This document shows, piece after piece, positions 1 to 64,000 of a DNA stretch of 64,000 nucleotides. Positions within the stretch are counted from its first letter, which is position 1. Each line of letters begins with the position of its first letter. The translations under genes and the position numbers were made by a program. The stretch is from Salinicola acroporae (GTDB lineage: Bacteria > Pseudomonadota > Gammaproteobacteria > Pseudomonadales > Halomonadaceae), in the NCBI RefSeq assembly GCF_003206615.1, contig NZ_PZJW01000015.1, forward strand, positions 1 through 64,000. The letters are read 5' to 3'. The notes below the pieces were generated by a model that saw only the letters and a program-made list of their open reading frames with translations, was not told the DNA's origin and searched no databases.

Positions 1-118
1 GCACAGCTTTGGCGGGCCCGCGAGCCTGGACGCGGCCATGCCCGAGTTGCCGGAGGGGGCCTGTGAGACCCAGTTCGCCGGGGATGACTCGGCGTCTGCC
101 GGTGCCAGTGCACTATAG
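1..118 (+). CDS. vgrG: VgrG, type VI secretion spike protein, C-terminal end (partial)
   Basis: Only the last 38 codons are in the window, in frame from base 2 to a TAG at 116-118. The tail reads HSFGGPASLDAAMPELPEG, which resembles the end of many VgrG proteins just after the beta-helix needle, where a conserved phenylalanine-glycine-proline stretch precedes the effector-binding tail. The call depends mostly on context: 17 bases later comes a DUF4123 chaperone gene and then a VasX-like effector gene, the usual order vgrG, adaptor, effector, immunity. VgrG would form the puncturing tip of the secretion tube and carry the effector. The upstream part must be seen to confirm it. Confidence 0.7.
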   Translation, partial: HSFGGPASLDAAMPELPEGACETQFAGDDSASAGASAL

Positions 119-135
119 CGGGAGGAACCGACATC

Positions 136-1050
136 ATGGAGCGTCAGACAACGTCTTCAACGCAGTGTCGTCCAGCCGCCCGGGTGGGTGCGTCCAAGCC
201 GTTCGATCTCGACTGGCTACAGCCGGGAAAGCATCGCTATGCACTGTTGAACCCGCTACATGTCGCGTCCAGCGATCGTGACGATCTGGATGGCCGGACG
301 TTGCGAACGCCGAGCGTCAAGGTGCGCGATCCGCTGCTGCCCCAGTTGATCTGCCTGGAGGCGCTCTCGCTGACGCAGCGTGAACATCTGGCCCAGCGGA
401 TCGAGCAGTATGCCAAGCGCGGTCGCGCTTTCCTGTCTGCCTTGCTGCAGAGTGAGGCGGACACCGAAGAGATGATCGAGCACTTCCGGTTTACGCTCGA
501 ACAGGCCCGCCCCGGCAGCCGAAGGCGCTGGTGGCTGCGCTGCTATGATCCTCGAGTCTTTCGCCATCTCTGCTGGCTGCTCGAGACCGAGAGCATGGAT
601 CGCTTGATGGGCCCTATCACTTGCTGGCGTTGGCCGGATCAGTACGGCAAATGGCATACGCTCGCGCGCAGTGAGGTGCCCGACCTGGCGATTCGTGTAC
701 CGCTGCTGTCCGCTGCGCAGTGGTCATGCATCGATCGTATGGCCTCGCTCAATGCCGTCATCGACCGGCTGGCCATGCTGAAGCCTGAGGCCGTGGCCTC
801 ATTCGATGCTTACCGGGCGTTGGACGGCCTGCTTGTCCAGGCGCAGCAAATCGGCCTTGCCGCTGCCGAGGATTGCCAGCTCTACGCCGAGCAAGCCGCG
901 CGTTTTCACCCCCATATTCACGATCACCCCGAGATGCGACGGCGCCTCGATCAGTCGCTCGAGACGCAAGGTAGCTACATGCGCCGCTGTGAAGACCTTT
1001 CAGCTCAGTCGTTACTCGCCATGGCACGGGAACTGGAGACCATTACATGA
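136..1050 (+). CDS. DUF4123 type VI secretion adaptor/chaperone
   Basis: A 304-residue cytoplasmic protein with the pattern of DUF4123 (Tap/TEC) adaptors: an N-terminal half around YALLNPL, then the conserved core around residues 150-180 (HLCWLLETE, followed by GPITCWRWPDQYG), and an arginine/glutamate-rich helical C-terminus. DUF4123 proteins hold an effector and load it on its cognate VgrG without being secreted themselves. The gene sits 17 bases after vgrG, and its stop overlaps the start of the effector gene by four bases (ATGA), so adaptor and toxin are translationally coupled. The start follows a GGAGG-like site (GGGAGGAACC) at 120-129. Confidence 0.85.
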   Translation: MERQTTSSTQCRPAARVGASKPFDLDWLQPGKHRYALLNPLHVASSDRDDLDGRTLRTPSVKVRDPLLPQLICLEALSLTQREHLAQRIEQYAKRGRAFLSALLQSEADTEEMIEHFRFTLEQARPGSRRRWWLRCYDPRVFRHLCWLLETESMDRLMGPITCWRWPDQYGKWHTLARSEVPDLAIRVPLLSAAQWSCIDRMASLNAVIDRLAMLKPEAVASFDAYRALDGLLVQAQQIGLAAAEDCQLYAEQAARFHPHIHDHPEMRRRLDQSLETQGSYMRRCEDLSAQSLLAMARELETIT

Positions 1051-3761
1051 GTGAAGCATCCGAGGACGTACAGGCGATCGCCAACTGTCGCGTATGCCAG
1101 CGCAGCGGATTGCCGATCTTGCCGCTGCGCTATGCCGTGACGCGAACCGATGGCGGCGATCAGGCCGGGCATCCTCCTGGCCCCGAGATTAGTGGCGCTT
1201 TGCTCGATGAGAGCCTCACGGCAACGCCATTACCTGAAGGGCAACGCTATACGCTCAGGCTGCTGCGCGCGGGGTTTCTCTACGTGTTCAACGAGACGCG
1301 TGGCCGCTGGATCGGCCATGTCGTCACCGACAAGGGCTATCTGATCGAGTACGTCGACGTCTCTCACGACGAAGTGATGGCGATCGATCCCGATAGCCCG
1401 CAGCCCATCGATGGCCGCTTGCAGCCGCCTGCCGACGAGCAGGAGTTCGCCTGCGCCGCCAACCCCTCGCACGCCTATCCGGGGCGCTGCGTGATGATTC
1501 CCGCCGCGGACGAAGCCGATAAGGTCTATCTCTCGTTTTCCGATGTCGCCTGGACCAAGCGGGTGTGGAAAGAGCACGCGACGAATGCGAACCAGCGGCG
1601 TGACAACATGCGGCAGGTCTCGCTCGGGGCATGGCGTGGTGGTAGCGCGCCCTACGCGGAGTCGCTGGAAAAACTGGGGGACATCGTCGCCGAGGCCGGA
1701 CGTGTCTGGACGCCGCCCGAAAGACATGGTGCATCCAGCACATGGCGACCCGGCGCTTCGGGGACCTGGGAGCGTCAGGAAGGAAACGCTTTCGAGTTCA
1801 GCCCATTTCCCTTCCATGGCATGAAAGAGCAGGTCGAGGGGCTTGAGCGGTGGGCGGAAGAACAGGCCGAACCGCTGGATATGACACCCATGCTGGTCGC
1901 GCTGGAAGACCCGGTGGGGATTTCGGCAGATCTCGCCAGCCTGATGGGCGTAAGGTTGAAGGAGAAGATGGCCGACCCTGAACAGGCCCGCCCTCTGGCG
2001 GTCTCTTCTGCCATCAATAACATCCGCCAAAGCATTCGCGAGGATGCTGAAAATCGCCAGATCTACCGTACCGAGCGTGACGCTTATCAGACGGTCTACG
2101 GTGGCCCCGGCGCTGGTGGCCGGGCGTTGGCTGGCCTGCTTATCGATGGCTTTCAGGAGCGCCAGGAAGAGATGCTGGAGCGTTGGCGCAACCCCACACC
2201 AGCACAACTGGTCGCCGCCAAGGAGGATGCCTGGAGCGACTATACCGACAAGCTGGATATGTCTCGGCTTCAGACCTGGGAAGCGGCGTGGCAGAGTGAG
2301 ATGCGCGACTTCGACAAGAATCGCATTGCGCCCCTGGCGCGTGCTCATGTCAGTTGGATGCAGAGCGATCCACTCTATCATCAGATGAATGCGGTGCATG
2401 ACGACCAAGATATCGAATCTGGCGCCGCATTCGTGGATGCCATGCTTATATGCATTCAGGATACCCAGCAGTATTCACCCTGCGCGGACCTTTATCACCG
2501 CTGGCTATCTGCGTCGAACCTTGACCACCGTAACCTGGCGCTGCGTGCACTGGGCTACAACCAGAAAATCATATTGGAGCGGTGGGAAGGGCACGTCAGC
2601 GGCGGCTTACAGCCTGACTCCCTGCGCGGTCTACCATGGGATGGCTTGATCAGTGGCTATGAAAACGCACTTAAGGCTCTTCAGGACGGTAGCCAGAACG
2701 CCGTAGTCCGGCTGACGGCCGCTTTGGGCGGGCCTTTCGCTAAGGTAGCGGCCAAGGCGGTCGATGGTGTTGTCGGCCCTGCGCTAGTCGGTATGGGCGT
2801 CATTGCACGTTCGCCGGTCATCCTTGCTGACGTGACGATGAGCAAGAAGGCAGCGATAGCCGAGTTGGTCGCAAAGATGGCGGCCATTAATCCCGAGATC
2901 GGCAATCTGGAAGACCTGAATCGTGCCATCGACATCCAGATGCGCAAGGCACGCATTTATGGTGTGCCGGTCGAAGGGACCGGAAGATTTCGCTACTTGA
3001 TCCTGGCCAATCCCAAAGTCATCGAAGATTTCCCCGGCCTGAACGCTCAAGGTGGTGCAAGGCAACTGGCGGAATCGGCAATCCTGACCCCGGCAGATCG
3101 GCGCGCGTTGACACAGCTCAGGTGGCGTCAACTGCTGCCCACCGAGGCTGGGCTTGGCGTGGTCACGGGTATTCTGCAGGTTATGGCGCTTGTCAAACTG
3201 TCCGATGATCTGGATACGAGCATGGCCCATGAGCGAGGTGAGAACCAACGGCGTTTTCGCACGGGTATGGCTGGGCTGATAGGGACGGTCGCGGAAACGG
3301 TTGGTAAATGGTCTGAGAGTGCTGCGAAAACGGGTAGTCGATACGCATTACGCCTAGAGAGCACCCTTGGATTTTGGCTAAGAACAGGTGGGCGGGTGCT
3401 AGGAGTAGGCGCAGGTGTTGTAATGGCTACATGGGATGGTGTAAAGGGAGTACAAGAACTTCGAGAGGGAAATGGTGTTGGATGGCTGTACTTTCTAAGC
3501 GCGGGAATGTCGTTGACGGCAGCGGTAGCTTTTTCAGCACTTGGGCCTCTCGTATTTGGTGCTGCCGCGACAGGCGTTGGTATCGTACTGGTGGTTCTAG
3601 TGGTTGTGGTTTCTGTGCTTATTGAAGTTTTTAAAGATAACAAAATTCAGGATTGGATGGAGCGCTGTTACTTCGGGAGTTTTGGTGTCTCAGAACGATA
3701 TCAAGACTCTGCGCACGAGTTAGATGAGCTACAATTTGCCCTTGGTAGCATGGAAGGATAA
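1047..3761 (+). CDS. VasX-like (BTH_I2691-type) type VI secretion effector toxin
   Basis: A 904-residue protein. The N-terminus has the VasX-family opening: a CRVCQRSGLPILPLRYAV motif near residues 14-31, then a region that ends in LRAGFLYVFNE. The middle is long and helical. The C-terminal third contains hydrophobic stretches, the clearest around residues 815-862 (two adjacent membrane segments ending in a valine/leucine-rich run), as in colicin-like pore-forming VasX effectors. Such toxins are delivered by VgrG and depolarise the target cell's inner membrane. The final 400 bases use more A/T-rich codons than the N-terminal part, and the next gene is A/T-richer still, which is typical of swapped effector-immunity ends. 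It overlaps its adaptor by four bases and is followed after 3 bases by the putative immunity gene. Confidence 0.8.
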   Translation: MSEASEDVQAIANCRVCQRSGLPILPLRYAVTRTDGGDQAGHPPGPEISGALLDESLTATPLPEGQRYTLRLLRAGFLYVFNETRGRWIGHVVTDKGYLIEYVDVSHDEVMAIDPDSPQPIDGRLQPPADEQEFACAANPSHAYPGRCVMIPAADEADKVYLSFSDVAWTKRVWKEHATNANQRRDNMRQVSLGAWRGGSAPYAESLEKLGDIVAEAGRVWTPPERHGASSTWRPGASGTWERQEGNAFEFSPFPFHGMKEQVEGLERWAEEQAEPLDMTPMLVALEDPVGISADLASLMGVRLKEKMADPEQARPLAVSSAINNIRQSIREDAENRQIYRTERDAYQTVYGGPGAGGRALAGLLIDGFQERQEEMLERWRNPTPAQLVAAKEDAWSDYTDKLDMSRLQTWEAAWQSEMRDFDKNRIAPLARAHVSWMQSDPLYHQMNAVHDDQDIESGAAFVDAMLICIQDTQQYSPCADLYHRWLSASNLDHRNLALRALGYNQKIILERWEGHVSGGLQPDSLRGLPWDGLISGYENALKALQDGSQNAVVRLTAALGGPFAKVAAKAVDGVVGPALVGMGVIARSPVILADVTMSKKAAIAELVAKMAAINPEIGNLEDLNRAIDIQMRKARIYGVPVEGTGRFRYLILANPKVIEDFPGLNAQGGARQLAESAILTPADRRALTQLRWRQLLPTEAGLGVVTGILQVMALVKLSDDLDTSMAHERGENQRRFRTGMAGLIGTVAETVGKWSESAAKTGSRYALRLESTLGFWLRTGGRVLGVGAGVVMATWDGVKGVQELREGNGVGWLYFLSAGMSLTAAVAFSALGPLVFGAAATGVGIVLVVLVVVVSVLIEVFKDNKIQDWMERCYFGSFGVSERYQDSAHELDELQFALGSMEG

Positions 3762-3764
3762 GCA

Positions 3765-4811
3765 ATGGATTATGCTGGGCTGGATTATCGAAATATTCGC
3801 TTTCCCGTTAACCGAGCCTTGGCAGAGACTGAACGTGCCTCGCGTTACGACCAAGCTCAGAGGGGCCGGGCTAAGCCGATGGATTTTTTTTCGGTGGTAA
3901 GGTTTAACAGTAATTATATGGATCTGGTCGATCGCTGGTATCCTATAAAAGGTTTTAATGCTTGGCTGGGGGCGTGTGTTTTAACGGCTTCTATTGGGTT
4001 AATTTTTGCGATGTACGGGGCTCTGTTTTTTTCTGGCCGTACTGCTCCGATGGAAGCTGTGGACTGGGTGGGGGTTGTCGGCCTGACCCCCCTGTTTCTT
4101 TGTCTGGCGTGGGCAGGTTGGTGGTTGATTCGTACTGAATGTGGGCGATATACACACTACCCAATACGCCTTGATCGCAAGAGTCGAAAAGTTCATTTTT
4201 TTCGCCAGAATGGTACGGTATTGACCGTGCCATGGGACACTCTGTTTCTGACATTAGGGCAGTCGAAAAGCCCGCTGGTGGGAACGACCCACGATTTACG
4301 TGCTCATGTGCTCGGCGAAGATGGGGAGACAGTCCTCGAATCTTTTTCCCTGGGTTATACCTTTCCGGGAAACATGGAGTCCATGGATAAGTTCTGGGCG
4401 TTTTTGCAGCCCTATATGGAAGCTGAGGATGGCATAGAGCGCACGCATCAGGAGTTAAAGCAAAGCCTTTTGATGCCAGTCGATGGACGGAGAGAAGGCT
4501 GGCGATGGAGTATTTTTCGGACTTTTGCGCCAGGTCTACACTACCCATGGACAATGCTCCTGTTGTGTATTCCATTAGGTTTGAATGCCGTGGGTCGTAT
4601 GCTGGCAATGAGCACCAGCAAAATACCGCAATGGCCGGAAGAGGTGGAACGAGCCAACCCAGAGCAGCCGGACGACCCTTACCGACTGACCTGGCGCGAT
4701 AATGGCCCGCTGGGCTGGTGGGAGCTTTACTGGCCCCTGCTGTGTACTGTGATTGGCGTGGGGGCTTTCGTCGGTGCTCTTGGCTGGATCGTCTCCGGTT
4801 TATGGCGCTAG
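3765..4811 (+). CDS. DUF6708-type membrane protein, probable immunity protein for the VasX-like toxin
   Basis: A 348-residue inner-membrane protein starting 3 bases after the effector stop. The opening has the signature I associate with DUF6708 (PVNRALAETERASRYDQ, then VVRFNSNYMDLVDRWYP near residue 50). Two hydrophobic segments follow at about residues 70-125, a soluble middle domain runs to about residue 245, and two more membrane segments follow (about 250-280 and 315-345). Membrane proteins of this kind sit directly downstream of VasX-like toxins, and the known VasX immunity protein is also a membrane protein. Immunity is inferred from position and topology. Codon use is visibly A/T-richer than in the flanking genes, a sign of recent acquisition. 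Confidence 0.65.
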   Translation: MDYAGLDYRNIRFPVNRALAETERASRYDQAQRGRAKPMDFFSVVRFNSNYMDLVDRWYPIKGFNAWLGACVLTASIGLIFAMYGALFFSGRTAPMEAVDWVGVVGLTPLFLCLAWAGWWLIRTECGRYTHYPIRLDRKSRKVHFFRQNGTVLTVPWDTLFLTLGQSKSPLVGTTHDLRAHVLGEDGETVLESFSLGYTFPGNMESMDKFWAFLQPYMEAEDGIERTHQELKQSLLMPVDGRREGWRWSIFRTFAPGLHYPWTMLLLCIPLGLNAVGRMLAMSTSKIPQWPEEVERANPEQPDDPYRLTWRDNGPLGWWELYWPLLCTVIGVGAFVGALGWIVSGLWR

Positions 4812-4934
4812 TGGCCAGACTTCTCTGCTAGCAGAATCACTCATTGATTGGTCGTGGTTCAGGGCCTAGACCGCCCTTGTTAGAGGGTCCTGCCTCAAGG
4901 CCTATCTTTGATATATCCAGCCGAGCAGAGCGGT

Positions 4935-5167
4935 ATGGCGGCTAGTGATGGCAACTTCAACGGGCGGGGCAAGATCCCCGCTACCTTATCCTGGGAAGGA
5001 TGATTGCTGATTATTCGTGGACGGTCTATCGCAACGAAGCTGCGTTCACCGGCCGGGTCTATAACGACGAGCCGTCCCCCAACTGGCACCGCCATGGTCT
5101 ATTCTTCGAGTACCGCGAAGGGATCGTCGGCGACGCCACTCCACCTCTGGCGCGAGTCGTATCCTGA
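4935..5167 (+). pseudogene. Decayed remnant of unknown gene behind the T6SS effector module
   Basis: Two short overlapping reading frames abut here. The first (from ATG 4935) reads GNFNGRGKIPATLSWEG and stops at 5001-5003. The second (ATG 5000 to TGA 5165-5167, 55 codons) carries on in another frame with aromatic-rich, protein-like sequence (SWTVYRNEAAFTGRVYNDEP, then NWHRHGLFFEYREG). The composition looks truly coding, and a single frameshift would fuse the two parts into about 75 residues. I do not recognise the family. It may be the end of an orphan effector or immunity gene left by module exchange, or a small intact gene starting at 5000. The rest of 4812-5182 shows nothing else. Confidence 0.4.
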
Positions 5168-5182
5168 GCGCTAGCGGTGTCC

Positions 5183-6205
5183 TCAAACGCTCTCCCGTTC
5201 CACCAGCCTCACCCCCAGGTCCAGACGTTTCTCCGCCTCCGGGAGTTCGCTGGCGAGACTGGCCAGCAGTAGCCGGGCGGTGTGCTGGCCGATCTCCCGG
5301 CGTGGCGGTTCGATGGTGGTGAGCGGGGGGACGGTGCTGGTGGTGAAGTCCAGGTTACCGAAGCCGGCAAGGGCGATGCGCCCGGGAATGTCCCACTCCT
5401 GTCGCTGGCACTCGCACAGCACGCCGAGCGCCACCATGTCGTTGGAACAGGCAATGGCTTCGATCTCCGGATGATCCTGCATCAGCGCTTGAGTCAGTTG
5501 CCCGGTCTCCTCGGCGTGGCTGCGTCCGCTCAGCTCCCGCAGCTCGACCGTCCCGCCGGCGGCTTCCACTGTCTCTCGAAAGCCGTGGTAGCGATCCCGC
5601 GCGCGCACGTCGCGCTCGAAGTTGGTGCTGACGAACGCCATCCGTCGGCGTCCCTGCCGCAGCATGTGCTCGGCCACCAGGCGGCCACAGGTGTGGTGAG
5701 AGAATCCCACCACCATGTCCAGCCCCGGTTGGCCGTAGTCCCACATCTCGACGATGGGCGTATCGTTGTTGGCCAGCACCGATAGCGACTTGCGGGTGTG
5801 CAGGAAGCCGGTCAGCACCAGGCCGGCGGGGTTCCAGCTCAGAATCGAGCGAATCAGCTCCTCTTCCCGCGCATCGTCGAACTCGGTGTTGCCGATCAGC
5901 AGTTGATAACCGGCGCTTCGCAGATGGCGCTCGAGGGTTTCCAGCGTCTCCGAGAAGAACGAGTTGGTGATGGTGGGCACCAGCACGCCGATCACGTTGG
6001 AGCGCGAGGATGCCAGCCCGCCGGCCATGGTGTTGGGCAGGTAGCCCAGCCGGTCGATGGCCGCCTGGATCTTCTCGGCGCGCCCAGGGGAGACCTCGTC
6101 CGGCCGACGTAGATAGAGTGACACCGTGCTTGGTGACACGTCTGCCAGTCTGGCGACTTCCCCCATGGTGACGCGCTGCGAACCGCGTCGTCGTCGTTTG
6201 GCCAA
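5183..6205 (-). CDS. LacI-family transcriptional regulator (GntR-of-gluconate type) of the tct operon
   Basis: About 340 residues. The start chosen is TTG at 6205, giving the basic leader LAKRRRRGSQRVT, with GAGG about 10 bases upstream. A longer in-frame extension to 6370 runs into a repeat element and is unlikely to be real. The helix-turn-helix is TMGEVARLADVSPSTVSLYL (about residues 13-32), followed by a hinge ending in NTMAGGLASSRS and a periplasmic-binding-protein-like ligand domain starting at IGVLVPTITNSFF. The leader and HTH resemble gluconate/idonate-type regulators. It is divergent from the tripartite transporter operon, whose leader holds two AGCGCT-centred palindromes, so it most likely represses that operon and is released by a sugar acid or related carboxylate. 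Confidence 0.85.
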   Translation of the reverse strand: MAKRRRRGSQRVTMGEVARLADVSPSTVSLYLRRPDEVSPGRAEKIQAAIDRLGYLPNTMAGGLASSRSNVIGVLVPTITNSFFSETLETLERHLRSAGYQLLIGNTEFDDAREEELIRSILSWNPAGLVLTGFLHTRKSLSVLANNDTPIVEMWDYGQPGLDMVVGFSHHTCGRLVAEHMLRQGRRRMAFVSTNFERDVRARDRYHGFRETVEAAGGTVELRELSGRSHAEETGQLTQALMQDHPEIEAIACSNDMVALGVLCECQRQEWDIPGRIALAGFGNLDFTTSTVPPLTTIEPPRREIGQHTARLLLASLASELPEAEKRLDLGVRLVERESV

Positions 6206-6276
6206 GATTCCGTTACCTCGTCTCCGACCCCACGCTCGGACCGGATAAGCAGATGAATTTTTTCGTCCCCCTCTAA

Positions 6277-6414
6277 GCTCTGTCTGAAAAACCGGTGAGC
6301 GATGACCAGACAAGGCAAAAATTGACGAAAGAGCGGAGTTTACGAGGTGTAAATGAGCATCTTGAGTCAATTTTTAACGCCGTATGGGCGAGCGCAGCAT
6401 TTTTCAGACAAAGC
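6277..6414. repeat. Concentric inverted-repeat (foldback/MITE-like) element
   Basis: About 138 bases built of three nested inverted repeats with the same centre near 6346. The outer arms are GTCTGAAAAA (6282-6291) against TTTTTCAGAC (6400-6409). The middle arms are AAAAATTGAC (6317-6326) against GTCAATTTTT (6366-6375). The inner arms are TTTAC (6339-6343) against GTAAA (6349-6353). There is no coding capacity. It lies between the lacI start and the operator region of tctC. A diverged copy of one half is found near 13167-13216. Confidence 0.6.
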
Positions 6415-6543
6415 GTAGGGCCCGCCCGCTAGTGTAACGGGCCTGGCGGGGCGTTTCGTAAGGGGAGAAGCGCCGCGCTCGGACCGCGACCTGGATCGGG
6501 GTCTACGACGAATGGACGATGTCGACGCATTGTTAGCGTTCAT

Positions 6544-6557
6544 TCGTAGCGCTACGA
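6544..6557. promoter_or_regulatory. LacI-type operator, site 1
   Basis: TCGTAGCGCTACGA is a perfect 14-base palindrome with the central CG typical of LacI/GntR-family operators. It lies about 340 bases upstream of the divergent lacI start and 111 bases before the tctC start, and is shared in core (AGCGCT) with a second site at 6641-6656. Confidence 0.6.
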
Positions 6558-6640
6558 TTTTAAGCCATGTCGAGAACGAATTCTCCTGAATGGTCTTGAA
6601 TGAGACCAATTATCTAACGGCAGCGCTGGTTTCGGTTTTT

Positions 6641-6656
6641 TTCGCAGCGCTACGAA
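6641..6656. promoter_or_regulatory. LacI-type operator, site 2
   Basis: TTCGCAGCGCTACGAA is a 16-base palindrome with one mismatched pair. Its core matches site 1, and the two centres are 98 bases apart, which suits repression by looping. It ends 12 bases before the chosen tctC ATG, so a bound repressor would also block the transcript leader. Confidence 0.55.
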
Positions 6657-6668
6657 ATGGAGCCAACC

Positions 6669-7598
6669 ATGAAGTCACTGCGCTATTCCCTGGCCGCCCT
6701 GGCCCTGATCGCCACTACTCATGCGGCTATGGCGGCCGACAATCTGGAGATCATCGTGCCGTTCGCGGCAGGTGGTGCGACCGATATCGTCGCCCGCAGC
6801 TTCGAGCCGACCTTTTCGCAACAGCTGGGTGTCACGTCGGTGGTGCGCAATGTCGCCGGTGCCAGCGCCACGGTGGGCACGGCGGAGGTCGCCAACAGTG
6901 AGGGCAACCCCAACATCATCGGCTACGAGCCTGCCGGGGCGTTGTCGATCCAGCCCTCGCTGAAGAAGTTGCCCTATGGTCCGGACAGCTTCACTTACAT
7001 CTGCCGCACCGTTTCCAACCCGATGTTCCTGATGGTCTCGAAGTCCTCCGATATCACCTCGTTCCAGCAGCTGGTGGAGGAGTCCCAGGATCAGCCGTTC
7101 CTCTATGGCTCCTCCGGTCCGGGGACGCTGCCGCATCTCGCCATGGCGGCGACCGTGGTCAACAGTGATCTCAAGGCCGAACACGTGCCCTACAGCGGCT
7201 CGGGCCCGGCGATGAACGCGCTGGCCGGCAACGAGATCCAGATCATGGCGGACACCGAAACCATCCTCGAGAACTACGATCTGCGCCCGCTGGCGGTATT
7301 CGCCGATCACCGCGTCGAGGGTTATGACGACGTGCCGACGATCGAGGAGCTCGGCCTGCCGGCGCTGGATTTCGCGGTCTGGCAGGGCGTCGTCGCGCCC
7401 AAGGGGATCTCGGACGAGCGTGCCAAGCAGTACGCCGAGGCGTGCAAGGCGACCGTCGAATCGGACAAGTTCAAGACCTTTGCCGATAAGGCAAAGGCGA
7501 ACATCGCCTATCTCGGGCCGGATGACTTCAAGGCGTTCGTTCAGAAGCGCTTCGAGGCCAACAAGCAGGTGCTCGAGGATGCGGGGCTGACACAGTAA
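6669..7598 (+). CDS. tctC: Tripartite tricarboxylate transporter substrate-binding protein (TctC family)
   Basis: A 309-residue periplasmic protein. The start is ATG 6669, preceded by a TGGAG site, rather than the ATG 12 bases earlier. The signal peptide is MKSLRYSLAALALIATTHA with an AMA cleavage site, and the mature protein begins ADNLEIIVPFAAGGATDIVAR, the diagnostic TctC (Bug-family) opening. The conserved YGSSGPGTLPHLA loop that binds the ligand carboxylate is at about residues 145-157. It captures a carboxylated substrate and delivers it to the TctA/TctB permease encoded just downstream. It is shorter than the usual ~325 residues but complete to its stop. The ligand cannot be read from the sequence. 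Confidence 0.9.
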   Translation: MKSLRYSLAALALIATTHAAMAADNLEIIVPFAAGGATDIVARSFEPTFSQQLGVTSVVRNVAGASATVGTAEVANSEGNPNIIGYEPAGALSIQPSLKKLPYGPDSFTYICRTVSNPMFLMVSKSSDITSFQQLVEESQDQPFLYGSSGPGTLPHLAMAATVVNSDLKAEHVPYSGSGPAMNALAGNEIQIMADTETILENYDLRPLAVFADHRVEGYDDVPTIEELGLPALDFAVWQGVVAPKGISDERAKQYAEACKATVESDKFKTFADKAKANIAYLGPDDFKAFVQKRFEANKQVLEDAGLTQ

Positions 7599-7629
7599 TC
7601 CGTCCACCGCTCATCAGGAGTCGCGATCC

Positions 7630-8082
7630 ATGTTGGCAACCTTGATACATCCTCGGGTCCTGACTGCACTGGCGCTGCTGGTGGCCGGCGCAGGGCTCTC
7701 GATCACGGCCTGGCAGGGGCCCGAGAGCGCCATGCTGGTGCCGCGTATCGTGCTCACGATCTGGTGTGTGATGGCCCTGGCGATATTGGTCGGCGAGCTG
7801 ATCCGCCAAGCACCGAGGCAACGCACGACGAAGGCGCCAAGGACGCGCTCGCCGCTGCCGCTTTTGATGGCGGCGGTGCTGGTCGCCGCGGTGGCCACGG
7901 CGAGCCTCGGTTTCCTGATCCCGGTGCTGCCGCTGGTGGCGCTGACGCTATGGCTGTTTCGAATCCGGCGGCCGCTGCCACTGGTGCTGGGAACGATCGT
8001 GATTGGCGGCGGGCTGTGGTTCCTGTTCCATCACGTGCTGATGATCCGCCTGCCGGCGCTGTTGACGAGTGGTCTGGTTTGA
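7630..8082 (+). CDS. tctB: Tripartite tricarboxylate transporter small membrane subunit (TctB family)
   Basis: A 150-residue membrane protein with four hydrophobic segments (about residues 10-28, 37-57, 75-105 and 118-140), separated by a basic loop around residues 60-72. This is the topology and length of TctB (DUF1468), the poorly conserved small subunit. It lies between tctC and tctA, 31 and 16 bases away, with a GGAG site ahead of its ATG. The family call rests mainly on operon position plus topology, because sequence conservation in TctB is low. Confidence 0.85.
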   Translation: MLATLIHPRVLTALALLVAGAGLSITAWQGPESAMLVPRIVLTIWCVMALAILVGELIRQAPRQRTTKAPRTRSPLPLLMAAVLVAAVATASLGFLIPVLPLVALTLWLFRIRRPLPLVLGTIVIGGGLWFLFHHVLMIRLPALLTSGLV

Positions 8083-8098
8083 TGAAGGGGAATCTGAG

Positions 8099-9625
8099 AT
8101 GGACGTGATTCTGGCGGCGGTCGGCGACGCCTTCACCTGGCAGGCGCTGCTCGCCATCGTGATCGGCACCTGGGCGGGCATCATCATCGGCGGGCTGCCC
8201 GGGCTGGGCTCGGTGGTGGGCTTGACGATCTTTCTGCCGTTCACCTTCGGCATGGATGTCATCACCAGCATGGCGCTGTTGATCGGTGTCTACTGCGGCT
8301 CGGTCTATGGCGGGTCGATCACTGCGATCCTGATCAACACACCCGGTACGCCGCAGTCGGCGGCAACGACGTTCGACGGCTACCCGATGACCCAGCAGGG
8401 CCGGGTCGACGAAGCACTCGGCTGGGCGACCTTCGCCTCGTTCTTCGGCGGCGTGCTCTCCTGCGTGCTGCTGATCTTCTGCGCCCCGCAGCTGGCCAAG
8501 TTCGCGGTCAACTTCGGTTCGATCGAGGTCTTCGCGCTGGTCTGCCTGGCGATGCTCTGCATCGTCGGGATCTCCCGCGGCAGTCTGCTCAAGGGCCTCG
8601 TCTGCGGGATGATGGGCTTCTTCTTCTCGACGGTCGGCAGCGATCCCATCACCGGCGCCGACCGCTTCACCTTCGGCACCTATGCGCTCAGCTCCGGGCT
8701 GGATCTGATTCCGGTGGTGGTGGGTGCCTTCGCGCTGTCGGAAGTTTTCGTGCGTTTCTCCTCACGGGACGAGGAGGCCACCACCATTCCGGAGGCACGG
8801 CTGCGCTTTCCCGGCCTGCGCGATATCGGCCGACGCCTGATCGAACTGGTGCGCGGCTCTTTCATCGGCAGTTTCGTCGGTGCCTTGCCGGGTACCGGCG
8901 CGGCCGCTGCGGCCTTCATCAGCTATGCCGCGGCCCAGAAACTGTCGCCGCGGCGGGCCAATCTGGGCAAGGGCGAGCCGGACGGCATCATCGCCTCGGA
9001 GTCCTCCAACAATGCGGTGACCGGCAGCGCCTTCATTCCCACCCTGGCGCTGGGCATCCCCGGCGATGTGGTCACGGCGATGATGATGGGTGCCATGGTG
9101 ATCCACGGCATCACCCCGGGGGTACGGTTGATGCAGGACCAGGCGCAGACGGTCTACGCGCTGTTCGTGGTGCTGATCATCGTCAACGTCGCCATGCTGG
9201 TTCTGAGCAAGCCCTCCATCGGCCTGTTCCGCTATCTGTTCAAGCTGCCGCTGGGCTTCGTCATGGGCGGCATCGTGATGTTCAGCTTCATCGGTGCCGT
9301 GTCGGTACGCGGCAATCCGCTGGACCTGGTGGTCGCGGCGCTGACCGGCATTCTCGCCTATGTGCTGCGCCGCGGCGGCTATCCGCTGGCACCGCTGGTG
9401 ATCGGCATGGTACTGGGGCCGGCGCTGGAGAGTTCGCTGCGCCGGGGGCTGTTGATCTCGCGGGGCGACTTCCTGTCGTTCTTCACCCATAGCGGTATCG
9501 CCACCACGCTGTTCGTGCTGATCGGGCTATTTCTGATCTGGACGGTGACGGCGGGCGTGCTCGAGTGGCGGGCGAGAGTCGCGACTCGCCGCAAGGCTGC
9601 CTCCGCTCAACCCGTTTCCGAATAA
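8099..9625 (+). CDS. tctA: Tripartite tricarboxylate transporter large permease (TctA family)
   Basis: A 508-residue inner-membrane permease. The start is ATG 8099 behind AAGGGG, which gives MDVILAAVGDAFTW. An upstream GTG at 8069 would overlap tctB and has no better site. The TctA signature GTWAGIIIGGLPGLGSVVG is at about residues 24-42, followed by NTPGTPQSAATTFDGYPM near residues 82-99 and the repeat half GSFVGALPGTGAAAAAFISY near residues 257-276. The family has about 11-12 transmembrane helices, and hydrophobic segments cover the whole length. With TctB and TctC it forms a sodium- or proton-driven importer. The operon continues into a mandelate-racemase-like enzyme after 10 bases. Confidence 0.93.
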   Translation: MDVILAAVGDAFTWQALLAIVIGTWAGIIIGGLPGLGSVVGLTIFLPFTFGMDVITSMALLIGVYCGSVYGGSITAILINTPGTPQSAATTFDGYPMTQQGRVDEALGWATFASFFGGVLSCVLLIFCAPQLAKFAVNFGSIEVFALVCLAMLCIVGISRGSLLKGLVCGMMGFFFSTVGSDPITGADRFTFGTYALSSGLDLIPVVVGAFALSEVFVRFSSRDEEATTIPEARLRFPGLRDIGRRLIELVRGSFIGSFVGALPGTGAAAAAFISYAAAQKLSPRRANLGKGEPDGIIASESSNNAVTGSAFIPTLALGIPGDVVTAMMMGAMVIHGITPGVRLMQDQAQTVYALFVVLIIVNVAMLVLSKPSIGLFRYLFKLPLGFVMGGIVMFSFIGAVSVRGNPLDLVVAALTGILAYVLRRGGYPLAPLVIGMVLGPALESSLRRGLLISRGDFLSFFTHSGIATTLFVLIGLFLIWTVTAGVLEWRARVATRRKAASAQPVSE

Positions 9626-9635
9626 GGGATCCTGC

Positions 9636-10784
9636 ATGAAGATCACCGATATCAAGACTCACGTTCTCGCCGCGCCGCTGGATCAGCCGTTCTCGTTCTC
9701 CCAGGGCTGGGTGCGAAGCCGCACCGCCATGCTGGTGGAGGTTCACACCGAGGATGGCCTGGTCGGCTGGGGCGAATGCGTCAACCACGGCCTGCAGCCG
9801 CCGCAGGTCGCCCAGGCGATGGTCGAGTACGCGCTCAAGCCGCTGGTGATCGGACGCTCGGTTTTCGAGCGCGAAGTGTTGTGGGAGACGATGTACAACC
9901 ACTCCCGCCCCTACGGTCAGAAGGGCGTGGCGCTGTTCGGCATCGCCGCCATCGACACCGCGCTGTGGGATCTGGCCGGCAAGGCGCTGGGCCAGCCGAT
10001 CCATCGCTTGATGGGTGGCGCGTTCCGCCATCAGATACGCCCCTACGCCACCGGCTTCTATCGTCGCGAAGGCGGCAACTATCCCGAGGAAGTGGTCGAG
10101 GAGGCGCTGCGTCATCAGGCCAACGGCTACCGCGCGATGAAGATCAAGACCGGCTTCGGCATCGAGGCGGACCTGCGCGACATGCGCGCGGTGCGCGAGG
10201 CCGTGGGCGATGAGATCGCGCTGATGATGGATGCCAACTGCGCCTACAGCGTGCCGGCGGCACGGCGCATCTTGATGGAGTTGGAGGAGACCCGGGTTCA
10301 CCTGTTCGAGGAGCCGCTGAGTCCGGAGAACCGCCACGGCTATCGCGAGCTCAAGGGCGTTTCGCGTACCTGGATCGCCGCCGGCGAGAACGAGTACTCC
10401 AAGATCGGCTACCGGGACTGGATCAGCGAAGGCGCGCTGGATGCAATTCAGCCCGATATCGGCGCCGCCGGTGGGCTGACCGAGTGCCGCAAGATCGCCG
10501 CCTTGGCCCAGGCCTTTCACGTGCCGGTGATGCCGCACGTCTGGGGCACCGGTATCGGTCTGGCGGCGGCTGTTCAACTGATCGCCACCTTGCCGCCGCA
10601 GCCGCTCTCGCTCACCCCCGACGAACCGATGCTCGAGTACGATCAATCGGCGCATCCGTTCCGTCAGGAGCTGATTGGCGGCGAGTTCCAGCTCAACGCC
10701 AGCGGCTGCGTCGAGGTGCTCGACAAGCCTGGTCTCGGGATCGAGATCGATCGCGCGGTCATCGATCACTACACCATTCGCTGA
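9636..10784 (+). CDS. Mandelate racemase/muconate lactonizing enzyme family protein
   Basis: A 382-residue enolase-superfamily enzyme: an N-terminal capping domain (to about residue 125) and a beta/alpha barrel. The catalytic residues of the mandelate-racemase subgroup are visible: K169 and K171 in MKIKTG, the metal ligands D199 (MMDAN), E225 (LFEEPL) and E251 (AAGEN), then D274 in QPDIG paired with H301 in PHVWGTG. The enzyme should abstract the alpha proton of a carboxylate, acting as an acid-sugar dehydratase or a racemase. It lies in the transporter operon 10 bases after tctA, so its substrate is probably the imported compound. The exact substrate is not readable. Confidence 0.88.
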   Translation: MKITDIKTHVLAAPLDQPFSFSQGWVRSRTAMLVEVHTEDGLVGWGECVNHGLQPPQVAQAMVEYALKPLVIGRSVFEREVLWETMYNHSRPYGQKGVALFGIAAIDTALWDLAGKALGQPIHRLMGGAFRHQIRPYATGFYRREGGNYPEEVVEEALRHQANGYRAMKIKTGFGIEADLRDMRAVREAVGDEIALMMDANCAYSVPAARRILMELEETRVHLFEEPLSPENRHGYRELKGVSRTWIAAGENEYSKIGYRDWISEGALDAIQPDIGAAGGLTECRKIAALAQAFHVPVMPHVWGTGIGLAAAVQLIATLPPQPLSLTPDEPMLEYDQSAHPFRQELIGGEFQLNASGCVEVLDKPGLGIEIDRAVIDHYTIR

Positions 10785-10805
10785 GTCGTGCCCCAGGAGA
10801 GCCTC

Positions 10806-12611
10806 ATGAGTCGGAATCGTAAAATCTTGCTGCTGGGCGTCGACGGGTTGATCCCCGAGCTGGTCGAGCGCTTCTGCGCCGAGGGCGTGCTGCCGAATAT
10901 TCAGCGCCTGCGCGACGAAGGGGGCTCGACGCGGCTGCTGCCCTATATCTCGACCTGGGGCGACACCAACTTCGTCAGCTTTCTCACCGGCCAGGCGCCC
11001 GGCACCAGCTGGGTCGGCCAGCGCCTGCCGCCCCGCGGCACCGGGCATCTGCTGGAACTGATGCGCGCCGCCGGCCAGCGTGCCGCGCTGGTCCATTTTC
11101 CCGAAAGCCTGGTGCCCGCGGGCGAGCGCGATCTCTGCTTCGCCCCGTTCTGGAGCGGCAGTGGCCCCGCGCCGATGGAGCTGGCGCCGGCGTGCCTGCA
11201 CAGCACCGATCTCGACCGGTGGACCTCGACGCCGTCGAGCGAGGCGCTGGGTTGGCCGCCCACCGGCACGCTGGCCCATCACCAGAAGCACAATCGCTTC
11301 GCCATCGAGCGCACGGATGATGGTTTCGTCGCCTTGATCCCTGCCCATCGTGGCAAGCCGGTGCCGGTAACGTTGCGCCTCGACGGCGAGCGGCTTCGGC
11401 TCCAGTTGGCGCGGGCCGAAGCGAGCCTGGGCATCGGTGAATGGAGCGACTGGCTCCCGCTGGCGGACGAGCATGCCCTCGAAGGCAAGCCGGCGGCGGT
11501 GCGCTTCAAGCTGCTCGATCTCGATGTCGCCAACGGCAAGATCGATCTGCTGCAGTCCCAGATCACCGCACCGGAAGGCAGCAGCGGCAGACCGGGACTG
11601 GCGCGCCGACTAGTCGAGCGCCACGGCCCGTTCATCTCCAAGTGGGCGGTCTCCGCCGATCCCGATACCCGCTACTTCGAGACCAGCTTCGAGGAGGGGC
11701 GCTACCAGCTCGAATGGCTGGTCGACAGCGCGCTGACACTGCTGGGCGACGAGGGGTTTTCACTCTTCGCCACGGTGTTCCGGCTCAACGACGAGACCCA
11801 TCACACCTGTCTCGCCCAGTGCGATCCCGAATCCAAGTTCTACACCGCCAGCGATCACGCGCGTTATCTCGAGGTGATCCGGCACTCGTACCGCATTCTC
11901 GACGCCGCCGTGGGCCGGGCGCTGGCCGGCTGCGATGACGACACCACGCTGGTGCTCGCCTCCGATCACGGTGACGTCCCCAACTCCCACCTCTGTGATA
12001 TCCACAGGCGGTTGGCGGAATTCGACCTGTGCACGATCGATGGCGAGGGCAAGCCCGATGTGGCCACGAGTCAGGCCTTCCTCAAGGACGAGCGCGGCGG
12101 GCTGGAGATCTTCGTCAATCGCGACCTCGTGCCGGCAGCCGAGATCGATCGCGTGCAGACGCGCATCCTCAAGGCGCTGACCACCTGGTATGTCGACACG
12201 CCGGACGGCGAGCGCAACGTGGTCGCGCTGGCACTCAAGAAGCAGGATGCCAGCCCGCTGGGCTACTGGGGCGAGCGGATGGGTGACGTGCTCTTCGCCT
12301 ACGCCCCCGGTTTTGTCTGGGGCACCAACCTGCGTGGCGATACCGTCGCCGAACTCGTCACCCCGGGGGCCAACCACGGCCCGCAGGTGCCCACCGCCAG
12401 CACCGGATTCGCCTCCAACCACGGCGTGGCGTTCTTCCACGGTGCCGGCATTCGGCCCGGCGTCGAACTGGCGTTCGATACCGCCCGCGGCATCCAGCGC
12501 ATGGACAGCGCCGGGGCGACGTTCGCCCGACTGCTGGGACTCTCCACCGATTCGCTGGAGGGGAAGGTGCTGGAGGGCATGCTCGAGCCCGCGCGACGCA
12601 ATCGGGGTTAA
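10806..12611 (+). CDS. Alkaline phosphatase superfamily hydrolase (phosphodiesterase/nucleotide pyrophosphatase type)
   Basis: About 601 residues, starting at ATG 10806 behind AGGAGA. The fold markers of the type I phosphodiesterase/nucleotide pyrophosphatase group are present: LLLGVDGLIPELVERF at the N-terminus with the first metal aspartate, LPNIQRLRDEGG, a nucleophile region ISTWGDTNFVSFLTGQAPGT (threonine/serine nucleophile around residues 49-55), ASDHGDVPN near residue 385 and, near the end, ANHGP and SNHGVAFFHG supplying metal-binding histidines. It has no signal peptide, so it acts in the cytoplasm. As the last gene of the tct operon it may hydrolyse a phosphoryl or sulfuryl ester of the imported compound. 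Sulfatase and phosphonoacetate-hydrolase-like activities occur in the same superfamily. Confidence 0.75.
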   Translation: MSRNRKILLLGVDGLIPELVERFCAEGVLPNIQRLRDEGGSTRLLPYISTWGDTNFVSFLTGQAPGTSWVGQRLPPRGTGHLLELMRAAGQRAALVHFPESLVPAGERDLCFAPFWSGSGPAPMELAPACLHSTDLDRWTSTPSSEALGWPPTGTLAHHQKHNRFAIERTDDGFVALIPAHRGKPVPVTLRLDGERLRLQLARAEASLGIGEWSDWLPLADEHALEGKPAAVRFKLLDLDVANGKIDLLQSQITAPEGSSGRPGLARRLVERHGPFISKWAVSADPDTRYFETSFEEGRYQLEWLVDSALTLLGDEGFSLFATVFRLNDETHHTCLAQCDPESKFYTASDHARYLEVIRHSYRILDAAVGRALAGCDDDTTLVLASDHGDVPNSHLCDIHRRLAEFDLCTIDGEGKPDVATSQAFLKDERGGLEIFVNRDLVPAAEIDRVQTRILKALTTWYVDTPDGERNVVALALKKQDASPLGYWGERMGDVLFAYAPGFVWGTNLRGDTVAELVTPGANHGPQVPTASTGFASNHGVAFFHGAGIRPGVELAFDTARGIQRMDSAGATFARLLGLSTDSLEGKVLEGMLEPARRNRG

Positions 12612-13166
12612 ACCCGCGCGATGTAGCAGTAGTGGATCGTACTTCGGTGCTCGCTGTGTGATAAGGAAACACCCGGTCCGTGTTCTGGGTGGCCACGGCC
12701 CTGCACGCTCTCTCCGCATCATCACGCTGACCTTACGGTTCGCGCTTGATCCACTCTGGTGCGCGTCGAAAACGCACACATGGGGTGGTAACGCACAAAC
12801 ATTCGGCTTGTGGGTTCACCGGGATACGCCCGGCGTGTCGGTTGTCCTGGCCCGGCGTCCGCGTTGCCCGCAAGGGGCCTGACGCGCAGGTGTTCGGTTT
12901 GCTGGCTTCGAAGGGGCTGGCCAGCGTGCCGCTGTCGATCTTCGCCGGTTTTCATGGATGGCTGGCGGGATGGCCGGACGTGGTGTCGCCTCAAGCCCGA
13001 TGCTGGAGCTGACGCCGGCTTGGTGCGAAAACGGCGCATGCTCGGCCAGTCGGCGTTAACCATCAGCTCACTGAACTTCCGTTCAGAACGCCCGGAGGCG
13101 ATCGAAGCGAGTCAGATGCGGATTTACGCCCGTAGACTGGAGCGCCAGCCCGGGCATTTTTGACCG
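12612..13166. other. Gene-poor stretch between the tct operon and the dehydrogenase gene
   Basis: About 555 bases with no convincing gene on either strand. Short open frames exist on both strands but none shows a recognisable motif or a ribosome binding site. It may contain degraded coding sequence, since base composition stays high-GC and frame-like, but I could assign none. Confidence 0.5.
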
Positions 13167-13216
13167 ATTATTGTCTTGTTTAGTCATCGCTCGCCGCCTT
13201 TTCGAACATAGCCTTG
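13167..13216. repeat. Decayed half-copy of the 6277-6414 repeat element
   Basis: The plus strand here carries CTTGT, GTCATCGCTC, CCG and TTTTC in the same order and spacing as the reverse complement of bases 6277-6320. Aligned by eye, roughly three quarters of about 45 positions agree. Only this half is recognisable. It ends about 40 bases before the dehydrogenase start. Confidence 0.5.
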
Positions 13217-13257
13217 GCGGCACGATGATGATGCTTACCGATGGAGGGAGTCTCTAC

Positions 13258-14193
13258 ATGGTTGACGTGGTGATCAGCGAGTTCATGGATGCCGCTGCCG
13301 TCGAGACACTGACGCAGCGTTATGCGGTCCACTTCGATGCCGCGCTGGTCGAGGATCGGGAACGGTTGCTATCGATGGGGAGGGGCGTTCGTGCGCTCAT
13401 CGTACGCAACCGAACCCGGGTCGACGAGGCGCTGCTTGCCCGTTTTCCCGATCTCGAGGCCGTGGGCCGACTCGGCGTCGGCCTGGACAACATCGACGTG
13501 GCGCGTTGCCAGGAGCGTGGCATCGCCGTGCTTCCCGCCACCGGCGGCAATGCCTCGGCCGTGGCCGAGTACGTCATCACGGGCCTGCTGATGCTGCGCC
13601 GCGGCGCCTACCACTCGACAGCCGCGGTGCTCGATGGCGACTGGCCACGACAGGCGCTGGTCGGTCACGAGAGCCAGGGATGCGTGCTCGGACTGGTTGG
13701 CTTCGGCGGGATCGCCCGGGAAGTAGCAAGGCGCGCCCAGGCGCTGGGCATGAGCGTGATCGCGTTCGACCCCTTCGCCGATCCGAGTGATCCGGCCTGG
13801 CAGATGGCGGAGCACATCGAGACGATCGAGTCCCTGCTGGCCCGCAGCGACGGCGTGAGCCTCCATGTGCCGCTGACCGAGCAGACGCGCCATCTCATCG
13901 ACACCGAGGCGATCGCTTCCATGCGCCCAGGCAGCGTCCTGATCAACACTGCCCGCGGCGGAATCGTCGACGAGTCGGCACTCGCCGATGCCTTGTGCGA
14001 AGGGCGGATCGGTGGCGCCCTGCTCGATGTGTTCGAATGCGAACCCCTGCCTGCCGACAGCGACTTGACGCGCGCCAGTGCCTGCAACCTAGTGCTGACG
14101 CCCCATGTTGCCGGCGTGACCCACGAGTCGAACGTCAATATCAGCGCCATGACCGCCCGCGACGTGAGCCGGGTACTGGAGGGCAACGCATGA
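13258..14193 (+). CDS. slcC: D-isomer-specific 2-hydroxyacid dehydrogenase, probable (S)-sulfolactate dehydrogenase
   Basis: A 311-residue NAD-dependent dehydrogenase. The start is ATG 13258 behind GGAGGGA; longer in-frame starts run into the repeat remnant. Markers of the SerA-like family are VGRLGVGLDNID (about residue 75), the Rossmann motif GLVGFGGIARE (about residues 143-153), NTARGGIVDE (about residues 221-230), the catalytic arginine within this motif, and the C-terminal TPHVAG histidine. The sequence resembles SlcC, described from Chromohalobacter salexigens, which oxidises (S)-sulfolactate to sulfopyruvate. A broken comC follows with a 4-base ATGA overlap, which supports this specific role because SlcC and ComC together interconvert the sulfolactate enantiomers. 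General family is certain; substrate is inferred. Confidence 0.65.
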   Translation: MVDVVISEFMDAAAVETLTQRYAVHFDAALVEDRERLLSMGRGVRALIVRNRTRVDEALLARFPDLEAVGRLGVGLDNIDVARCQERGIAVLPATGGNASAVAEYVITGLLMLRRGAYHSTAAVLDGDWPRQALVGHESQGCVLGLVGFGGIAREVARRAQALGMSVIAFDPFADPSDPAWQMAEHIETIESLLARSDGVSLHVPLTEQTRHLIDTEAIASMRPGSVLINTARGGIVDESALADALCEGRIGGALLDVFECEPLPADSDLTRASACNLVLTPHVAGVTHESNVNISAMTARDVSRVLEGNA

Positions 14194-14530
14194 GCCATCG
14201 GCGACTGTCGATTTCCCAGGTCCGTGAACTGGCAACGCAATCCCTAAAAGGTGTGGGTGTGGGAGTCCGCGAGGCCGATATCACCGGCCGGGCGCAGGTC
14301 GTCGCCGAATGCGGCGGTTTCTCCTCCCATGGCCTGGCTCGATAGCGGTGATATTTCGACAAGGTCCCGGGCGGTACGGTCGTGGGTAAAGCCCTCCCCA
14401 AGGTCCGGTTCGGCGGTAGCGAGGTTCTCGTCGACGCCGGGCTCGGTCTGGCGTTTCCGGCCATCGCGGCGGAGGTCGAACGTAGCGTGCCGGTGACGAC
14501 AGCCGGTGGCGCCTACGGTGTGAGAATGTC
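14190..14530 (+). pseudogene. comC: Truncated comC: (R)-sulfolactate dehydrogenase-like (malate/L-lactate dehydrogenase family) remnant
   Basis: The ATG at 14190 overlaps the slcC stop. The first frame reads LSISQVRELATQSLKGVGV and then AECGGFSSHGLAR, the N-terminal pattern of the LDH2/YlbC malate/lactate/sulfolactate dehydrogenase family with its catalytic-region SHG motif, and it hits a stop at 14343-14345. In a shifted frame the homology resumes from about 14349 (YFDKVPGG, then VDAGLGLAFPAIA) and dissolves near 14530, where the convergent phosphodiesterase gene ends. Only about 110 of the usual ~340 codons remain, with at least one frameshift, so no active enzyme is expected. The ATGA coupling to slcC shows that the two once formed an operon. 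Confidence 0.65.
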
Positions 14531-14544
14531 TGCACCACGTGTGC

Positions 14545-15360
14545 TCACTCGTCGATCAGGCCGCCTTCCTCGTGAAACGGATAGGGGCCGGCGTAGTCGC
14601 CGATCACGCCGTGGTGGGTGATCAGTTCATTGGTGCGCCAGAGGTGAAGCTGGTAGCCCGGCGGCTCCATGACGAAGGCGGAAGGGCCGTCCTCGCGCAG
14701 ATCGAGGGCGACCTGGTGGGCGGTGCTGGGGCAGCAACTGGCGAGGGTGCCGGCGAAGCGCTGGAAGATGGTGCGATGCACATGCCCGCAGATAATGCGC
14801 TCCACATTGGGGTAATCGGCCACGATCGCGGCCATCTCGGCAGCGCCGGCCAGGCCGATGGCGTCCATGTGCGCGATGCCGGTGGCGAATGGCGGATGAT
14901 GCATGAAGATCAGGGTCGGGCGCTCGGGCTGTTCGGCCAGCCGCGCGGCGAGCCAGCCGAGCCGCTCGGCGCAGAGCTCGCCGCGACTCTCGCCCGGCAC
15001 CAGGGTGTCCAGTGCCAGCAGCCTGAGCGGGAAGCGTTCGATACTGTACTGAATGAACGGGTCGTCGCCGAGATAGTCGTGGTCGGGAAAGGCGTCGCGC
15101 ATCGCCTGACGGTCGTCGTGGTTACCGGGAATCAGGTACCACGGGATCTCCAGCGGCTGGAGCAGCTCAGTCAGCGTGGCGTACTCCTCCGGGCGGCCGA
15201 AATCGGTGGCATCGCCGGTAATCAGTACCACGTCGGGCCGGGGGGCGAGCGCGTTGAGCGTTGCCACCGCCGGGGGGAGATAGCGGTCGGTTTCGACCAC
15301 CCGGTAGGCCTTCTGGCCGGGACGACGAATGTGCAGGTCGGTGAGTTGTGCGATCAGCAT
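14545..15360 (-). CDS. Metallophosphoesterase (3',5'-cyclic-nucleotide/glycerophosphodiester phosphodiesterase, Icc/GpdQ type)
   Basis: A 271-residue calcineurin-like enzyme with all dinuclear metal motifs: QLTDLHI (D and H at about residues 7-10), ITGDATD (about residue 48), PGNHDD (about residues 77-82), HHPP (about residue 151), and CGHVH (about residues 190-194). The spacing and the HHPPF motif match class III cyclic-nucleotide phosphodiesterases and the glycerophosphodiesterase GpdQ. No signal peptide, so cytoplasmic. It is the last gene of an ABC importer operon, 24 bases after the ATPase gene, which suggests that it opens an imported phosphodiester (glycerophosphodiester or similar) rather than serving in cAMP signalling. 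Confidence 0.82.
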   Translation of the reverse strand: MLIAQLTDLHIRRPGQKAYRVVETDRYLPPAVATLNALAPRPDVVLITGDATDFGRPEEYATLTELLQPLEIPWYLIPGNHDDRQAMRDAFPDHDYLGDDPFIQYSIERFPLRLLALDTLVPGESRGELCAERLGWLAARLAEQPERPTLIFMHHPPFATGIAHMDAIGLAGAAEMAAIVADYPNVERIICGHVHRTIFQRFAGTLASCCPSTAHQVALDLREDGPSAFVMEPPGYQLHLWRTNELITHHGVIGDYAGPYPFHEEGGLIDE

Positions 15361-15384
15361 GCAGAGGTTCCAGGTTTTCCGGAT

Positions 15385-16368
15385 TCAGGCCACGCGGGCC
15401 TGCTCGATGAGGGCGGAGACGGTATCGCCCGGTTGCCAGATGGCGTCGGGTGCGGCCAGGGCAGTGAAGCGCTGGCCGTCGGCGAGCGCCAGTTCGAAGC
15501 GGATATGGCTGCCGAGGAAGAAGCGTGCCTGGACGCGGGCGGGCAACCCCTGGCCGGGGGGCGCGAGTTCGACCTCGTGCGGACGGAAGGTCAGCGCCGC
15601 GACGCCATGGCGGGTGGCCACCTCGCCGCCCTCCAGCCGGCACAGGGTGCCGAGGAAATCGGCGACGAAGGGCGAGGCGGGATCGCGGTAGAGGGTCTCC
15701 GGCGCGCCCAACTGCTCCAGTCGGCCGGCGGACATCACCGCGACCCGGTCGCCCAGCATCATCGCCTCCTCCTGGTCGTGGGTGACGATGACGCAAGTGA
15801 TGCCGAGTGTCTTGAGCAGCTTGGCGAGATCCACCCGCAGCTGCTGGCGCAGGCGGGCATCGAGTGCGGTCAACGGTTCGTCGAGCAGTAGCACGCGGGG
15901 TTCGATGGCGATCGCCCGGGCCAGCGCCACGCGCTGACGCTGCCCCCCGGAGAGCTGATCGATACGCCGCTCCGCCAGCGCTTCCAGCTCGACCAGTTCG
16001 AGCATTTCCGCCACGCGTCGGCGCCGGCTGGCGGCATCCACGCCACGAATCTTCAGACCGTAGCCGACATTGCCGGCGACATTCATGTTGGGGAACAGCG
16101 CGTAGCCCTGGAATACCACCCCCACGCCGCGCGCTTCCGGCGCTACCTGGGTGACGTCGTCGTCGCCGAAGCGAATCCGGCCACCCTCGTCGGCGCTTTC
16201 CAGTCCGCAGATCATGCGCAGCAGGGTGGTCTTGCCGCAGCCCGAGGGACCGAGCAGCGCCAGCGTCTCGCCGGCGTCGATCGACAGGTTCAGCGGCGCC
16301 AGGGCGCGGGTGCCGTCGGGCCAGGTCTTGGCGCAGTTGTCGAGCCTGATGGTCAGCGGGTGTGTCAT
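15385..16368 (-). CDS. ABC transporter ATP-binding protein (PotA/FbpC-like)
   Basis: A 327-residue ATPase. Walker A LGPSGCGKTTLLRM (about residues 38-51), signature LSGGQRQRVALARA (about residues 139-152), Walker B VLLLDEPLTALD (about residues 159-170) and the switch histidine in VIVTHDQEEAM are all intact. The C-terminal ~90 residues form a TOBE-like regulatory domain, as in spermidine, iron and phosphonate importers. It energises the two permeases encoded just upstream in the same operon and is followed by the phosphodiesterase gene. Confidence 0.92.
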   Translation of the reverse strand: MTHPLTIRLDNCAKTWPDGTRALAPLNLSIDAGETLALLGPSGCGKTTLLRMICGLESADEGGRIRFGDDDVTQVAPEARGVGVVFQGYALFPNMNVAGNVGYGLKIRGVDAASRRRRVAEMLELVELEALAERRIDQLSGGQRQRVALARAIAIEPRVLLLDEPLTALDARLRQQLRVDLAKLLKTLGITCVIVTHDQEEAMMLGDRVAVMSAGRLEQLGAPETLYRDPASPFVADFLGTLCRLEGGEVATRHGVAALTFRPHEVELAPPGQGLPARVQARFFLGSHIRFELALADGQRFTALAAPDAIWQPGDTVSALIEQARVA

Positions 16369-16398
16369 GTCGTTGAGTCGCTCATGTACGTGATGAAG

Positions 16399-17214
16399 TC
16401 ATGTCGATGCGCCAAGACCGAGGCCGCCGTGGCGCGTCGAGCGGGCGGCGATCCATTGCAGCCCGACCATCAGCGGCAGCAGCATCAGCAGGAAGACGAG
16501 GGTGTAGGCGGAGGCCACCTCGAGTCGCATCGAGGCGTAGCTGTCGGCCAGCCCCACCGGCAGCGTCTTGGTCAGCGGCGTATGCAGCAGCCAGGTCAGG
16601 TTGAACTCGCCGATGGAGAGCGTCACCACGGTCAGCGCGCCGGTGACGATGCCGCTGCTAGCGGCGGGCACGATGATGTCGAAGAAGCGCCGGCGGCGAC
16701 TGGCACCGAGGGTCGCGGCAGCTTCGTCCAGCACCATCAGGTCGGCCCCCTGCATACCGGCGCGCACGGCGCGCACCATGAACGGCAGCGTGAACAGCAC
16801 ATGGCCGATGACGATGAACGCCACGCTGCTGCGCAACCAGCCGACGCTGCCCCAGGAGACGATCAGGGCCAGCGCGGTGGCGAGCCCGGGAACGGCCACC
16901 GGCAGGGTCAGCAGCTCCTCCAGCAGGCGTGAGAGCCGGCCGGGAAACAGCGTCAGCACCCAGGCGGCAGGCACGCCGATGATGGTGGTGATCGCAAGGG
17001 TGGCCAGTGCCACGGCGTAGGAGCGCCAGATCGTGTCGGCGTAGAGATCCCAGACCTGAACGATCCAGTCCAGCGTCAGCCCGCTAGAGAGGCCGACGAA
17101 ATAGTTCCTCGTCACCCCGGCGGTCACCGACAGCAGCACCGGGCCGATCAGGAAGGCGACGACGGCGAGCGTGGCGGTCAGGCCGAGCCGGGTGTCGAAG
17201 CGGGAATGCCTCAT
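16399..17214 (-). CDS. ABC transporter permease (PotC/PhnV-like)
   Basis: A 271-residue inner-membrane permease with about six transmembrane segments. The EAA loop that docks on the ATPase is at about residues 160-190 (DEAAATLGASRRRRFFDIIVP). It starts 21 bases after the stop of the other permease and 30 bases before the ATPase gene. Together they form the heterodimeric channel of a type I importer. It is closer to permeases for iron, polyamine or 2-aminoethylphosphonate than to sugar permeases. Confidence 0.9.
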   Translation of the reverse strand: MRHSRFDTRLGLTATLAVVAFLIGPVLLSVTAGVTRNYFVGLSSGLTLDWIVQVWDLYADTIWRSYAVALATLAITTIIGVPAAWVLTLFPGRLSRLLEELLTLPVAVPGLATALALIVSWGSVGWLRSSVAFIVIGHVLFTLPFMVRAVRAGMQGADLMVLDEAAATLGASRRRRFFDIIVPAASSGIVTGALTVVTLSIGEFNLTWLLHTPLTKTLPVGLADSYASMRLEVASAYTLVFLLMLLPLMVGLQWIAARSTRHGGLGLGAST

Positions 17215-17235
17215 GCGGGAACGCCTGCGGTCATC

Positions 17236-18057
17236 TCAGTTTCCCCTTGCCGTACGGGCGGCCAGGCTGTTGGCGACGTAGAGCACCGCCCAGGTGGCCA
17301 GCCCCAGTACCACCGAGAGCGCCGCGGCGACCGGGAGGTTGGCGTAGTTGGTGAACTCGTCGTAGATGGTGATCGGCAGCACGTCGATCCGGGTACCGAG
17401 GGTGAACACGGTGCCGAAGGCGCCCATGGCGGTGGCGAAGCACATCGCCCCGGCCGCGGTCAGCGCGCCGGTCAGCGCCGGCAGCTCGATATCGACAAAC
17501 CGGCGCCAGGGGCTTGCGCCCAGTGTCTGCGCCGCTTCCAGCCAGTGCTTGTCGATCCCCTCCACCGCCGTCATCAGCACGCCGATGGTGCGCGGCAGCA
17601 GAAAGTAGAGATAGCCGATGAAGAGCCCTGCCATGCCGTAGGCCAGTACCATCGGGTCACCGGAAAGCGCCTTCGAGAGTGTGTTGAGCACGCCCTGGCG
17701 GCCGGTGGCGAGAATCACCAGGAAACCCACCACCACACCGGGAAAGGCGAGCGGAAAGAGCAGCAGCGACATCAGCACCCGCCGCCCGGGAAAGTCGGGG
17801 TGGCGGGCCAGGAAACGGCTGACGGGCAGGGCGATGACGAGCGTGGCCAGCGTTGCCCCCAGTGACAGCGCCACGGTATTGATCAGACTCTGCCAGTAGC
17901 GCGGCTGGGTCACCACCAGCCAGTAGGCGGAAGCGTCCATGCCCTGTGGCGTGGCGGCACCGATCCCGGCCAGCTTGGCCATCGGCAGCAGCCAGAAGGC
18001 GAGGAACAGCACCACGGCGGGTGCGGCGATCACCAACCAGGCTCGTCGTCGACCCAT
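17236..18057 (-). CDS. ABC transporter permease (PotB/PhnU-like)
   Basis: About 273 residues from the ATG at 18057 (MGRRRAWLVIAAPAVVLF), which lies 4 bases after the binding-protein stop. An ATG 24 bases earlier would overlap that gene. There are six hydrophobic segments, and the EAA loop (LEAAQTLGASPWRRFVDIELP) is at about residues 165-185. It pairs with the second permease to form the importer channel. Confidence 0.9.
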   Translation of the reverse strand: MGRRRAWLVIAAPAVVLFLAFWLLPMAKLAGIGAATPQGMDASAYWLVVTQPRYWQSLINTVALSLGATLATLVIALPVSRFLARHPDFPGRRVLMSLLLFPLAFPGVVVGFLVILATGRQGVLNTLSKALSGDPMVLAYGMAGLFIGYLYFLLPRTIGVLMTAVEGIDKHWLEAAQTLGASPWRRFVDIELPALTGALTAAGAMCFATAMGAFGTVFTLGTRIDVLPITIYDEFTNYANLPVAAALSVVLGLATWAVLYVANSLAARTARGN

Positions 18058-18061
18058 GGCG

Positions 18062-19081
18062 TCAATCCACCTCGTTGGCATAGCGCTGGGAGAAGGCCCG
18101 CTGCGCCGCGGCCATCCTGGCGTAGTCGACGGTTCCGGCGCGGGCGTAGTCGCTGTCCGGCAGGAACTTCTTCTGCGCTTCCGGTGACGCCGCGCCGGGA
18201 CGGACCGGGCGCAGGTAGGCGTTGGCCCAGATCGCCTGGCCCTTGTCGGAGAGCACGTAGTCGAGCACCTTCTTGCCGGCTTCCGGGTGCGGGTCGTTGG
18301 CGACCAGGCTCATCACGTAGGGCACGGTGACGGTGCCCTCCTGGGGGATCACGAACTGCACGTTGACCTTGTCGTCGTAGCGCGCCCGGTAGGCGTTGAA
18401 GTCGTAGTCGAGCAGGATCGGAATCTCGCCGGAGAGCATGCGGGCGTAGGCGGTCTGCTTGGGCACGATGGGATCGTTGGCCTGCAGCTTGCGGAACCAC
18501 TCGATCGCCGGGGTGAAATCGTCCAGCGAGCCGCCCAGCGCCCCGTTGACCGCGACCGCGCCGACATAGCCGACGAACGCCGACGACGGGTCGAGATAGC
18601 CGACCATGCCGCGATACTCGGGCTTGAGCAGGTCGCTCCACGACTGCGGTACCGGCGCGCCGTTGAGCGCATCGACGTTGACCATGAAACCCAGGGTGCC
18701 CGAGTGGATGGCGAACCACCTGCCGTCGGGGTCTTTCAGACCGTCGGGTATCTCGTCCCAGTGGGCCGGCTTGTAGCCCTGTACCAGCCCCTGCTCGGCG
18801 GCCTGGATGCCGAAGGTGACGCCGTAATAGACGACATCGGCGACCGGGTTGCTCTTCTCGGCGGTGATCGAGGCCAGCGACTGGCCGGAATTCTTGTTGT
18901 CCTGCGGCACGTGGATGCCGGTATCCGCCTCGATGGCCTTCAACTGGGTGCCCCAGTCGGCCCACTCCGGCGGGCAGTTGTAGCAGATGGCGTTGTCGGT
19001 GGCCTGGGCCGCTAGCGATCCGAGGGCAGCGGCGGTGCATCCCAGTGCCATGACGGCGGTGCGAAGCGTCTGTTTCCACAT
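18062..19081 (-). CDS. ABC transporter extracellular solute-binding protein
   Basis: A 339-residue periplasmic protein. The signal peptide (MWKQTLRTAVMALGCTAAAL) ends near AAQATD, and the mature protein begins NAICYNCPPEWADWG, with two cysteines close together (CYNC) that could form a disulfide. It has the overall pattern of PotD/FbpA/PhnS-type binding proteins (LNGAPVPQSWSDLLKPEYRG around residues 145-165, and the C-terminal helix around YARMAAAQRAF). It captures the solute for the permeases downstream. The solute is unknown; the phosphodiesterase at the end of the operon suggests a phosphodiester. Confidence 0.88.
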   Translation of the reverse strand: MWKQTLRTAVMALGCTAAALGSLAAQATDNAICYNCPPEWADWGTQLKAIEADTGIHVPQDNKNSGQSLASITAEKSNPVADVVYYGVTFGIQAAEQGLVQGYKPAHWDEIPDGLKDPDGRWFAIHSGTLGFMVNVDALNGAPVPQSWSDLLKPEYRGMVGYLDPSSAFVGYVGAVAVNGALGGSLDDFTPAIEWFRKLQANDPIVPKQTAYARMLSGEIPILLDYDFNAYRARYDDKVNVQFVIPQEGTVTVPYVMSLVANDPHPEAGKKVLDYVLSDKGQAIWANAYLRPVRPGAASPEAQKKFLPDSDYARAGTVDYARMAAAQRAFSQRYANEVD

Positions 19082-19149
19082 GGTGATCCGATCCTCTGGG
19101 TTGGCGATGCGGTGGTTGGGTGGTGCGACGTTGGGGTGGTTCGACGGTG

Positions 19150-20154
19150 CTAATCGACCGCCAGGCGGGCGACGGTGCCACCTCCGCTCAGGCGATGTGG
19201 CAGGCGCACGGAGCGGCTGCTTCCACCGGCGAGGGCTTTGAGCAGTTCATGGCAGGCCTGGCTGCCGATCTCGCTGCTGGGTTGGTGGACGCTGGCCAGC
19301 GACGGCACCATCAGCGCGCCGAAGGCCATGCCGTCGAAGCCGCAGACGGAAAGGTCGTCCGGCACGCGCAGACCCAGGGTCGCCAACTCCGCGATCACCG
19401 AGGCGGCCAGCAGATCGTTGGAGCAGAACAGGGCGCTGGGCGGCCTGGGCGAGGAGAGCAGGCTCCTCAGGCGATCGCGATCCGCCGCGGTATGCCGGGG
19501 CATCGAGACATGGGTGGGGGCGGGCAGATCCAGGCGGGCCGCGCGATCCAGAACGCCGTCGAGACGCTTCGACGCCCGGTCCGAAGCGTCCAGCGGCCCA
19601 CTGATCATGGCGAGCCGGCGGTGACCGCTGGCGACCAGTTGCTCGACCATGTCGCCGGCGGCGGCGAAATTGTCGACGCTGACGAACGGATGCCGATCGC
19701 TCTCGTTATAGGCAAGCACGAACGGCACGCCGCTGGCGGCGAGCTCGGCCAGCGTGGCGCTGCGTGCCGGGTCGGCAACGGTCAGGATCATGCCTTCGAC
19801 ACGGTGGTCGAGCAGGCTGCGTGCGGCTTCGCGCTCGCGTCGCGCGTCGTATCCCGTGGTCGCCAGCATCACGCTGTAGCCTGCCTTCAGCGCACGCTCC
19901 TCGGCCCCCTCGAAGCAGGCGGCAAAAACCGGATTGGACATTGTCGGCAGCAGTAGTCCCAGTGTCCGGGTGCTGCCCGAGCGCAGGCTACTGCCCACCT
20001 TGCTGGGCCGGAAACCGAGCTGCCTGGCGGTAGCGAGTATCCGCTCGCGAGTGGCGTCGTTGAGCAGCTCCGGCCGGTTGAAGGCGCGCGACACCGTGGC
20101 CGGGGAAACCCCGACCCGTTCGGCGATCTGGACCAATGAGGGACGTGACGGCAT
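19150..20154 (-). CDS. LacI-family transcriptional regulator of the ABC importer operon
   Basis: A 334-residue repressor. Helix-turn-helix SLVQIAERVGVSPATVSRAF (about residues 5-24), hinge LRSGSTRTLGLLLPTMSNPVF, and a periplasmic-binding-like ligand domain. It is the first gene of the importer cluster, 68 bases ahead of the binding-protein gene on the same strand. A good LacI-type palindrome lies 24 bases upstream of its start, so it probably controls itself and the whole operon. Confidence 0.9.
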   Translation of the reverse strand: MPSRPSLVQIAERVGVSPATVSRAFNRPELLNDATRERILATARQLGFRPSKVGSSLRSGSTRTLGLLLPTMSNPVFAACFEGAEERALKAGYSVMLATTGYDARREREAARSLLDHRVEGMILTVADPARSATLAELAASGVPFVLAYNESDRHPFVSVDNFAAAGDMVEQLVASGHRRLAMISGPLDASDRASKRLDGVLDRAARLDLPAPTHVSMPRHTAADRDRLRSLLSSPRPPSALFCSNDLLAASVIAELATLGLRVPDDLSVCGFDGMAFGALMVPSLASVHQPSSEIGSQACHELLKALAGGSSRSVRLPHRLSGGGTVARLAVD

Positions 20155-20177
20155 GACAGCGACTTTGCCTGCAACGA

Positions 20178-20191
20178 TGAAAACGTTTGCA
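20178..20191. promoter_or_regulatory. LacI-type operator upstream of the importer repressor
   Basis: TGAAAACGTTTGCA is a 14-base palindrome with one mismatched pair and a perfect AAACGTTT core. It follows the TGNAANCGNTNNCA pattern of LacI/CcpA-family sites and ends the short leader of the lacI-importer operon. No equally good site was seen between lacI and the binding-protein gene, which suggests one operon under autoregulation. Confidence 0.55.
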
Positions 20192-20265
20192 GTCTGTTCC
20201 CGGCATGTGACGTTACCGTGACGCCGGGATGACGTTTGGGTGATACCGGGGAAGAGGGACGATCT

Positions 20266-21171
20266 CTAGGCGCGCAGGTAGTTCCCCGGCAGCCGCTCGG
20301 CGAGGAACTCCATGAATAGCCGCGCGCGCTGCGACAGCGCGCTCTGGCGATAGTAGACGACATTGATGCGCTGGGTCCGGAACTGGGTTTGCTCCGGCAG
20401 CACGTCGACGAGAGCGCCGCTCTGGCGTGGGGCGAGGGTCATGTAGTCGGCGAGACAGGCGATCCCCTCGCCCGCGAGGACGAGCTCCAGCAGCGTGGGG
20501 CCGCTGGATGCCGAGAGTGAGGGTTTCACGTGAAATGGCTCGCCGTGGGCGTCGAGTAGCGGCCAGTCGTTGAGATGGTCGAGCTGGCTGAAGCCGAGCA
20601 GACTATGCTGCGCGAGGTCGCCGACGCCGAGGGGCGCGCCGTGACGCTTGAGATAATCCGGGCTGGCCAGAAGACGCAGGGGACTGTGGCCCAGCGGCCT
20701 GGCATGCAGCGAGGAGTCCTCGAGCTCGCCAATACGGATGGCGAGATCGACGCGCTGTTCCAGCAGGTCGATGAAGCGGTCATGGGTGTCGAGCTCGAGG
20801 GTGATTCCCGGATAGCGGTCGCGGAATTCGCCGACCACCGGGACGATCACGAACTGCATGAAGCTCGGCGCTGCATTGATGCGCAAGCGGCCGCGGGGAC
20901 GGTCATGGCGGTTGGCGATCGCCTCCTCGGCATTGTCGACGGCGGCAAGAATCGAACGGGCGTGCCCTAGGAACGTCTCCCCCTCCTCGGTCAGTTCCAG
21001 GCGCCGCGTCGTCCGTCTCAGCAGCGTCGTCTCGAGCTTCCGCTCCAACCGGTTGAGTGCACGGCTGACGCCGGAGACGGTCAGGCCGAGCCGTTCGGCG
21101 GCGGCGGTGATGGAGCCGTTGTCGACCACGGCGACAAAAGCTTGCTGCTCTTCCAGGGTGCTCTTCATCAT
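20266..21171 (-). CDS. LysR-family transcriptional regulator, divergent from mdaB
   Basis: A 301-residue LysR regulator. The winged helix-turn-helix (AFVAVVDNGSITAAAERLGL, then SGVSRALNRLERKL) fills residues 10-50. The effector domain starts near GRLRINAAPSFMQF at about residue 93, as in regulators of quinone reductases and oxidoreductases. It is divergently transcribed from the mdaB gene with a perfect 15-base inverted repeat between them, so it very probably controls mdaB. Confidence 0.9.
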   Translation of the reverse strand: MMKSTLEEQQAFVAVVDNGSITAAAERLGLTVSGVSRALNRLERKLETTLLRRTTRRLELTEEGETFLGHARSILAAVDNAEEAIANRHDRPRGRLRINAAPSFMQFVIVPVVGEFRDRYPGITLELDTHDRFIDLLEQRVDLAIRIGELEDSSLHARPLGHSPLRLLASPDYLKRHGAPLGVGDLAQHSLLGFSQLDHLNDWPLLDAHGEPFHVKPSLSASSGPTLLELVLAGEGIACLADYMTLAPRQSGALVDVLPEQTQFRTQRINVVYYRQSALSQRARLFMEFLAERLPGNYLRA

Positions 21172-21192
21172 GTTGCCGCGTTGAGGGTTTTG

Positions 21193-21207
21193 TTGATTTT
21201 AAATCAA
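21193..21207. promoter_or_regulatory. LysR-type operator (T-N11-A palindrome)
   Basis: TTGATTTTAAATCAA is a perfect inverted repeat (7-base arms, one central base) that contains the T-N11-A LysR box. It is 22 bases upstream of the lysR start and 121 bases upstream of mdaB, in an otherwise GC-rich region. Confidence 0.6.
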
Positions 21208-21327
21208 AAGTGACTTGCCGGCCGGGTGGTTTATCCGAGGCGATTTCTCTTCACAATGGCTGGCATTCCTCCGGGCTCGGTAGTTCCCGAGTGCCGCCTA
21301 AACAGTATTGATGGAGAACCATTCGAG

Positions 21328-21951
21328 ATGAAGATCCTGTTGATCAACGGCGGCAAGCCGTTCGCCCATTCCGGCGGTGAGCTCAACAATACCTTCCATG
21401 CGGTCGCCGTCGCCCGACTGACCGAGCTGGGCCACGAACTCCGTGAGACAGTGATCGAGCAAGGCTACGACATCGACGCCGAAGTGCAGAACTACCTGTG
21501 GGCGGATGTCATCGTCTACCAGATGCCGGGTTGGTGGATGGGTACGCCCTGGAGTGTGAAGCGCTACCTCGATGAAGTTTTCACCGCCGGCCACGGCTCG
21601 CTCTATGCCAATGACGGCCGTTCGCGGCAGGACCCCACCAAGCAGTACGGCAGCGGCGGCCTGCTCCAGGGCCGGCGTTACCTGTTGTCGTTGACCTGGA
21701 ACGCGCCGCGGGAAGCCTTCGACGAGCCGGGCAACTTCTTCGACGGCAAGGGCGTCGACGGTGTCTATTTCGCATTCCACAAGTCGCAAGCCTTCGTCGG
21801 GCTGGAAGGACTACCGACATTCATCGCCAATGACGTCATGAAGATGCCGGACGTCGAGCGACACACTGCGGAGTACCGTGAACATCTGGAGCAGGTGTTC
21901 GGAAAGGCCCCGACGCAGTCCCGGGAAGAGATGTCTTCCACCACTGCCTAG
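21328..21951 (+). CDS. mdaB: NAD(P)H-dependent quinone reductase, MdaB family
   Basis: About 207 residues from ATG 21328 (MKILLINGGKPFAHSGGELN), the usual MdaB start. Flavodoxin-fold features include the FAD phosphate-binding NGGKPFAHSGG loop at the N-terminus, YQMPGWWMGTPWSVKRYLD at about residues 70-90 and the GRRYLLSLTWNAP strand. MdaB reduces quinones by two electrons with FAD and NAD(P)H in the cytoplasm and protects against redox cycling. It is divergent from the LysR gene. The extra reading frame upstream of 21328 is not supported by a ribosome binding site. Confidence 0.88.
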   Translation: MKILLINGGKPFAHSGGELNNTFHAVAVARLTELGHELRETVIEQGYDIDAEVQNYLWADVIVYQMPGWWMGTPWSVKRYLDEVFTAGHGSLYANDGRSRQDPTKQYGSGGLLQGRRYLLSLTWNAPREAFDEPGNFFDGKGVDGVYFAFHKSQAFVGLEGLPTFIANDVMKMPDVERHTAEYREHLEQVFGKAPTQSREEMSSTTA

Positions 21952-22260
21952 GGTTTGCCTGAACGGTCGGCGGGGGAGGGCAGCTTTCCTCCAAGGCCTA
22001 GGCTATGGGCGAGGGCGGGCGGCGTTTTCGGCATACGGCGTCGAAGATCGGCTCACCGACCTTCCGTTCGGAACAGCCGGCGGAGGACCCGAGAGCGAGC
22101 GGGACGAGTCAAGTGAGCACTGGGCTCGGTGACAGGCAAGTCAGTCCGGTCCTCTTTTGGTGCTCGACATCCTTGTCGCTCGCACTTCGCCCAGCGGCGT
22201 TGTCCCCATCGTCGATCGTCGACTTTCATGGCTCGAGGCCAGGTCGATCGCCTGGAGGGT
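21952..22260. other. Intergenic stretch between mdaB and the MFS gene
   Basis: The two genes converge on this 309-base GC-rich stretch. I see no gene, clear terminator or repeat in it. Short open frames on both strands have no recognisable motif. Confidence 0.5.
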
Positions 22261-23523
22261 TCAAGGGGTAGAGGGAATCTTCGTCGGATGCGCTGTCGCT
22301 GCGGGCTCCACGGGGCGCGTTTCGCCGACGCCCAGCCAGTAGACAATCGGTGCGAGCACACCGAAGGCGGCCAGGAACAGGAAGCCACCGGCGTAGTCGC
22401 TGGCTTCCACCACATAACCCGCGACCAGGTTCGAACTTGCCGCTCCCAGAGCGAACAGGGTGCCGAGTACACCTACCGTGACGTTGTAACGTCCCGTTCC
22501 GTGGGTGAGATCGGCGGCCACGATCAGCCACAGTACACCGAAGACGCCGGCGCCGATGCCGTCCAGCGCCTGCACCATCAAAAGCCATAGCGGGTCGTTG
22601 CTGACGGCATAGAGCGCGCCACGCAGTGGCAGGGCCAGGAGTCCGATCATGAAAACCGGCAGGCGGCCCCAGCTCATTGCCCGTCGGCCCGCCCACCATG
22701 CCACAGGGATCATCACCAGCTGCGCGATCACGATGCAGGCGGACATGTACAGCGAGGCGGCGTCGCGATCGCCGATGGTCAGATACTGACCTACCAGCGG
22801 CAGCATCGCGGCGTTGGCAAAATGAAAGAGCACCAGGGTCAGGCCGAGCATCACGATACGGCGCTGCCTCAGCACCTCGACAATGCTGTCGCCGGTCAAC
22901 GGGTTATCCTCGGTTTTGCCGCGCGCGACGTCGTGGTCGATGTCCGCCTCCCGGATCACGAGTACGCTGACCAGGCTACCGAGCGCGAAGATCACCAGCG
23001 CATAGAACAGCCACTCGATACTCAGGAAGTGAGCCAGCGCGCCCGCCAGCAATGCCGAAACCACATTGCCGGCATGGTTGAACACTTCGTTGCGACCCTG
23101 GCGGTGCGGGAAGCGTCGATTACCGACCATTCCCAGCGTTATTGCCGCCACCGCGGGCAGCAGGAAAGCCGCACTCACCCCCATCAGCGCCTGAAATAAC
23201 ACGATGGCCGGCAAATTGACGAAAGCCGGCTGGGTCATCAGTACGCTGCAGACGGCGACGACGAGTGTCGCCACAGCCACCAGCACCCGCTTGAAGCGCG
23301 TGATGTCCAGCAACATGCCCGCCGGGCTCTGTGCGAGCATCGTCGCGAAGGTCATCGCGGACATCGCCACGCCGATCTGCCCGGCGCTCCACTCGTGACG
23401 AGTCAACAGATAGATGCCGAGAAACGGCCCCACACCATCGCGAACGTCGGCCAGGAAGAAGTTCAGACTATCCAGCCCGATTCGGCTACGCGCCGTGGGT
23501 TGGTGCGCGGTTGTCTTTGCCAT
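22261..23523 (-). CDS. Major facilitator superfamily transporter
   Basis: About 420 residues from ATG 23523 (MAKTTAHQPTARSRIGLDSLNFF). Twelve hydrophobic segments are evident. The loop-2 motif is degenerate (GMLLDITRFKR, about residue 68). The family resemblance is to MFS proteins described as putative small-molecule or multidrug exporters in pseudomonads (FFLADVRDGVGPFLGIYL at residues 23-40). The substrate is unknown and the neighbours give no hint. It stands alone, convergent with mdaB. Confidence 0.82.
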   Translation of the reverse strand: MAKTTAHQPTARSRIGLDSLNFFLADVRDGVGPFLGIYLLTRHEWSAGQIGVAMSAMTFATMLAQSPAGMLLDITRFKRVLVAVATLVVAVCSVLMTQPAFVNLPAIVLFQALMGVSAAFLLPAVAAITLGMVGNRRFPHRQGRNEVFNHAGNVVSALLAGALAHFLSIEWLFYALVIFALGSLVSVLVIREADIDHDVARGKTEDNPLTGDSIVEVLRQRRIVMLGLTLVLFHFANAAMLPLVGQYLTIGDRDAASLYMSACIVIAQLVMIPVAWWAGRRAMSWGRLPVFMIGLLALPLRGALYAVSNDPLWLLMVQALDGIGAGVFGVLWLIVAADLTHGTGRYNVTVGVLGTLFALGAASSNLVAGYVVEASDYAGGFLFLAAFGVLAPIVYWLGVGETRPVEPAATAHPTKIPSTP

Positions 23524-23642
23524 GATTTTCAATCTCGAGAGGCCGTCAGCCAGCTTAACGGATATCGCGCACCTCCAGAATATTGCCCGCATCATGAATC
23601 CGGGCAAGCTGATGTGACCTCGGCGCCGGCCGCCAGCCGGCC

Positions 23643-25226
23643 TCAGGCGTTGGCAGAACGGGGCTCGGGCTCCAGTACCTGGGTGTGCAGCGTCCTGCCG
23701 TCGCTGTCTTTCAGCCGGACGGTCAGCGTCTCGCTCTCGGCGTCCAGATCGGCCTGGCCGAAGAACTGGTAGCCCGCCGAGGGCGGCAGGTTGGACTCGC
23801 CCTCCGGCGGGGCCTTGAAGAAGGTCACCTGTGGGCCGAAGGTCGCGTCCATCTCGCTGGGTCCGAAGGTGCCGGCGTGGAGCGGGCCGCTGACAAACTC
23901 CCAGAACGGCTTGAATGCCTTGAAGCTGGCGCGCTCCGGGGCGTAATGATGAGCGGCAGTGTAGTGCACGTCGGCAGTGAACCAGACGACGTTGGCAATG
24001 TCGTCGTCACGAATGGCCTGGAGCAACCTGGCGATCTCCAGCTCGCGGCCAAGGGGCTGGCCGGGGTCACGGTTGGCGATCGCTTCGAACTGATCGCCAT
24101 CCGGGACCACCATGCCGATCGGCATGTCGGCGGCGATGACCTTCCAGGTCGCGGTGGAGTCGTTCAGCGCCTGCCGCAGCCAGCGGAACTGGTTTTCGCC
24201 CAGGAACGCGGTGGCCGAGGACTCCTCGCCTTGCAGGTTGGTGCTGTTGGGGCCGCGATAGCTGCGCATGTCCAGCATGAAGACCTCCATCCCCGGCCCG
24301 TAGGAGAAACGGCGATAGATCCGCTGCGGGGCGGAAGTGGACATCCGGATCGGCATGTACTCGAGAAACGCCTGACGGCCGCGGGCGGCGAGCAGCGCGA
24401 CGTTCTTTTCCGTGTATAGATCGTTGTCGAGGATCTCCTGCGGATACCAGTTGTTGGTCGTTTCGTGATCGTCCCACTGGGCCAGCATCGGCACTTCGGC
24501 GGCGAAGCGGCGGAAGTTGGCGTCGAGGTGGTTGTAGGCGTGCTGGCCGCGATATTCGTCCAGCGTCTCGGCGACCTTCTGCTTGGCCGGCGTGACGATG
24601 TTGCGCCACACGCCGCCATCGGGAAGCTCGGTCTGCGCTTCCAGCGGCCCGTCGGCGTAGACCGTATCGCCGGAGTGGATGAAGAAATCCGGCCGAACCT
24701 GGCGCATCGTCTCCCAGGTGCGCATGCCACCGCGGGATTCATCGATGCCCCAGCCCTGGCCGACCACGTCACCGGACCAGACAAAGCGAATGTCTCTCGG
24801 TTGGGATGGCGGCAGTTGCAGCCGTCCGACCACCGGCTCGCTCGCCGCCCGTGAATCGCCCAGCGCGGCGAATCGCACCCGGTAGTGAACGGTGTTCATG
24901 CCCTGCAGGCCGGTCGCGTCGATCTTGCCGGTCAGGTCGGTGCCGGGCAGCACATCGATCCAGGGCAACTGGCGCGCACCACGGAACTCCGGGTTGTCGG
25001 CGACCTCGACCAGCATCCGCGACGGCATGCTCGCTCTTCCCCACAGCATGGCGCGGTCCGGCAGCACGTCGCCGCTCATCACGCCGCCTTCCACCGTCGG
25101 GCGTCGCCCCTCGGCCAGTACGATCGCCGGTGCGCCGAGGAGCCCGATTCCCGCCACACCGAGCCCTACGTGGCCGCTGGCGGCCAGGAAGTCGCGTCTC
25201 GTGAAGGGCTTTCGTTGTGTCGGCAT
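23643..25226 (-). CDS. phoD: Alkaline phosphatase D (PhoD), Tat-exported
   Basis: About 527 residues from ATG 25226, behind GGAGACGAG. The N-terminus is a twin-arginine signal, FTRRDFLAASGHVG at residues 8-21 followed by a hydrophobic stretch to AIVLAEG, so the enzyme folds in the cytoplasm and acts in the periplasm. PhoD motifs are GDVLPDRAMLWGRA (N-terminal Ig-like domain), WSGDVVGQGWG and FFIHSGDTVYADGPL with metal aspartates, and QWDDHETTNNWYP with the DDHE metal motif. The enzyme cleaves phosphate mono- and diesters using calcium and iron. It is a single gene; I saw no convincing PHO box. Confidence 0.9.
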   Translation of the reverse strand: MPTQRKPFTRRDFLAASGHVGLGVAGIGLLGAPAIVLAEGRRPTVEGGVMSGDVLPDRAMLWGRASMPSRMLVEVADNPEFRGARQLPWIDVLPGTDLTGKIDATGLQGMNTVHYRVRFAALGDSRAASEPVVGRLQLPPSQPRDIRFVWSGDVVGQGWGIDESRGGMRTWETMRQVRPDFFIHSGDTVYADGPLEAQTELPDGGVWRNIVTPAKQKVAETLDEYRGQHAYNHLDANFRRFAAEVPMLAQWDDHETTNNWYPQEILDNDLYTEKNVALLAARGRQAFLEYMPIRMSTSAPQRIYRRFSYGPGMEVFMLDMRSYRGPNSTNLQGEESSATAFLGENQFRWLRQALNDSTATWKVIAADMPIGMVVPDGDQFEAIANRDPGQPLGRELEIARLLQAIRDDDIANVVWFTADVHYTAAHHYAPERASFKAFKPFWEFVSGPLHAGTFGPSEMDATFGPQVTFFKAPPEGESNLPPSAGYQFFGQADLDAESETLTVRLKDSDGRTLHTQVLEPEPRSANA

Positions 25227-25410
25227 ATCTCGTCTCCTCGAAGAATGGTCGTCGATGAGCGGCAGGCTAGCGCCGTCCCGTGACGCTTGTATGAAGCGGA
25301 GGCAGAGATATGTGAAGAGACGTAATCGTTTGACGATGGTGAAGATTGGCGTCGTGGCGCTATGCTGCAAAGGGCGGCGACGGAAAGCGGGAGCGCGGAG
25401 GAGGGGCCAG

Positions 25411-25809
25411 ATGATCAAGCGCATCGGCAATACCGATATTCAGCCACGCCACCGTGCAGTCTGTCACTGCGGCGCGGTGGTGCTCGAACTCGAGCTACCC
25501 GACGGCGTGGTCGACCCGCGCCGCTGCAACTGCTCGATGTGTCGACGCCGCGGCGCGATCGTGGCGAGCGTGCCGCTGGCGGCACTGCGCATCGTCAGCG
25601 GAGAGGGAACCCTACGCCGCTACCAGTTCAACACCATGACCGCACAGCACTATTTCTGCGGCAACTGCGGCATCTACACTCACCATCAGCGACGTTCCAA
25701 CCCGGACCAGTACGGCTACAACATCGCCTGTCTGGAAGGGGTCGATCCCTTCGACCTGCCCGGGCCGATCCCGGTCGGTGATGGCGTGAATCACCCGGCC
25801 GACCGGTGA
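25411..25809 (+). CDS. GFA-family zinc protein (glutathione-dependent formaldehyde-activating enzyme-like)
   Basis: A 132-residue protein starting at ATG 25411 behind GAGGAGGGG. The zinc cysteines of the GFA fold are present: CHCGAV (about residues 18-20), CNCSMC (about residues 39-44) and CGNCG (about residues 83-86). The family covers S-(hydroxymethyl)glutathione synthase-like proteins and related carbon-sulfur lyases. The true reaction of most members, including this one, is unknown. It is divergent from phoD and convergent with the OsmC-YcaO gene. Confidence 0.85.
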   Translation: MIKRIGNTDIQPRHRAVCHCGAVVLELELPDGVVDPRRCNCSMCRRRGAIVASVPLAALRIVSGEGTLRRYQFNTMTAQHYFCGNCGIYTHHQRRSNPDQYGYNIACLEGVDPFDLPGPIPVGDGVNHPADR

Positions 25810-25827
25810 CGGTCGGGGTGGTGCCGC

Positions 25828-28023
25828 TCAGCGCGCGTTGGCCGCGCGCCAGGCGTGCAGCTTGTGATAGCTCTCGAGCAGGCGCTGGTGGCGCTCGATG
25901 CCTTCGAGCGCGAGGCTGGTCGGCGTCAGCCCGGGGAAGCGCACCGAGCCCTCCACCGCGCCGATGGCGTCTGCCATCTTCGCCTCGCCGAACATGCGGG
26001 TCAGGTTGTGGCGGTAGTCGTCGAGCTCGAGATCGTCGTCCAGGGCGATCTCGAGTACCGCGGTGAGCGCCTGATAGAAGAGCCCGCGGTCGACGGTGTT
26101 GTCGTTGAACTGCAAGAACATCTGCGCGCCGTCCAGGGCGTCTTCCAGGCGCCCCAGCGCCAGCTGGATCAGCAGCTTCAGCTCGGCGATGGTCAGCTCC
26201 GACCACACGGTGTTGTCGTCGAACTCGATCCCGATCAGGGTGACGATCTTCATCTGCTCGTCGAGCTCGCTCTCTTCCAGGCGTTCGAGCAGGTCGGTCA
26301 GCTGCGCCTCATCGAGGCGGTGCAGGGCGAGGATATCCTCGCGGAAGGCCAGCGCCATGTTGGTGTTGTCCCACACCAGATCCTCGACCGGATAGACCTC
26401 GGAGTAGCCGGGCACCAGGATGCGGCACACCGGAGCGCCGAGATCCTCGAAGGTGGCGACATAGGCTTCCAGCCCCTCGTCGTCGAGAATCGCGAACAGG
26501 CGCTCGGCCTCCTCGTCGTTGGTGCCGGAGAAGTCCCACTCGACGAAGTCGACGTCCGCCGTGGCGCTGAAGAAACGCCACGACACCACGCCGGAAGAGT
26601 CGATGAAGTGCTCGACGAAGTTGTTCGGTTCACTCACCGCCTGGGCGTTGAAGGTGGGCGGCGGCAGGTCGTTCATGCCCTCGAAGCTGCGCCCCTGCAG
26701 CAGCTCGGTGAGGCTGCGTTCGATGGCGACCGACAGGCTGGGATGCGCGCCGAAGGAGGCGAACACGCCGCCGGTGCGCGGGTTCATCAGCGTCACGCAC
26801 GCCACCGGGAAGCGCCCGCCGAGGGAGGCATCCTTGACCAGCACCGGGAAGCCCTGGGCCTCCAGCGCCTGCACGCCTTCGACAATCGTCGGGTACTGCG
26901 CCAGTACCGCCTCGGGGACGTCCGGTAGCGCGATCTCCTGCTCGATGATCTGACGCTTCACCGCCCGCTCGAAGATCTCGGAGAGACACTGCACCTGCGC
27001 TTCGGCGAGGGTGTTGCCGGCGCTCATGCCATTGCTGAGATAGAGGTTCTCGATCAGGTTGGAGGGGAACCATACCGTCTCGCCGTCCGAGTGGCGCTTG
27101 AACGGCAGCGAGACGATACCGCGGTCGGTGCGCCCGGCGTTGGTGTCATACAGATGCGAGCCTCGGAGCTCGCCGTCCGGGTCGAAGATCGCGCGGCAGT
27201 GGTCGTCGAGAATCTCGCTGGGCAGCGCGCCGTCCGGCCCCGGCTGGAACCAGCGCTCGTTCGGGTAGTGGACGAACTCGCTGGCAGCGATCTCGTTGCC
27301 GAAGAACTGATCGTTGTAGAAGAAGTTGCACGACAGGCGCTCGATGAACTCGCCCAGCGCCGAGCACAGCGCGGCTTCCTTGGTCGCCCCCTTGCCGTTG
27401 GTGAAGCACATCGGCGAGGCGGCATCGCGAATGTGCAGCGACCAGACGTGGGGCACGATATTGCGCCAGGAGGCGATCTCGATCTTCATGCCGAGACGCT
27501 CGAGGATGCCCGTCATGTTGGCGATGGTCTGCTCCAGCGGCAGGTCCTTGCCTTCGATCCAGGTCTCCTGGCTCTCGCCGTCCTTGTCGAGCGAGCCGCC
27601 CATCAGCAGCGCCTGGGCGTTCTCGTCGATGTTCTCCACCGCTTCGATCTGGAACTCGGGATTGTTCTGGATCACCCGCTTGACCGAGCAGCGCTCGATC
27701 GAGCGCAGAATGCCGGTGCGGTCCTTGTCGGAGATGTCCGCGGGTAGTTCGATCTGGATACGGAAGATCTGGTTGTAGCGGTTCTCCGGGTCGACGATGT
27801 TGTTCTGGGACAGCCGGATGTTCTCGGTGGGGATCTCGCGGGCGTTGCAGTAGACCCGCACGAAATAGGCCGCGCAGAGCACCGTGGAGGCGAGGAAGTA
27901 GTCGAACGGCCCCGGCGCCGAGCCGTCGCCCTTGTAGCGGATCGGCTGGTCGGTGATCACCGTGAAGTCGTCGAACTTGGCTTCCTGGCGCAGGTTGTCG
28001 AGATAGTTGACCTTGATTTCCAT
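25828..28023 (-). CDS. ycaO: OsmC-YcaO fusion protein (S12 beta-methylthiolation accessory type)
   Basis: About 731 residues from ATG 28023 (MEIKVNYLDNLRQEAKFDDF). Residues 1-160 form an OsmC-like domain with the conserved cysteines CAAYFV and RCSVKR. Residues about 180-575 are the YcaO ATP-grasp-like domain, with EFIERLSCNFFYND and the ATP/Mg site around CLSEIFERAVKRQIIEQEIALPD. A tetratricopeptide-like helical tail follows. YcaO of E. coli assists RimO in methylthiolating ribosomal protein S12. The N-terminal OsmC fusion is common in marine gammaproteobacteria. Its stop codon lies 19 bases from the end of the convergent GFA gene. Confidence 0.88.
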   Translation of the reverse strand: MEIKVNYLDNLRQEAKFDDFTVITDQPIRYKGDGSAPGPFDYFLASTVLCAAYFVRVYCNAREIPTENIRLSQNNIVDPENRYNQIFRIQIELPADISDKDRTGILRSIERCSVKRVIQNNPEFQIEAVENIDENAQALLMGGSLDKDGESQETWIEGKDLPLEQTIANMTGILERLGMKIEIASWRNIVPHVWSLHIRDAASPMCFTNGKGATKEAALCSALGEFIERLSCNFFYNDQFFGNEIAASEFVHYPNERWFQPGPDGALPSEILDDHCRAIFDPDGELRGSHLYDTNAGRTDRGIVSLPFKRHSDGETVWFPSNLIENLYLSNGMSAGNTLAEAQVQCLSEIFERAVKRQIIEQEIALPDVPEAVLAQYPTIVEGVQALEAQGFPVLVKDASLGGRFPVACVTLMNPRTGGVFASFGAHPSLSVAIERSLTELLQGRSFEGMNDLPPPTFNAQAVSEPNNFVEHFIDSSGVVSWRFFSATADVDFVEWDFSGTNDEEAERLFAILDDEGLEAYVATFEDLGAPVCRILVPGYSEVYPVEDLVWDNTNMALAFREDILALHRLDEAQLTDLLERLEESELDEQMKIVTLIGIEFDDNTVWSELTIAELKLLIQLALGRLEDALDGAQMFLQFNDNTVDRGLFYQALTAVLEIALDDDLELDDYRHNLTRMFGEAKMADAIGAVEGSVRFPGLTPTSLALEGIERHQRLLESYHKLHAWRAANAR

Positions 28024-28328
28024 GGGGAGAGACCGCGTTGGTAAGTGGCTGACCTCCGTGGCTGACGGGAGGTGGATGGCGGCCATTATCCGGATTCGAG
28101 GGCGCTTCGTCTTGGGGGGCGTGGAAGCGGGTGTGCCTTGAGGCTGGTGGGGTTGGGCGCGTGTCCGGCCGGTGTGACGACAACGGCCCGAGCTCCCAGG
28201 CGGGGAGGACTCGGGCCTTGTCTTTTATACTGCGAGCGTTTCCGACGCGGCGCTTGTAGAACGCCTGTCACAACCGGTGGATGGCGTGGGCCTATCCGGC
28301 GCCCACCACCAAGTGGGGAAATGCGCTC
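28024..28328. other. glpK/ycaO intergenic region with a hairpin
   Basis: The 305 bases hold the glpK 3' flank and the ycaO leader. A strong hairpin, GGCCCGAG (28185-28192) with CTCGGGCC (28210-28217), is followed on the plus strand by TTGTCTTTT. The T-run lies on the plus-strand side, whereas the flanking genes are read leftwards, so it may be a glpK processing or termination structure or a relic. No gene was seen. Confidence 0.5.
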
Positions 28329-30637
<2,309 letters not shown>

Positions 30638-30737
30638 GGTCTTCCTTACTGTCAGTGATGTTCCGGCCGGCATGGCCTCGGTGGCCTGCGTCACGCTGAG
30701 GGCTCGATCGGCTGTCGAGGCGTGGCGCGTTCGTCGG

Positions 30738-32252
30738 CTATGTTTCTCCTGCCGTCGCTGCCTGAGACGGGCAGCCCAGGTAATCGGCGAGCCGGCGCTG
30801 CTCGCGTTCGTCGAGGCGCAGGCCGAGCTTGGAGCGGCGCCAGAGGATGTCTTCCGCGGTCCGGGCCCATTCGTGTTCGCGCAGGTACTCGACCTCGGCG
30901 GCGTAGAGATCGGCGCCGAAGTGTTCGCCGAGATCGGCCAGCCGCTCGGCATTGCCCAGGATCGTTAGCGCTCGGGTGCCGTAGTTGAACACCAGCCGCG
31001 TCACCATCGCCGATGGCACGAAGGGGTAGCGGCTCTGCAACGACGCGACGAGCTGCTGGGGATTGGCGTCATCGCCGCCAGGCAGTGGATGGCCGTTTTG
31101 GGTCCAGGACTTCTCGCGCTGGCCGAGCGTCGGCGCCAGTTGGTCGACGGCATCCTCGGCAAGCCGACGATAGGTCGTCAGCTTGCCGCCAAAGATGTTG
31201 AGCAGTGGCGCGCCCCCGACCGTGTCGAGCTGGATGCGGTAGTCGCGGGTGATCTCGCTGGCGTTGTCCTCGTGATCATCGAGCAGCGGACGCACGCCCG
31301 AGTAGCTCCAGACCACGTCGTCGGCACGGATCGATCGTTCGAAATAACGGTTGATGGCCTCGCAGAGGTAGGCGATCTCGTCCGGTTCGATCGTCACCTT
31401 GCCCGGCGCCCCCGAGTGTTCGACATCGGTCGTGCCGATCAGGGTGAAGTCGCGTTCGTAGGGAATGGCGAAGACGATGCGGCCATCCGGCTGCTGAAAG
31501 ATGTAGGCGTAGTCATGGTCGAACAAGCGCTCGACCACGATGTGGCTGCCCTTGATCAGGCGCAGCGAGTAGGGGTGGTTCTGGGAAGCGATATCGTCCA
31601 GGAAGCGCACCGCCCAGGGGCCCGCCGCGTTGACCAGCCCGCGTGCGTGCACCTCACTGGTCTCTCCATCGCTCGTCTTGAGCGTCACCCGCCAACCATC
31701 GGCGCTGCGTATCGCCGTTTCGGCCCGGGTGCGGGTCATGATCCGCGCGCCGCGAGCCGCCGCGTCCATGCAGTTGAGCACCACCAGGCGGGCATCCTGG
31801 ACCCAGGCATCCGAATAGGCGAAACCCTTGGTGAACTCCGCTTTCAACGGCACACCGGCCGGATGGTCGGCGAATTTGACCCCGTGCGAGTTTGCCAGCG
31901 TCTGCTTCCCGCCGAGGTGGTCATAGAGAAACAGGCCGATACGGATCATCCAGGCCGGGCGCAGGTGCTTCTGGTGGGGAAGCACGAAGCGCATCGGCCA
32001 GATGATATGGGGCGCCATCTTGAGCAGGACTTCCCGCTCGGAGAGCGCCTTGGCCACGAGCTTGAACTCGTACTGCTCCAGATAGCGCAGGCCGCCGTGA
32101 ATCAGCTTGGTGGAAGCCGAGGAGGTATGGCTGGCGAGATCGTCGGCCTCGACCAGCAGCACCGACAGCCCTCGACCCACCGCGTCGCGGGCAATGCCGG
32201 CGCCATTGATGCCGCCGCCGATGACAATCAGATCGTAGCTTTCGTGGGCCAT
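30738..32252 (-). CDS. glpD: Aerobic glycerol-3-phosphate dehydrogenase
   Basis: A 504-residue FAD enzyme. The N-terminal dinucleotide-binding motif is DLIVIGGGINGAGIARDAVGRG (residues about 7-28), followed by the family signature TSSASTKLIHGGLRYLE (about residues 43-59). The middle and C-terminal domains (GVRPLLDD, FGGKLTTYRRLAEDAVD) are complete. It oxidises glycerol-3-phosphate to dihydroxyacetone phosphate and passes electrons to ubiquinone at the membrane. It is the promoter-proximal gene of the glp group; the glpR repressor usually linked to it is not in the window. Confidence 0.96.
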   Translation of the reverse strand: MAHESYDLIVIGGGINGAGIARDAVGRGLSVLLVEADDLASHTSSASTKLIHGGLRYLEQYEFKLVAKALSEREVLLKMAPHIIWPMRFVLPHQKHLRPAWMIRIGLFLYDHLGGKQTLANSHGVKFADHPAGVPLKAEFTKGFAYSDAWVQDARLVVLNCMDAAARGARIMTRTRAETAIRSADGWRVTLKTSDGETSEVHARGLVNAAGPWAVRFLDDIASQNHPYSLRLIKGSHIVVERLFDHDYAYIFQQPDGRIVFAIPYERDFTLIGTTDVEHSGAPGKVTIEPDEIAYLCEAINRYFERSIRADDVVWSYSGVRPLLDDHEDNASEITRDYRIQLDTVGGAPLLNIFGGKLTTYRRLAEDAVDQLAPTLGQREKSWTQNGHPLPGGDDANPQQLVASLQSRYPFVPSAMVTRLVFNYGTRALTILGNAERLADLGEHFGADLYAAEVEYLREHEWARTAEDILWRRSKLGLRLDEREQRRLADYLGCPSQAATAGET

Positions 32253-32475
32253 GTTCGGATCTGCTCATAAGTGTTCGGTTTAGATCATTGTGGCGCGAAA
32301 TCGAACATTATGAACTAGGCAGAAAGTCGTAGGTGGTCCGCCGTCCTTGGACGCTGATCTGAAAATATAAAGATAAATCAACCGAATGTGTCTGTTATCG
32401 CCGTGAGTAGAAATGTTCGTCAGTGAATGCTCGAAACGCTGTTTACGAATATTTTCGTTTCGTATCGGAACATGG
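32252..32475. promoter_or_regulatory. Possible GlpR half-site cluster upstream of glpD
   Basis: The glpD upstream region contains repeated GTTCG/CGAAC half-sites: GTTCGG at the start codon and again near 32275, CGAACAT near 32303, ATGTTCG near 32413, and a TTTTCG plus CGGAACAT pair near 32453-32473. E. coli GlpR sites are built from such halves. None forms a full consensus operator, so this is a weak call. The region is markedly A/T-richer than its flanks, as expected of a promoter. Confidence 0.3.
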
Positions 32476-32705
32476 CTATCAGGATGGGGGGGACGGTCGG
32501 CAGCGGAGCGAGGAGCTTCGCCGAGGACGACCCCTGGCTGACCGCGGTGCTCGATGCCTGGCACATGAGCGACCAAAGCCTCGGCACGCTGATGTCGGAG
32601 ATCGAATTTCGAGGTGACCCGGTGGCTGGAGCACGGACCTGGCTCGAAGAGAACCGGGACCAGGTCGATGAATGGCTGGCCGCTGGCGAGCGAATTCAGC
32701 CTTAG
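32427..32705 (+). pseudogene. C-terminal fragment of a glycine betaine/choline ABC binding protein (OpuAC/ProX-like)
   Basis: A 92-codon frame whose second half reads DDPWLTAVLDAWHMSDQSLG, then WLEENRDQVDEWLAAGE. This is the pattern of the last ~60 residues of OpuAC/ProX-type quaternary-amine binding proteins, where a helix ends in WL-x-x-N-x-x-x-V-x-x-WL. The first 30 codons do not look like that family and carry no signal peptide. No permease or ATPase of an osmolyte importer is nearby. I read it as the 3' stub of a lost gene. Confidence 0.5.
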
Positions 32706-32925
32706 GCTTTCGGCCACACGCTCCCGGCGATGTCCGATGGGGTCGCTTAGACTGAATGCCCCCTCGCTGCAACCACCTCTTCTCACGCTATTGGACAATT
32801 GATTAAACGCTACTTCACGCTCTAGTCTGTGCCGATTGCCGGCTGTCTGACAGGCCGGCATTACAACGACAAGCGGCCACAAGCCGATATCACAAGAACA
32901 GCGATAGCTGTGCAGGAGATGGATA

Positions 32926-34512
<1,587 letters not shown>

Positions 34513-34525
34513 TTCTCTCCTAGCG

Positions 34526-34562
34526 AAGACGCGGGGCGGCCCTGACAGCCGCCCCGCGTCTT
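34526..34562 (+). terminator. Intercistronic hairpin between dppA and dppB (attenuator/stabiliser)
   Basis: A perfect 15-base-pair stem with a seven-base loop (CCTGACA): arms at 34526-34540 and 34548-34562. It begins 14 bases after the dppA stop and lacks a long T-run, so it probably causes partial termination and protects the dppA 3' end, as is common after binding-protein genes. Confidence 0.75.
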
Positions 34563-34588
34563 ATCGCGTGACTAGCCAGACCTCCAAA

Positions 34589-35593
34589 ATGTTCAAATTC
34601 TTTCTGATCAAGCTGGCGCAGCTGGTCCCGACGTTCATTGGCGTCACCATCGTTGCGTTCGCTTTCATTCGCCTGTTGCCGGGCGATCCGATTCTGCTGA
34701 TGGCGGGGGAGCGCGGCATTTCCGCCGAACGTTACGCCCAGCTCGAGTCCCAAATGGGTTTCGACCGCTCCCTGGTCGTCCAATACCTCGATTTCCTGAA
34801 GGGATTGCTGCACGGCGATCTCGGTAATTCCCTGGTGACCCACGCCCCGGTCATGGACGAGTTCATGAGCCGCTTCCCGGCGACGCTCGAGCTCTCGCTC
34901 TTTGCCCTGGCGTTCGCCGTCATCATCGGCCTGCCGGCCGGCGTGCTGGCCGCGGTCAAGCGTGGCAAGACGCTCGATCACACCATCATGGGGGTCAGCC
35001 TGACCGGCTATTCGATGCCGATCTTCTGGTGGGGCCTGCTGCTGATCATGCTGTTCTCGAGCACCCTGGGCTGGACCCCGGTCTCGGGGCGCATCTCGTA
35101 CATGTACTTCATCGAACCGGTCACCGGCTTCATGACCATCGACAGCCTGATCGCCGGCGACTGGGGCGCGTTTCTCTCCGCGCTGCACTACCTGATCCTG
35201 CCGTCGATCGTGCTGGGGACGATCCCGCTGGCGGTCATCGCCCGGCAGACCCGCTCCTCGATGCTCGAGGTGCTGGGCGAGGATTACGTACGCACCGCAC
35301 GCGCCAAGGGACTGTCCAATTTCCGCGTGATCATGGTGCATACCCTGCGCAACGCGCTGATTTCGGTGGTGACGGTGATCGGTCTCCAGGTGGGCCTGCT
35401 GTTGGCGGGAGCGATCCTGACCGAAACGATCTTCTCGTGGCCCGGCATCGGCAAGTGGATGATCGATGCGATCTCGCGACGCGACTATCCCTCGGTGCAG
35501 GGTGGTCTGGTCCTGATCGCGTTCATCGTGATGATCGTCAACCTGCTGGTCGATCTCGCCTATGGCGTCATCAACCCGCGCATCCGCCATTAA
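34589..35593 (+). CDS. dppB: Dipeptide ABC transporter permease DppB
   Basis: About 334 residues from ATG 34589 (MFKFFLIKLAQLVPTFIGVT), the usual DppB opening; a GTG at 34568 would add seven residues. Six membrane segments are present. The first loop contains GDPILLMAGERGISAERYAQLE and the EAA loop is EDYVRTARAKGLSNFRVIMVHTLRNA (about residues 230-255). It forms half of the channel. No good ribosome binding site precedes the ATG, which fits reduced expression after the dppA hairpin. Confidence 0.94.
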   Translation: MFKFFLIKLAQLVPTFIGVTIVAFAFIRLLPGDPILLMAGERGISAERYAQLESQMGFDRSLVVQYLDFLKGLLHGDLGNSLVTHAPVMDEFMSRFPATLELSLFALAFAVIIGLPAGVLAAVKRGKTLDHTIMGVSLTGYSMPIFWWGLLLIMLFSSTLGWTPVSGRISYMYFIEPVTGFMTIDSLIAGDWGAFLSALHYLILPSIVLGTIPLAVIARQTRSSMLEVLGEDYVRTARAKGLSNFRVIMVHTLRNALISVVTVIGLQVGLLLAGAILTETIFSWPGIGKWMIDAISRRDYPSVQGGLVLIAFIVMIVNLLVDLAYGVINPRIRH

Positions 35594-35608
35594 CAGGGGG
35601 CTTTCATC

Positions 35609-36508
35609 ATGAGTACCATTTCTACCCCCGCCGCACCCGGCTCGTTCCGCTACCAACTGGCGTCCTTCTGGAGCGACTTCAGCGCCAGTCGTGGTGCGCT
35701 GGTCGGCCTGATCTTCATCGTCTTCATCCTGCTCGTCGCGCTGTTCGCCCCCTGGGTCGCGCCGCACGACCCGGCGATGCAGGATCGTTCCGCGCTGCTG
35801 GTGCCGCCGGTATGGCATGCCGGAGGGAGCTGGAACTACATCCTCGGCACCGACGCGGTAGGTCGCGACATCCTCTCGCGGTTGATCTTCGGTGCCCGCT
35901 ATTCGCTCTCGATTAGCGCCATGGTGGTGGTGATCTCGATGGGCGTGGGGATTTTCCTCGGCCTCCTGGCCGGGTATTTCCGCGGCTGGATCGAGACCGT
36001 CATCACCCGTGTGATGGACGTGGTGCTGGCGTTCCCCAGCCTGCTGCTGGCGCTGGGCCTGGTCGCCATCCTCAGCCCTGGCCTGACCAGCGCCATGATC
36101 GCCATCGCGCTGGTCCAGCTGCCTTATTTCGTGCGCCTGACGCGGGCTGCGGTGATCGGCGAGAAGAATCGCGAGTATGTCATCGCCAGCCGGCTTTCCG
36201 GTGCTGGGCACCTGCGCCTGATGTTCAACACCTTGCTGCCCAACTGCATGGCGCCGCTGATCGTGCAGGCGACGCTGTCGTTCTCCACCGCAATTCTCGA
36301 TATCGCGGCGCTGGGTTTCCTCGGCATGGGCGTGCAGCCGCCGACGCCGGAGTGGGGCGCGATGCTGGCCAACGCCCGCGAGTTCATGGGCAGCGCCTAC
36401 TGGGCGGTGACATTTCCGGGGCTGATCATCCTGCTGACCGTGCTGATGATCAACCTGATGGGCGACGGCCTGCGCGACGCGCTGGACCCGAAGATGAAGA
36501 GATCGTGA
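35609..36508 (+). CDS. dppC: Dipeptide ABC transporter permease DppC
   Basis: A 299-residue permease with an N-terminal cytoplasmic region, the GLIFIVFILLVALFAPWVAPHD first helix and family motif, the LGTDAVGRDILSRLIFGAR signature (about residues 80-98), and the EAA loop near VIASRLSGAGHLRLMFNTLLPN. It starts 15 bases after dppB and pairs with it in the membrane. Confidence 0.95.
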   Translation: MSTISTPAAPGSFRYQLASFWSDFSASRGALVGLIFIVFILLVALFAPWVAPHDPAMQDRSALLVPPVWHAGGSWNYILGTDAVGRDILSRLIFGARYSLSISAMVVVISMGVGIFLGLLAGYFRGWIETVITRVMDVVLAFPSLLLALGLVAILSPGLTSAMIAIALVQLPYFVRLTRAAVIGEKNREYVIASRLSGAGHLRLMFNTLLPNCMAPLIVQATLSFSTAILDIAALGFLGMGVQPPTPEWGAMLANAREFMGSAYWAVTFPGLIILLTVLMINLMGDGLRDALDPKMKRS

Positions 36509-36571
36509 GCGCTTCGCCCGCCCTGGCGCCTGACGTCCGGGGCGGGTGCGGCGACGCGATGAGGAGTTGTC

Positions 36572-37612
36572 ATGGCATTACTAGATATTGAAGGCCTTAG
36601 TGTTCGCTTCAAGACCAGCAGTGGCCTGTTCGCGGCCGTGGAAGGGGTCGACATCAACGTCGACCGTGGCGAGGTGTGGTCGATCGTCGGCGAATCCGGC
36701 TCGGGCAAGTCGGTGTCGATGCTCGCCACCATGGGCCTGCTGCCGTGGACGGCGCAGGTCACCGCCGACAAGATGGCGTTCGACGGCCAGGACCTGCAGC
36801 AGTTGAGTTCGCGTCAGCGCCGACGGATCGTCGGCGGCGAAATGTCGATGATCTTCCAGGAGCCGATGAGCAGCCTCAACCCCTGCTTCACCGTCGGTAC
36901 CCAGATCGACGAAATGATCAAGCAGCACCTGGGCGGTACCCGCCGCGAGCGCCACGAGCGCGCGCTGGATCTGTTGGCGCAGGTCGGGATTCCCGATCCG
37001 GCACGCCGGATCAAGGCCTATCCGCACCAGATGTCCGGCGGCATGAGCCAGCGGGTGATGATCGCCATGGCGATCTCCTGCAATCCGCGGCTGCTGATCG
37101 CCGACGAGCCGACCACGGCGCTCGACGTCACCATCCAGGCGCAGATCCTCGAGCTGCTGCTGCGGCTGCAGGAAGATACCGGCATGGCGCTGATCCTGAT
37201 CACCCACGACATGGGCGTGGTGGCGGAGACCGCCAAGCACGTGGTGGTGCAGTATGCCGGGCGTCAGGTCGAGAAACAGGATGTGAAGTCGCTGTTCGCC
37301 AACCCACGTCACCCGTATACCGAGGCGCTGCTGTCGGCGCTGCCGGAGCGGGCTGGCGATCAGGATCGGCTGCCGACCATTCCTGGCGTTGTCCCCGGCC
37401 AGCACGATCGGCCGAGCGGGTGTCTGTTCAATCCGCGTTGTCGCTACGCCACCGAACACTGTCGCGAGGTGGAGCCGGTACCGGCTGCGGGCGACCCCGC
37501 CCGAACGCTGTGTCACTATCCACTGGAAGATGGGATTTCGCCATCGCCGGCTGCGGCAGGTGTGGCGCGAGACAACCCGCAATCCAGCCCGCATAGAGAG
37601 GTGCGCCCATGA
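36572..37612 (+). CDS. dppD: Dipeptide ABC transporter ATP-binding protein DppD
   Basis: A 346-residue ATPase with Walker [12 protein letters not shown] (about residues 38-48), signature [14 protein letters not shown] (about residues 154-167), Walker [13 protein letters not shown] and the C-terminal oligopeptide/dipeptide extension ending in [17 protein letters not shown], whose cysteines may hold a cluster or zinc in this family. It overlaps dppF by four bases (ATGA), so the two ATPases are translationally coupled. Confidence 0.95.
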
Positions 37613-38613
37613 GCCGCGATGCCGTATTGAGCGCCGTCAATCTCACCCGTCACTATCAGATCAAGGGTGGCCCGTTCTCCAGGCCGGCGACGGTGAAGGC
37701 GCTCAACGAGGCGACCTTCGAGCTCTATCCCGGCCAGACCCTGGCGGTGGTCGGCGAGTCCGGCTGCGGCAAGTCGACCCTGGCCCGGGTATTGACGATG
37801 ATCGAGCCGCCCACCAGTGGCAAGCTGACCATCAGCGGGCACGAGGTGTCGCTCAAGGAGGGGCAGCGCCCGCCGGCGGCGCTGCGCCGCGAGGTCCAGA
37901 TCATCTTTCAGAATCCCTACGGGTCGCTCAATCCGCGCAAGACCGTGGCGACCATGCTGGAAGAGCCGCTGAAGCTCAATCGCAAGGAGATGAGCGCGGC
38001 GGCGCGGCGCGAGGCGGCGCTGGAGATGATCGCCAAGGTGGGCCTGCGACCGGAGCACGCCGATCGCTATCCGCACATGTTCTCCGGCGGCCAGCGTCAG
38101 CGTATCGCCATCGCCCGCGCGCTGATGCTCAACCCCAAGATCCTGGTGCTCGACGAGCCGGTCTCGGCGCTGGATCTCTCGATCCAGGCCCAGGTGCTCA
38201 ATCTGCTGGCGGACCTGCAGGAGGAGTTCGGGTTGGCCTACGTGTTCATCTCGCATGATCTGTCGGTGGTGCGACGCATCGCCGATGACGTGATCGTGAT
38301 GTACTTCGGCCAGCCGGTGGAGACGGGGCCGGCGGAAGAGGTGTTCACCACGCCGCGCCATCCCTACACCCAGGCGCTGTTCTCGGCCACGCCGGTAGCG
38401 GATCCCAACCGCCGGCGCGAACGCGTCCACCTCAAGGGCGAACCGCCGTCGCCGCTGGCACCGCCGCCGGGCTGCCCGTTCGCCCCGCGCTGCCACCTGG
38501 CGACCGATGCCTGCACCCAGGACGATCCGCCGCTGGAGCGCGTCGACGACCGGGTCGAGGTGGCCTGTATTCATGTCGATCAAGCGATGGCCCGGTACGC
38601 TCGAGCCGGTTGA
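37609..38613 (+). CDS. dppF: Dipeptide ABC transporter ATP-binding protein DppF
   Basis: A 334-residue ATPase: Walker [14 protein letters not shown] (about residues 48-60), signature [15 protein letters not shown] (about residues 160-174), Walker [13 protein letters not shown], and the C-terminal [15 protein letters not shown] motif. It heterodimerises with DppD. Last gene of the operon, followed by an intrinsic-terminator-like hairpin. Confidence 0.95.
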
Positions 38614-38640
38614 GGCGATATCGTTGCCGAGTGACGTCAG

Positions 38641-38666
38641 CGCCGAATGCCTGCGGGCATTCGGCG
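38641..38666 (+). terminator. Terminator hairpin after dppF
   Basis: CGCCGAATGCC (38641-38651) pairs perfectly with GGCATTCGGCG (38656-38666) around a four-base loop. It starts 28 bases after the dppF stop. The following sequence is only mildly T-rich (TTCGTCGTC). Confidence 0.6.
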
Positions 38667-38798
38667 TTCGTCGTCTGGCGGGGCGGCTACCGCCGAGTGA
38701 GAATTGGCTACGCTAAGGATAGGTAAGCTACCCGGTATTCGTCGCGGCGAGCAGGGTAGCCGAATCGCGTCAGTCATCATCTCGAGGGGGAAGTGATC

Positions 38799-39245
38799 AT
38801 GTCTCAGCAGATACTGGTACCCATCGATGGTTCGGCCAGCGCACGCAAGGCGCTGGAGCACGCATGCCTCATCCAACGCGCGACCCAGGCCGGCATTCAC
38901 CTGTTGCACGTTCCCGAGGTGCCGGTTGCCAAGGATTCGCTTGGCGCGATGGTCGGTGCCTCGCCAGTCGACTACACGCCGGAGAAAGGGCATCTCGAGG
39001 GGGAACATCTGCTGAAGGAAGCGTGGCAGGCAGTAGCCGGGGATGCTGGCGAAGTGACCTACCACGTGGTGGAAGGGCGACCGGCCCAGACGATCGTCCA
39101 GCAGGCGACCGATCTCGGCGTCGACATGATCATCATGGGCAGCCGTGGCCTCAGCGACCTCAAGAGTCTGGTGGTCGGCAGCGTATCGCACAAGGTGTCG
39201 CACATCGCGCCCTGCCCGGTGATCACACTGCACGTGCCGGACTAG
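38799..39245 (+). CDS. Universal stress protein (UspA family)
   Basis: A 148-residue protein from ATG 38799, eight bases after GAGGGGGA. A single Usp domain: QILVPIDGSASARKALEHAC at the N-terminus and the ATP-binding G-2x-G-9x-G(S/T) loop MGSRGLSDLKSLVVGSVS near residues 108-125, which identifies an ATP-binding-type Usp. These are cytoplasmic stress-responsive proteins of broad and poorly defined function. It is convergent with sbmA, ten bases apart. Confidence 0.92.
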   Translation: MSQQILVPIDGSASARKALEHACLIQRATQAGIHLLHVPEVPVAKDSLGAMVGASPVDYTPEKGHLEGEHLLKEAWQAVAGDAGEVTYHVVEGRPAQTIVQQATDLGVDMIIMGSRGLSDLKSLVVGSVSHKVSHIAPCPVITLHVPD

Positions 39246-39255
39246 TTGCTGCCGG

Positions 39256-40494
39256 TCAGGTGTCCGTTGCCGGACCCTGGCGCGCTGGCGGCGTAGCGTG
39301 GCCTTCGATCACCCGCTCGAAGGTGCGCAGGCGTTTGACGATCGAGAGCAGCTCGATGATCGTCGACCAGGAGTTGACCAGGTACTGAAACGATTCGCGT
39401 ACCTGGCCAAACACGTTGAGCACCTGCTGGAGCAGGCCAAGGGTCAGCTTGCCGGCGACGATCGATGGCGTCAGCACCACGAAGGCGAAGATCGTGTCCG
39501 CCTGCAGGTAGAAGATGCGGGCGACGTTGAAGTAGGCGTAATGCCAGTAGAGCCGGAAGTAGTTGTGACGCACGCGGGAAAAGAGCTCGGCCACCGTGAC
39601 CGGCTTGGCGCGCGAGGCATCGTCCTCGCCGTAGACCAGCTCCTTGCGGTAGGCCGCTTCCACTCGCTGGTTGCGAAACTCGAGCCCGGGGAGCTTGACC
39701 CCTACCAGTGCCAGGAACAGGGTGCCGAACACGGACCAGACGAGCGCCGCCCATACCAGCGCATCGGAGACATGACCGATCAGCGGCAGTTCGGTGATGT
39801 TCTTCGACATTGCCACCAGCAGCGGTAGAAAGGCGATCAGCGTCAGCACTGCCTTGAGCAAATTGACGCCCAGACCTTCCAGTGTGGTCGAGAAGCGCAT
39901 GGTGTCCTCCTGCACGCGCTGGGCGGCTCCCTCCACGTGTCGAAGCTGCGACCAATGCGCCATGTAGTAGTCGTTCATCGCCGTGCGCCAGCGAAAGATG
40001 TAGTGGCTGACAAAGAACAGGTTGAATACGCCCACCGTCACCGCGACGAAAGCGATCCCGGCGAAAGTGAGCATTTCCCGGTAGAGATCCTGTGCGGTCA
40101 CGTCGCTACCCCCGGCGAGCGCTCGCTGCACCATGTCCCAGAACGGGCCGTACCAGGCGTTGACCGCGACGCTGGTCTGCACCGAGAAGTAGGTCAGGAA
40201 CACGATCAATGCGCTGCCCAGGATCGACCAGTACTGCCACCGGTGCGGGGCGAAACAAAACCACGCGGCGCCGAACAGCCCGACGCAGAGCGCGTAGTAG
40301 AGATAAAACCAGAGAAACGATGCCGACCAGAATCGCGAGACGCCGATCGGCAGGGAGGCCTCGTCCGCCGGCGGCAGCCCGATGGCGGCACCCCAACCGC
40401 TGGCGGTGGACTCCCACAGGACGATGGCGAACAGCGCCCATCCCAGGGCGGTGACGAAGACAATCGATGGCTTGGGAAAGAACGATCGGAACAC
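39256..40494 (-). CDS. sbmA: SbmA/BacA-like peptide antibiotic transporter
   Basis: A 412-residue inner-membrane protein with about seven to eight hydrophobic segments. Family markers are [15 protein letters not shown] (about residues 113-127), [17 protein letters not shown] (about residues 167-183) and [11 protein letters not shown] just after, which corresponds to the conserved core of SbmA/BacA and of the membrane half of YddA-like ABC exporters. No ATPase domain is present, so it is SbmA-like and proton-driven. It imports proline-rich antimicrobial peptides, microcins and some modified peptides. Confidence 0.85.
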
Positions 40495-40620
40495 GGTGAC
40501 GGCCCTGCTATTGGCGATGAACGGCGACGCAGCACCATGACGGCGCGGCGCCGGTCACTCATCGACCTCGAACCGGTTGTTACGTTCCCTTACGGGCGTC
40601 GGTAGCCCTGGTCATTCGCC

Positions 40621-41340
40621 TCAGGAAATGTCGACCTGATAGCGGAACGTGCTGGCAGCGCCACGCGAACGCCGGTACTCCAGTGGCGTGCGATCGTAGC
40701 CGAGCGCCAGTCGCTCCACCATGACGACCGGTTCCCCGGTGCCGATACCGAGGACGTCGGCGAGTGTTGCCTCGGCAGTCTCGACGGTGAGCGTCTCCCG
40801 CGCCGAACCGATCAACTGGCCACAGTGCGATTCATAGAAGGGGTAGAGCAGGTTGCCGAAGTCCGCGATATCGATGTGCATCAGGGCATCGAAACGGGCG
40901 GCCGGCAGCCAGATATCCTCGTGCAGCAGCGTCGCTCCGTCGAGCTGCCGGATTCTCTCCAGGCGGATGGTCTCTTCGGCCACCGCCAGTTCCAGCGCCT
41001 CCGCGATATCCTGGGCGGCGGGTTCCAGATGGCGCGAAAGTATGCGGCTCTTGGGTATCCGGCGATCGCCGCGAGCGTCTACCTGGCGGAAGAAGCGGAA
41101 CAGCGACCCCTCGAAGTTGGGACGGAGGATGAAAGTGCCGCGTCCTTGGCTTCGCTTCATCAGGCCATCCTGAACCAAGGTGTCCACGGCCTTTCGCAGC
41201 GTGCCGACGGCGACGCCGTAGTGCCTGGTCAGCTCCGCCTCGGTCGGTATCGCGACACCGGGCGTCCACTCTCCTGCAGCGATCCTGGCCAGCATGTCGT
41301 CACGGAGACGTTGATAGAGCGGCAGGCGTTCGTCTGTCAT
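40621..41340 (-). CDS. GntR-family (HutC subfamily) transcriptional regulator
   Basis: About 239 residues from ATG 41340 (MTDERLPLYQRLRDDMLARI), with AAGGGAACG upstream; alternative ATGs lie 18 and 45 bases earlier. The GntR winged helix occupies residues 8-70 (GEWTPGVAIPTEAELTRHYG, then VGTLRKAVDTLVQDGLM). The C-terminal UTRA ligand domain of the HutC subfamily runs from about residue 95. It is divergent from the amidohydrolase-permease operon, so it probably represses it in response to a carboxylate ligand. Confidence 0.88.
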   Translation of the reverse strand: MTDERLPLYQRLRDDMLARIAAGEWTPGVAIPTEAELTRHYGVAVGTLRKAVDTLVQDGLMKRSQGRGTFILRPNFEGSLFRFFRQVDARGDRRIPKSRILSRHLEPAAQDIAEALELAVAEETIRLERIRQLDGATLLHEDIWLPAARFDALMHIDIADFGNLLYPFYESHCGQLIGSARETLTVETAEATLADVLGIGTGEPVVMVERLALGYDRTPLEYRRSRGAASTFRYQVDIS

Positions 41341-41385
41341 CGAGCTCGTTCCCTTCATGAATGGTTTCCTTCCGCTCTGTTTCAA

Positions 41386-41403
41386 ACAAATGTATCACTT
41401 TGT
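41386..41403. promoter_or_regulatory. Candidate GntR operator
   Basis: ACAAATGTATCACTTTGT has inverted arms ACAAA and TTTGT around an eight-base spacer. It is 46 bases upstream of the gntR start and 145 bases before the amidohydrolase ATG, in the A/T-rich divergent promoter region. HutC-type sites have similar size and A/T-rich arms. Confidence 0.35.
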
Positions 41404-41547
41404 TGCCGTCTTTAGTCTTAGACCCTGCGGACTGCGACTAATTGGGTGTATGCTCTCATCGGAGTTATTCATATAGTTGAATAGACGTATAGAGACCGAA
41501 CCATTCGTTCGCCGTCCAGTGTTCACGCCATTCACCAAGGGCCACTC

Positions 41548-42381
41548 ATGACGCAACCCGCTACCGTCGCGCTGACCGGCGTCGATACCCACGCGCATAT
41601 CTTCCGGCAGGACCTGCAACTGGCGAATGGTCGTCGCTATAGCCCGGATTACGACGCGACCATCGAGCAATACCTGGCGCATCTCGATCATTGCGGCCTC
41701 TCCCACGGCGTGCTGATACAGCCCAGCTTTCTCGGGACCGACAACAGCCACATGGTTGCGGCATTACGCCGGTTTCCGCAGCGCCTGCGCGGTACGGCGG
41801 TGGTGGCGCCAGATGTCTCCGACGACGAGCTCGATGAATTGGCGGAATCGGGGGTTGTCGGCATCCGGCTCAACCTGATCGGGCAGTCGCTTGAGGATTA
41901 TCGTCGTCCGCCGTGGCGTGCGCTATTCGCCAGAGTAGCGAAGCTTGGCTGGTCGGTGGAGATCCAACGGGGGATGGAAGACCTGGACACAATCCTGCCG
42001 CAGATTCTGGCGGCTGACGTGCCGGTGGTGATCGACCACTTCGGATTGCCCTCCGGCGAGATCGATCCGGTCAACTCCCACCATCGGGCCCTGTTGTCTC
42101 TGCTTTCGAGCGAGGATATCTGGGTCAAGCTGTCGGCGACCTACCGCAGCAGGTCCAATCACGCCCAGGCACTGGCATCGATCGATCGCCTGCGCGACGC
42201 CTACGGCCATAGCGAGCGCCTGCTGTGGGGCAGTGACTGGCCGCACACACGGTTCGAGAGCCAGACCGATTACGCCGCACAATTCGCGATGATGCAGATG
42301 CTGCTGCCGAACGTCGACGAGCGCCATCAGGTCATGATCACCAACCCGGCCAGGCTGTTCAAGATCGATCTCACGCGCTGA
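41548..42381 (+). CDS. Amidohydrolase-2 family metal-dependent hydrolase
   Basis: A 277-residue TIM-barrel hydrolase. The N-terminal metal motif is GVDTHAHIF (about residues 11-19), later conserved histidine IDHFGLP (about residue 165), and the C-terminal GSDWPHTRF (about residue 231) with the catalytic aspartate. This is the pattern of 2-pyrone-4,6-dicarboxylate lactonase-like and related lactone or amide hydrolases. It is first in a plus-strand operon with a carboxylate permease, under the divergent GntR regulator. It probably opens a lactone or decarboxylates a dicarboxylate; substrate unknown. Confidence 0.82.
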   Translation: MTQPATVALTGVDTHAHIFRQDLQLANGRRYSPDYDATIEQYLAHLDHCGLSHGVLIQPSFLGTDNSHMVAALRRFPQRLRGTAVVAPDVSDDELDELAESGVVGIRLNLIGQSLEDYRRPPWRALFARVAKLGWSVEIQRGMEDLDTILPQILAADVPVVIDHFGLPSGEIDPVNSHHRALLSLLSSEDIWVKLSATYRSRSNHAQALASIDRLRDAYGHSERLLWGSDWPHTRFESQTDYAAQFAMMQMLLPNVDERHQVMITNPARLFKIDLTR

Positions 42382-42450
42382 AGGCCACCAGGCGAAATAA
42401 CGAACACGCACCATGAGTGCGCACGACAGGTACGAGAGGGGAACCGACTT

Positions 42451-43752
42451 ATGATGAGTCTACTAGTGGTAGGGGCGATCGTCGTCTCGATCATTCTGGG
42501 ATACCGCACCAAGATCAATATCGGGCTGTTCGCGATCGCTTTCGCCTATCTGATCGGCTGCTTCGGGTTGGGTCTGAAGCCCTCGGAAGTGATCGCCATG
42601 TGGCCGCTGAAGATCTTCTTCATCATCTTTTCGGTCTGTCTGTTCTATAGCTTCGCGATCGTCAACGGCACGCTGGAGAAACTGGCCGAGCACCTGATGT
42701 ATCGCTGCCGGCACTTTCCGCATCTGCTACCGTTCGCCATCTTTCTGGCGGCGGTGGTGATCTCGGCATTGGGTGCGGGTTACTACACCGTGCTGGCGTT
42801 CATGGCGCCGATCACGCTGCTGCTGTGCAGCCGCACCGGGCTGAACCTGATCGTCGGTGCCATGGCGGTCAACTACGGGGCGCTGGCGGGTGCCAATTTC
42901 GTTTCCAGCCAGAGTGGCATCATCTTCCGTACCCTGATGACCAATTCGGGCATCTCAGACAACCAGGCTTTCATCAACAGTTTCGGCATCTTCGCCAGCA
43001 CCATGATCGTGCCGATCGTGGTGTTGTCCGGACTGATCCTGTTCGGCCGCAAGCGCGGCACCGCGATGGCGTCGCTGGAGCACGTCGAGCGTCCCAGCCC
43101 GCTCGACCGTGACCAGCGCGCCACCCTGGTCCTGACCCTAGTGATGATGGCCAGCGTACTGCTGCCGCCCATCGCCAGCCTGATCCTGCCCGGCAACGAC
43201 GCCGTGACGTTCGTCAATTCCAAGGTGGACATCGGCTTGATCGCCAGCGTGTTCTCGGTCATCGCGCTACTGATGAAGCTGGGTGACGAGCGCAAGGCGA
43301 TCGCCTCGCTACCGTGGGGTACGATCATCATGATCTGCGGCGTCGGCATGCTGATCTCGGTGGCGATCAAGGCGGGTACCATCGATCTGCTCGGCTCCTG
43401 GATCGGCACCAACATTCCGCCGGTGCTGATTCCGGTCGCGTTCGGTGTCGTTGCCGCGTTCATGTCGCTGTTCGCGAGTACGCTGGGTGTGGTCACGCCG
43501 GCGCTGTTCCCGCTGGTGCCGGCGCTGGCCGGTACGCTCTCGATCGACCCGATGATCATCTTCATCGCCATCGTGGTCGGCGCGCAAGCCACCTCGATCT
43601 CTCCGTTCTCCTCCGGCGGCAGCCTGATCCTCGGCTCTTGTCCGACGGACGAAGCGCGCTCGGGACTGCTGCCCAAGCTGCTGTTCCGTGCCGCCCCGCT
43701 CGGCTTCGTCGCCGCGCTGGTGTTCAACCTGCTGCTGACATTCGTGTTCTGA
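42451..43752 (+). CDS. SLC13/MatC-like carboxylate permease
   Basis: A 433-residue membrane protein with about 11-12 hydrophobic segments. The N-terminal half, with GYYTVLAFMAPITLLL and GALAGANFVSSQSGIIFRTLM (about residues 145-165), matches the MatC (malonate/dicarboxylate carrier) N-terminal domain, and the C-terminal half has the symmetrical repeat ATSISPFSSGGSLILGSCP (about residues 377-395). Likely a sodium- or proton-coupled dicarboxylate importer. It follows the amidohydrolase gene after 69 bases and is followed by an M14 peptidase. Confidence 0.75.
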   Translation: MMSLLVVGAIVVSIILGYRTKINIGLFAIAFAYLIGCFGLGLKPSEVIAMWPLKIFFIIFSVCLFYSFAIVNGTLEKLAEHLMYRCRHFPHLLPFAIFLAAVVISALGAGYYTVLAFMAPITLLLCSRTGLNLIVGAMAVNYGALAGANFVSSQSGIIFRTLMTNSGISDNQAFINSFGIFASTMIVPIVVLSGLILFGRKRGTAMASLEHVERPSPLDRDQRATLVLTLVMMASVLLPPIASLILPGNDAVTFVNSKVDIGLIASVFSVIALLMKLGDERKAIASLPWGTIIMICGVGMLISVAIKAGTIDLLGSWIGTNIPPVLIPVAFGVVAAFMSLFASTLGVVTPALFPLVPALAGTLSIDPMIIFIAIVVGAQATSISPFSSGGSLILGSCPTDEARSGLLPKLLFRAAPLGFVAALVFNLLLTFVF

Positions 43753-43872
43753 ACGTGGGGTGACAATCGACCATCGTCATCGTAGCGTGACGAACGGCGG
43801 CGCTCTTGCTGACAAGGGCGCCGCTTCTCGTTCGAAACGACCCTTCGGCCCTGTCATGAGAGGAGCATCGCC

Positions 43873-45642
43873 GTGATCCTGTTCGACAAGCGTTATCCCG
43901 CCACGCTCGACACGCTTGTCGAGGCGTCCACGGCTGCCACCTTGGAAACCTGGACGTTCGACGACCGGGCCACGCGCCACCGGGCCGAGGAGGCGCTGGC
44001 AAGCCGCGGCATCACCGCACGCTGCCGCTCGGCCTACAAGCCGCTGGTCTGCGCCTTCCGCGAGGAGATCACGACCGAGGGTCTGACGCGTGTCGAGGTC
44101 AACTACCCTCGGCATCCAGACGCCCCGGCGTCGCGCTTCCTGCTGGAGAGCTATCCGCTGGCGGCGCTCTATCCCGGCGTCGGCTTCCAGTTCGCGGCGG
44201 GCGAAATGTGTGACGAACTGCCGGTCTACCGCCTGCGATTGCGTTACGCCGATGGGCGAGACGAGCCTATGGACGTCTTGGCGCCCAATCGTCGGCATGT
44301 CGACTTCGCGGATGAACCGGCGCTATCTCCCTGCGGCTGGCAGATCGTCGATGGCGCAGGCGGCGCCTTGACGACCGCCTACGAGCAGCTCTTTGTCGAG
44401 GCGATGACGGCCATTCGCGGGGCCGCATGGAGCACGCAGGACAGAGACCAGGAACCCTATTTCGAGGAGCTCAACATCACCGCGACGCTGCCGATCGCCG
44501 ACGAGGCGCTTGGCTACGCCGACGAGGTGCTGTCGCTACGGGAAGCCCTGCACGAGGAGTTCTACTTCTCGCTGCTGGAGGTCTTCCAGCGGCGTTCGGG
44601 AAGGCCGCTGGGCGATCGCCATCTGCAGCCGGGGCAGATCGTGCCGGAGATCCGGCTCGGCAACGGCTACGGGGTGACGGTGACGACGCGTGGCTACCAC
44701 CGTGAGTCGATAGCCGCTCCCCGTGAATCGCTCGACGCCGTGACCCGGCCATTGGCGCCACGACAGATCGCTGAGGAGTTGGAGTCGCTCGGTGGGACGC
44801 CGTTTTATGCCACCTCGGTCGCGGGGCGGCGAGTCGAGGGTCGCTACGTGGCCGGGAGCGACCGAGGCGTGATCATCTCCGCCGGCCAGCACGCCAACGA
44901 GACCTCCTCGCCGGCCGGCACGCTCCAGGCGGCCGGCCTCCTGGCGCAGCGCGAGGGTGCGCACTTCTCGCTCTGCCCGTTGGAAAATCCGGATGGTTAT
45001 GCATTGCACCAACGGCTGGTGGCGGACAACCCGTGCCATATGCATCACGCTGCCCGTTACACGGCACTGGGCGATGACCTGGAATACCGCGAAGCGGGCG
45101 AGCACGAAACGGCCATTCGTCTCGAAGCGGAGCGGCTGACCGGGGCCAGGCTGCATCTCAACCTCCACGGCTATCCGGCACATGAATGGACCCGGCCGCT
45201 GTCGGGCTATGTGCCGCGCGGTTTCGAGATGTGGACGCTGCCCAAGGGGTTCTTTCTGATCCTGCGCCATGAGCCCGGTTGGGCCGACGCCTCGCGCTGG
45301 CTGATCGAGGCGGTCACGCTGGCGCTCGGCGAAGTGCCGGGACTGCGTGCCTTCAACGATCGCCAGATCGCACTGTTCGAGACCCACGCCGGTGAGACCG
45401 GATTAGAGATGATCAACGGCTTTCCCTGCCTCGTCGCCGAGGATGACCGCCACCGCATACCGCTGACCCTGATTACCGAGTATCCCGACGAGACCGTCTA
45501 CGGCGATGCGTTCGCCGCTGCCGCGACGGCGCAGCGGGCGACCGTGCTGGCAGCCTACGAGGCGTACCAGCGGATGCCCGGGCACTTGTTCGCCGATTCG
45601 TGCGGCAGCGACGCGAGCGCGGGTCGCCCGGCGGCCGGCTAG
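43873..45642 (+). CDS. Zinc peptidase of the M14 (carboxypeptidase/succinylglutamate deacylase-like) family
   Basis: A 589-residue protein starting at GTG 43873 behind AGAGGAG. The zinc motif is QHANETSSPAGT (H-x-x-E, about residues 338-341), then NPDGY, and the third zinc histidine in HLNLHGYP (about residues 433-438), as in M14 enzymes. The first ~300 residues are a large unrelated extension rich in acidic and aromatic residues that I do not recognise. No signal peptide, so cytoplasmic. It may act on a peptide-like or amide compound imported by the permease upstream. A four-base overlap places its stop across the end of the convergent amidase gene. Confidence 0.7.
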   Translation: MILFDKRYPATLDTLVEASTAATLETWTFDDRATRHRAEEALASRGITARCRSAYKPLVCAFREEITTEGLTRVEVNYPRHPDAPASRFLLESYPLAALYPGVGFQFAAGEMCDELPVYRLRLRYADGRDEPMDVLAPNRRHVDFADEPALSPCGWQIVDGAGGALTTAYEQLFVEAMTAIRGAAWSTQDRDQEPYFEELNITATLPIADEALGYADEVLSLREALHEEFYFSLLEVFQRRSGRPLGDRHLQPGQIVPEIRLGNGYGVTVTTRGYHRESIAAPRESLDAVTRPLAPRQIAEELESLGGTPFYATSVAGRRVEGRYVAGSDRGVIISAGQHANETSSPAGTLQAAGLLAQREGAHFSLCPLENPDGYALHQRLVADNPCHMHHAARYTALGDDLEYREAGEHETAIRLEAERLTGARLHLNLHGYPAHEWTRPLSGYVPRGFEMWTLPKGFFLILRHEPGWADASRWLIEAVTLALGEVPGLRAFNDRQIALFETHAGETGLEMINGFPCLVAEDDRHRIPLTLITEYPDETVYGDAFAAAATAQRATVLAAYEAYQRMPGHLFADSCGSDASAGRPAAG

Positions 45643-47135
45643 CGCGCCGGCTGCAGGGCGGGAGGCAGGCGGGCGAGTCCGCCGTTGGCCTTTTCGTAGG
45701 CGCGGGCCAACTGCAGCACGCCCCAGTCATCCCGGGGCCGGCCGATCAACTGGAAGCCCATCGGCAGGCCCTCTTCGCTCAACCCGGCCGGCAGGCTGAT
45801 GACCGGCGCGCCGAGCATCGAGGCGGGTACGACGACCTCCATCCAGCGATGATAGGTGTCCATCGGCCACCCGGCGATCTCGCTGGGCCAGTGGGTGTCG
45901 ACGTCGAATGGAAACAATTGCGCGCTAGGCATGGCCAAGTAGTCGAACCGTTCGAACAGCGCGTTCCAAGCGTAATAGGCGTCGCCGCGCTGGACGTTGG
46001 CGGCGTAGATGTCCTGTGCCGAGAGCTGCAGGCCGCGTTCGACTTCCCACTGCGCTTCGGGCTTTAACCGCTCGCAGGTCGCAGGGTCGGTGTAGTACCC
46101 GCGAAGGTTGCCGGCGACGGCCCAGTGGCGCAGTGTGGTCCAGCTTTGCCACAGCGTGTCCGGATCGAAGGGAAGGTCGCAGGCGGCGAGTTCGGCGCCG
46201 CATGCGACGAAGCGGTCCAGGGCCGCTTCGCACAGTGCGAGGACGCCGGATTCCATCGCCAGATGCCCACCCCAGTCGCCCAGCCAGCCGATCCTGAGAC
46301 CACGAACGTCACGTTCCAGCGCGATGTCGACGGTGTCGGTTCCGCGCCGTAACGGTTCACCCAGAGAGAGCGGGGCGCGACGATCGAAGCCGGACTGAAT
46401 TTCCAGCAGTCGGGCGACATCGGCGATCGTTCTGCCCATCGGGCCATTGGTGGCGAGCTGCTGACCGAACGGGTCGGCGGCCAGCCCCGGCACCCGTCCG
46501 AACGAGGGGCGAAAGCCGATCACGTCATTGAACGCGGCAGGATTGCGCAACGAGCCCATCATGTCGCTACCGTCGGCAACCGGCAGCATCCGCATGGCGA
46601 GTGCCGCCGCCGCACCGCCGCTGGAACCGCCGGCGGTGCGGGTGTGATCGAAGGCGTTCCGGGTCGCGCCGAAGACCGGATTGTAGGATTGCGAGCCGAG
46701 CCCGAATTCCGGCGTATTGGTCTTGCCGATGACAATGGCACCGGCGGCGCGCATGCGCGCCACCATCAGGCTATCCGCGGCGGCTACCTGCCCGGCGAGC
46801 AGCGGCGAGCCCTGGGTGGTCGGTAGTCCCCTGGCATCGGAGAGGTCCTTGATCGCCTGCGGGAAGCCGTGCATCCAGCCCCGCGAGCGCCCGCCCGTCA
46901 GTTCCCTGTCGGCGGTGTCGGCCTCGGCGACCAGCGCTGACCGCTCACGGCGGGAAACGATGGCGTTGACCAGCGGATTGGCAGCGTCGACATGGTCGAG
47001 ATAGGCGTTCATCACCTCCCGGCAGGAGACGACGCGATCGTGAAGGTGGCGCGACAGCGTGGTCGCATCCCAAGTCACGATCTCGCTCGGGGCGGACGCC
47101 GGCACGGGGCGATTCGAATCGGAAAGCGGTGTCAT
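45639..47135 (-). CDS. Amidase signature enzyme
   Basis: About 498 residues from ATG 47135; in-frame GTG 47186 and ATG 47171 are also possible and none has a clear ribosome binding site. The amidase-signature triad is visible: the lysine in FPQAIKDLSD (about residue 96), the cis-serine in GGSSGGAAAALA (about residues 169-180) and the nucleophile serine in DGSDMMGSLRNPA (about residue 194). It hydrolyses an amide in the cytoplasm; members include glutamyl-tRNA amidotransferase A and catabolic amidases. This one is not linked to gatB or gatC, so it is a catabolic amidase of unknown substrate, convergent with the M14 peptidase. Confidence 0.87.
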   Translation of the reverse strand: MTPLSDSNRPVPASAPSEIVTWDATTLSRHLHDRVVSCREVMNAYLDHVDAANPLVNAIVSRRERSALVAEADTADRELTGGRSRGWMHGFPQAIKDLSDARGLPTTQGSPLLAGQVAAADSLMVARMRAAGAIVIGKTNTPEFGLGSQSYNPVFGATRNAFDHTRTAGGSSGGAAAALAMRMLPVADGSDMMGSLRNPAAFNDVIGFRPSFGRVPGLAADPFGQQLATNGPMGRTIADVARLLEIQSGFDRRAPLSLGEPLRRGTDTVDIALERDVRGLRIGWLGDWGGHLAMESGVLALCEAALDRFVACGAELAACDLPFDPDTLWQSWTTLRHWAVAGNLRGYYTDPATCERLKPEAQWEVERGLQLSAQDIYAANVQRGDAYYAWNALFERFDYLAMPSAQLFPFDVDTHWPSEIAGWPMDTYHRWMEVVVPASMLGAPVISLPAGLSEEGLPMGFQLIGRPRDDWGVLQLARAYEKANGGLARLPPALQPAR

Positions 47136-47208
47136 GAGGGGAGAGCTTGTCGTTGGAGGAGACTCCAGCATAGCGCAATGGGGCACTGAATCATCGCCGA
47201 TACCAAGC

Positions 47209-47243
47209 GGGAATCCGGCGACGGATCACGCCGCCGGGTTCCC
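47209..47243 (-). terminator. Hairpin downstream of acdS
   Basis: GGGAATCCGGCG (47209-47220) pairs with CGCCGGGTTCCC (47232-47243), 12 base pairs including one T-G pair. It begins 20 bases past the acdS stop on the minus strand. No T-run follows, so termination is likely but unproven. Confidence 0.5.
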
Positions 47244-47262
47244 GATTCCACCGGCGTCATGT

Positions 47263-48279
47263 TCAGCCGCGAGAGAACCACTCACTGTAGGCGCTCAATG
47301 CCGGCGCGCCACCCAGGTGAGCATAGAGGACCTTGGCGCCGGCGGGGAATTCGCCCAGACGAACTTTCTCGATCATGCCGTGCATCGACTTGCCTTCGTA
47401 GACCGGGTCGGTCAGTACGCCCTCGAGCCGCCCGCAGAGCCGAATCGCTTCCAGCGTGCCGTCGTTGGGCAGGCCGTATTCCGGATAGCCGAACCGCGTA
47501 TCGAGCACCACGTCGTCGGCGGTGATCGGCTGGCCGAGCTCCACCAGCTCGGCGGTGTGCTGGGCGATGCGCACAATCTGGGCATGGGTCTGCTCCGGTT
47601 TGGCGGAGGCATCGATGCCGATCACCTGGCGGGCTCGACCGTCGGCGGCAAAGCCGACCACCATGCCGGCCTGGGTGCTGCCGGTGACCGAGCAGACCAC
47701 GATGTAGTCGAAGGTGAAGCCCAGCTCGCGCTCCTGCTGGCGCACTTCCTCGGCGAAGCCGACGAAGCCGAGCCCGCCATAGGGATGCTCCGAACAGCCG
47801 GCGGGAATCGGAAACGGCTTGCCGCCCTTGGCCCGAACGCTCTCCATCGCGCGCTCCCAGCTTTCGCGGATGCCGATATCGAAGCCGGCCGGATCGAGGC
47901 GCACGTCGGCGCCCATGATCCGCGACAGTTCGATGTTGCCGACCTTGTCGTAGCTGGCATCGTGATAGTTGACCCAGTTCTCCTGCACCAGCACGCAGTC
48001 GAGCCCCAGGTGGGCAGCCACGGCGGCGACCTGACGGGTCTGGTTGGATTGGATGCCGCCGATCGAAACCAGGGTGTCATAGCCGCCCTCGAGCACTTCC
48101 GGAATCAGGTATTCGAGCTTGCGGGTCTTGTTGCCGCCGAAGGCGAGTCCGCTGTTGCAGTCCTCGCGCTTGGCGTAAAGCTCGACCTCGCCGCCGAGAT
48201 GCTCGCTCAAGCGCTTGAGCGGGGTGATGGGAGAGGGGCCGAATGTCAGCGGATAGCGAGCGAACTTGTCGAGTTTCAT
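47263..48279 (-). CDS. acdS: 1-aminocyclopropane-1-carboxylate (ACC) deaminase
   Basis: A 338-residue PLP enzyme, exactly the family length. It opens [20 protein letters not shown] and reads close to Pseudomonas AcdS along its whole length. The PLP lysine is K51 in [12 protein letters not shown]295 (PVYEGKSM) and L322 (YAHLGG), the two residues used to tell true ACC deaminases from D-cysteine desulfhydrases, are both present. It splits ACC, the ethylene precursor of plants, to 2-oxobutanoate and ammonia. It is divergent from its Lrp-type regulator acdR. Bacteria with acdS are often plant-associated. Confidence 0.93.
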
Positions 48280-48342
48280 GGGAGCTCCGGCTGTTGTTGT
48301 GGGATCGTGGAGAGGACTCGATCTATCCTAGAGCGAAACGTC

Positions 48343-48358
48343 TTGCAGCGCGTTGCAA
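48343..48358. promoter_or_regulatory. Candidate AcdR (Lrp-type) box between acdS and acdR
   Basis: TTGCAGCGCGTTGCAA: arms TTGCA and TGCAA separated by six bases, 64 bases upstream of acdS and 111 bases upstream of acdR. The rest of the 189-base divergent region is A/T-rich, and acdR has AAGAGGTAGG as its ribosome binding site. Confidence 0.4.
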
Positions 48359-48468
48359 AGTAGAATGGGTAAACGGTTAAAAAGTCATCGATACCGGGGA
48401 AGTAAAGGGTTAAATTTCGAGTGTATGGAAAAAAGAGAAATTAAATTAACAAGAGGTAGGTCCAAGCC

Positions 48469-48960
48469 ATGGCCCAGATCAGCGGTGATGCGGGCGTATC
48501 ACTGGATCGAATCGATCGCCAGATCCTCGAACAGCTTCAGCGCGATGCCTCGATCTCCAACGTTGCCTTGGCGGAGCGTGTCAGTCTCAGTCCGCCTGCC
48601 TGCTTGCGACGGGTCGAGAGGCTCAAGCAGCAGGGGATCATCAAGGGGACGGTGGCGTTGCTCGATACCGGCAAGCTCAACGTTGGCATGGTGGTGCTGA
48701 TCGGCGTCGTGCTGGATCGCTCGACCCCCCAGTCGTTTGCCGATTTCGAAGCGGCCGCGCAGCACATTTCGGGGTGTATGGAGTGCCACGTCGTAACCGG
48801 CGAGTTCGACTATTTTCTGCTGATCCGCACGCGTGACAACCAGAGCTTCAATCGACTGCATGCCGAGCAGCTCATCTATCTGCCTGGGGTGCGTCAGATC
48901 CGATCTTTCATGGGCCTGCGCGAGGTACTGTCGACGACGCAGTTGCCGTTCGCGAAATGA
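48469..48960 (+). CDS. acdR: Lrp/AsnC-family regulator of ACC deaminase
   Basis: A 163-residue Lrp-type regulator: helix-turn-helix RDASISNVALAERVSLSPPACLRRVERL (residues about 25-52) and a C-terminal RAM ligand-binding/oligomerisation domain with GCMECHVVTGEFDYFLLIRT (about residues 103-122). Its divergence from acdS is the standard acdR-acdS arrangement, in which AcdR with ACC activates acdS. Confidence 0.9.
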   Translation: MAQISGDAGVSLDRIDRQILEQLQRDASISNVALAERVSLSPPACLRRVERLKQQGIIKGTVALLDTGKLNVGMVVLIGVVLDRSTPQSFADFEAAAQHISGCMECHVVTGEFDYFLLIRTRDNQSFNRLHAEQLIYLPGVRQIRSFMGLREVLSTTQLPFAK

Positions 48961-49119
48961 AGCGAGGCAATGACGTTCATCTAAGGTCTAACGGCATTGT
49001 AGTATGATGTATGACAATATCGGAATCACCATTTCGTAGCCCATGTTTCCTCGATCGAGGCACAGCGGCTGGACGACTGAGTGACCGATTTACGTTAACC
49101 CACGATGAGGGGAGCCAAG

Positions 49120-50037
49120 GTGAATTTTTCCAAAGAAGCGGTTGTTGCCTCTATCAAGGATGGCCTGCTGTCCTTCCCGATGACCGATTTCGATGCCAAT
49201 GGCAAATTCGACGCCGACAGCTACCGCCGTCGCCTGCTGTGGTTGAAGGAGTACGAGGTCTCCGCCCTGTTCGTGGCTGGCGGTACCGGTGAATTCTTCA
49301 ACATGACGATCGAGGAGTATCGCGAGATCGTCACGATCGCGGTGGAGACCATCGGCGGACACGTGCCGATCATCGCCAGTGCCGGGCAGAGCGCCGAACT
49401 CGCTAAGGCGCACTGCAAGGCCGCCCAGGAAGCGGGTGCCGACGGTATTCTGCTGATGCCGCCGTACCTTACCGAGTGCCCGCAGTCCGGCATCGTCGAG
49501 TATGCCGCCAGCGTCTGTGAATCCACCGACCTCAGCGTGATCTACTACAACCGCGCCAACGGCTATCTCACGGTCGATGGTGTCCAGGCGCTGGCCGACC
49601 GCTGTCCGAACCTGGTCGGTCTCAAGGATGGCAAGGGCGACATGCAGGCGCTCAACATCATCATCAAGACACTGGGCGATCGCCTGGCCTACGTCGGCGG
49701 CGTACCGACGGCCGAGATCATCGCCGAAGCCTACCTCGCCATCGGCGTCAGCACCTATTCGTCGGCGGTCTTCAACTTCGTGCCGGAGATGGCGGTCAAG
49801 TTCTACCGTGAGCTGCGCCAGGGCAACCGCGATTTCGTACGCCAGGCGACACGTGAGTTCTTCATTCCGTTCGTCACCCTGCGCGACACCCAGAAAGGCT
49901 ATGCCGTAAGTCTCATCAAGGCGGGCGCCGACCTGGTCGGTTACCCGGGCGGCAACGTGCGTGCACCGCTGACCATGCCCAGCGAGCAGGAGCGAGCCAC
50001 GCTCAAGCAACTGATCGAGAAAGCGCGCACGCTCTGA
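49120..50037 (+). CDS. kdgD: 5-dehydro-4-deoxyglucarate dehydratase
   Basis: About 305 residues from GTG 49120 behind AGGGGAG; the ATG at 49105 has no ribosome binding site. This is a DapA-superfamily aldolase barrel, opening SIKDGLLSFPMTDFDANG, with VAGGTGEFFNMT, the conserved tyrosine in IYYNRANGY (Y143) and the Schiff-base lysine in VGLKDGKGDM (K169). It dehydrates and decarboxylates 5-keto-4-deoxy-D-glucarate to 2,5-dioxopentanoate. It precedes gudD and the KGSADH gene, which together give glucarate to 2-oxoglutarate in three steps. Confidence 0.93.
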   Translation: MNFSKEAVVASIKDGLLSFPMTDFDANGKFDADSYRRRLLWLKEYEVSALFVAGGTGEFFNMTIEEYREIVTIAVETIGGHVPIIASAGQSAELAKAHCKAAQEAGADGILLMPPYLTECPQSGIVEYAASVCESTDLSVIYYNRANGYLTVDGVQALADRCPNLVGLKDGKGDMQALNIIIKTLGDRLAYVGGVPTAEIIAEAYLAIGVSTYSSAVFNFVPEMAVKFYRELRQGNRDFVRQATREFFIPFVTLRDTQKGYAVSLIKAGADLVGYPGGNVRAPLTMPSEQERATLKQLIEKARTL

Positions 50038-50066
50038 GCGACACACTCCTGTGGACCTTTCATCGA

Positions 50067-50094
50067 GCCGAGAGCGGCCTGTGGCCGACTCGGC
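50067..50094 (+). terminator. Hairpin between kdgD and gudD
   Basis: GCCGAG (50067-50072) and GGCC pair with GGCC and CTCGGC (50089-50094) around a TGT loop, with small internal mismatches. It lies 30 bases after the kdgD stop without a T-run and may cause partial termination or stabilise kdgD mRNA. Confidence 0.4.
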
Positions 50095-50142
50095 GCCGCC
50101 AGCCTGGTTCCCCTGTGTTCATCGCCTCGACGGAGACTTCCT

Positions 50143-51498
50143 ATGCCGAGCCACGGCACGCCAACCATCACGAACATGAAGGTGATTCCGGTCGCCGGCC
50201 GGGACAGCATGCTGCTCAATATCGGTGGCGCCCACTCGCCTTGGTTCACCCGCAACCTGGTCATCCTCGAGGATAGCGCCGGGCATGTCGGCGTGGGCGA
50301 GGCGCCTGGCGGCGATACCATCCAGCAATCCCTGGAGCAGGCGCGACCGCTGGTCGTGGGGCAGCCCATCGGCAAGCTGCGATCGATGGTGGCATCGCTG
50401 CACTCCGCTGGTCGCGGTGCCGATTTCGAGGATTTCGGCCAGGGCTCCTGGACCTTCGAACTGCGCGTCAACGCGGTGGCTGCACTAGAGGCGGCAATGC
50501 TCGACCTGTTTGGCAAGTTCCTCGATGTACCGGTGGCCGATCTGCTGGGTGAGGGCAGACAGCGCGACAGCGTCGAGGTCCTGGGCTATCTGTTCTTCGT
50601 CGGCGACGGCCAGAAGACACCGCTCGGTTATCGCGAGCGCACCGAGGGCAGTGACAACGGCGATCTCGGCCACGAGTGGTATCGCCAGCGCGACATGGCA
50701 TCGATGACGCCAGCGCGCGTCGTCGAGCTCGCTCGCGCCGCCCAGGACCGCTACGGCTTCCGCGACTTCAAGCTCAAGGGCGGTGCGCTGCCGGGCGAGC
50801 AGGAGATCGAGGCCGTCACCGCGTTGCACGACGCCTTCCCCGAGGCGCGAACCACCATCGATCCCAACGGCGCCTGGTCCCTCGACGAGGCGGTCCGGCT
50901 GTGCAAGGACCTGCATGGGGTCATCGCCTATGCCGAGGATCCCTGTGGCGCGGAGCAGGGCTTCTCGGGGCGCGAGATCCTGGCCGAATTCCGCCATGCC
51001 ACCGGGTTGCCGGTGGCGACCAACATGGTTGCCACCAACTGGCGCGAGATGGCCCATGCGCTGATGTTGCGCTCGGTGGATATCCCGTTGGCCGATCCGC
51101 ACTTCTGGACGCTGTCCGGCGCGGTGCGCGTCTCCCAGCTGTGCCAGGACCACGGCATGACCTGGGGTTCGCACTCCAACAATCACTTCGATATTTCGCT
51201 GGCGATGTTCGCCCAGGTCGGGGCGGCGGCCGTCGGCCGCACCACGGCGCTGGATACGCACTGGATCTGGCAGGAGGGCGATGCCCGGCTGACCCGCAAT
51301 CCGCCCCGGATCGTCGATGGCAAGGTCGCGGTGACCGATGCGCCCGGCCTGGGTATCGAGATCGACATGGCCGAGGTCGAGCAGGCCAATGCGCTCTATC
51401 GCAGCCTGCCGGCCGGGGGTCGCAACGATGCCATGGCGATGCAGTACCTGATCGAGGGCTGGCAGTTCGATCCCAAGCGGCCGGCGCTGGTTCGCTGA
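50143..51498 (+). CDS. gudD: D-glucarate dehydratase
   Basis: A 451-residue enolase-superfamily enzyme reading close to E. coli GudD ([20 protein letters not shown] after a short leader). Catalytic residues line up: K210 and K212 in FKLKGG, metal ligands D240 (IDPNG) and E265 (YAEDP), N294 in [10 protein letters not shown]318 and H344 in [10 protein letters not shown]. It removes water from D-glucarate (or L-idarate) to give 5-keto-4-deoxyglucarate, the substrate of kdgD just upstream. No sugar-acid permease is adjacent; the MatC-like permease 6 kb away is a possible but unproven supplier. Confidence 0.94.
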
Positions 51499-51527
51499 GA
51501 CGAGGTGACTGCGCCCGAATCCGGGGT

Positions 51528-51560
51528 CTAGGCTTAGCCTTTAGTCCTTAGCCCTTAGTC
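51528..51560. repeat. Short tandem TTAG repeat
   Basis: Directly after gudD the sequence reads CTTAGCC, TTTAGTC, CTTAGCC, CTTAGTC in a row: four imperfect seven-base units, preceded by a related TCTAGG. Its function is unknown; it lies in the transcribed leader between gudD and the terminator-like hairpin at 51635. Confidence 0.5.
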
Positions 51561-51634
51561 GCAAACGCCACTCTATCGGCAGCCGTGCTGCTAGGCTCTC
51601 GAGGTTCCGTTGCGATCCTCGATGCCAGGGTGCG

Positions 51635-51667
51635 TACGAAAAAGCCGCCATCAGGGCGGTTTTCGTA
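51635..51667. terminator. Bidirectional-looking intrinsic terminator after gudD
   Basis: TACGAAAA plus CCGCC on the left pair with GGCGG and TTTTCGTA on the right, with a two-base bulge and a loop of about six bases. A and T runs are built into the stem base. It lies 137 bases past gudD and 70 bases before the KGSADH gene, so that gene is probably transcribed from its own promoter or by readthrough. Confidence 0.65.
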
Positions 51668-51736
51668 AGCGGCCTGGTGTGCTGATCCGGCCGCGGCCGT
51701 CAGCGAACGCACGACCATTCTCACGCAGGAGGCAAC

Positions 51737-53314
51737 ATGAAACTGACAGGTGAAATGCTGATCGGCCAGCAGGCCGTCAAGGGTAGCCGCGATCCGATCC
51801 AGGCGATCAATCCGGCCACCAACGAGCGCCTCGAGCCGAGTTACCCCGGTGGCACTCAGACCGAGGTCGATCGTGCCTGCGAGCTGGCCTGGAGCGCCTT
51901 CGACAGCTACCGCGAAACCTCGCTCGAGGATCGGGCCAAGTTCCTGGAAACCGTGGCCGACGAGATCGAGGCGATCGGCGACGCGCTGATCGAGCGTGCC
52001 GTGGCCGAGTCCGGCCTGCCCCAGGCACGCATCCAGGGCGAGCGCGGCCGTACCTGCGGCCAGCTTCGTCTGTTCGCCAAGACCGTGCGGGCCGGCGAGT
52101 GGCTCGACGTGCGTGTCGACCCGGCGCTGCCGGATCGCCAGCCGCTGCCGCGGGTCGACCTGCGCCAGCGTCACATCGCGCTGGGCCCGGTCGTCGTCTT
52201 CGGCGCCAGCAACTTTCCGCTGGCGTTCTCCGTGGCCGGCGGTGATACCGCTTCCGCCCTGGCCGCCGGTTGCCCGGTCATCGTCAAGGCCCATGGCGCC
52301 CACCCCGGCACCAGCGAACTGGTGGGGCGTGCCATCCAGGCCGCGGTCAAGCAGTGCAGCCTGCCGGAAGGTGTCTTCTCGCTGATGTACGGCTCCGGCC
52401 GTGAAGTCGGTACCGCGCTGGTCACCGATCCGCGCGTCAAGGCGGCGGGTTTCACCGGTTCGCGCAGCGGCGGCCTGGCACTTTGGAAGGCGGCCCAGTC
52501 GCGTCCCGAGCCGATCCCGTTCTACGCCGAGATGAGCTCGATCAACCCGGTATTCCCGCTCCCTGCGGCGCTGAAAGCGCGGGGCAAGGAGATGGGCAAG
52601 GCGTTCGTCGGGTCGCTCAACATGGGTGCCGGCCAGTTCTGCACCAATCCCGGGCTGGTGATCGCGCTCAAGGGGCCGGAGCTGGACGCCTTCGTCGAAG
52701 CGGCCAGCGAAGCGGTCCGGGACAGCGCTGCCCAGACCATGCTCACGCCGGGCATCTTCGAGGCCTACGAGAATGGCGTCAGCACCCTGGCGGGGAGTGG
52801 CAAGGCGAAGGAAGTGGCGCGCGGTCAGAAGGGTGAAGGTCCCAACCAGTGCCAGACCGGGCTGTTCGTGGCCTCGGCGCAGGACTTCCTGGACAGCGAC
52901 GCGCTGCAGCAGGAGGTGTTCGGCTCGACGTCGCTGGTGGTCGAGTGCGCCGATGCCGCCGAGCTCGAGCGGGTCGCCGAGCATCTGGAAGGCCAACTGA
53001 CGGCGACGCTGCAGATGGACGACGCCGACCTGGAGGCCGCCCGCGCACTGCTGCCGATCCTCGAGCGCAAGGCGGGCCGGGTGATGGTCAACGGCTGGCC
53101 GACCGGGGTGGAAGTGTGCGATGCCATGGTCCACGGCGGTCCGTTCCCGGCGACATCGGACTCGCGCACCACCTCCGTGGGCACCGCGGCGATCTTCCGC
53201 TTCCTGCGTCCGGTCTGCTACCAGGATCTGCCGGATGCGCTGCTGCCGGCAGCGGTCAAGCAGGCCAATCCGCTGAAGCTGCGACGCCTGGTCGACGGCA
53301 AGCGCGAAGCGTAA
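51737..53314 (+). CDS. 2,5-dioxovalerate (alpha-ketoglutarate semialdehyde) dehydrogenase
   Basis: A 525-residue aldehyde dehydrogenase of the KGSADH type, opening [14 protein letters not shown]. The family motifs are [37 protein letters not shown] at about residues 150-186, the catalytic glutamate in PFYAEMSS (E265) and the nucleophile in [10 protein letters not shown] (C302). It oxidises 2,5-dioxopentanoate to 2-oxoglutarate with NAD(P), the last step after gudD and kdgD, and so feeds glucarate carbon to the citric-acid cycle. It is preceded by AGGAGG. Confidence 0.92.
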
Positions 53315-53367
53315 GCCGCCATCGCCGTGGCCGGGTCACCGCTCGGCGACTCGGCAGTGCCAATCCC

Positions 53368-53400
53368 AGGACCCCTGCTCTCGAGCGGGGGTCCTGCGTT
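53368..53400 (+). terminator. Terminator hairpin after the KGSADH gene
   Basis: AGGACCCC (53368-53375) pairs with GGGGTCCT (53388-53395), extended inward by GCTC/GAGC, then GCGTTTCGG. It is 54 bases past the KGSADH stop and separates the glucarate genes from pnp. Confidence 0.6.
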
Positions 53401-53531
53401 TCGGACGGCCTCTCCTCGTGCCGGGGAGGATGGGACCAAGGTCGCCCACCGGTAGCTCTATCCCGCTCGAAAGCCTAGAATGAGCGCCGAGTCAAACGAC
53501 CCCAATGAATTCGACAAGTAAAGGAAAGCCC

Positions 53532-55661
<2,130 letters not shown>

Positions 55662-55680
55662 TCCGTCGGCGGTAACCGCC

Positions 55681-55717
55681 AACGCCCGGTCTGCGCCATG
55701 CAGGCCGGGCGTTTTTC
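55681..55717. terminator. Intrinsic terminator after pnp
   Basis: AACGCCCGGTCTGC pairs with GCAGGCCGGGCGTT (one T-G pair) around a five-base loop, followed by TTTC. It lies 19 bases past the pnp stop and just before the convergent acyltransferase stop at 55727, so it may serve both directions. Confidence 0.85.
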
Positions 55718-55726
55718 ATGGGCGGC

Positions 55727-56752
55727 TCATGCCGCGGCGGCCAGGGGGCGTGGTGCCGGCAGGTGTCGCTTGAGCTGACGGGAGAGCTTCTTCTCCACGA
55801 GCTCGTAGCTGAGCCAGGAACAGAGCGCGATGACGGGCAGGCAGATCGCCAGCGCCAGGTAGGGGGGCAGGCCGAACTGCTCGGTCAGCACGTAGTTGCC
55901 CGACCACAGCACGATCACATGCAACAGATAGGTGGAGTAGGACCAGTCTCCCATCGCCTTGAACACCCGGTTGTTGCCGATACGGGTTTCCATCCCGATG
56001 AAAGCGACCACCAGCAGCGCGCTCGGTAGTCCCCAGGCGAGGAATCGCAGCGCCCCGGACGGGTCGTTGAAATGGAGGATCGTGGCGCTGCTGGCCAGCG
56101 CCAGCGCGATTGGCCACCAGCGTCCCTCGGGCATGCCGTAGCGTCTGTAGAGAGCGCCGATGCCCATGCCCAGCAGGAATTCGAAGATGATCGGGTCGGT
56201 GTAGAAGTTGCTGATGAACGGCTGGTGGGCAAACAGCGTGTTGATGATCACGATCGCCAGCACCACGCTCCACAGCCGCCATTCGCGCTTGAGCATCAGC
56301 GAGGCAGCGAAGACCACGTAGAACAGCATCTCGAAGTTCAGCGTCCAGCCCACCGGCAGGATCGGATAGTAGCCATAGCCGGCGGGATTCTCCGTGGGCA
56401 GGAAAAACAGCGACATGATCAGGCCCTTGAGACTCAGGCCGTACTCAGGCATGACATTGCTGGTGAAGTAGATGATCGCGGCGGTGACCAGCGTATAGAG
56501 CCAGTAGGCGGGGACGATCCGGACCAGCCGGTGCAACAGGAATTGCGGCATCGTCAGCCGCTTGCCACGGCTGGAGACGTAGATGATGAAGCCACTGATG
56601 ACGAAGAAGATATCCACACCCACCTGGCCGCGAGTGGAGAAAAGGTACTCGACCCAGTTATCCGCCTCGAAGCTGAAGAAGACCTGCATGAAATGGTGGA
56701 AGACGACGATCCATGCCGCCAGGGCGCGTAACGCCTGTACAGAAATGAGCAT
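55727..56752 (-). CDS. Acyltransferase-3 family membrane protein (OafA/NodX-like)
   Basis: A 341-residue inner-membrane protein with about ten hydrophobic segments. The family opening is VQALRALAAWIVVFHHFMQVFF with the conserved arginine and histidine (RAL...HH), then VDIFFVISGFIIYVSS (about residues 47-62) and RLVRIVPAYWLYTL (about residues 74-87). Members O-acetylate surface polysaccharides or other envelope glycans. It stands alone on the minus strand, so the acceptor cannot be told. Confidence 0.88.
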   Translation of the reverse strand: MLISVQALRALAAWIVVFHHFMQVFFSFEADNWVEYLFSTRGQVGVDIFFVISGFIIYVSSRGKRLTMPQFLLHRLVRIVPAYWLYTLVTAAIIYFTSNVMPEYGLSLKGLIMSLFFLPTENPAGYGYYPILPVGWTLNFEMLFYVVFAASLMLKREWRLWSVVLAIVIINTLFAHQPFISNFYTDPIIFEFLLGMGIGALYRRYGMPEGRWWPIALALASSATILHFNDPSGALRFLAWGLPSALLVVAFIGMETRIGNNRVFKAMGDWSYSTYLLHVIVLWSGNYVLTEQFGLPPYLALAICLPVIALCSWLSYELVEKKLSRQLKRHLPAPRPLAAAA

Positions 56753-56915
56753 CCCTCGGAGTCCTTGCCCGGAAGTCTAAGACGCTTCTTGAGAAGGATG
56801 GATGCCGGAAAAGTTCGACGCTATTACCCAAAATTACAAAACGCTGTTTTTATCTGCGGTGTGTCGCGCGGGAATCGTGGCGCGTCACCGCCGGCACACG
56901 TGGTGCGATCATGAT

Positions 56916-57872
56916 TCACAGCTTCCGCAATGCCACCTGCTCCACCAGATGATCGCGGCCCTTGCGCAGGATGAGATCGGCGCGGGGGCGCGTGGGCAGT
57001 ATGTTCTCGCGCAGGTTGCGGCGATTGATGTCACGCCACAGCCCCTCGGCGATCTCGAGCGCCGCTGCCTCGTCGATCTGGGCATAGCGGTGGAAGAACG
57101 AATCGGCGTTCTGGAAGGCAGTCTGTCGCAGCAGCTTGAACCGTTCCAGATACCAGTCGTGGATATGGGCTTCCTCGGCGTCGATATAGATCGAGAAATC
57201 GAAGAAGTCGGAGACGAACGGCACCATCTTGCCGTCTTCCGGCAGGTCGCGGACCTGCAGCACGTTGATGCCTTCGACGATCAGGATGTCGGGGCGGTCG
57301 ACGATCTGGTATTCGCTATCGCGCACGTCGTAGGTCAGGTGCGAGTAGAGCGGTGCCCGCACGTTGCGTGCGCCGGCCTTGATCCACGACAGGAAGCGCA
57401 GCAGGGCACCGATATCGTAACTCTCCGGGAAGCCCTTGCGGGCCATCAGCGCCTTGTCGCGCAGCGTGGCGTTGGGATAGAGGAAGCCGTCGGTGGTGAC
57501 CAGGTCGACCTTGGGGCTCGATGGCCAGCGCGCCAGCAGCTCCTTGAGGATGCGCGAGGTGGTCGATTTGCCCACCGCGACGGAGCCCGCGATGCCGATG
57601 ATGAACGGTGTCTTCTGGGTGTCGTCGATGTCCAGGAAGCGTTTGCGCTGGGCGTAAAGCCGCTGGCTGGCTTCGACATAGGAGGAGAGCAGGCGTGACA
57701 GTGACAGGTAGATCCGGCGCACCTCGCCCAGGTCGATCGGGTCGTTGAGCGAGCGCAGTCGCTGCAACTCCTCCGCCGACAGTGTCTGCGGCGTATCGGC
57801 TCGAAATTCGGCCCACTGCTCGGCCGTGTAGAACTGATACGGGGAGAAGGGATCCGGTCTCAATTGATTCAT
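56916..57872 (-). CDS. coaA: Pantothenate kinase (type I)
   Basis: About 318 residues from ATG 57872 ([20 protein letters not shown]). The P-loop [12 protein letters not shown] is at residues 96-107, then [26 protein letters not shown] and [13 protein letters not shown], all as in E. coli CoaA. It phosphorylates pantothenate, the first step of coenzyme A synthesis. The nearby panB and panC make pantothenate, but an intervening GNAT gene and separate spacing suggest this is a functional neighbourhood more than one tight operon. The gap between coaA and the acyltransferase (56753-56915) holds no gene. Confidence 0.95.
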
Positions 57873-57921
57873 CGTTTCTCTTTCACTGTCGAACCGCCGC
57901 GTGGTCGTTACGCTGCAGGGG

Positions 57922-58410
57922 CTAGGGGAGGTCATTGTCGACATTCGCGACAAATTGTCTCAGTTGCATGGGGCGAATGCCACGCGAATCGGCGCTGCCG
58001 CATTCGGTGAAGCCCAGTCGCCGGTAGAGGTCGATCGCCGTCCCGTTGTCGGTGAAGACGTTGAGTGTGACGCGCTCGGCGCGACGCTGCCGGGCTTCAT
58101 CCAGCAAACGACGACAAAGCGCTTCGCCAAGCCCCTGACGTCTGCGCGCTGGCGACACGATGATGCGGGCCAGGTGATAGTGGCGCTCGCCTTTGACGAC
58201 GAGCTGGCCGAAGGCGAGGGGTTCGCTGCCGGAGACGAGGCAGAACGAGAGCAAGCCGCCGCCGTCGATTTCCCGCCACAGCCTGGGGCCATCCGTCGGC
58301 CACGACAGACCGGGGCCTGCCCAGTGCTCCAGCGCCTGCGCCGACCCGATCCATTCGGCGATGCGGACGAGGTCCGTCGGCAGCGCCGGGCGCCAGCGGG
58401 CATCAGCCAT
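57922..58410 (-). CDS. GNAT-family N-acetyltransferase
   Basis: A 162-residue acetyltransferase. The acetyl-CoA motif A is [27 protein letters not shown] (about residues 80-106), with the Q/R-x-x-G-x-G/A pattern, then motif [14 protein letters not shown] (about residues 126-138). Its start overlaps the panC stop by eight bases, so it is translated with panC and panB. In this position it may act on a pantothenate- or amine-related substrate (PanZ/PanM-like proteins are GNAT members that assist PanD), but the sequence itself does not identify the substrate. Confidence 0.82.
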
Positions 58411-59281
58411 GGCGGTCGCCGGTTCCGGATCGCCGTGGCAAGGAGACGGCCAGGTTGTCGATCAGTCGCGTCGAGCCAAGATAGACCGCCCCCAGCAGGC
58501 GGCCTTCGGTATGCCGAGCGACATCGAACGGGGCCAGAGCGGGCCCGCGGATCTCCAGGTAGTCGAGCCGAAAACCGGACGCCTGCAGCGCCTGCCTGGC
58601 CTCAGCCAGCGCGTCGTCGGGTGACTGGCCACTGGCCAGCGCCTCGCGGCAGCGCGACAGCTCCCGGTGGAAGGCGGGCGCCAGAACCCGGTCGTCGGCA
58701 CCGAGATAGCCGTTGCGCGACGACAGCGCGAGGCCGTCCTCGGCTCGAACGGTCGGCACGCCGACGATCTCGATCGGGAAATGCAGGTCGGCTACCAGCT
58801 TGCGGATGACCGCCAGCTGCTGGAAATCCTTCTCGCCGAAGCAGGCGATGTCCGGCTGCACCAGGTGAAACAGCAGCGAGACCACCGTGGCGACACCATC
58901 GAAGTGACCGATGCGGGTGCCGCCGCAGAGCCCTTCGGAGACGTCCGGCACGTGGACCTGGGTCTGCGTCTCGAGTCCGCCGGGATAGAGTGTCTCGACC
59001 CCGGGGGCGAAGAGCAGGTCGCAGCCTCGCGAGGTCAGCTTGTCACGGTCGCTGTCGAGGGTGCGCGGATACTGGCCGAAGTCCTCGCCGGCGCCGAACT
59101 GCAGCGGGTTGACGAACAACGTGGCAACGACCACGTCGGCGAGCTCCCGGGCCCGATCGACCAAGGCCAGGTGGCCGGCATGGAGATTGCCCATGGTTGG
59201 CACCAGGGCGATGCGCCGCCCGGCCATTCGGTGTGCCTGCAGGGCCTCTCGCAGCGGCGCGATCTCATGCAGTGTCCGCAT
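58403..59281 (-). CDS. panC: Pantothenate synthetase
   Basis: A 292-residue enzyme. The N-terminal nucleotide-binding motif PTMGNLHAGH is at about residues 28-37, followed by FVNPLQFGAGEDFGQYPRTLDSD, GEKDFQQL (about residues 149-156) and the C-terminal signature LALSSRNGYL with the KMSKS-like SSRN. It joins pantoate and beta-alanine with ATP. Its ATG overlaps the panB stop by one base (TGATG), so the two are coupled. Confidence 0.97.
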   Translation of the reverse strand: MRTLHEIAPLREALQAHRMAGRRIALVPTMGNLHAGHLALVDRARELADVVVATLFVNPLQFGAGEDFGQYPRTLDSDRDKLTSRGCDLLFAPGVETLYPGGLETQTQVHVPDVSEGLCGGTRIGHFDGVATVVSLLFHLVQPDIACFGEKDFQQLAVIRKLVADLHFPIEIVGVPTVRAEDGLALSSRNGYLGADDRVLAPAFHRELSRCREALASGQSPDDALAEARQALQASGFRLDYLEIRGPALAPFDVARHTEGRLLGAVYLGSTRLIDNLAVSLPRRSGTGDRHG

Positions 59282-60072
59282 CAGAAACAGTGCTCCTCGG
59301 CCGGGAAACGGCGGGACTTGACCGCTTCGTCGTAAGCGCGGAACGCCGCCTCGATACTCTCCTGGCCGTGGAGAAAATTCTTCACGAAGCGTGGCACATA
59401 GCCACTGTTGAGCCCCAGCGTGTCATGCATGACCAGGATCTGCCCATCCACGTCCGGACCGGCACCGATGCCGATGACGGGGGCGGCGACGGCGTCCCGG
59501 ACCGCTTTGCCCACGGCCCTGGGCACGCACTCCAGCAGGATGACGGCGGCGCCGGCATCGACCAGTCGCTGGGCATCGTCGACGATGCGCTGGGCCGCAT
59601 CGGCGGCCTTGCCTTGAACCTTGAAGCCGCCGAGCTGGTGGACGCTCTGCGGAGTCAACCCGAGATGGGCGCAGACCGGAACGCCTCGGCGGGTGAGTTC
59701 GCGGATGCCGTCGGCCATCCAGGCTTCGCCCTCGATCTTGATCAGTTCAGCGCCGGCGCGCATCAGTTCACCCGCATCGCGCAGCAGTTGACCGATATCG
59801 GCGTTGCTCATGAACGGGAGATCGACCATCAGCAGGCTTCGCTGCTTGCCCCGCGCCACGCAGGTGGTGTGATAGCGGATATCTTCCAGGGTGACTGGCA
59901 GGGTGCTGGTGTGTCCCTGCAATACCATGCCCAGCGAATCGCCGACCAGCAGCACGTCGATACCGGCGGCATCGGCGCAGCGCGCCAGCGTGGCATCATA
60001 GGCGGTCAGGCAACTGAACGCCTCGCCGCGGGCCTTGCCGTCGCGCAGCGTGTTGAGGGTAACGCGGCTCAT
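59281..60072 (-). CDS. panB: 3-methyl-2-oxobutanoate hydroxymethyltransferase
   Basis: About 263 residues from ATG 60072 (MSRVTLNTLRDGKARGEAFSCLTAYDATLA). The barrel motifs are VLLVGDSLGMVLQGHTSTLPVTL (metal-binding D about residue 44), MVDLPFMSN, KIEGEAW and VCAHLGLTPQSVHQLGG. It makes ketopantoate, the first committed step to pantothenate. It is upstream of panC on the minus strand, and folK and pcnB precede it with a 174-base gap. Confidence 0.97.
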   Translation of the reverse strand: MSRVTLNTLRDGKARGEAFSCLTAYDATLARCADAAGIDVLLVGDSLGMVLQGHTSTLPVTLEDIRYHTTCVARGKQRSLLMVDLPFMSNADIGQLLRDAGELMRAGAELIKIEGEAWMADGIRELTRRGVPVCAHLGLTPQSVHQLGGFKVQGKAADAAQRIVDDAQRLVDAGAAVILLECVPRAVGKAVRDAVAAPVIGIGAGPDVDGQILVMHDTLGLNSGYVPRFVKNFLHGQESIEAAFRAYDEAVKSRRFPAEEHCF

Positions 60073-60246
60073 GCTCTCTCTCCCAATCGCGCCGGGCGCT
60101 GCTCGCGCCGGCGTTGACGAAGGCTCCGTCCTGCGGCTTGCGACCAGGGCGCGAGCCCATTTCATCATGCCCGACGGGGCGATGCGGAGCAGAGTGTAGT
60201 GAGTTGCTCACCAGACGCAACAAGACGTTGGCGGCATGCCGGTGGT

Positions 60247-60744
60247 TCACGCTGACAGACGCTGCAGCGGCTGATCCTCCAGCCGGTTTGCCAGACACCC
60301 TGGTAGCTCGCCGCCGAGGGAGAGTGTTGGCGCGATTTCCGCCAGGGGTTCGAGCACGAAGCGGCGGTGAATCATCTCCGGATGAGGCAGGGTGAGGCGA
60401 GGGAAGCGGCAGTTGAGGCCGGCGAACCACAGGAGATCCAGATCCAGCGTGCGAGGTCCCCAGTGACGGTGCCGTACACGACGATGGCGTTGCTCGATCG
60501 CCTGAAGCTGGTCGAGCAGTGCCAGCGGTGAGAGTCGCGTACGAACGGCGACGACGGCGTTGATGAAGTCGGGTTGATCCTGAGGGCCGACCGGCGCGCT
60601 GGCGTAGAGCGAGGAGGCGGCAACGCGCTCGCTCACCGGTAGCGCCGCCAGCGACGCCATGGCCCGTGCCAGTTGGTCACGGGGCGACGCCAGGTTACTG
60701 CCCAGACCGATATAGGCCAGGGCGGAGTGTCGATGGTCAGTCAT
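60247..60744 (-). CDS. folK: 6-hydroxymethyl-dihydropterin pyrophosphokinase
   Basis: A 165-residue enzyme from ATG 60744 (MTDHRHSALAYIGLGSNLASPRDQ), which overlaps the pcnB stop by eight bases. FolK motifs are GLGSNL, DFINAVVAV and the signature RHWGPRTLDLDLLWF (about residues 94-107) with the magnesium aspartates, then HPEMIHRRFVLEPLAEIAP. It transfers pyrophosphate from ATP to 6-hydroxymethyl-7,8-dihydropterin in folate synthesis. Longer frames upstream belong to pcnB sequence in another frame. Confidence 0.96.
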   Translation of the reverse strand: MTDHRHSALAYIGLGSNLASPRDQLARAMASLAALPVSERVAASSLYASAPVGPQDQPDFINAVVAVRTRLSPLALLDQLQAIEQRHRRVRHRHWGPRTLDLDLLWFAGLNCRFPRLTLPHPEMIHRRFVLEPLAEIAPTLSLGGELPGCLANRLEDQPLQRLSA

Positions 60745-62167
60745 CCAGCGTCGGCGGTGTCGGCTTGTTGGTCGGCCGCCGACGCTTGCGTGGACGACGA
60801 CGGCGTGGCTTGGGGCTGGTCCCCGCCGGGTTGCTGCCGGCATCGTTGGCGAGTAGCTGGCGCTGCCCCTCCTCATCCGCCTGCTGGAACTCGGTCCACC
60901 AGCTACCCAGGCCCGGGGACAGCTCGCCAGCTTCCTCGCGCAGCAGCAGGAAGTCGTAGGCGGCGCGGAAACGCGGATGTTCCAGTGTCTGGAAGACCCG
61001 ACGGCCGCGTCGGCGCGGGAGTTGCTGCTGGAGGTCCCAGATCTCGCGCATCGGGATGCTGAAACGCTTGGGTATCGATGTATGTTGCAACTGACGACTG
61101 ATGACCTGCTGTGCCGCAGCCTGCTGAGCGGGGACCTCCGGCAGGTCCTGTTCGTGGGCGATGCGGGGAGTGCGTTGCTGAACGCAGGGCCACAGCAGGG
61201 CGCCAAACAGGAAGGCCGGCGTGACCGGCCGATCCTGGGCGATCCGCGCATCGGTATTGATCAGCGCCTGCTCGACCAGCTTGACGGCCCAGGGCTGCTC
61301 GTCGAGGACTTCGTCGCTCTCGGGGAACAGCATCGCGAACAGGCCATGATCACGCAGCACCCGGAAGCTCTGCAGCGCGTGCCCAGAGAGAAACAGCTTG
61401 AGCACTTCCTCGAACAGCCTCGCCGGCGGGATCTGGAGCAGTAGCGGGGCCAACTCGCGAATCGGTGCCTCGGTACCTTCGGCAATCCGGAAGTCGAGCT
61501 TGGCGGCGAAGCGTGCGGCGCGCAGCATGCGCACTGGATCCTCGCGATAGCGGGTCTCCGGATCGCCGATCAGGCGAAGCACTCGGTCGTCCAGGTCCTG
61601 GAGACCGCCGGTCCAGTCATGAATGGCGAAGTCGGTCACGCTGTAGTAGAGCGCATTGACGGTGAAGTCGCGCCGGATCGCGTCCTCTTCGACGCTACCC
61701 CAGACGTTGTCCCGCAGCAGCAGGCCCTCGTCCGACTGCTGGCTGTGATTGCCGGCATGTTCCTCACCATGCCGTCCGCGGAAGGTCGTCACCTCGATCA
61801 CTTCGCGCCCGAAGCGGACGTGGACGATCCGGAAGCGTCGGCCGATGATGCGAGAATTGCGAAATAGCTGACGCACCTCGTCCGGCGTCGCATTGGTGGC
61901 GACATCGAAGTCCTTGGGCCGGTTGCCGAGCAGAGAGTCCCGGATGCAACCACCGACCAGGTAGGCGTCGTAACCGGCGCCATTGAGCCGATACAACACC
62001 TTGAGAGCGCTTTCGCTAAGGTTCTGGCGCGAGACGTTGTGTTCGTCGCGGGGAAGGACTTGCGGGGTGGGCGTGGCGTCTTCGGCCGCCTGAGCGGATT
62101 CCGGGCCGAAGAAGGTCTTCAAACGTTCACCGGGACGTTGGAGAAAACGGGAAAATCCTTTGAACAT
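60737..62167 (-). CDS. pcnB: Poly(A) polymerase I
   Basis: About 476 residues from ATG 62167 (MFKGFSRFLQRPGERLKTFF). The class II nucleotidyltransferase motif is YLVGGCIRDSLLGNRPKDFDVATNAT (about residues 75-99), with the DxD metal ligands, then RDFTVNALYY and DPVRMLRAARFAAKLDF. The C-terminus is strongly basic (RRRRPRKRRRP), as in other PcnB proteins, and likely binds RNA. It adds A-tails that promote mRNA decay together with PNPase, encoded 5 kb away. A CrcZ-like RNA gene ends about 200 bases upstream, the same neighbour as in Pseudomonas. Confidence 0.96.
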   Translation of the reverse strand: MFKGFSRFLQRPGERLKTFFGPESAQAAEDATPTPQVLPRDEHNVSRQNLSESALKVLYRLNGAGYDAYLVGGCIRDSLLGNRPKDFDVATNATPDEVRQLFRNSRIIGRRFRIVHVRFGREVIEVTTFRGRHGEEHAGNHSQQSDEGLLLRDNVWGSVEEDAIRRDFTVNALYYSVTDFAIHDWTGGLQDLDDRVLRLIGDPETRYREDPVRMLRAARFAAKLDFRIAEGTEAPIRELAPLLLQIPPARLFEEVLKLFLSGHALQSFRVLRDHGLFAMLFPESDEVLDEQPWAVKLVEQALINTDARIAQDRPVTPAFLFGALLWPCVQQRTPRIAHEQDLPEVPAQQAAAQQVISRQLQHTSIPKRFSIPMREIWDLQQQLPRRRGRRVFQTLEHPRFRAAYDFLLLREEAGELSPGLGSWWTEFQQADEEGQRQLLANDAGSNPAGTSPKPRRRRPRKRRRPTNKPTPPTLDD

Positions 62168-62369
62168 GCGGCGAAATCGACTCGCGAGGTAGCAAAACTC
62201 CAGTGTAGCGGAGGCCAGGGGGCTTGCAAAGGCAATGGCGGGATGAGGGGGCAGAAGACACCGCACGGATCGTTTGGTGCCCGGAGGGGCGTGACCGTAT
62301 CGATATTCGCTGCCAGCTCGGCTCACGGTAAAACGAACGAGGCCGATGGGAACCTCAAGATGAGAATAG

Positions 62370-62399
62370 TAAAAGGGGAGGCCCGGTGGGCCTCCCCTT
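62370..62399 (-). terminator. Intrinsic terminator of the CrcZ-like RNA
   Basis: On the minus strand AAGGGGAGGCCC pairs perfectly with GGGCCTCCCCTT (12 base pairs, 62373-62399, three-base loop), followed by TTTTACTATT. The T-run fits only minus-strand transcription, so it ends a transcript arriving from the gluQ side and insulates pcnB. Confidence 0.85.
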
Positions 62400-62859
62400 G
62401 CAAGAATGCTTCGCAACGTCCATGCCGCTTCTTCTTGTTCGTGATGGCGCATCGCCTTGAATACGCACCACAGTCGCTGAACGAGCTTGCAGTCACTGGC
62501 TTGTCGTTGTCAGCCATGCTGTGTACAGCGACCACCTCGTATTCAAAACAATAATCCAACCACGACAGGCAATGCCCTTTCCCGGTTGTTGTCGTTGTTC
62601 CGGGAAGTCTCCAGATCACGAGGAAGCTTGTTGTTGTTGCCTCGTTGACGAAGAGCGTCGCGTCCTGATTTTTGCGTCGGCTCGAGGACGATTGTTGTTG
62701 TTCGTGTCCTCGTTCGCCCTGGGCCTGTGTTGTTGTTATGGGGCCGGTGGCGATCTGCCTTCCTAGTTTGAGTGCCGCGTTGTTGTTGTTATCGGCAGTG
62801 GGGCCATTCCGATCGCTATTGTTGTTGGGTTTGATCGGCACCCGCTGTTGTTTTTCTTG
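62370..62859 (-). ncRNA. crcZ: CrcZ-like small RNA (Hfq/Crc-titrating)
   Basis: An inferred ~490-nt minus-strand transcript from about 62859 to the terminator at 62370-62399. Seven CA-rich motifs of the AACAACAA type lie at about 62844-62858, 62815-62828, 62778-62791, 62726-62739, 62690-62705, 62626-62640 and 62584-62603. Most sit in hairpin loops: stems CCGATC/GATCGG, TGCCG/CGGCA, CGAGGAC/GTCCTCG, ACGAGG/CCTCGT and TTCCCGG/CCGGGAA. CrcZ of Pseudomonas is about 400 nt, sits just upstream of pcnB, carries five such motifs and is made from a CbrB-dependent sigma54 promoter. Length, motifs, neighbour, promoter and terminator all agree here. It should sequester Hfq (with Crc) and relieve catabolite repression. 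An Asn-rich open frame through it is an artefact of the AAC repeats. Confidence 0.75.
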
Positions 62860-62869
62860 TCTTAGTTAC

Positions 62870-62885
62870 TGCACTTGCTGTGCCA
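62870..62885 (-). promoter_or_regulatory. Sigma54 (-24/-12) promoter of the CrcZ-like RNA
   Basis: On the minus strand TGGCAC (62885-62880), five bases, then GTGCA (62874-62870). The consensus is TGGCAC-N5-TTGCA, so only one base of the -12 element differs and the spacing is exact. The predicted start, about 12 bases past the GC, is near 62859, immediately before the first CA motif. I did not find a clear CbrB (TGTTAC-N12-GTAACA) site between here and gluQ. Confidence 0.7.
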
Positions 62886-62889
62886 CTCC

Positions 62890-63172
62890 TTATTTTTTTT
62901 AACAAAATCAGCTTCTTGCTGTTTTGGTGTCGTGCCAGTCGCCCTATGGCTGCCGGCATGGGGGAAGCCGGATGATTCATAAGGGGGCATCTGCAGCGCA
63001 TCATGCGTGATTGTGGTGCGCCCCTCTCCGCAATGGCGACAGGGTGGCGCAAAACGGCGCGAGTTTCGCTTAGACAATAGTCTTCAATCGAAGGGAGGGA
63101 CGGCCTCGGCAACACCGGAAGGCAGGCTTGACGTCAGCCGGGAGATGGCGGGAGACCCTGCCGGCAAGGGCG
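62890..63172. other. Upstream region of the CrcZ-like RNA, 3' of gluQ
   Basis: It contains an imperfect hairpin (CAAAA and CAGC at about 62903-62912 pairing with GCTG and TTTTG at about 62918-62926) that may end the gluQ transcript, and otherwise no convincing gene. Here a sigma54 activator such as CbrB would have to bind. Short minus-strand frames beginning near 63077 or 63115 lack clear start signals. Confidence 0.4.
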
Positions 63173-64000
63173 TCAGTCATGCCTCCGGCCTGGGGTGGCA
63201 ACCATCGTTTCGGGGGACCAGTGCGCGAGGGCGTGCGCCAACTGAGAGGTCACTTCCGCCTGGCGCAGTGCGGCCGGGGGCGCCTGACCCAGCAGTTGCA
63301 GCGCCTGATGGAGAACGGGGCGAGCCGGAGCCTCATCGTGGGGAATGGCGGTCGCGAGATTCTGCTTGGAGAGTTTCTGGCCATCCTCGCCGAGGACCAG
63401 CGGCAGATGCAGATAGCGTGGTTCAGGATAGTTCAGGGCGACCTGGAGTTGTCGTTGCCACGGAGTATTGTCGAGCAGATCGAAGCCGCGGACGATGTCG
63501 GTAATGCCCTGCGCCGCGTCGTCGACCACCACCGCGAGCTGATAGGCCCAGAGACCATCCTTGCGTTTGAGTACCACGTCGCCCTGGGCAGTCGGGTCCA
63601 GACATTGGCTCCCGAACAGGCGGTCTTGCCAGCACACCGGCTGGATGCCCTTGTCGGTTCGTAGCCGCCATGCCTGCGCGCGTTCGGGGTGGCGCGAGCC
63701 ATGGCGGCACCATCCCGGGTAGTGGCCGTGCTGTTGCCATTCGCGTCGCGAACAGCCGCAAGGGTAGGCCATCCGATCGGCGACCAGACGGTCCAGTGCG
63801 GCCTGATAAGCGGCTCCCCGGTCGCTCTGGTGGCGAATCTCCCCATCCCATTCCAGCCCGAACGCTTCCAACTGGCGGTAAATCTGATCGATGGCACCGG
63901 GAGGACAGCGTGGCGGGTCGATATCCTCGATGCGCAGCAGCCAGTGGCCGCCGGCTGCTCTGGCATCCAGCCAGCTGCCCAGGGCCGCCACCAGGGAGCC
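63173..64000 (-). CDS. gluQ: Glutamyl-Q tRNA(Asp) synthetase (partial, 5' end outside the window)
   Basis: About 275 C-terminal residues; the frame is open to the window edge, so the APSPTG-type N-terminal signature lies outside. Visible are [15 protein letters not shown], the family core [12 protein letters not shown], the zinc-binding PCGCSRREW...GWCRHG cysteines, [22 protein letters not shown] and the KMSKS-like [12 protein letters not shown]. It lacks the anticodon-binding domain of true glutamyl-tRNA synthetase, and charges glutamate onto queuosine of tRNA-Asp. In pseudomonads gluQ lies upstream of cbrAB, crcZ and pcnB; here cbrAB do not intervene. Confidence 0.92.

Follow-up and report, generated by a model that had tools for sequence, protein, structure and literature searches.

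The RNA locus between gluQRS and pcnB

The segment under study lies on the minus strand between gluQRS and pcnB, in a window of 64 kb (the whole stretch of DNA analysed here). Downstream of it come PcnB, FolK and PanB and, judged by eye, a PanC-like open reading frame after panB. The genome is of Halomonadaceae type, as the initial annotation had proposed, and its genus is Salinicola or a very near relative; the PcnB of the window is 97–99% identical to that of the nearest genomes of the same genus and 94% identical to that of Salinicola salarius. A long open reading frame that would carry pcnB upstream into the RNA is very probably spurious: aligned with its relatives, PcnB begins at 62167. 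The main features of the locus are as follows.

63173-64000 and beyond, minus strand: gluQRS, the upstream neighbour (GluQRS homology)
62906..62918, minus strand: IHF-like site CAAGAAGCTGATT, between enhancer and promoter (conserved alignment columns, matched to the IHF consensus)
62870..62885, minus strand: sigma54 (-24/-12) promoter TGGCACAGCAAGTGCA (pattern match and conservation)
62370..62859, minus strand: predicted CrcZ-like RNA of ~490 nt, from the sigma54 start point to the terminator (promoter spacing, terminator, fold, family architecture)
62373..62399, minus strand: intrinsic terminator, a 12-bp stem (9 GC) followed by the T-run TTTTACTATT (stem search)
60737..62167, minus strand: pcnB, the conserved downstream neighbour (PcnB homology, start from the alignment of relatives)

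The promoter element, TGGCAC-N5-GTGCA, is of the sigma54 type, with the correct GG-N10-GC spacing and one mismatch to TGGCACRNNNNTTGCW. Eleven matches with at most two mismatches occur in the 64 kb against a mean of 17 in shuffled sequence, so the match alone is within chance; the element at 62885-62870 is the only one with a single mismatch. Its weight comes from its conservation among relatives, since TGGCA[CT]-N6-TGC is kept in the 28 aligned family loci. When the 500-nt strand was folded, the predicted structure had a z-score of -5.2, and none of 100 shuffles was as stable.

All eight exact matches to AACAACAA in the 64-kb window are found at 62628-62826 on the minus strand. The chance expectation for the window is 0.41, and none of 100 shuffles reached eight. 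Counting uninterrupted A-R-N runs of at least 8 nt, the predicted transcript contains seven, plus one imperfect loop, and it thereby carries multiple A-rich motifs of the kind that fit the distal face of Hfq.

62845..62858, minus strand: A-rich run 1 at the 5' end, AAGAAAAACAACAG, strongly conserved across the family (run count, alignment)
62819..62826, minus strand: A-rich loop 2, AACAACAA (motif match)
62780..62790, minus strand: A-rich loop 3, AACAACAACAA (motif match)
62730..62737, minus strand: A-rich loop 4, AACAACAA (motif match)
62692..62702, minus strand: A-rich loop 5, on a stem with compensatory changes, helix 2 (motif match, covariation)
62628..62638, minus strand: A-rich loop 6, on a stem with compensatory changes, helix 5 (motif match, covariation)
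62586..62599, minus strand: imperfect A-rich loop AACAACGACAACAA on a CCCGG hairpin with compensatory changes, helix 6 (covariation)
62429..62439, minus strand: 3' A-rich run AACAAGAAGAA (run count)

The number of uninterrupted runs goes down to 4–5 in some Salinicola RNAs (L021, L018). The five signals named in the initial annotation, a sigma54 promoter, a length of ~490 nt, seven A-rich runs, a 12-bp terminator and the pcnB neighbour, are all real.

Conservation and covariation in the family

The family sampled (f1) comprises 201 genomes from 24 genera and is wider than the classical Halomonadaceae; a PcnB tree puts some of these genera together with Oceanospirillum and Marinospirillum. The promoter pattern [TC]GGCA[CT]-N6-[TG]GC followed by an A-rich array before pcnB was found in 48 of 50 family loci, the window's own included (47 of the 49 others). 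The two loci that lack a match to the promoter pattern, both of genus g21, carry the array. Alignment of the loci shows strong conservation at the 5' end (CAAGAAAAACAA) and a shared 3' core, both halves of which were recovered in 65 of 68 loci with a fuzzy pattern.

62406..62565, minus strand: family-specific 3' core, a long near-invariant stem (AUUGUUUUGAAUACG with CGUAUUCAAGGCGAU) and a distal hairpin (alignment, covariance model R1)

Pairing in the core was analysed in 43 of the 65 core-bearing loci (40 distinct). Its 31 pairs are formed in 98.7% of cells, and six of them are changed on both sides. Four of five pairing measures exceeded all 500 shuffles, the fifth was reached by 3 of 500, and every slid version of the pairing scored lower. 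In helix 3 of the core, 12 of 15 pairs never vary; most of the long stem is thus neutral on pairing, speaking neither for nor against it. The 5' half was compared among 17 Salinicola loci, and compensatory changes were seen in 9 of 29 pairs, mostly in the stems that present the A-rich loops. Here the paired cells, double-changed cells and covariation exceeded 500 of 500 shuffles; the number of compensatory pairs was reached by 18 of 500 and the number of pair types by 267 of 500. A lack of conserved motifs and stems in related genomes, which would have spoken against the initial annotation, was thus not what we found: both are conserved in the family, with covariation.

A base-pairing small RNA or structured scaffold would explain the near-invariance of the 3'-core stem, which goes beyond what pairing alone needs. 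In such an RNA the invariant core would be the working part, and the A-rich loops would only recruit Hfq. The number of A-rich loops, however, is kept while their stems change in a compensatory way, as expected for repeated protein sites, and we regard this explanation as improbable. That the motifs merely coincide by chance in an intergenic region deserves almost no credence. The sigma54 match by itself would allow it, but the A-rich array, the z-score of the fold, the conservation and the covariation all argue against it. We dismissed a short conserved open reading frame in the 3' core (ATGCGCCATCACGAA...): its start codon is lost in L042 and L043 with the hairpin kept, and its second codon is altered in several sequences.

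Relation to CrcZ and wider distribution

At the Rfam gathering score, no model matches anywhere in the window. The CrcZ model RF01675 reaches at best 11.8 bits in the window against a cut-off of 95, whereas the Pseudomonas loci used as positive controls (L113 and L134) score 330 and 328 bits. It also finds no match in 16 other loci tested, most of which have the same architecture. Weak Rfam hits to mir-564, guanidine-III and the TMV pseudoknot were taken as chance. This limits the naming of the RNA as a member of RF01675, not the functional claim. Our covariance model of the core, R1, scores 150 bits at the RNA, its sole match in this genome, and an order-wide search with strict filters found it in 18 of 390 genomes, all of them from the window's family. 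Of the covariance searches suggested in the initial annotation, the one with the Rfam CrcZ model finds Pseudomonas but not this RNA, and the one with a model of the family's core detects family genomes. Because the R1 matches all fall in the window's family, the core looks family-specific, and homology beyond the family therefore rests on synteny, the promoter, the A-rich array and CbrAB.

The synteny is clear. The gene order is gluQ-cbrA-cbrB-RNA-pcnB in G010 and G021 and cbrA-cbrB-RNA-pcnB in G020, and homologues of CbrB and CbrA precede the RNA in Pseudomonas as well. With the protein encoded next to Pseudomonas crcZ, the CbrB of G010 shares 63% identity, against ~42% for Salinicola NtrC. 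The order cbrA-cbrB-RNA-pcnB identifies the segment as the CrcZ locus. Salinicola keeps the place downstream of gluQ and upstream of pcnB, with cbrAB missing, so that gluQ directly adjoins the RNA. Taken together with the promoter, the A-rich array and the terminator, all three of them conserved, the synteny bears out the proposal of a CrcZ-type RNA, and the stretch very probably encodes a CrcZ-like decoy that would free carbon-use genes from the Hfq/Crc repressor.

Like CrcZ (RF01675), the RNA is located between cbrB/gluQ and pcnB, with a sigma54 promoter, an IHF-like site, several A-rich Hfq-type motifs, a GC-rich terminator and, by eye, a U-rich/CAAAG-type stem. It differs from CrcZ in its greater length (~490 nt), its family-specific 3' core, its NtrC-like enhancer and the lack of CbrB in the genome. 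CrcX of Pseudomonas is a decoy of the same kind as CrcZ. CrcY is another (PMC6292655); unlike the Salinicola RNA, CrcY and CrcX lie at other genomic places, and the core model has a single match in the Salinicola genome. For comparison, CrcZ of PAO1 is described as a 407-nt RNA with six A-rich stretches (PMC4063720), and Pseudomonas crcZ as needing IHF (PMC6296734).

The arrangement extends well beyond the family. Among 80 named pcnB loci, 33 have the promoter with the array behind it (30 with at least five strict motifs, three with 2–4). CbrB and CbrA precede the array in loci of Oceanospirillum, Marinobacter, Amphritea, Gilvimarinus, Cellvibrio, Aestuariicella, Litorirhabdus and Marinospirillum; no match to either was found in L100 and L124, which have little upstream sequence. 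The other 47 loci include Vibrio, Idiomarina-type, Ferrimonas, Dyella/Rhodanobacter and Methylomonas-type bacteria, but also Marinospirillum L096, with 16 motifs and a promoter that the pattern missed, and eight of the 80 have fewer than 900 bases upstream, where an RNA could be missed. The CrcZ-type RNA is thus present in this genome as proposed, yet it is not peculiar to it: members of the family and of related families keep the locus, usually with cbrAB beside it.

A 2022 review names Pseudomonas and Azotobacter as the only genera for which cbrA-cbrB-crcZ is on record and treats CbrAB as exclusive to them, and a marine metatranscriptome paper, in its passages on these genes, describes cbrA/cbrB transcripts in mixed communities without genus assignment. 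The initial annotation was aware of no characterised case in the family; likewise, we found no report of CrcZ in this Halomonadaceae-type family in the open-access literature, to which the search was confined (subscription papers were outside its scope). In Gilvimarinus (L099, L101, L102, L104, L105) the A-rich array is exceptionally dense, with 15–24 strict motifs per 500 bases upstream of pcnB, and lies partly ahead of the sigma54 match.

Loss of CbrB and the remaining sigma54 activators

CbrB (E <= 1e-100) is encoded in 164 of the 201 family genomes and in 17 of the 24 genera, and in the family genomes read it stands beside the RNA as in Pseudomonas. None of the 18 Salinicola genomes has it. 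The rest of the circuit is in place. A Crc homologue (E <= 1e-70) is present in all 201 family genomes; that of this genome lies, by eye, beside a pyrE-like open reading frame. NCBIfam names this homologue exodeoxyribonuclease III, a name also borne by the top PDB match, which stands just ahead of Crc entries. The same genome encodes Hfq and sigma54 (rpoN). Salinicola Hfq (L008 in this genome) has F at position 25, against the distal-face Y of P. aeruginosa Hfq.

Full sigma54 activators number three in this genome, namely GlrR, NtrC (754 bits against a cut-off of 620) and a PAS-type protein beside an agmatinase-like gene. Salinicola G101 has only GlrR and NtrC, its weak long-frame matches being taken as Clp-type AAA proteins. 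With three activators here and two in G101, there are few possible activators for the conserved sigma54 promoter.

Two further genera show other arrangements. In G001 of genus g2 (L061 6334-7806), cbrB is kept beside crcZ with no cbrA at the locus, and the receiver domain of CbrB has diverged; g2 looks intermediate, and this CbrB is possibly kinase-independent. G024 of genus g24 has no A-rich array upstream of pcnB (L218), and its CbrB lies ~119 kb away on the same contig, so its crcZ may have moved with cbrB.

NtrC-like sites replace the CbrB sites

The CbrB subsites described for P. putida are TGTTAC and GTAACA. Both occur upstream in 34 of 34 CbrB-bearing loci of the family. Of 29 CbrB-less loci, only L202 (g15) has TGTTAC, and GTAACA is absent from all of them; the 16 Salinicola loci scored have neither. 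Salinicola instead carries elements of the form TGCACC-N5-nnnGCA near -153 and TGCCCC-N5-nnnnCA near -122.

62973..62989, minus strand: NtrC-like site D, TGCCCCCTTATGAATCA, centred at -122 (position weight matrix, PWM, from glnA promoters)
63004..63020, minus strand: NtrC-like site C, CGCACCACAATCACGCA, centred at -153, 31 bp from site D (PWM from glnA promoters)
63035..63051, minus strand: a weaker third NtrC-like match, TGCGCCACCCTGTCGCC, centred at -184 (its spacing varies among Salinicola)

At the position of site C, CbrB-bearing relatives have the CbrB half-site TGTTAC, and in many of them a TGCACC half-site stands directly ahead of it. Tandem sites of the type TGCACC-N5-GGTGCA are found in the glnA promoters of the family, where 26 of 30 have them at a distance of 31 bp (search range 30–33 bp); by their position and by the enteric consensus we take these to be NtrC sites. 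Salinicola has such tandem sites upstream of the sigma54 promoter of the RNA, with weak right half-sites. The likeness to glnA is in the tandem sites ~31 bp apart upstream of a sigma54 promoter; the difference is that the glnA promoters control glutamine synthetase and that their sites are stronger.

The final PWM was built from glnA promoters of CbrB-bearing genera only, with Salinicola left out, and allowed spacings of 20–22 or 30–32; the first PWM had included Salinicola glnA and allowed only 30–32, and the shorter spacing was admitted after closer sites had been seen in g16 and g18. With the final PWM, the 29 CbrB-less loci (7 genera) score 13.3–33.7, the 34 CbrB-bearing loci -10.9 to 12.9, and 509 genomic windows 11.1 at most. 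The separation is complete, with a narrow margin (13.3 against 12.9); loci within one genus are not independent, and 10 of the 29 CbrB-less loci were added once the NtrC idea existed. If only spacings of 30–32 are allowed, the two loci of g16 drop to 1.6 and 10.0, which leaves 27 of the 29 with scores above every CbrB-bearing locus. Full separation of the groups was achieved by none of 500 scrambled PWMs, and one of the 500 equals the true excess over the genomic windows.

This comparison excludes L012, whose upstream sequence is shorter than 230 bp; the g21 loci L051 and L058, for lack of a promoter match; L218, which has no array; and L042 and L043, which come from the genomes of L201 and L199. 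The CbrB-less genomes outside it are Salinicola G134, where PcnB is matched only weakly, and five g15 genomes out of ten. The highest scores, up to 33.7, belong to loci of g15 and g18 and lie in the range of glnA itself with the same PWM (20.7–38.0). Salinicola is weaker: with the first PWM its sites score 12.6–23.0 against 21.9–38.5 for glnA, and its right half-sites are degenerate. Because inner CbrB-bearing genera carry weaker versions of both NtrC-like elements, an older dual input, or sites of another factor, is possible.

Another sigma54 activator, GlrR or the PAS-type protein, could drive a genuine CrcZ decoy, which would then answer to envelope or arginine/agmatine signals. Both are encoded in this genome, and GlrR also in the three other Salinicola genomes compared (G101, G112, G124). 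The best matches to the GlrR motif TGTC-N10-GACA in the seven Salinicola loci tested all have 2–3 mismatches and stand at inconsistent places; G101 lacks the PAS-type activator and has a conserved crcZ promoter; and the tandem sites resemble those of glnA. We therefore consider control by either protein unlikely, if the most credible of the alternatives.

The upstream region holds one further conserved element, the palindrome GACYATNGTC at 63082-63073 on the minus strand, which reads GACTATTGTC in this genome and GACCATGGTC in many genera and usually precedes a TAA. It lies ~50 bp upstream of site C and is kept whether cbrB or gluQ precedes the RNA.

A proposed nitrogen-controlled decoy

We favour, with a probability of about two in three, the reading that the segment is the Salinicola ortholog of CrcZ, a ~490-nt decoy transcribed from a sigma54 promoter, that the genus has lost CbrB, and that the enhancer of the RNA is now of the NtrC type, placing it under nitrogen control. 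Because the enhancer consists of two tandem NtrC-type sites 31 bp apart, transcription would most likely be triggered by NtrC-P. From the genes and sites present, we infer transcription, binding by NtrC, binding of Hfq/Crc and the physiological effect as follows. Nitrogen shortage would generate NtrC-P, which would bind the tandem sites; IHF would bend the DNA, and sigma54 polymerase would then make the RNA. The A-rich loops would occupy the distal face of Hfq (with Crc), as the A-rich stretches of P. aeruginosa CrcZ are described to do (PMC4063720). Hfq/Crc would thus be drawn from the ribosome-binding sites of catabolic mRNAs, which could then be translated. In Pseudomonas, and probably in most of the family, crcZ is switched on by CbrB, which Salinicola has lost together with the CbrA of the locus; in Salinicola, relief from Hfq/Crc would follow nitrogen and not carbon status. 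The initial annotation called this a carbon-control RNA: the type, CrcZ, holds, but control by carbon is doubtful, with CbrB gone and NtrC-like sites in the place of CbrB-like ones.

A proposed repeated hand-over from CbrAB to NtrBC

Salinicola is not the only CbrB-less lineage. For Salinicola and the group g7/g9/g15–g18, the PcnB tree prefers two losses of CbrAB but does not reject a single one (p-AU 0.26). In addition, G105 of genus g20 has no CbrB, which the other sampled g20 genomes have, and tblastn found no cbrA or cbrB match in the 8.8-kb stretch of its locus (L220). G105 would be a separate loss of cbrAB if its genus label holds. It keeps the RNA with its core, and its promoter reads AGGCACAGACACTGCA, the first base being changed (AGGCAC). 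It has neither TGTTAC nor GTAACA any longer; where many relatives have TGCACCAGTTGTTACCA it has TGCACCAGTTGGTGGCA, and a second site follows 31 bp on. The tandem pair, read by eye and then scored as the thirtieth CbrB-less locus, reaches 14.7. What was a CbrB half-site in this locus is now a better NtrC half-site. G105 thus supports the NtrC reading, and the spacing in g16 weakens it.

A hand-over of this kind has a plausible route. At Pseudomonas hutU, the CbrB site is described as overlapping an NtrC site (PMC8871633); hutU differs from the present locus in that its target is protein-coding and both regulators are present. We lean towards the view that the carbon switch passed repeatedly from CbrAB to NtrBC (in Salinicola, in g7/g9/g15–g18 and in one g20 genome) through ancestral overlapping half-sites, and that CbrAB-CrcZ is old in a wide gammaproteobacterial lineage.

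Alternatively, the sigma54 promoter may be little used, and a constitutive or read-through RNA may serve as a fixed buffer of Hfq without any switch. A processed CrcZ from cbrB-crcZ read-through is described in Azotobacter (PMC6292655), and the changed first promoter base in G105 would suit a promoter of little use. Against this, few parts of the aligned Salinicola upstream regions are as conserved as the -24/-12 element and the upstream blocks, and the search of 62200-63200 for a sigma70-like promoter found none, though only 0.4 was expected there by chance. We consider a decoy of this constitutive kind rather unlikely, and retain the sigma54-dependent, NtrC-controlled CrcZ as the preferred reading.

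Implications and candidate targets

If the preferred reading is true, nitrogen hunger lifts Hfq/Crc repression in these bacteria, a natural rewiring of a global control circuit, and CbrAB-CrcZ is no speciality of Pseudomonas and Azotobacter. With Halomonadaceae-type bacteria, Oceanospirillum, Marinobacter, Cellvibrio and others sharing the arrangement, its range becomes much wider; some bacteria of these groups serve in bioplastic or ectoine production. The CbrB-less genera are a natural experiment, in which the RNA, Crc and Hfq stay and the source of the signal changes. They make it testable whether CrcZ answers carbon supply or the carbon:nitrogen balance.

The suggestion that the RNA is a master switch for the catabolic operons of the window finds no support. 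We scanned 41 genes, called by a crude script, for the motif AAnAAnAA near their starts; the strict motif occurs at two of the 41 called starts, one of them a miscalled pcnB start inside the RNA, and at none of 2050 interior positions. The other belongs to a glycerol-kinase-like FGGY gene (28329-29837, minus strand), whose start reads ATGAGTGACAAGAAGAAG, with AAGAAGAA at nucleotides 10–17. As the only one of the 41 genes with a credible start-proximal AAnAAnAA, it is a candidate target of Hfq/Crc.
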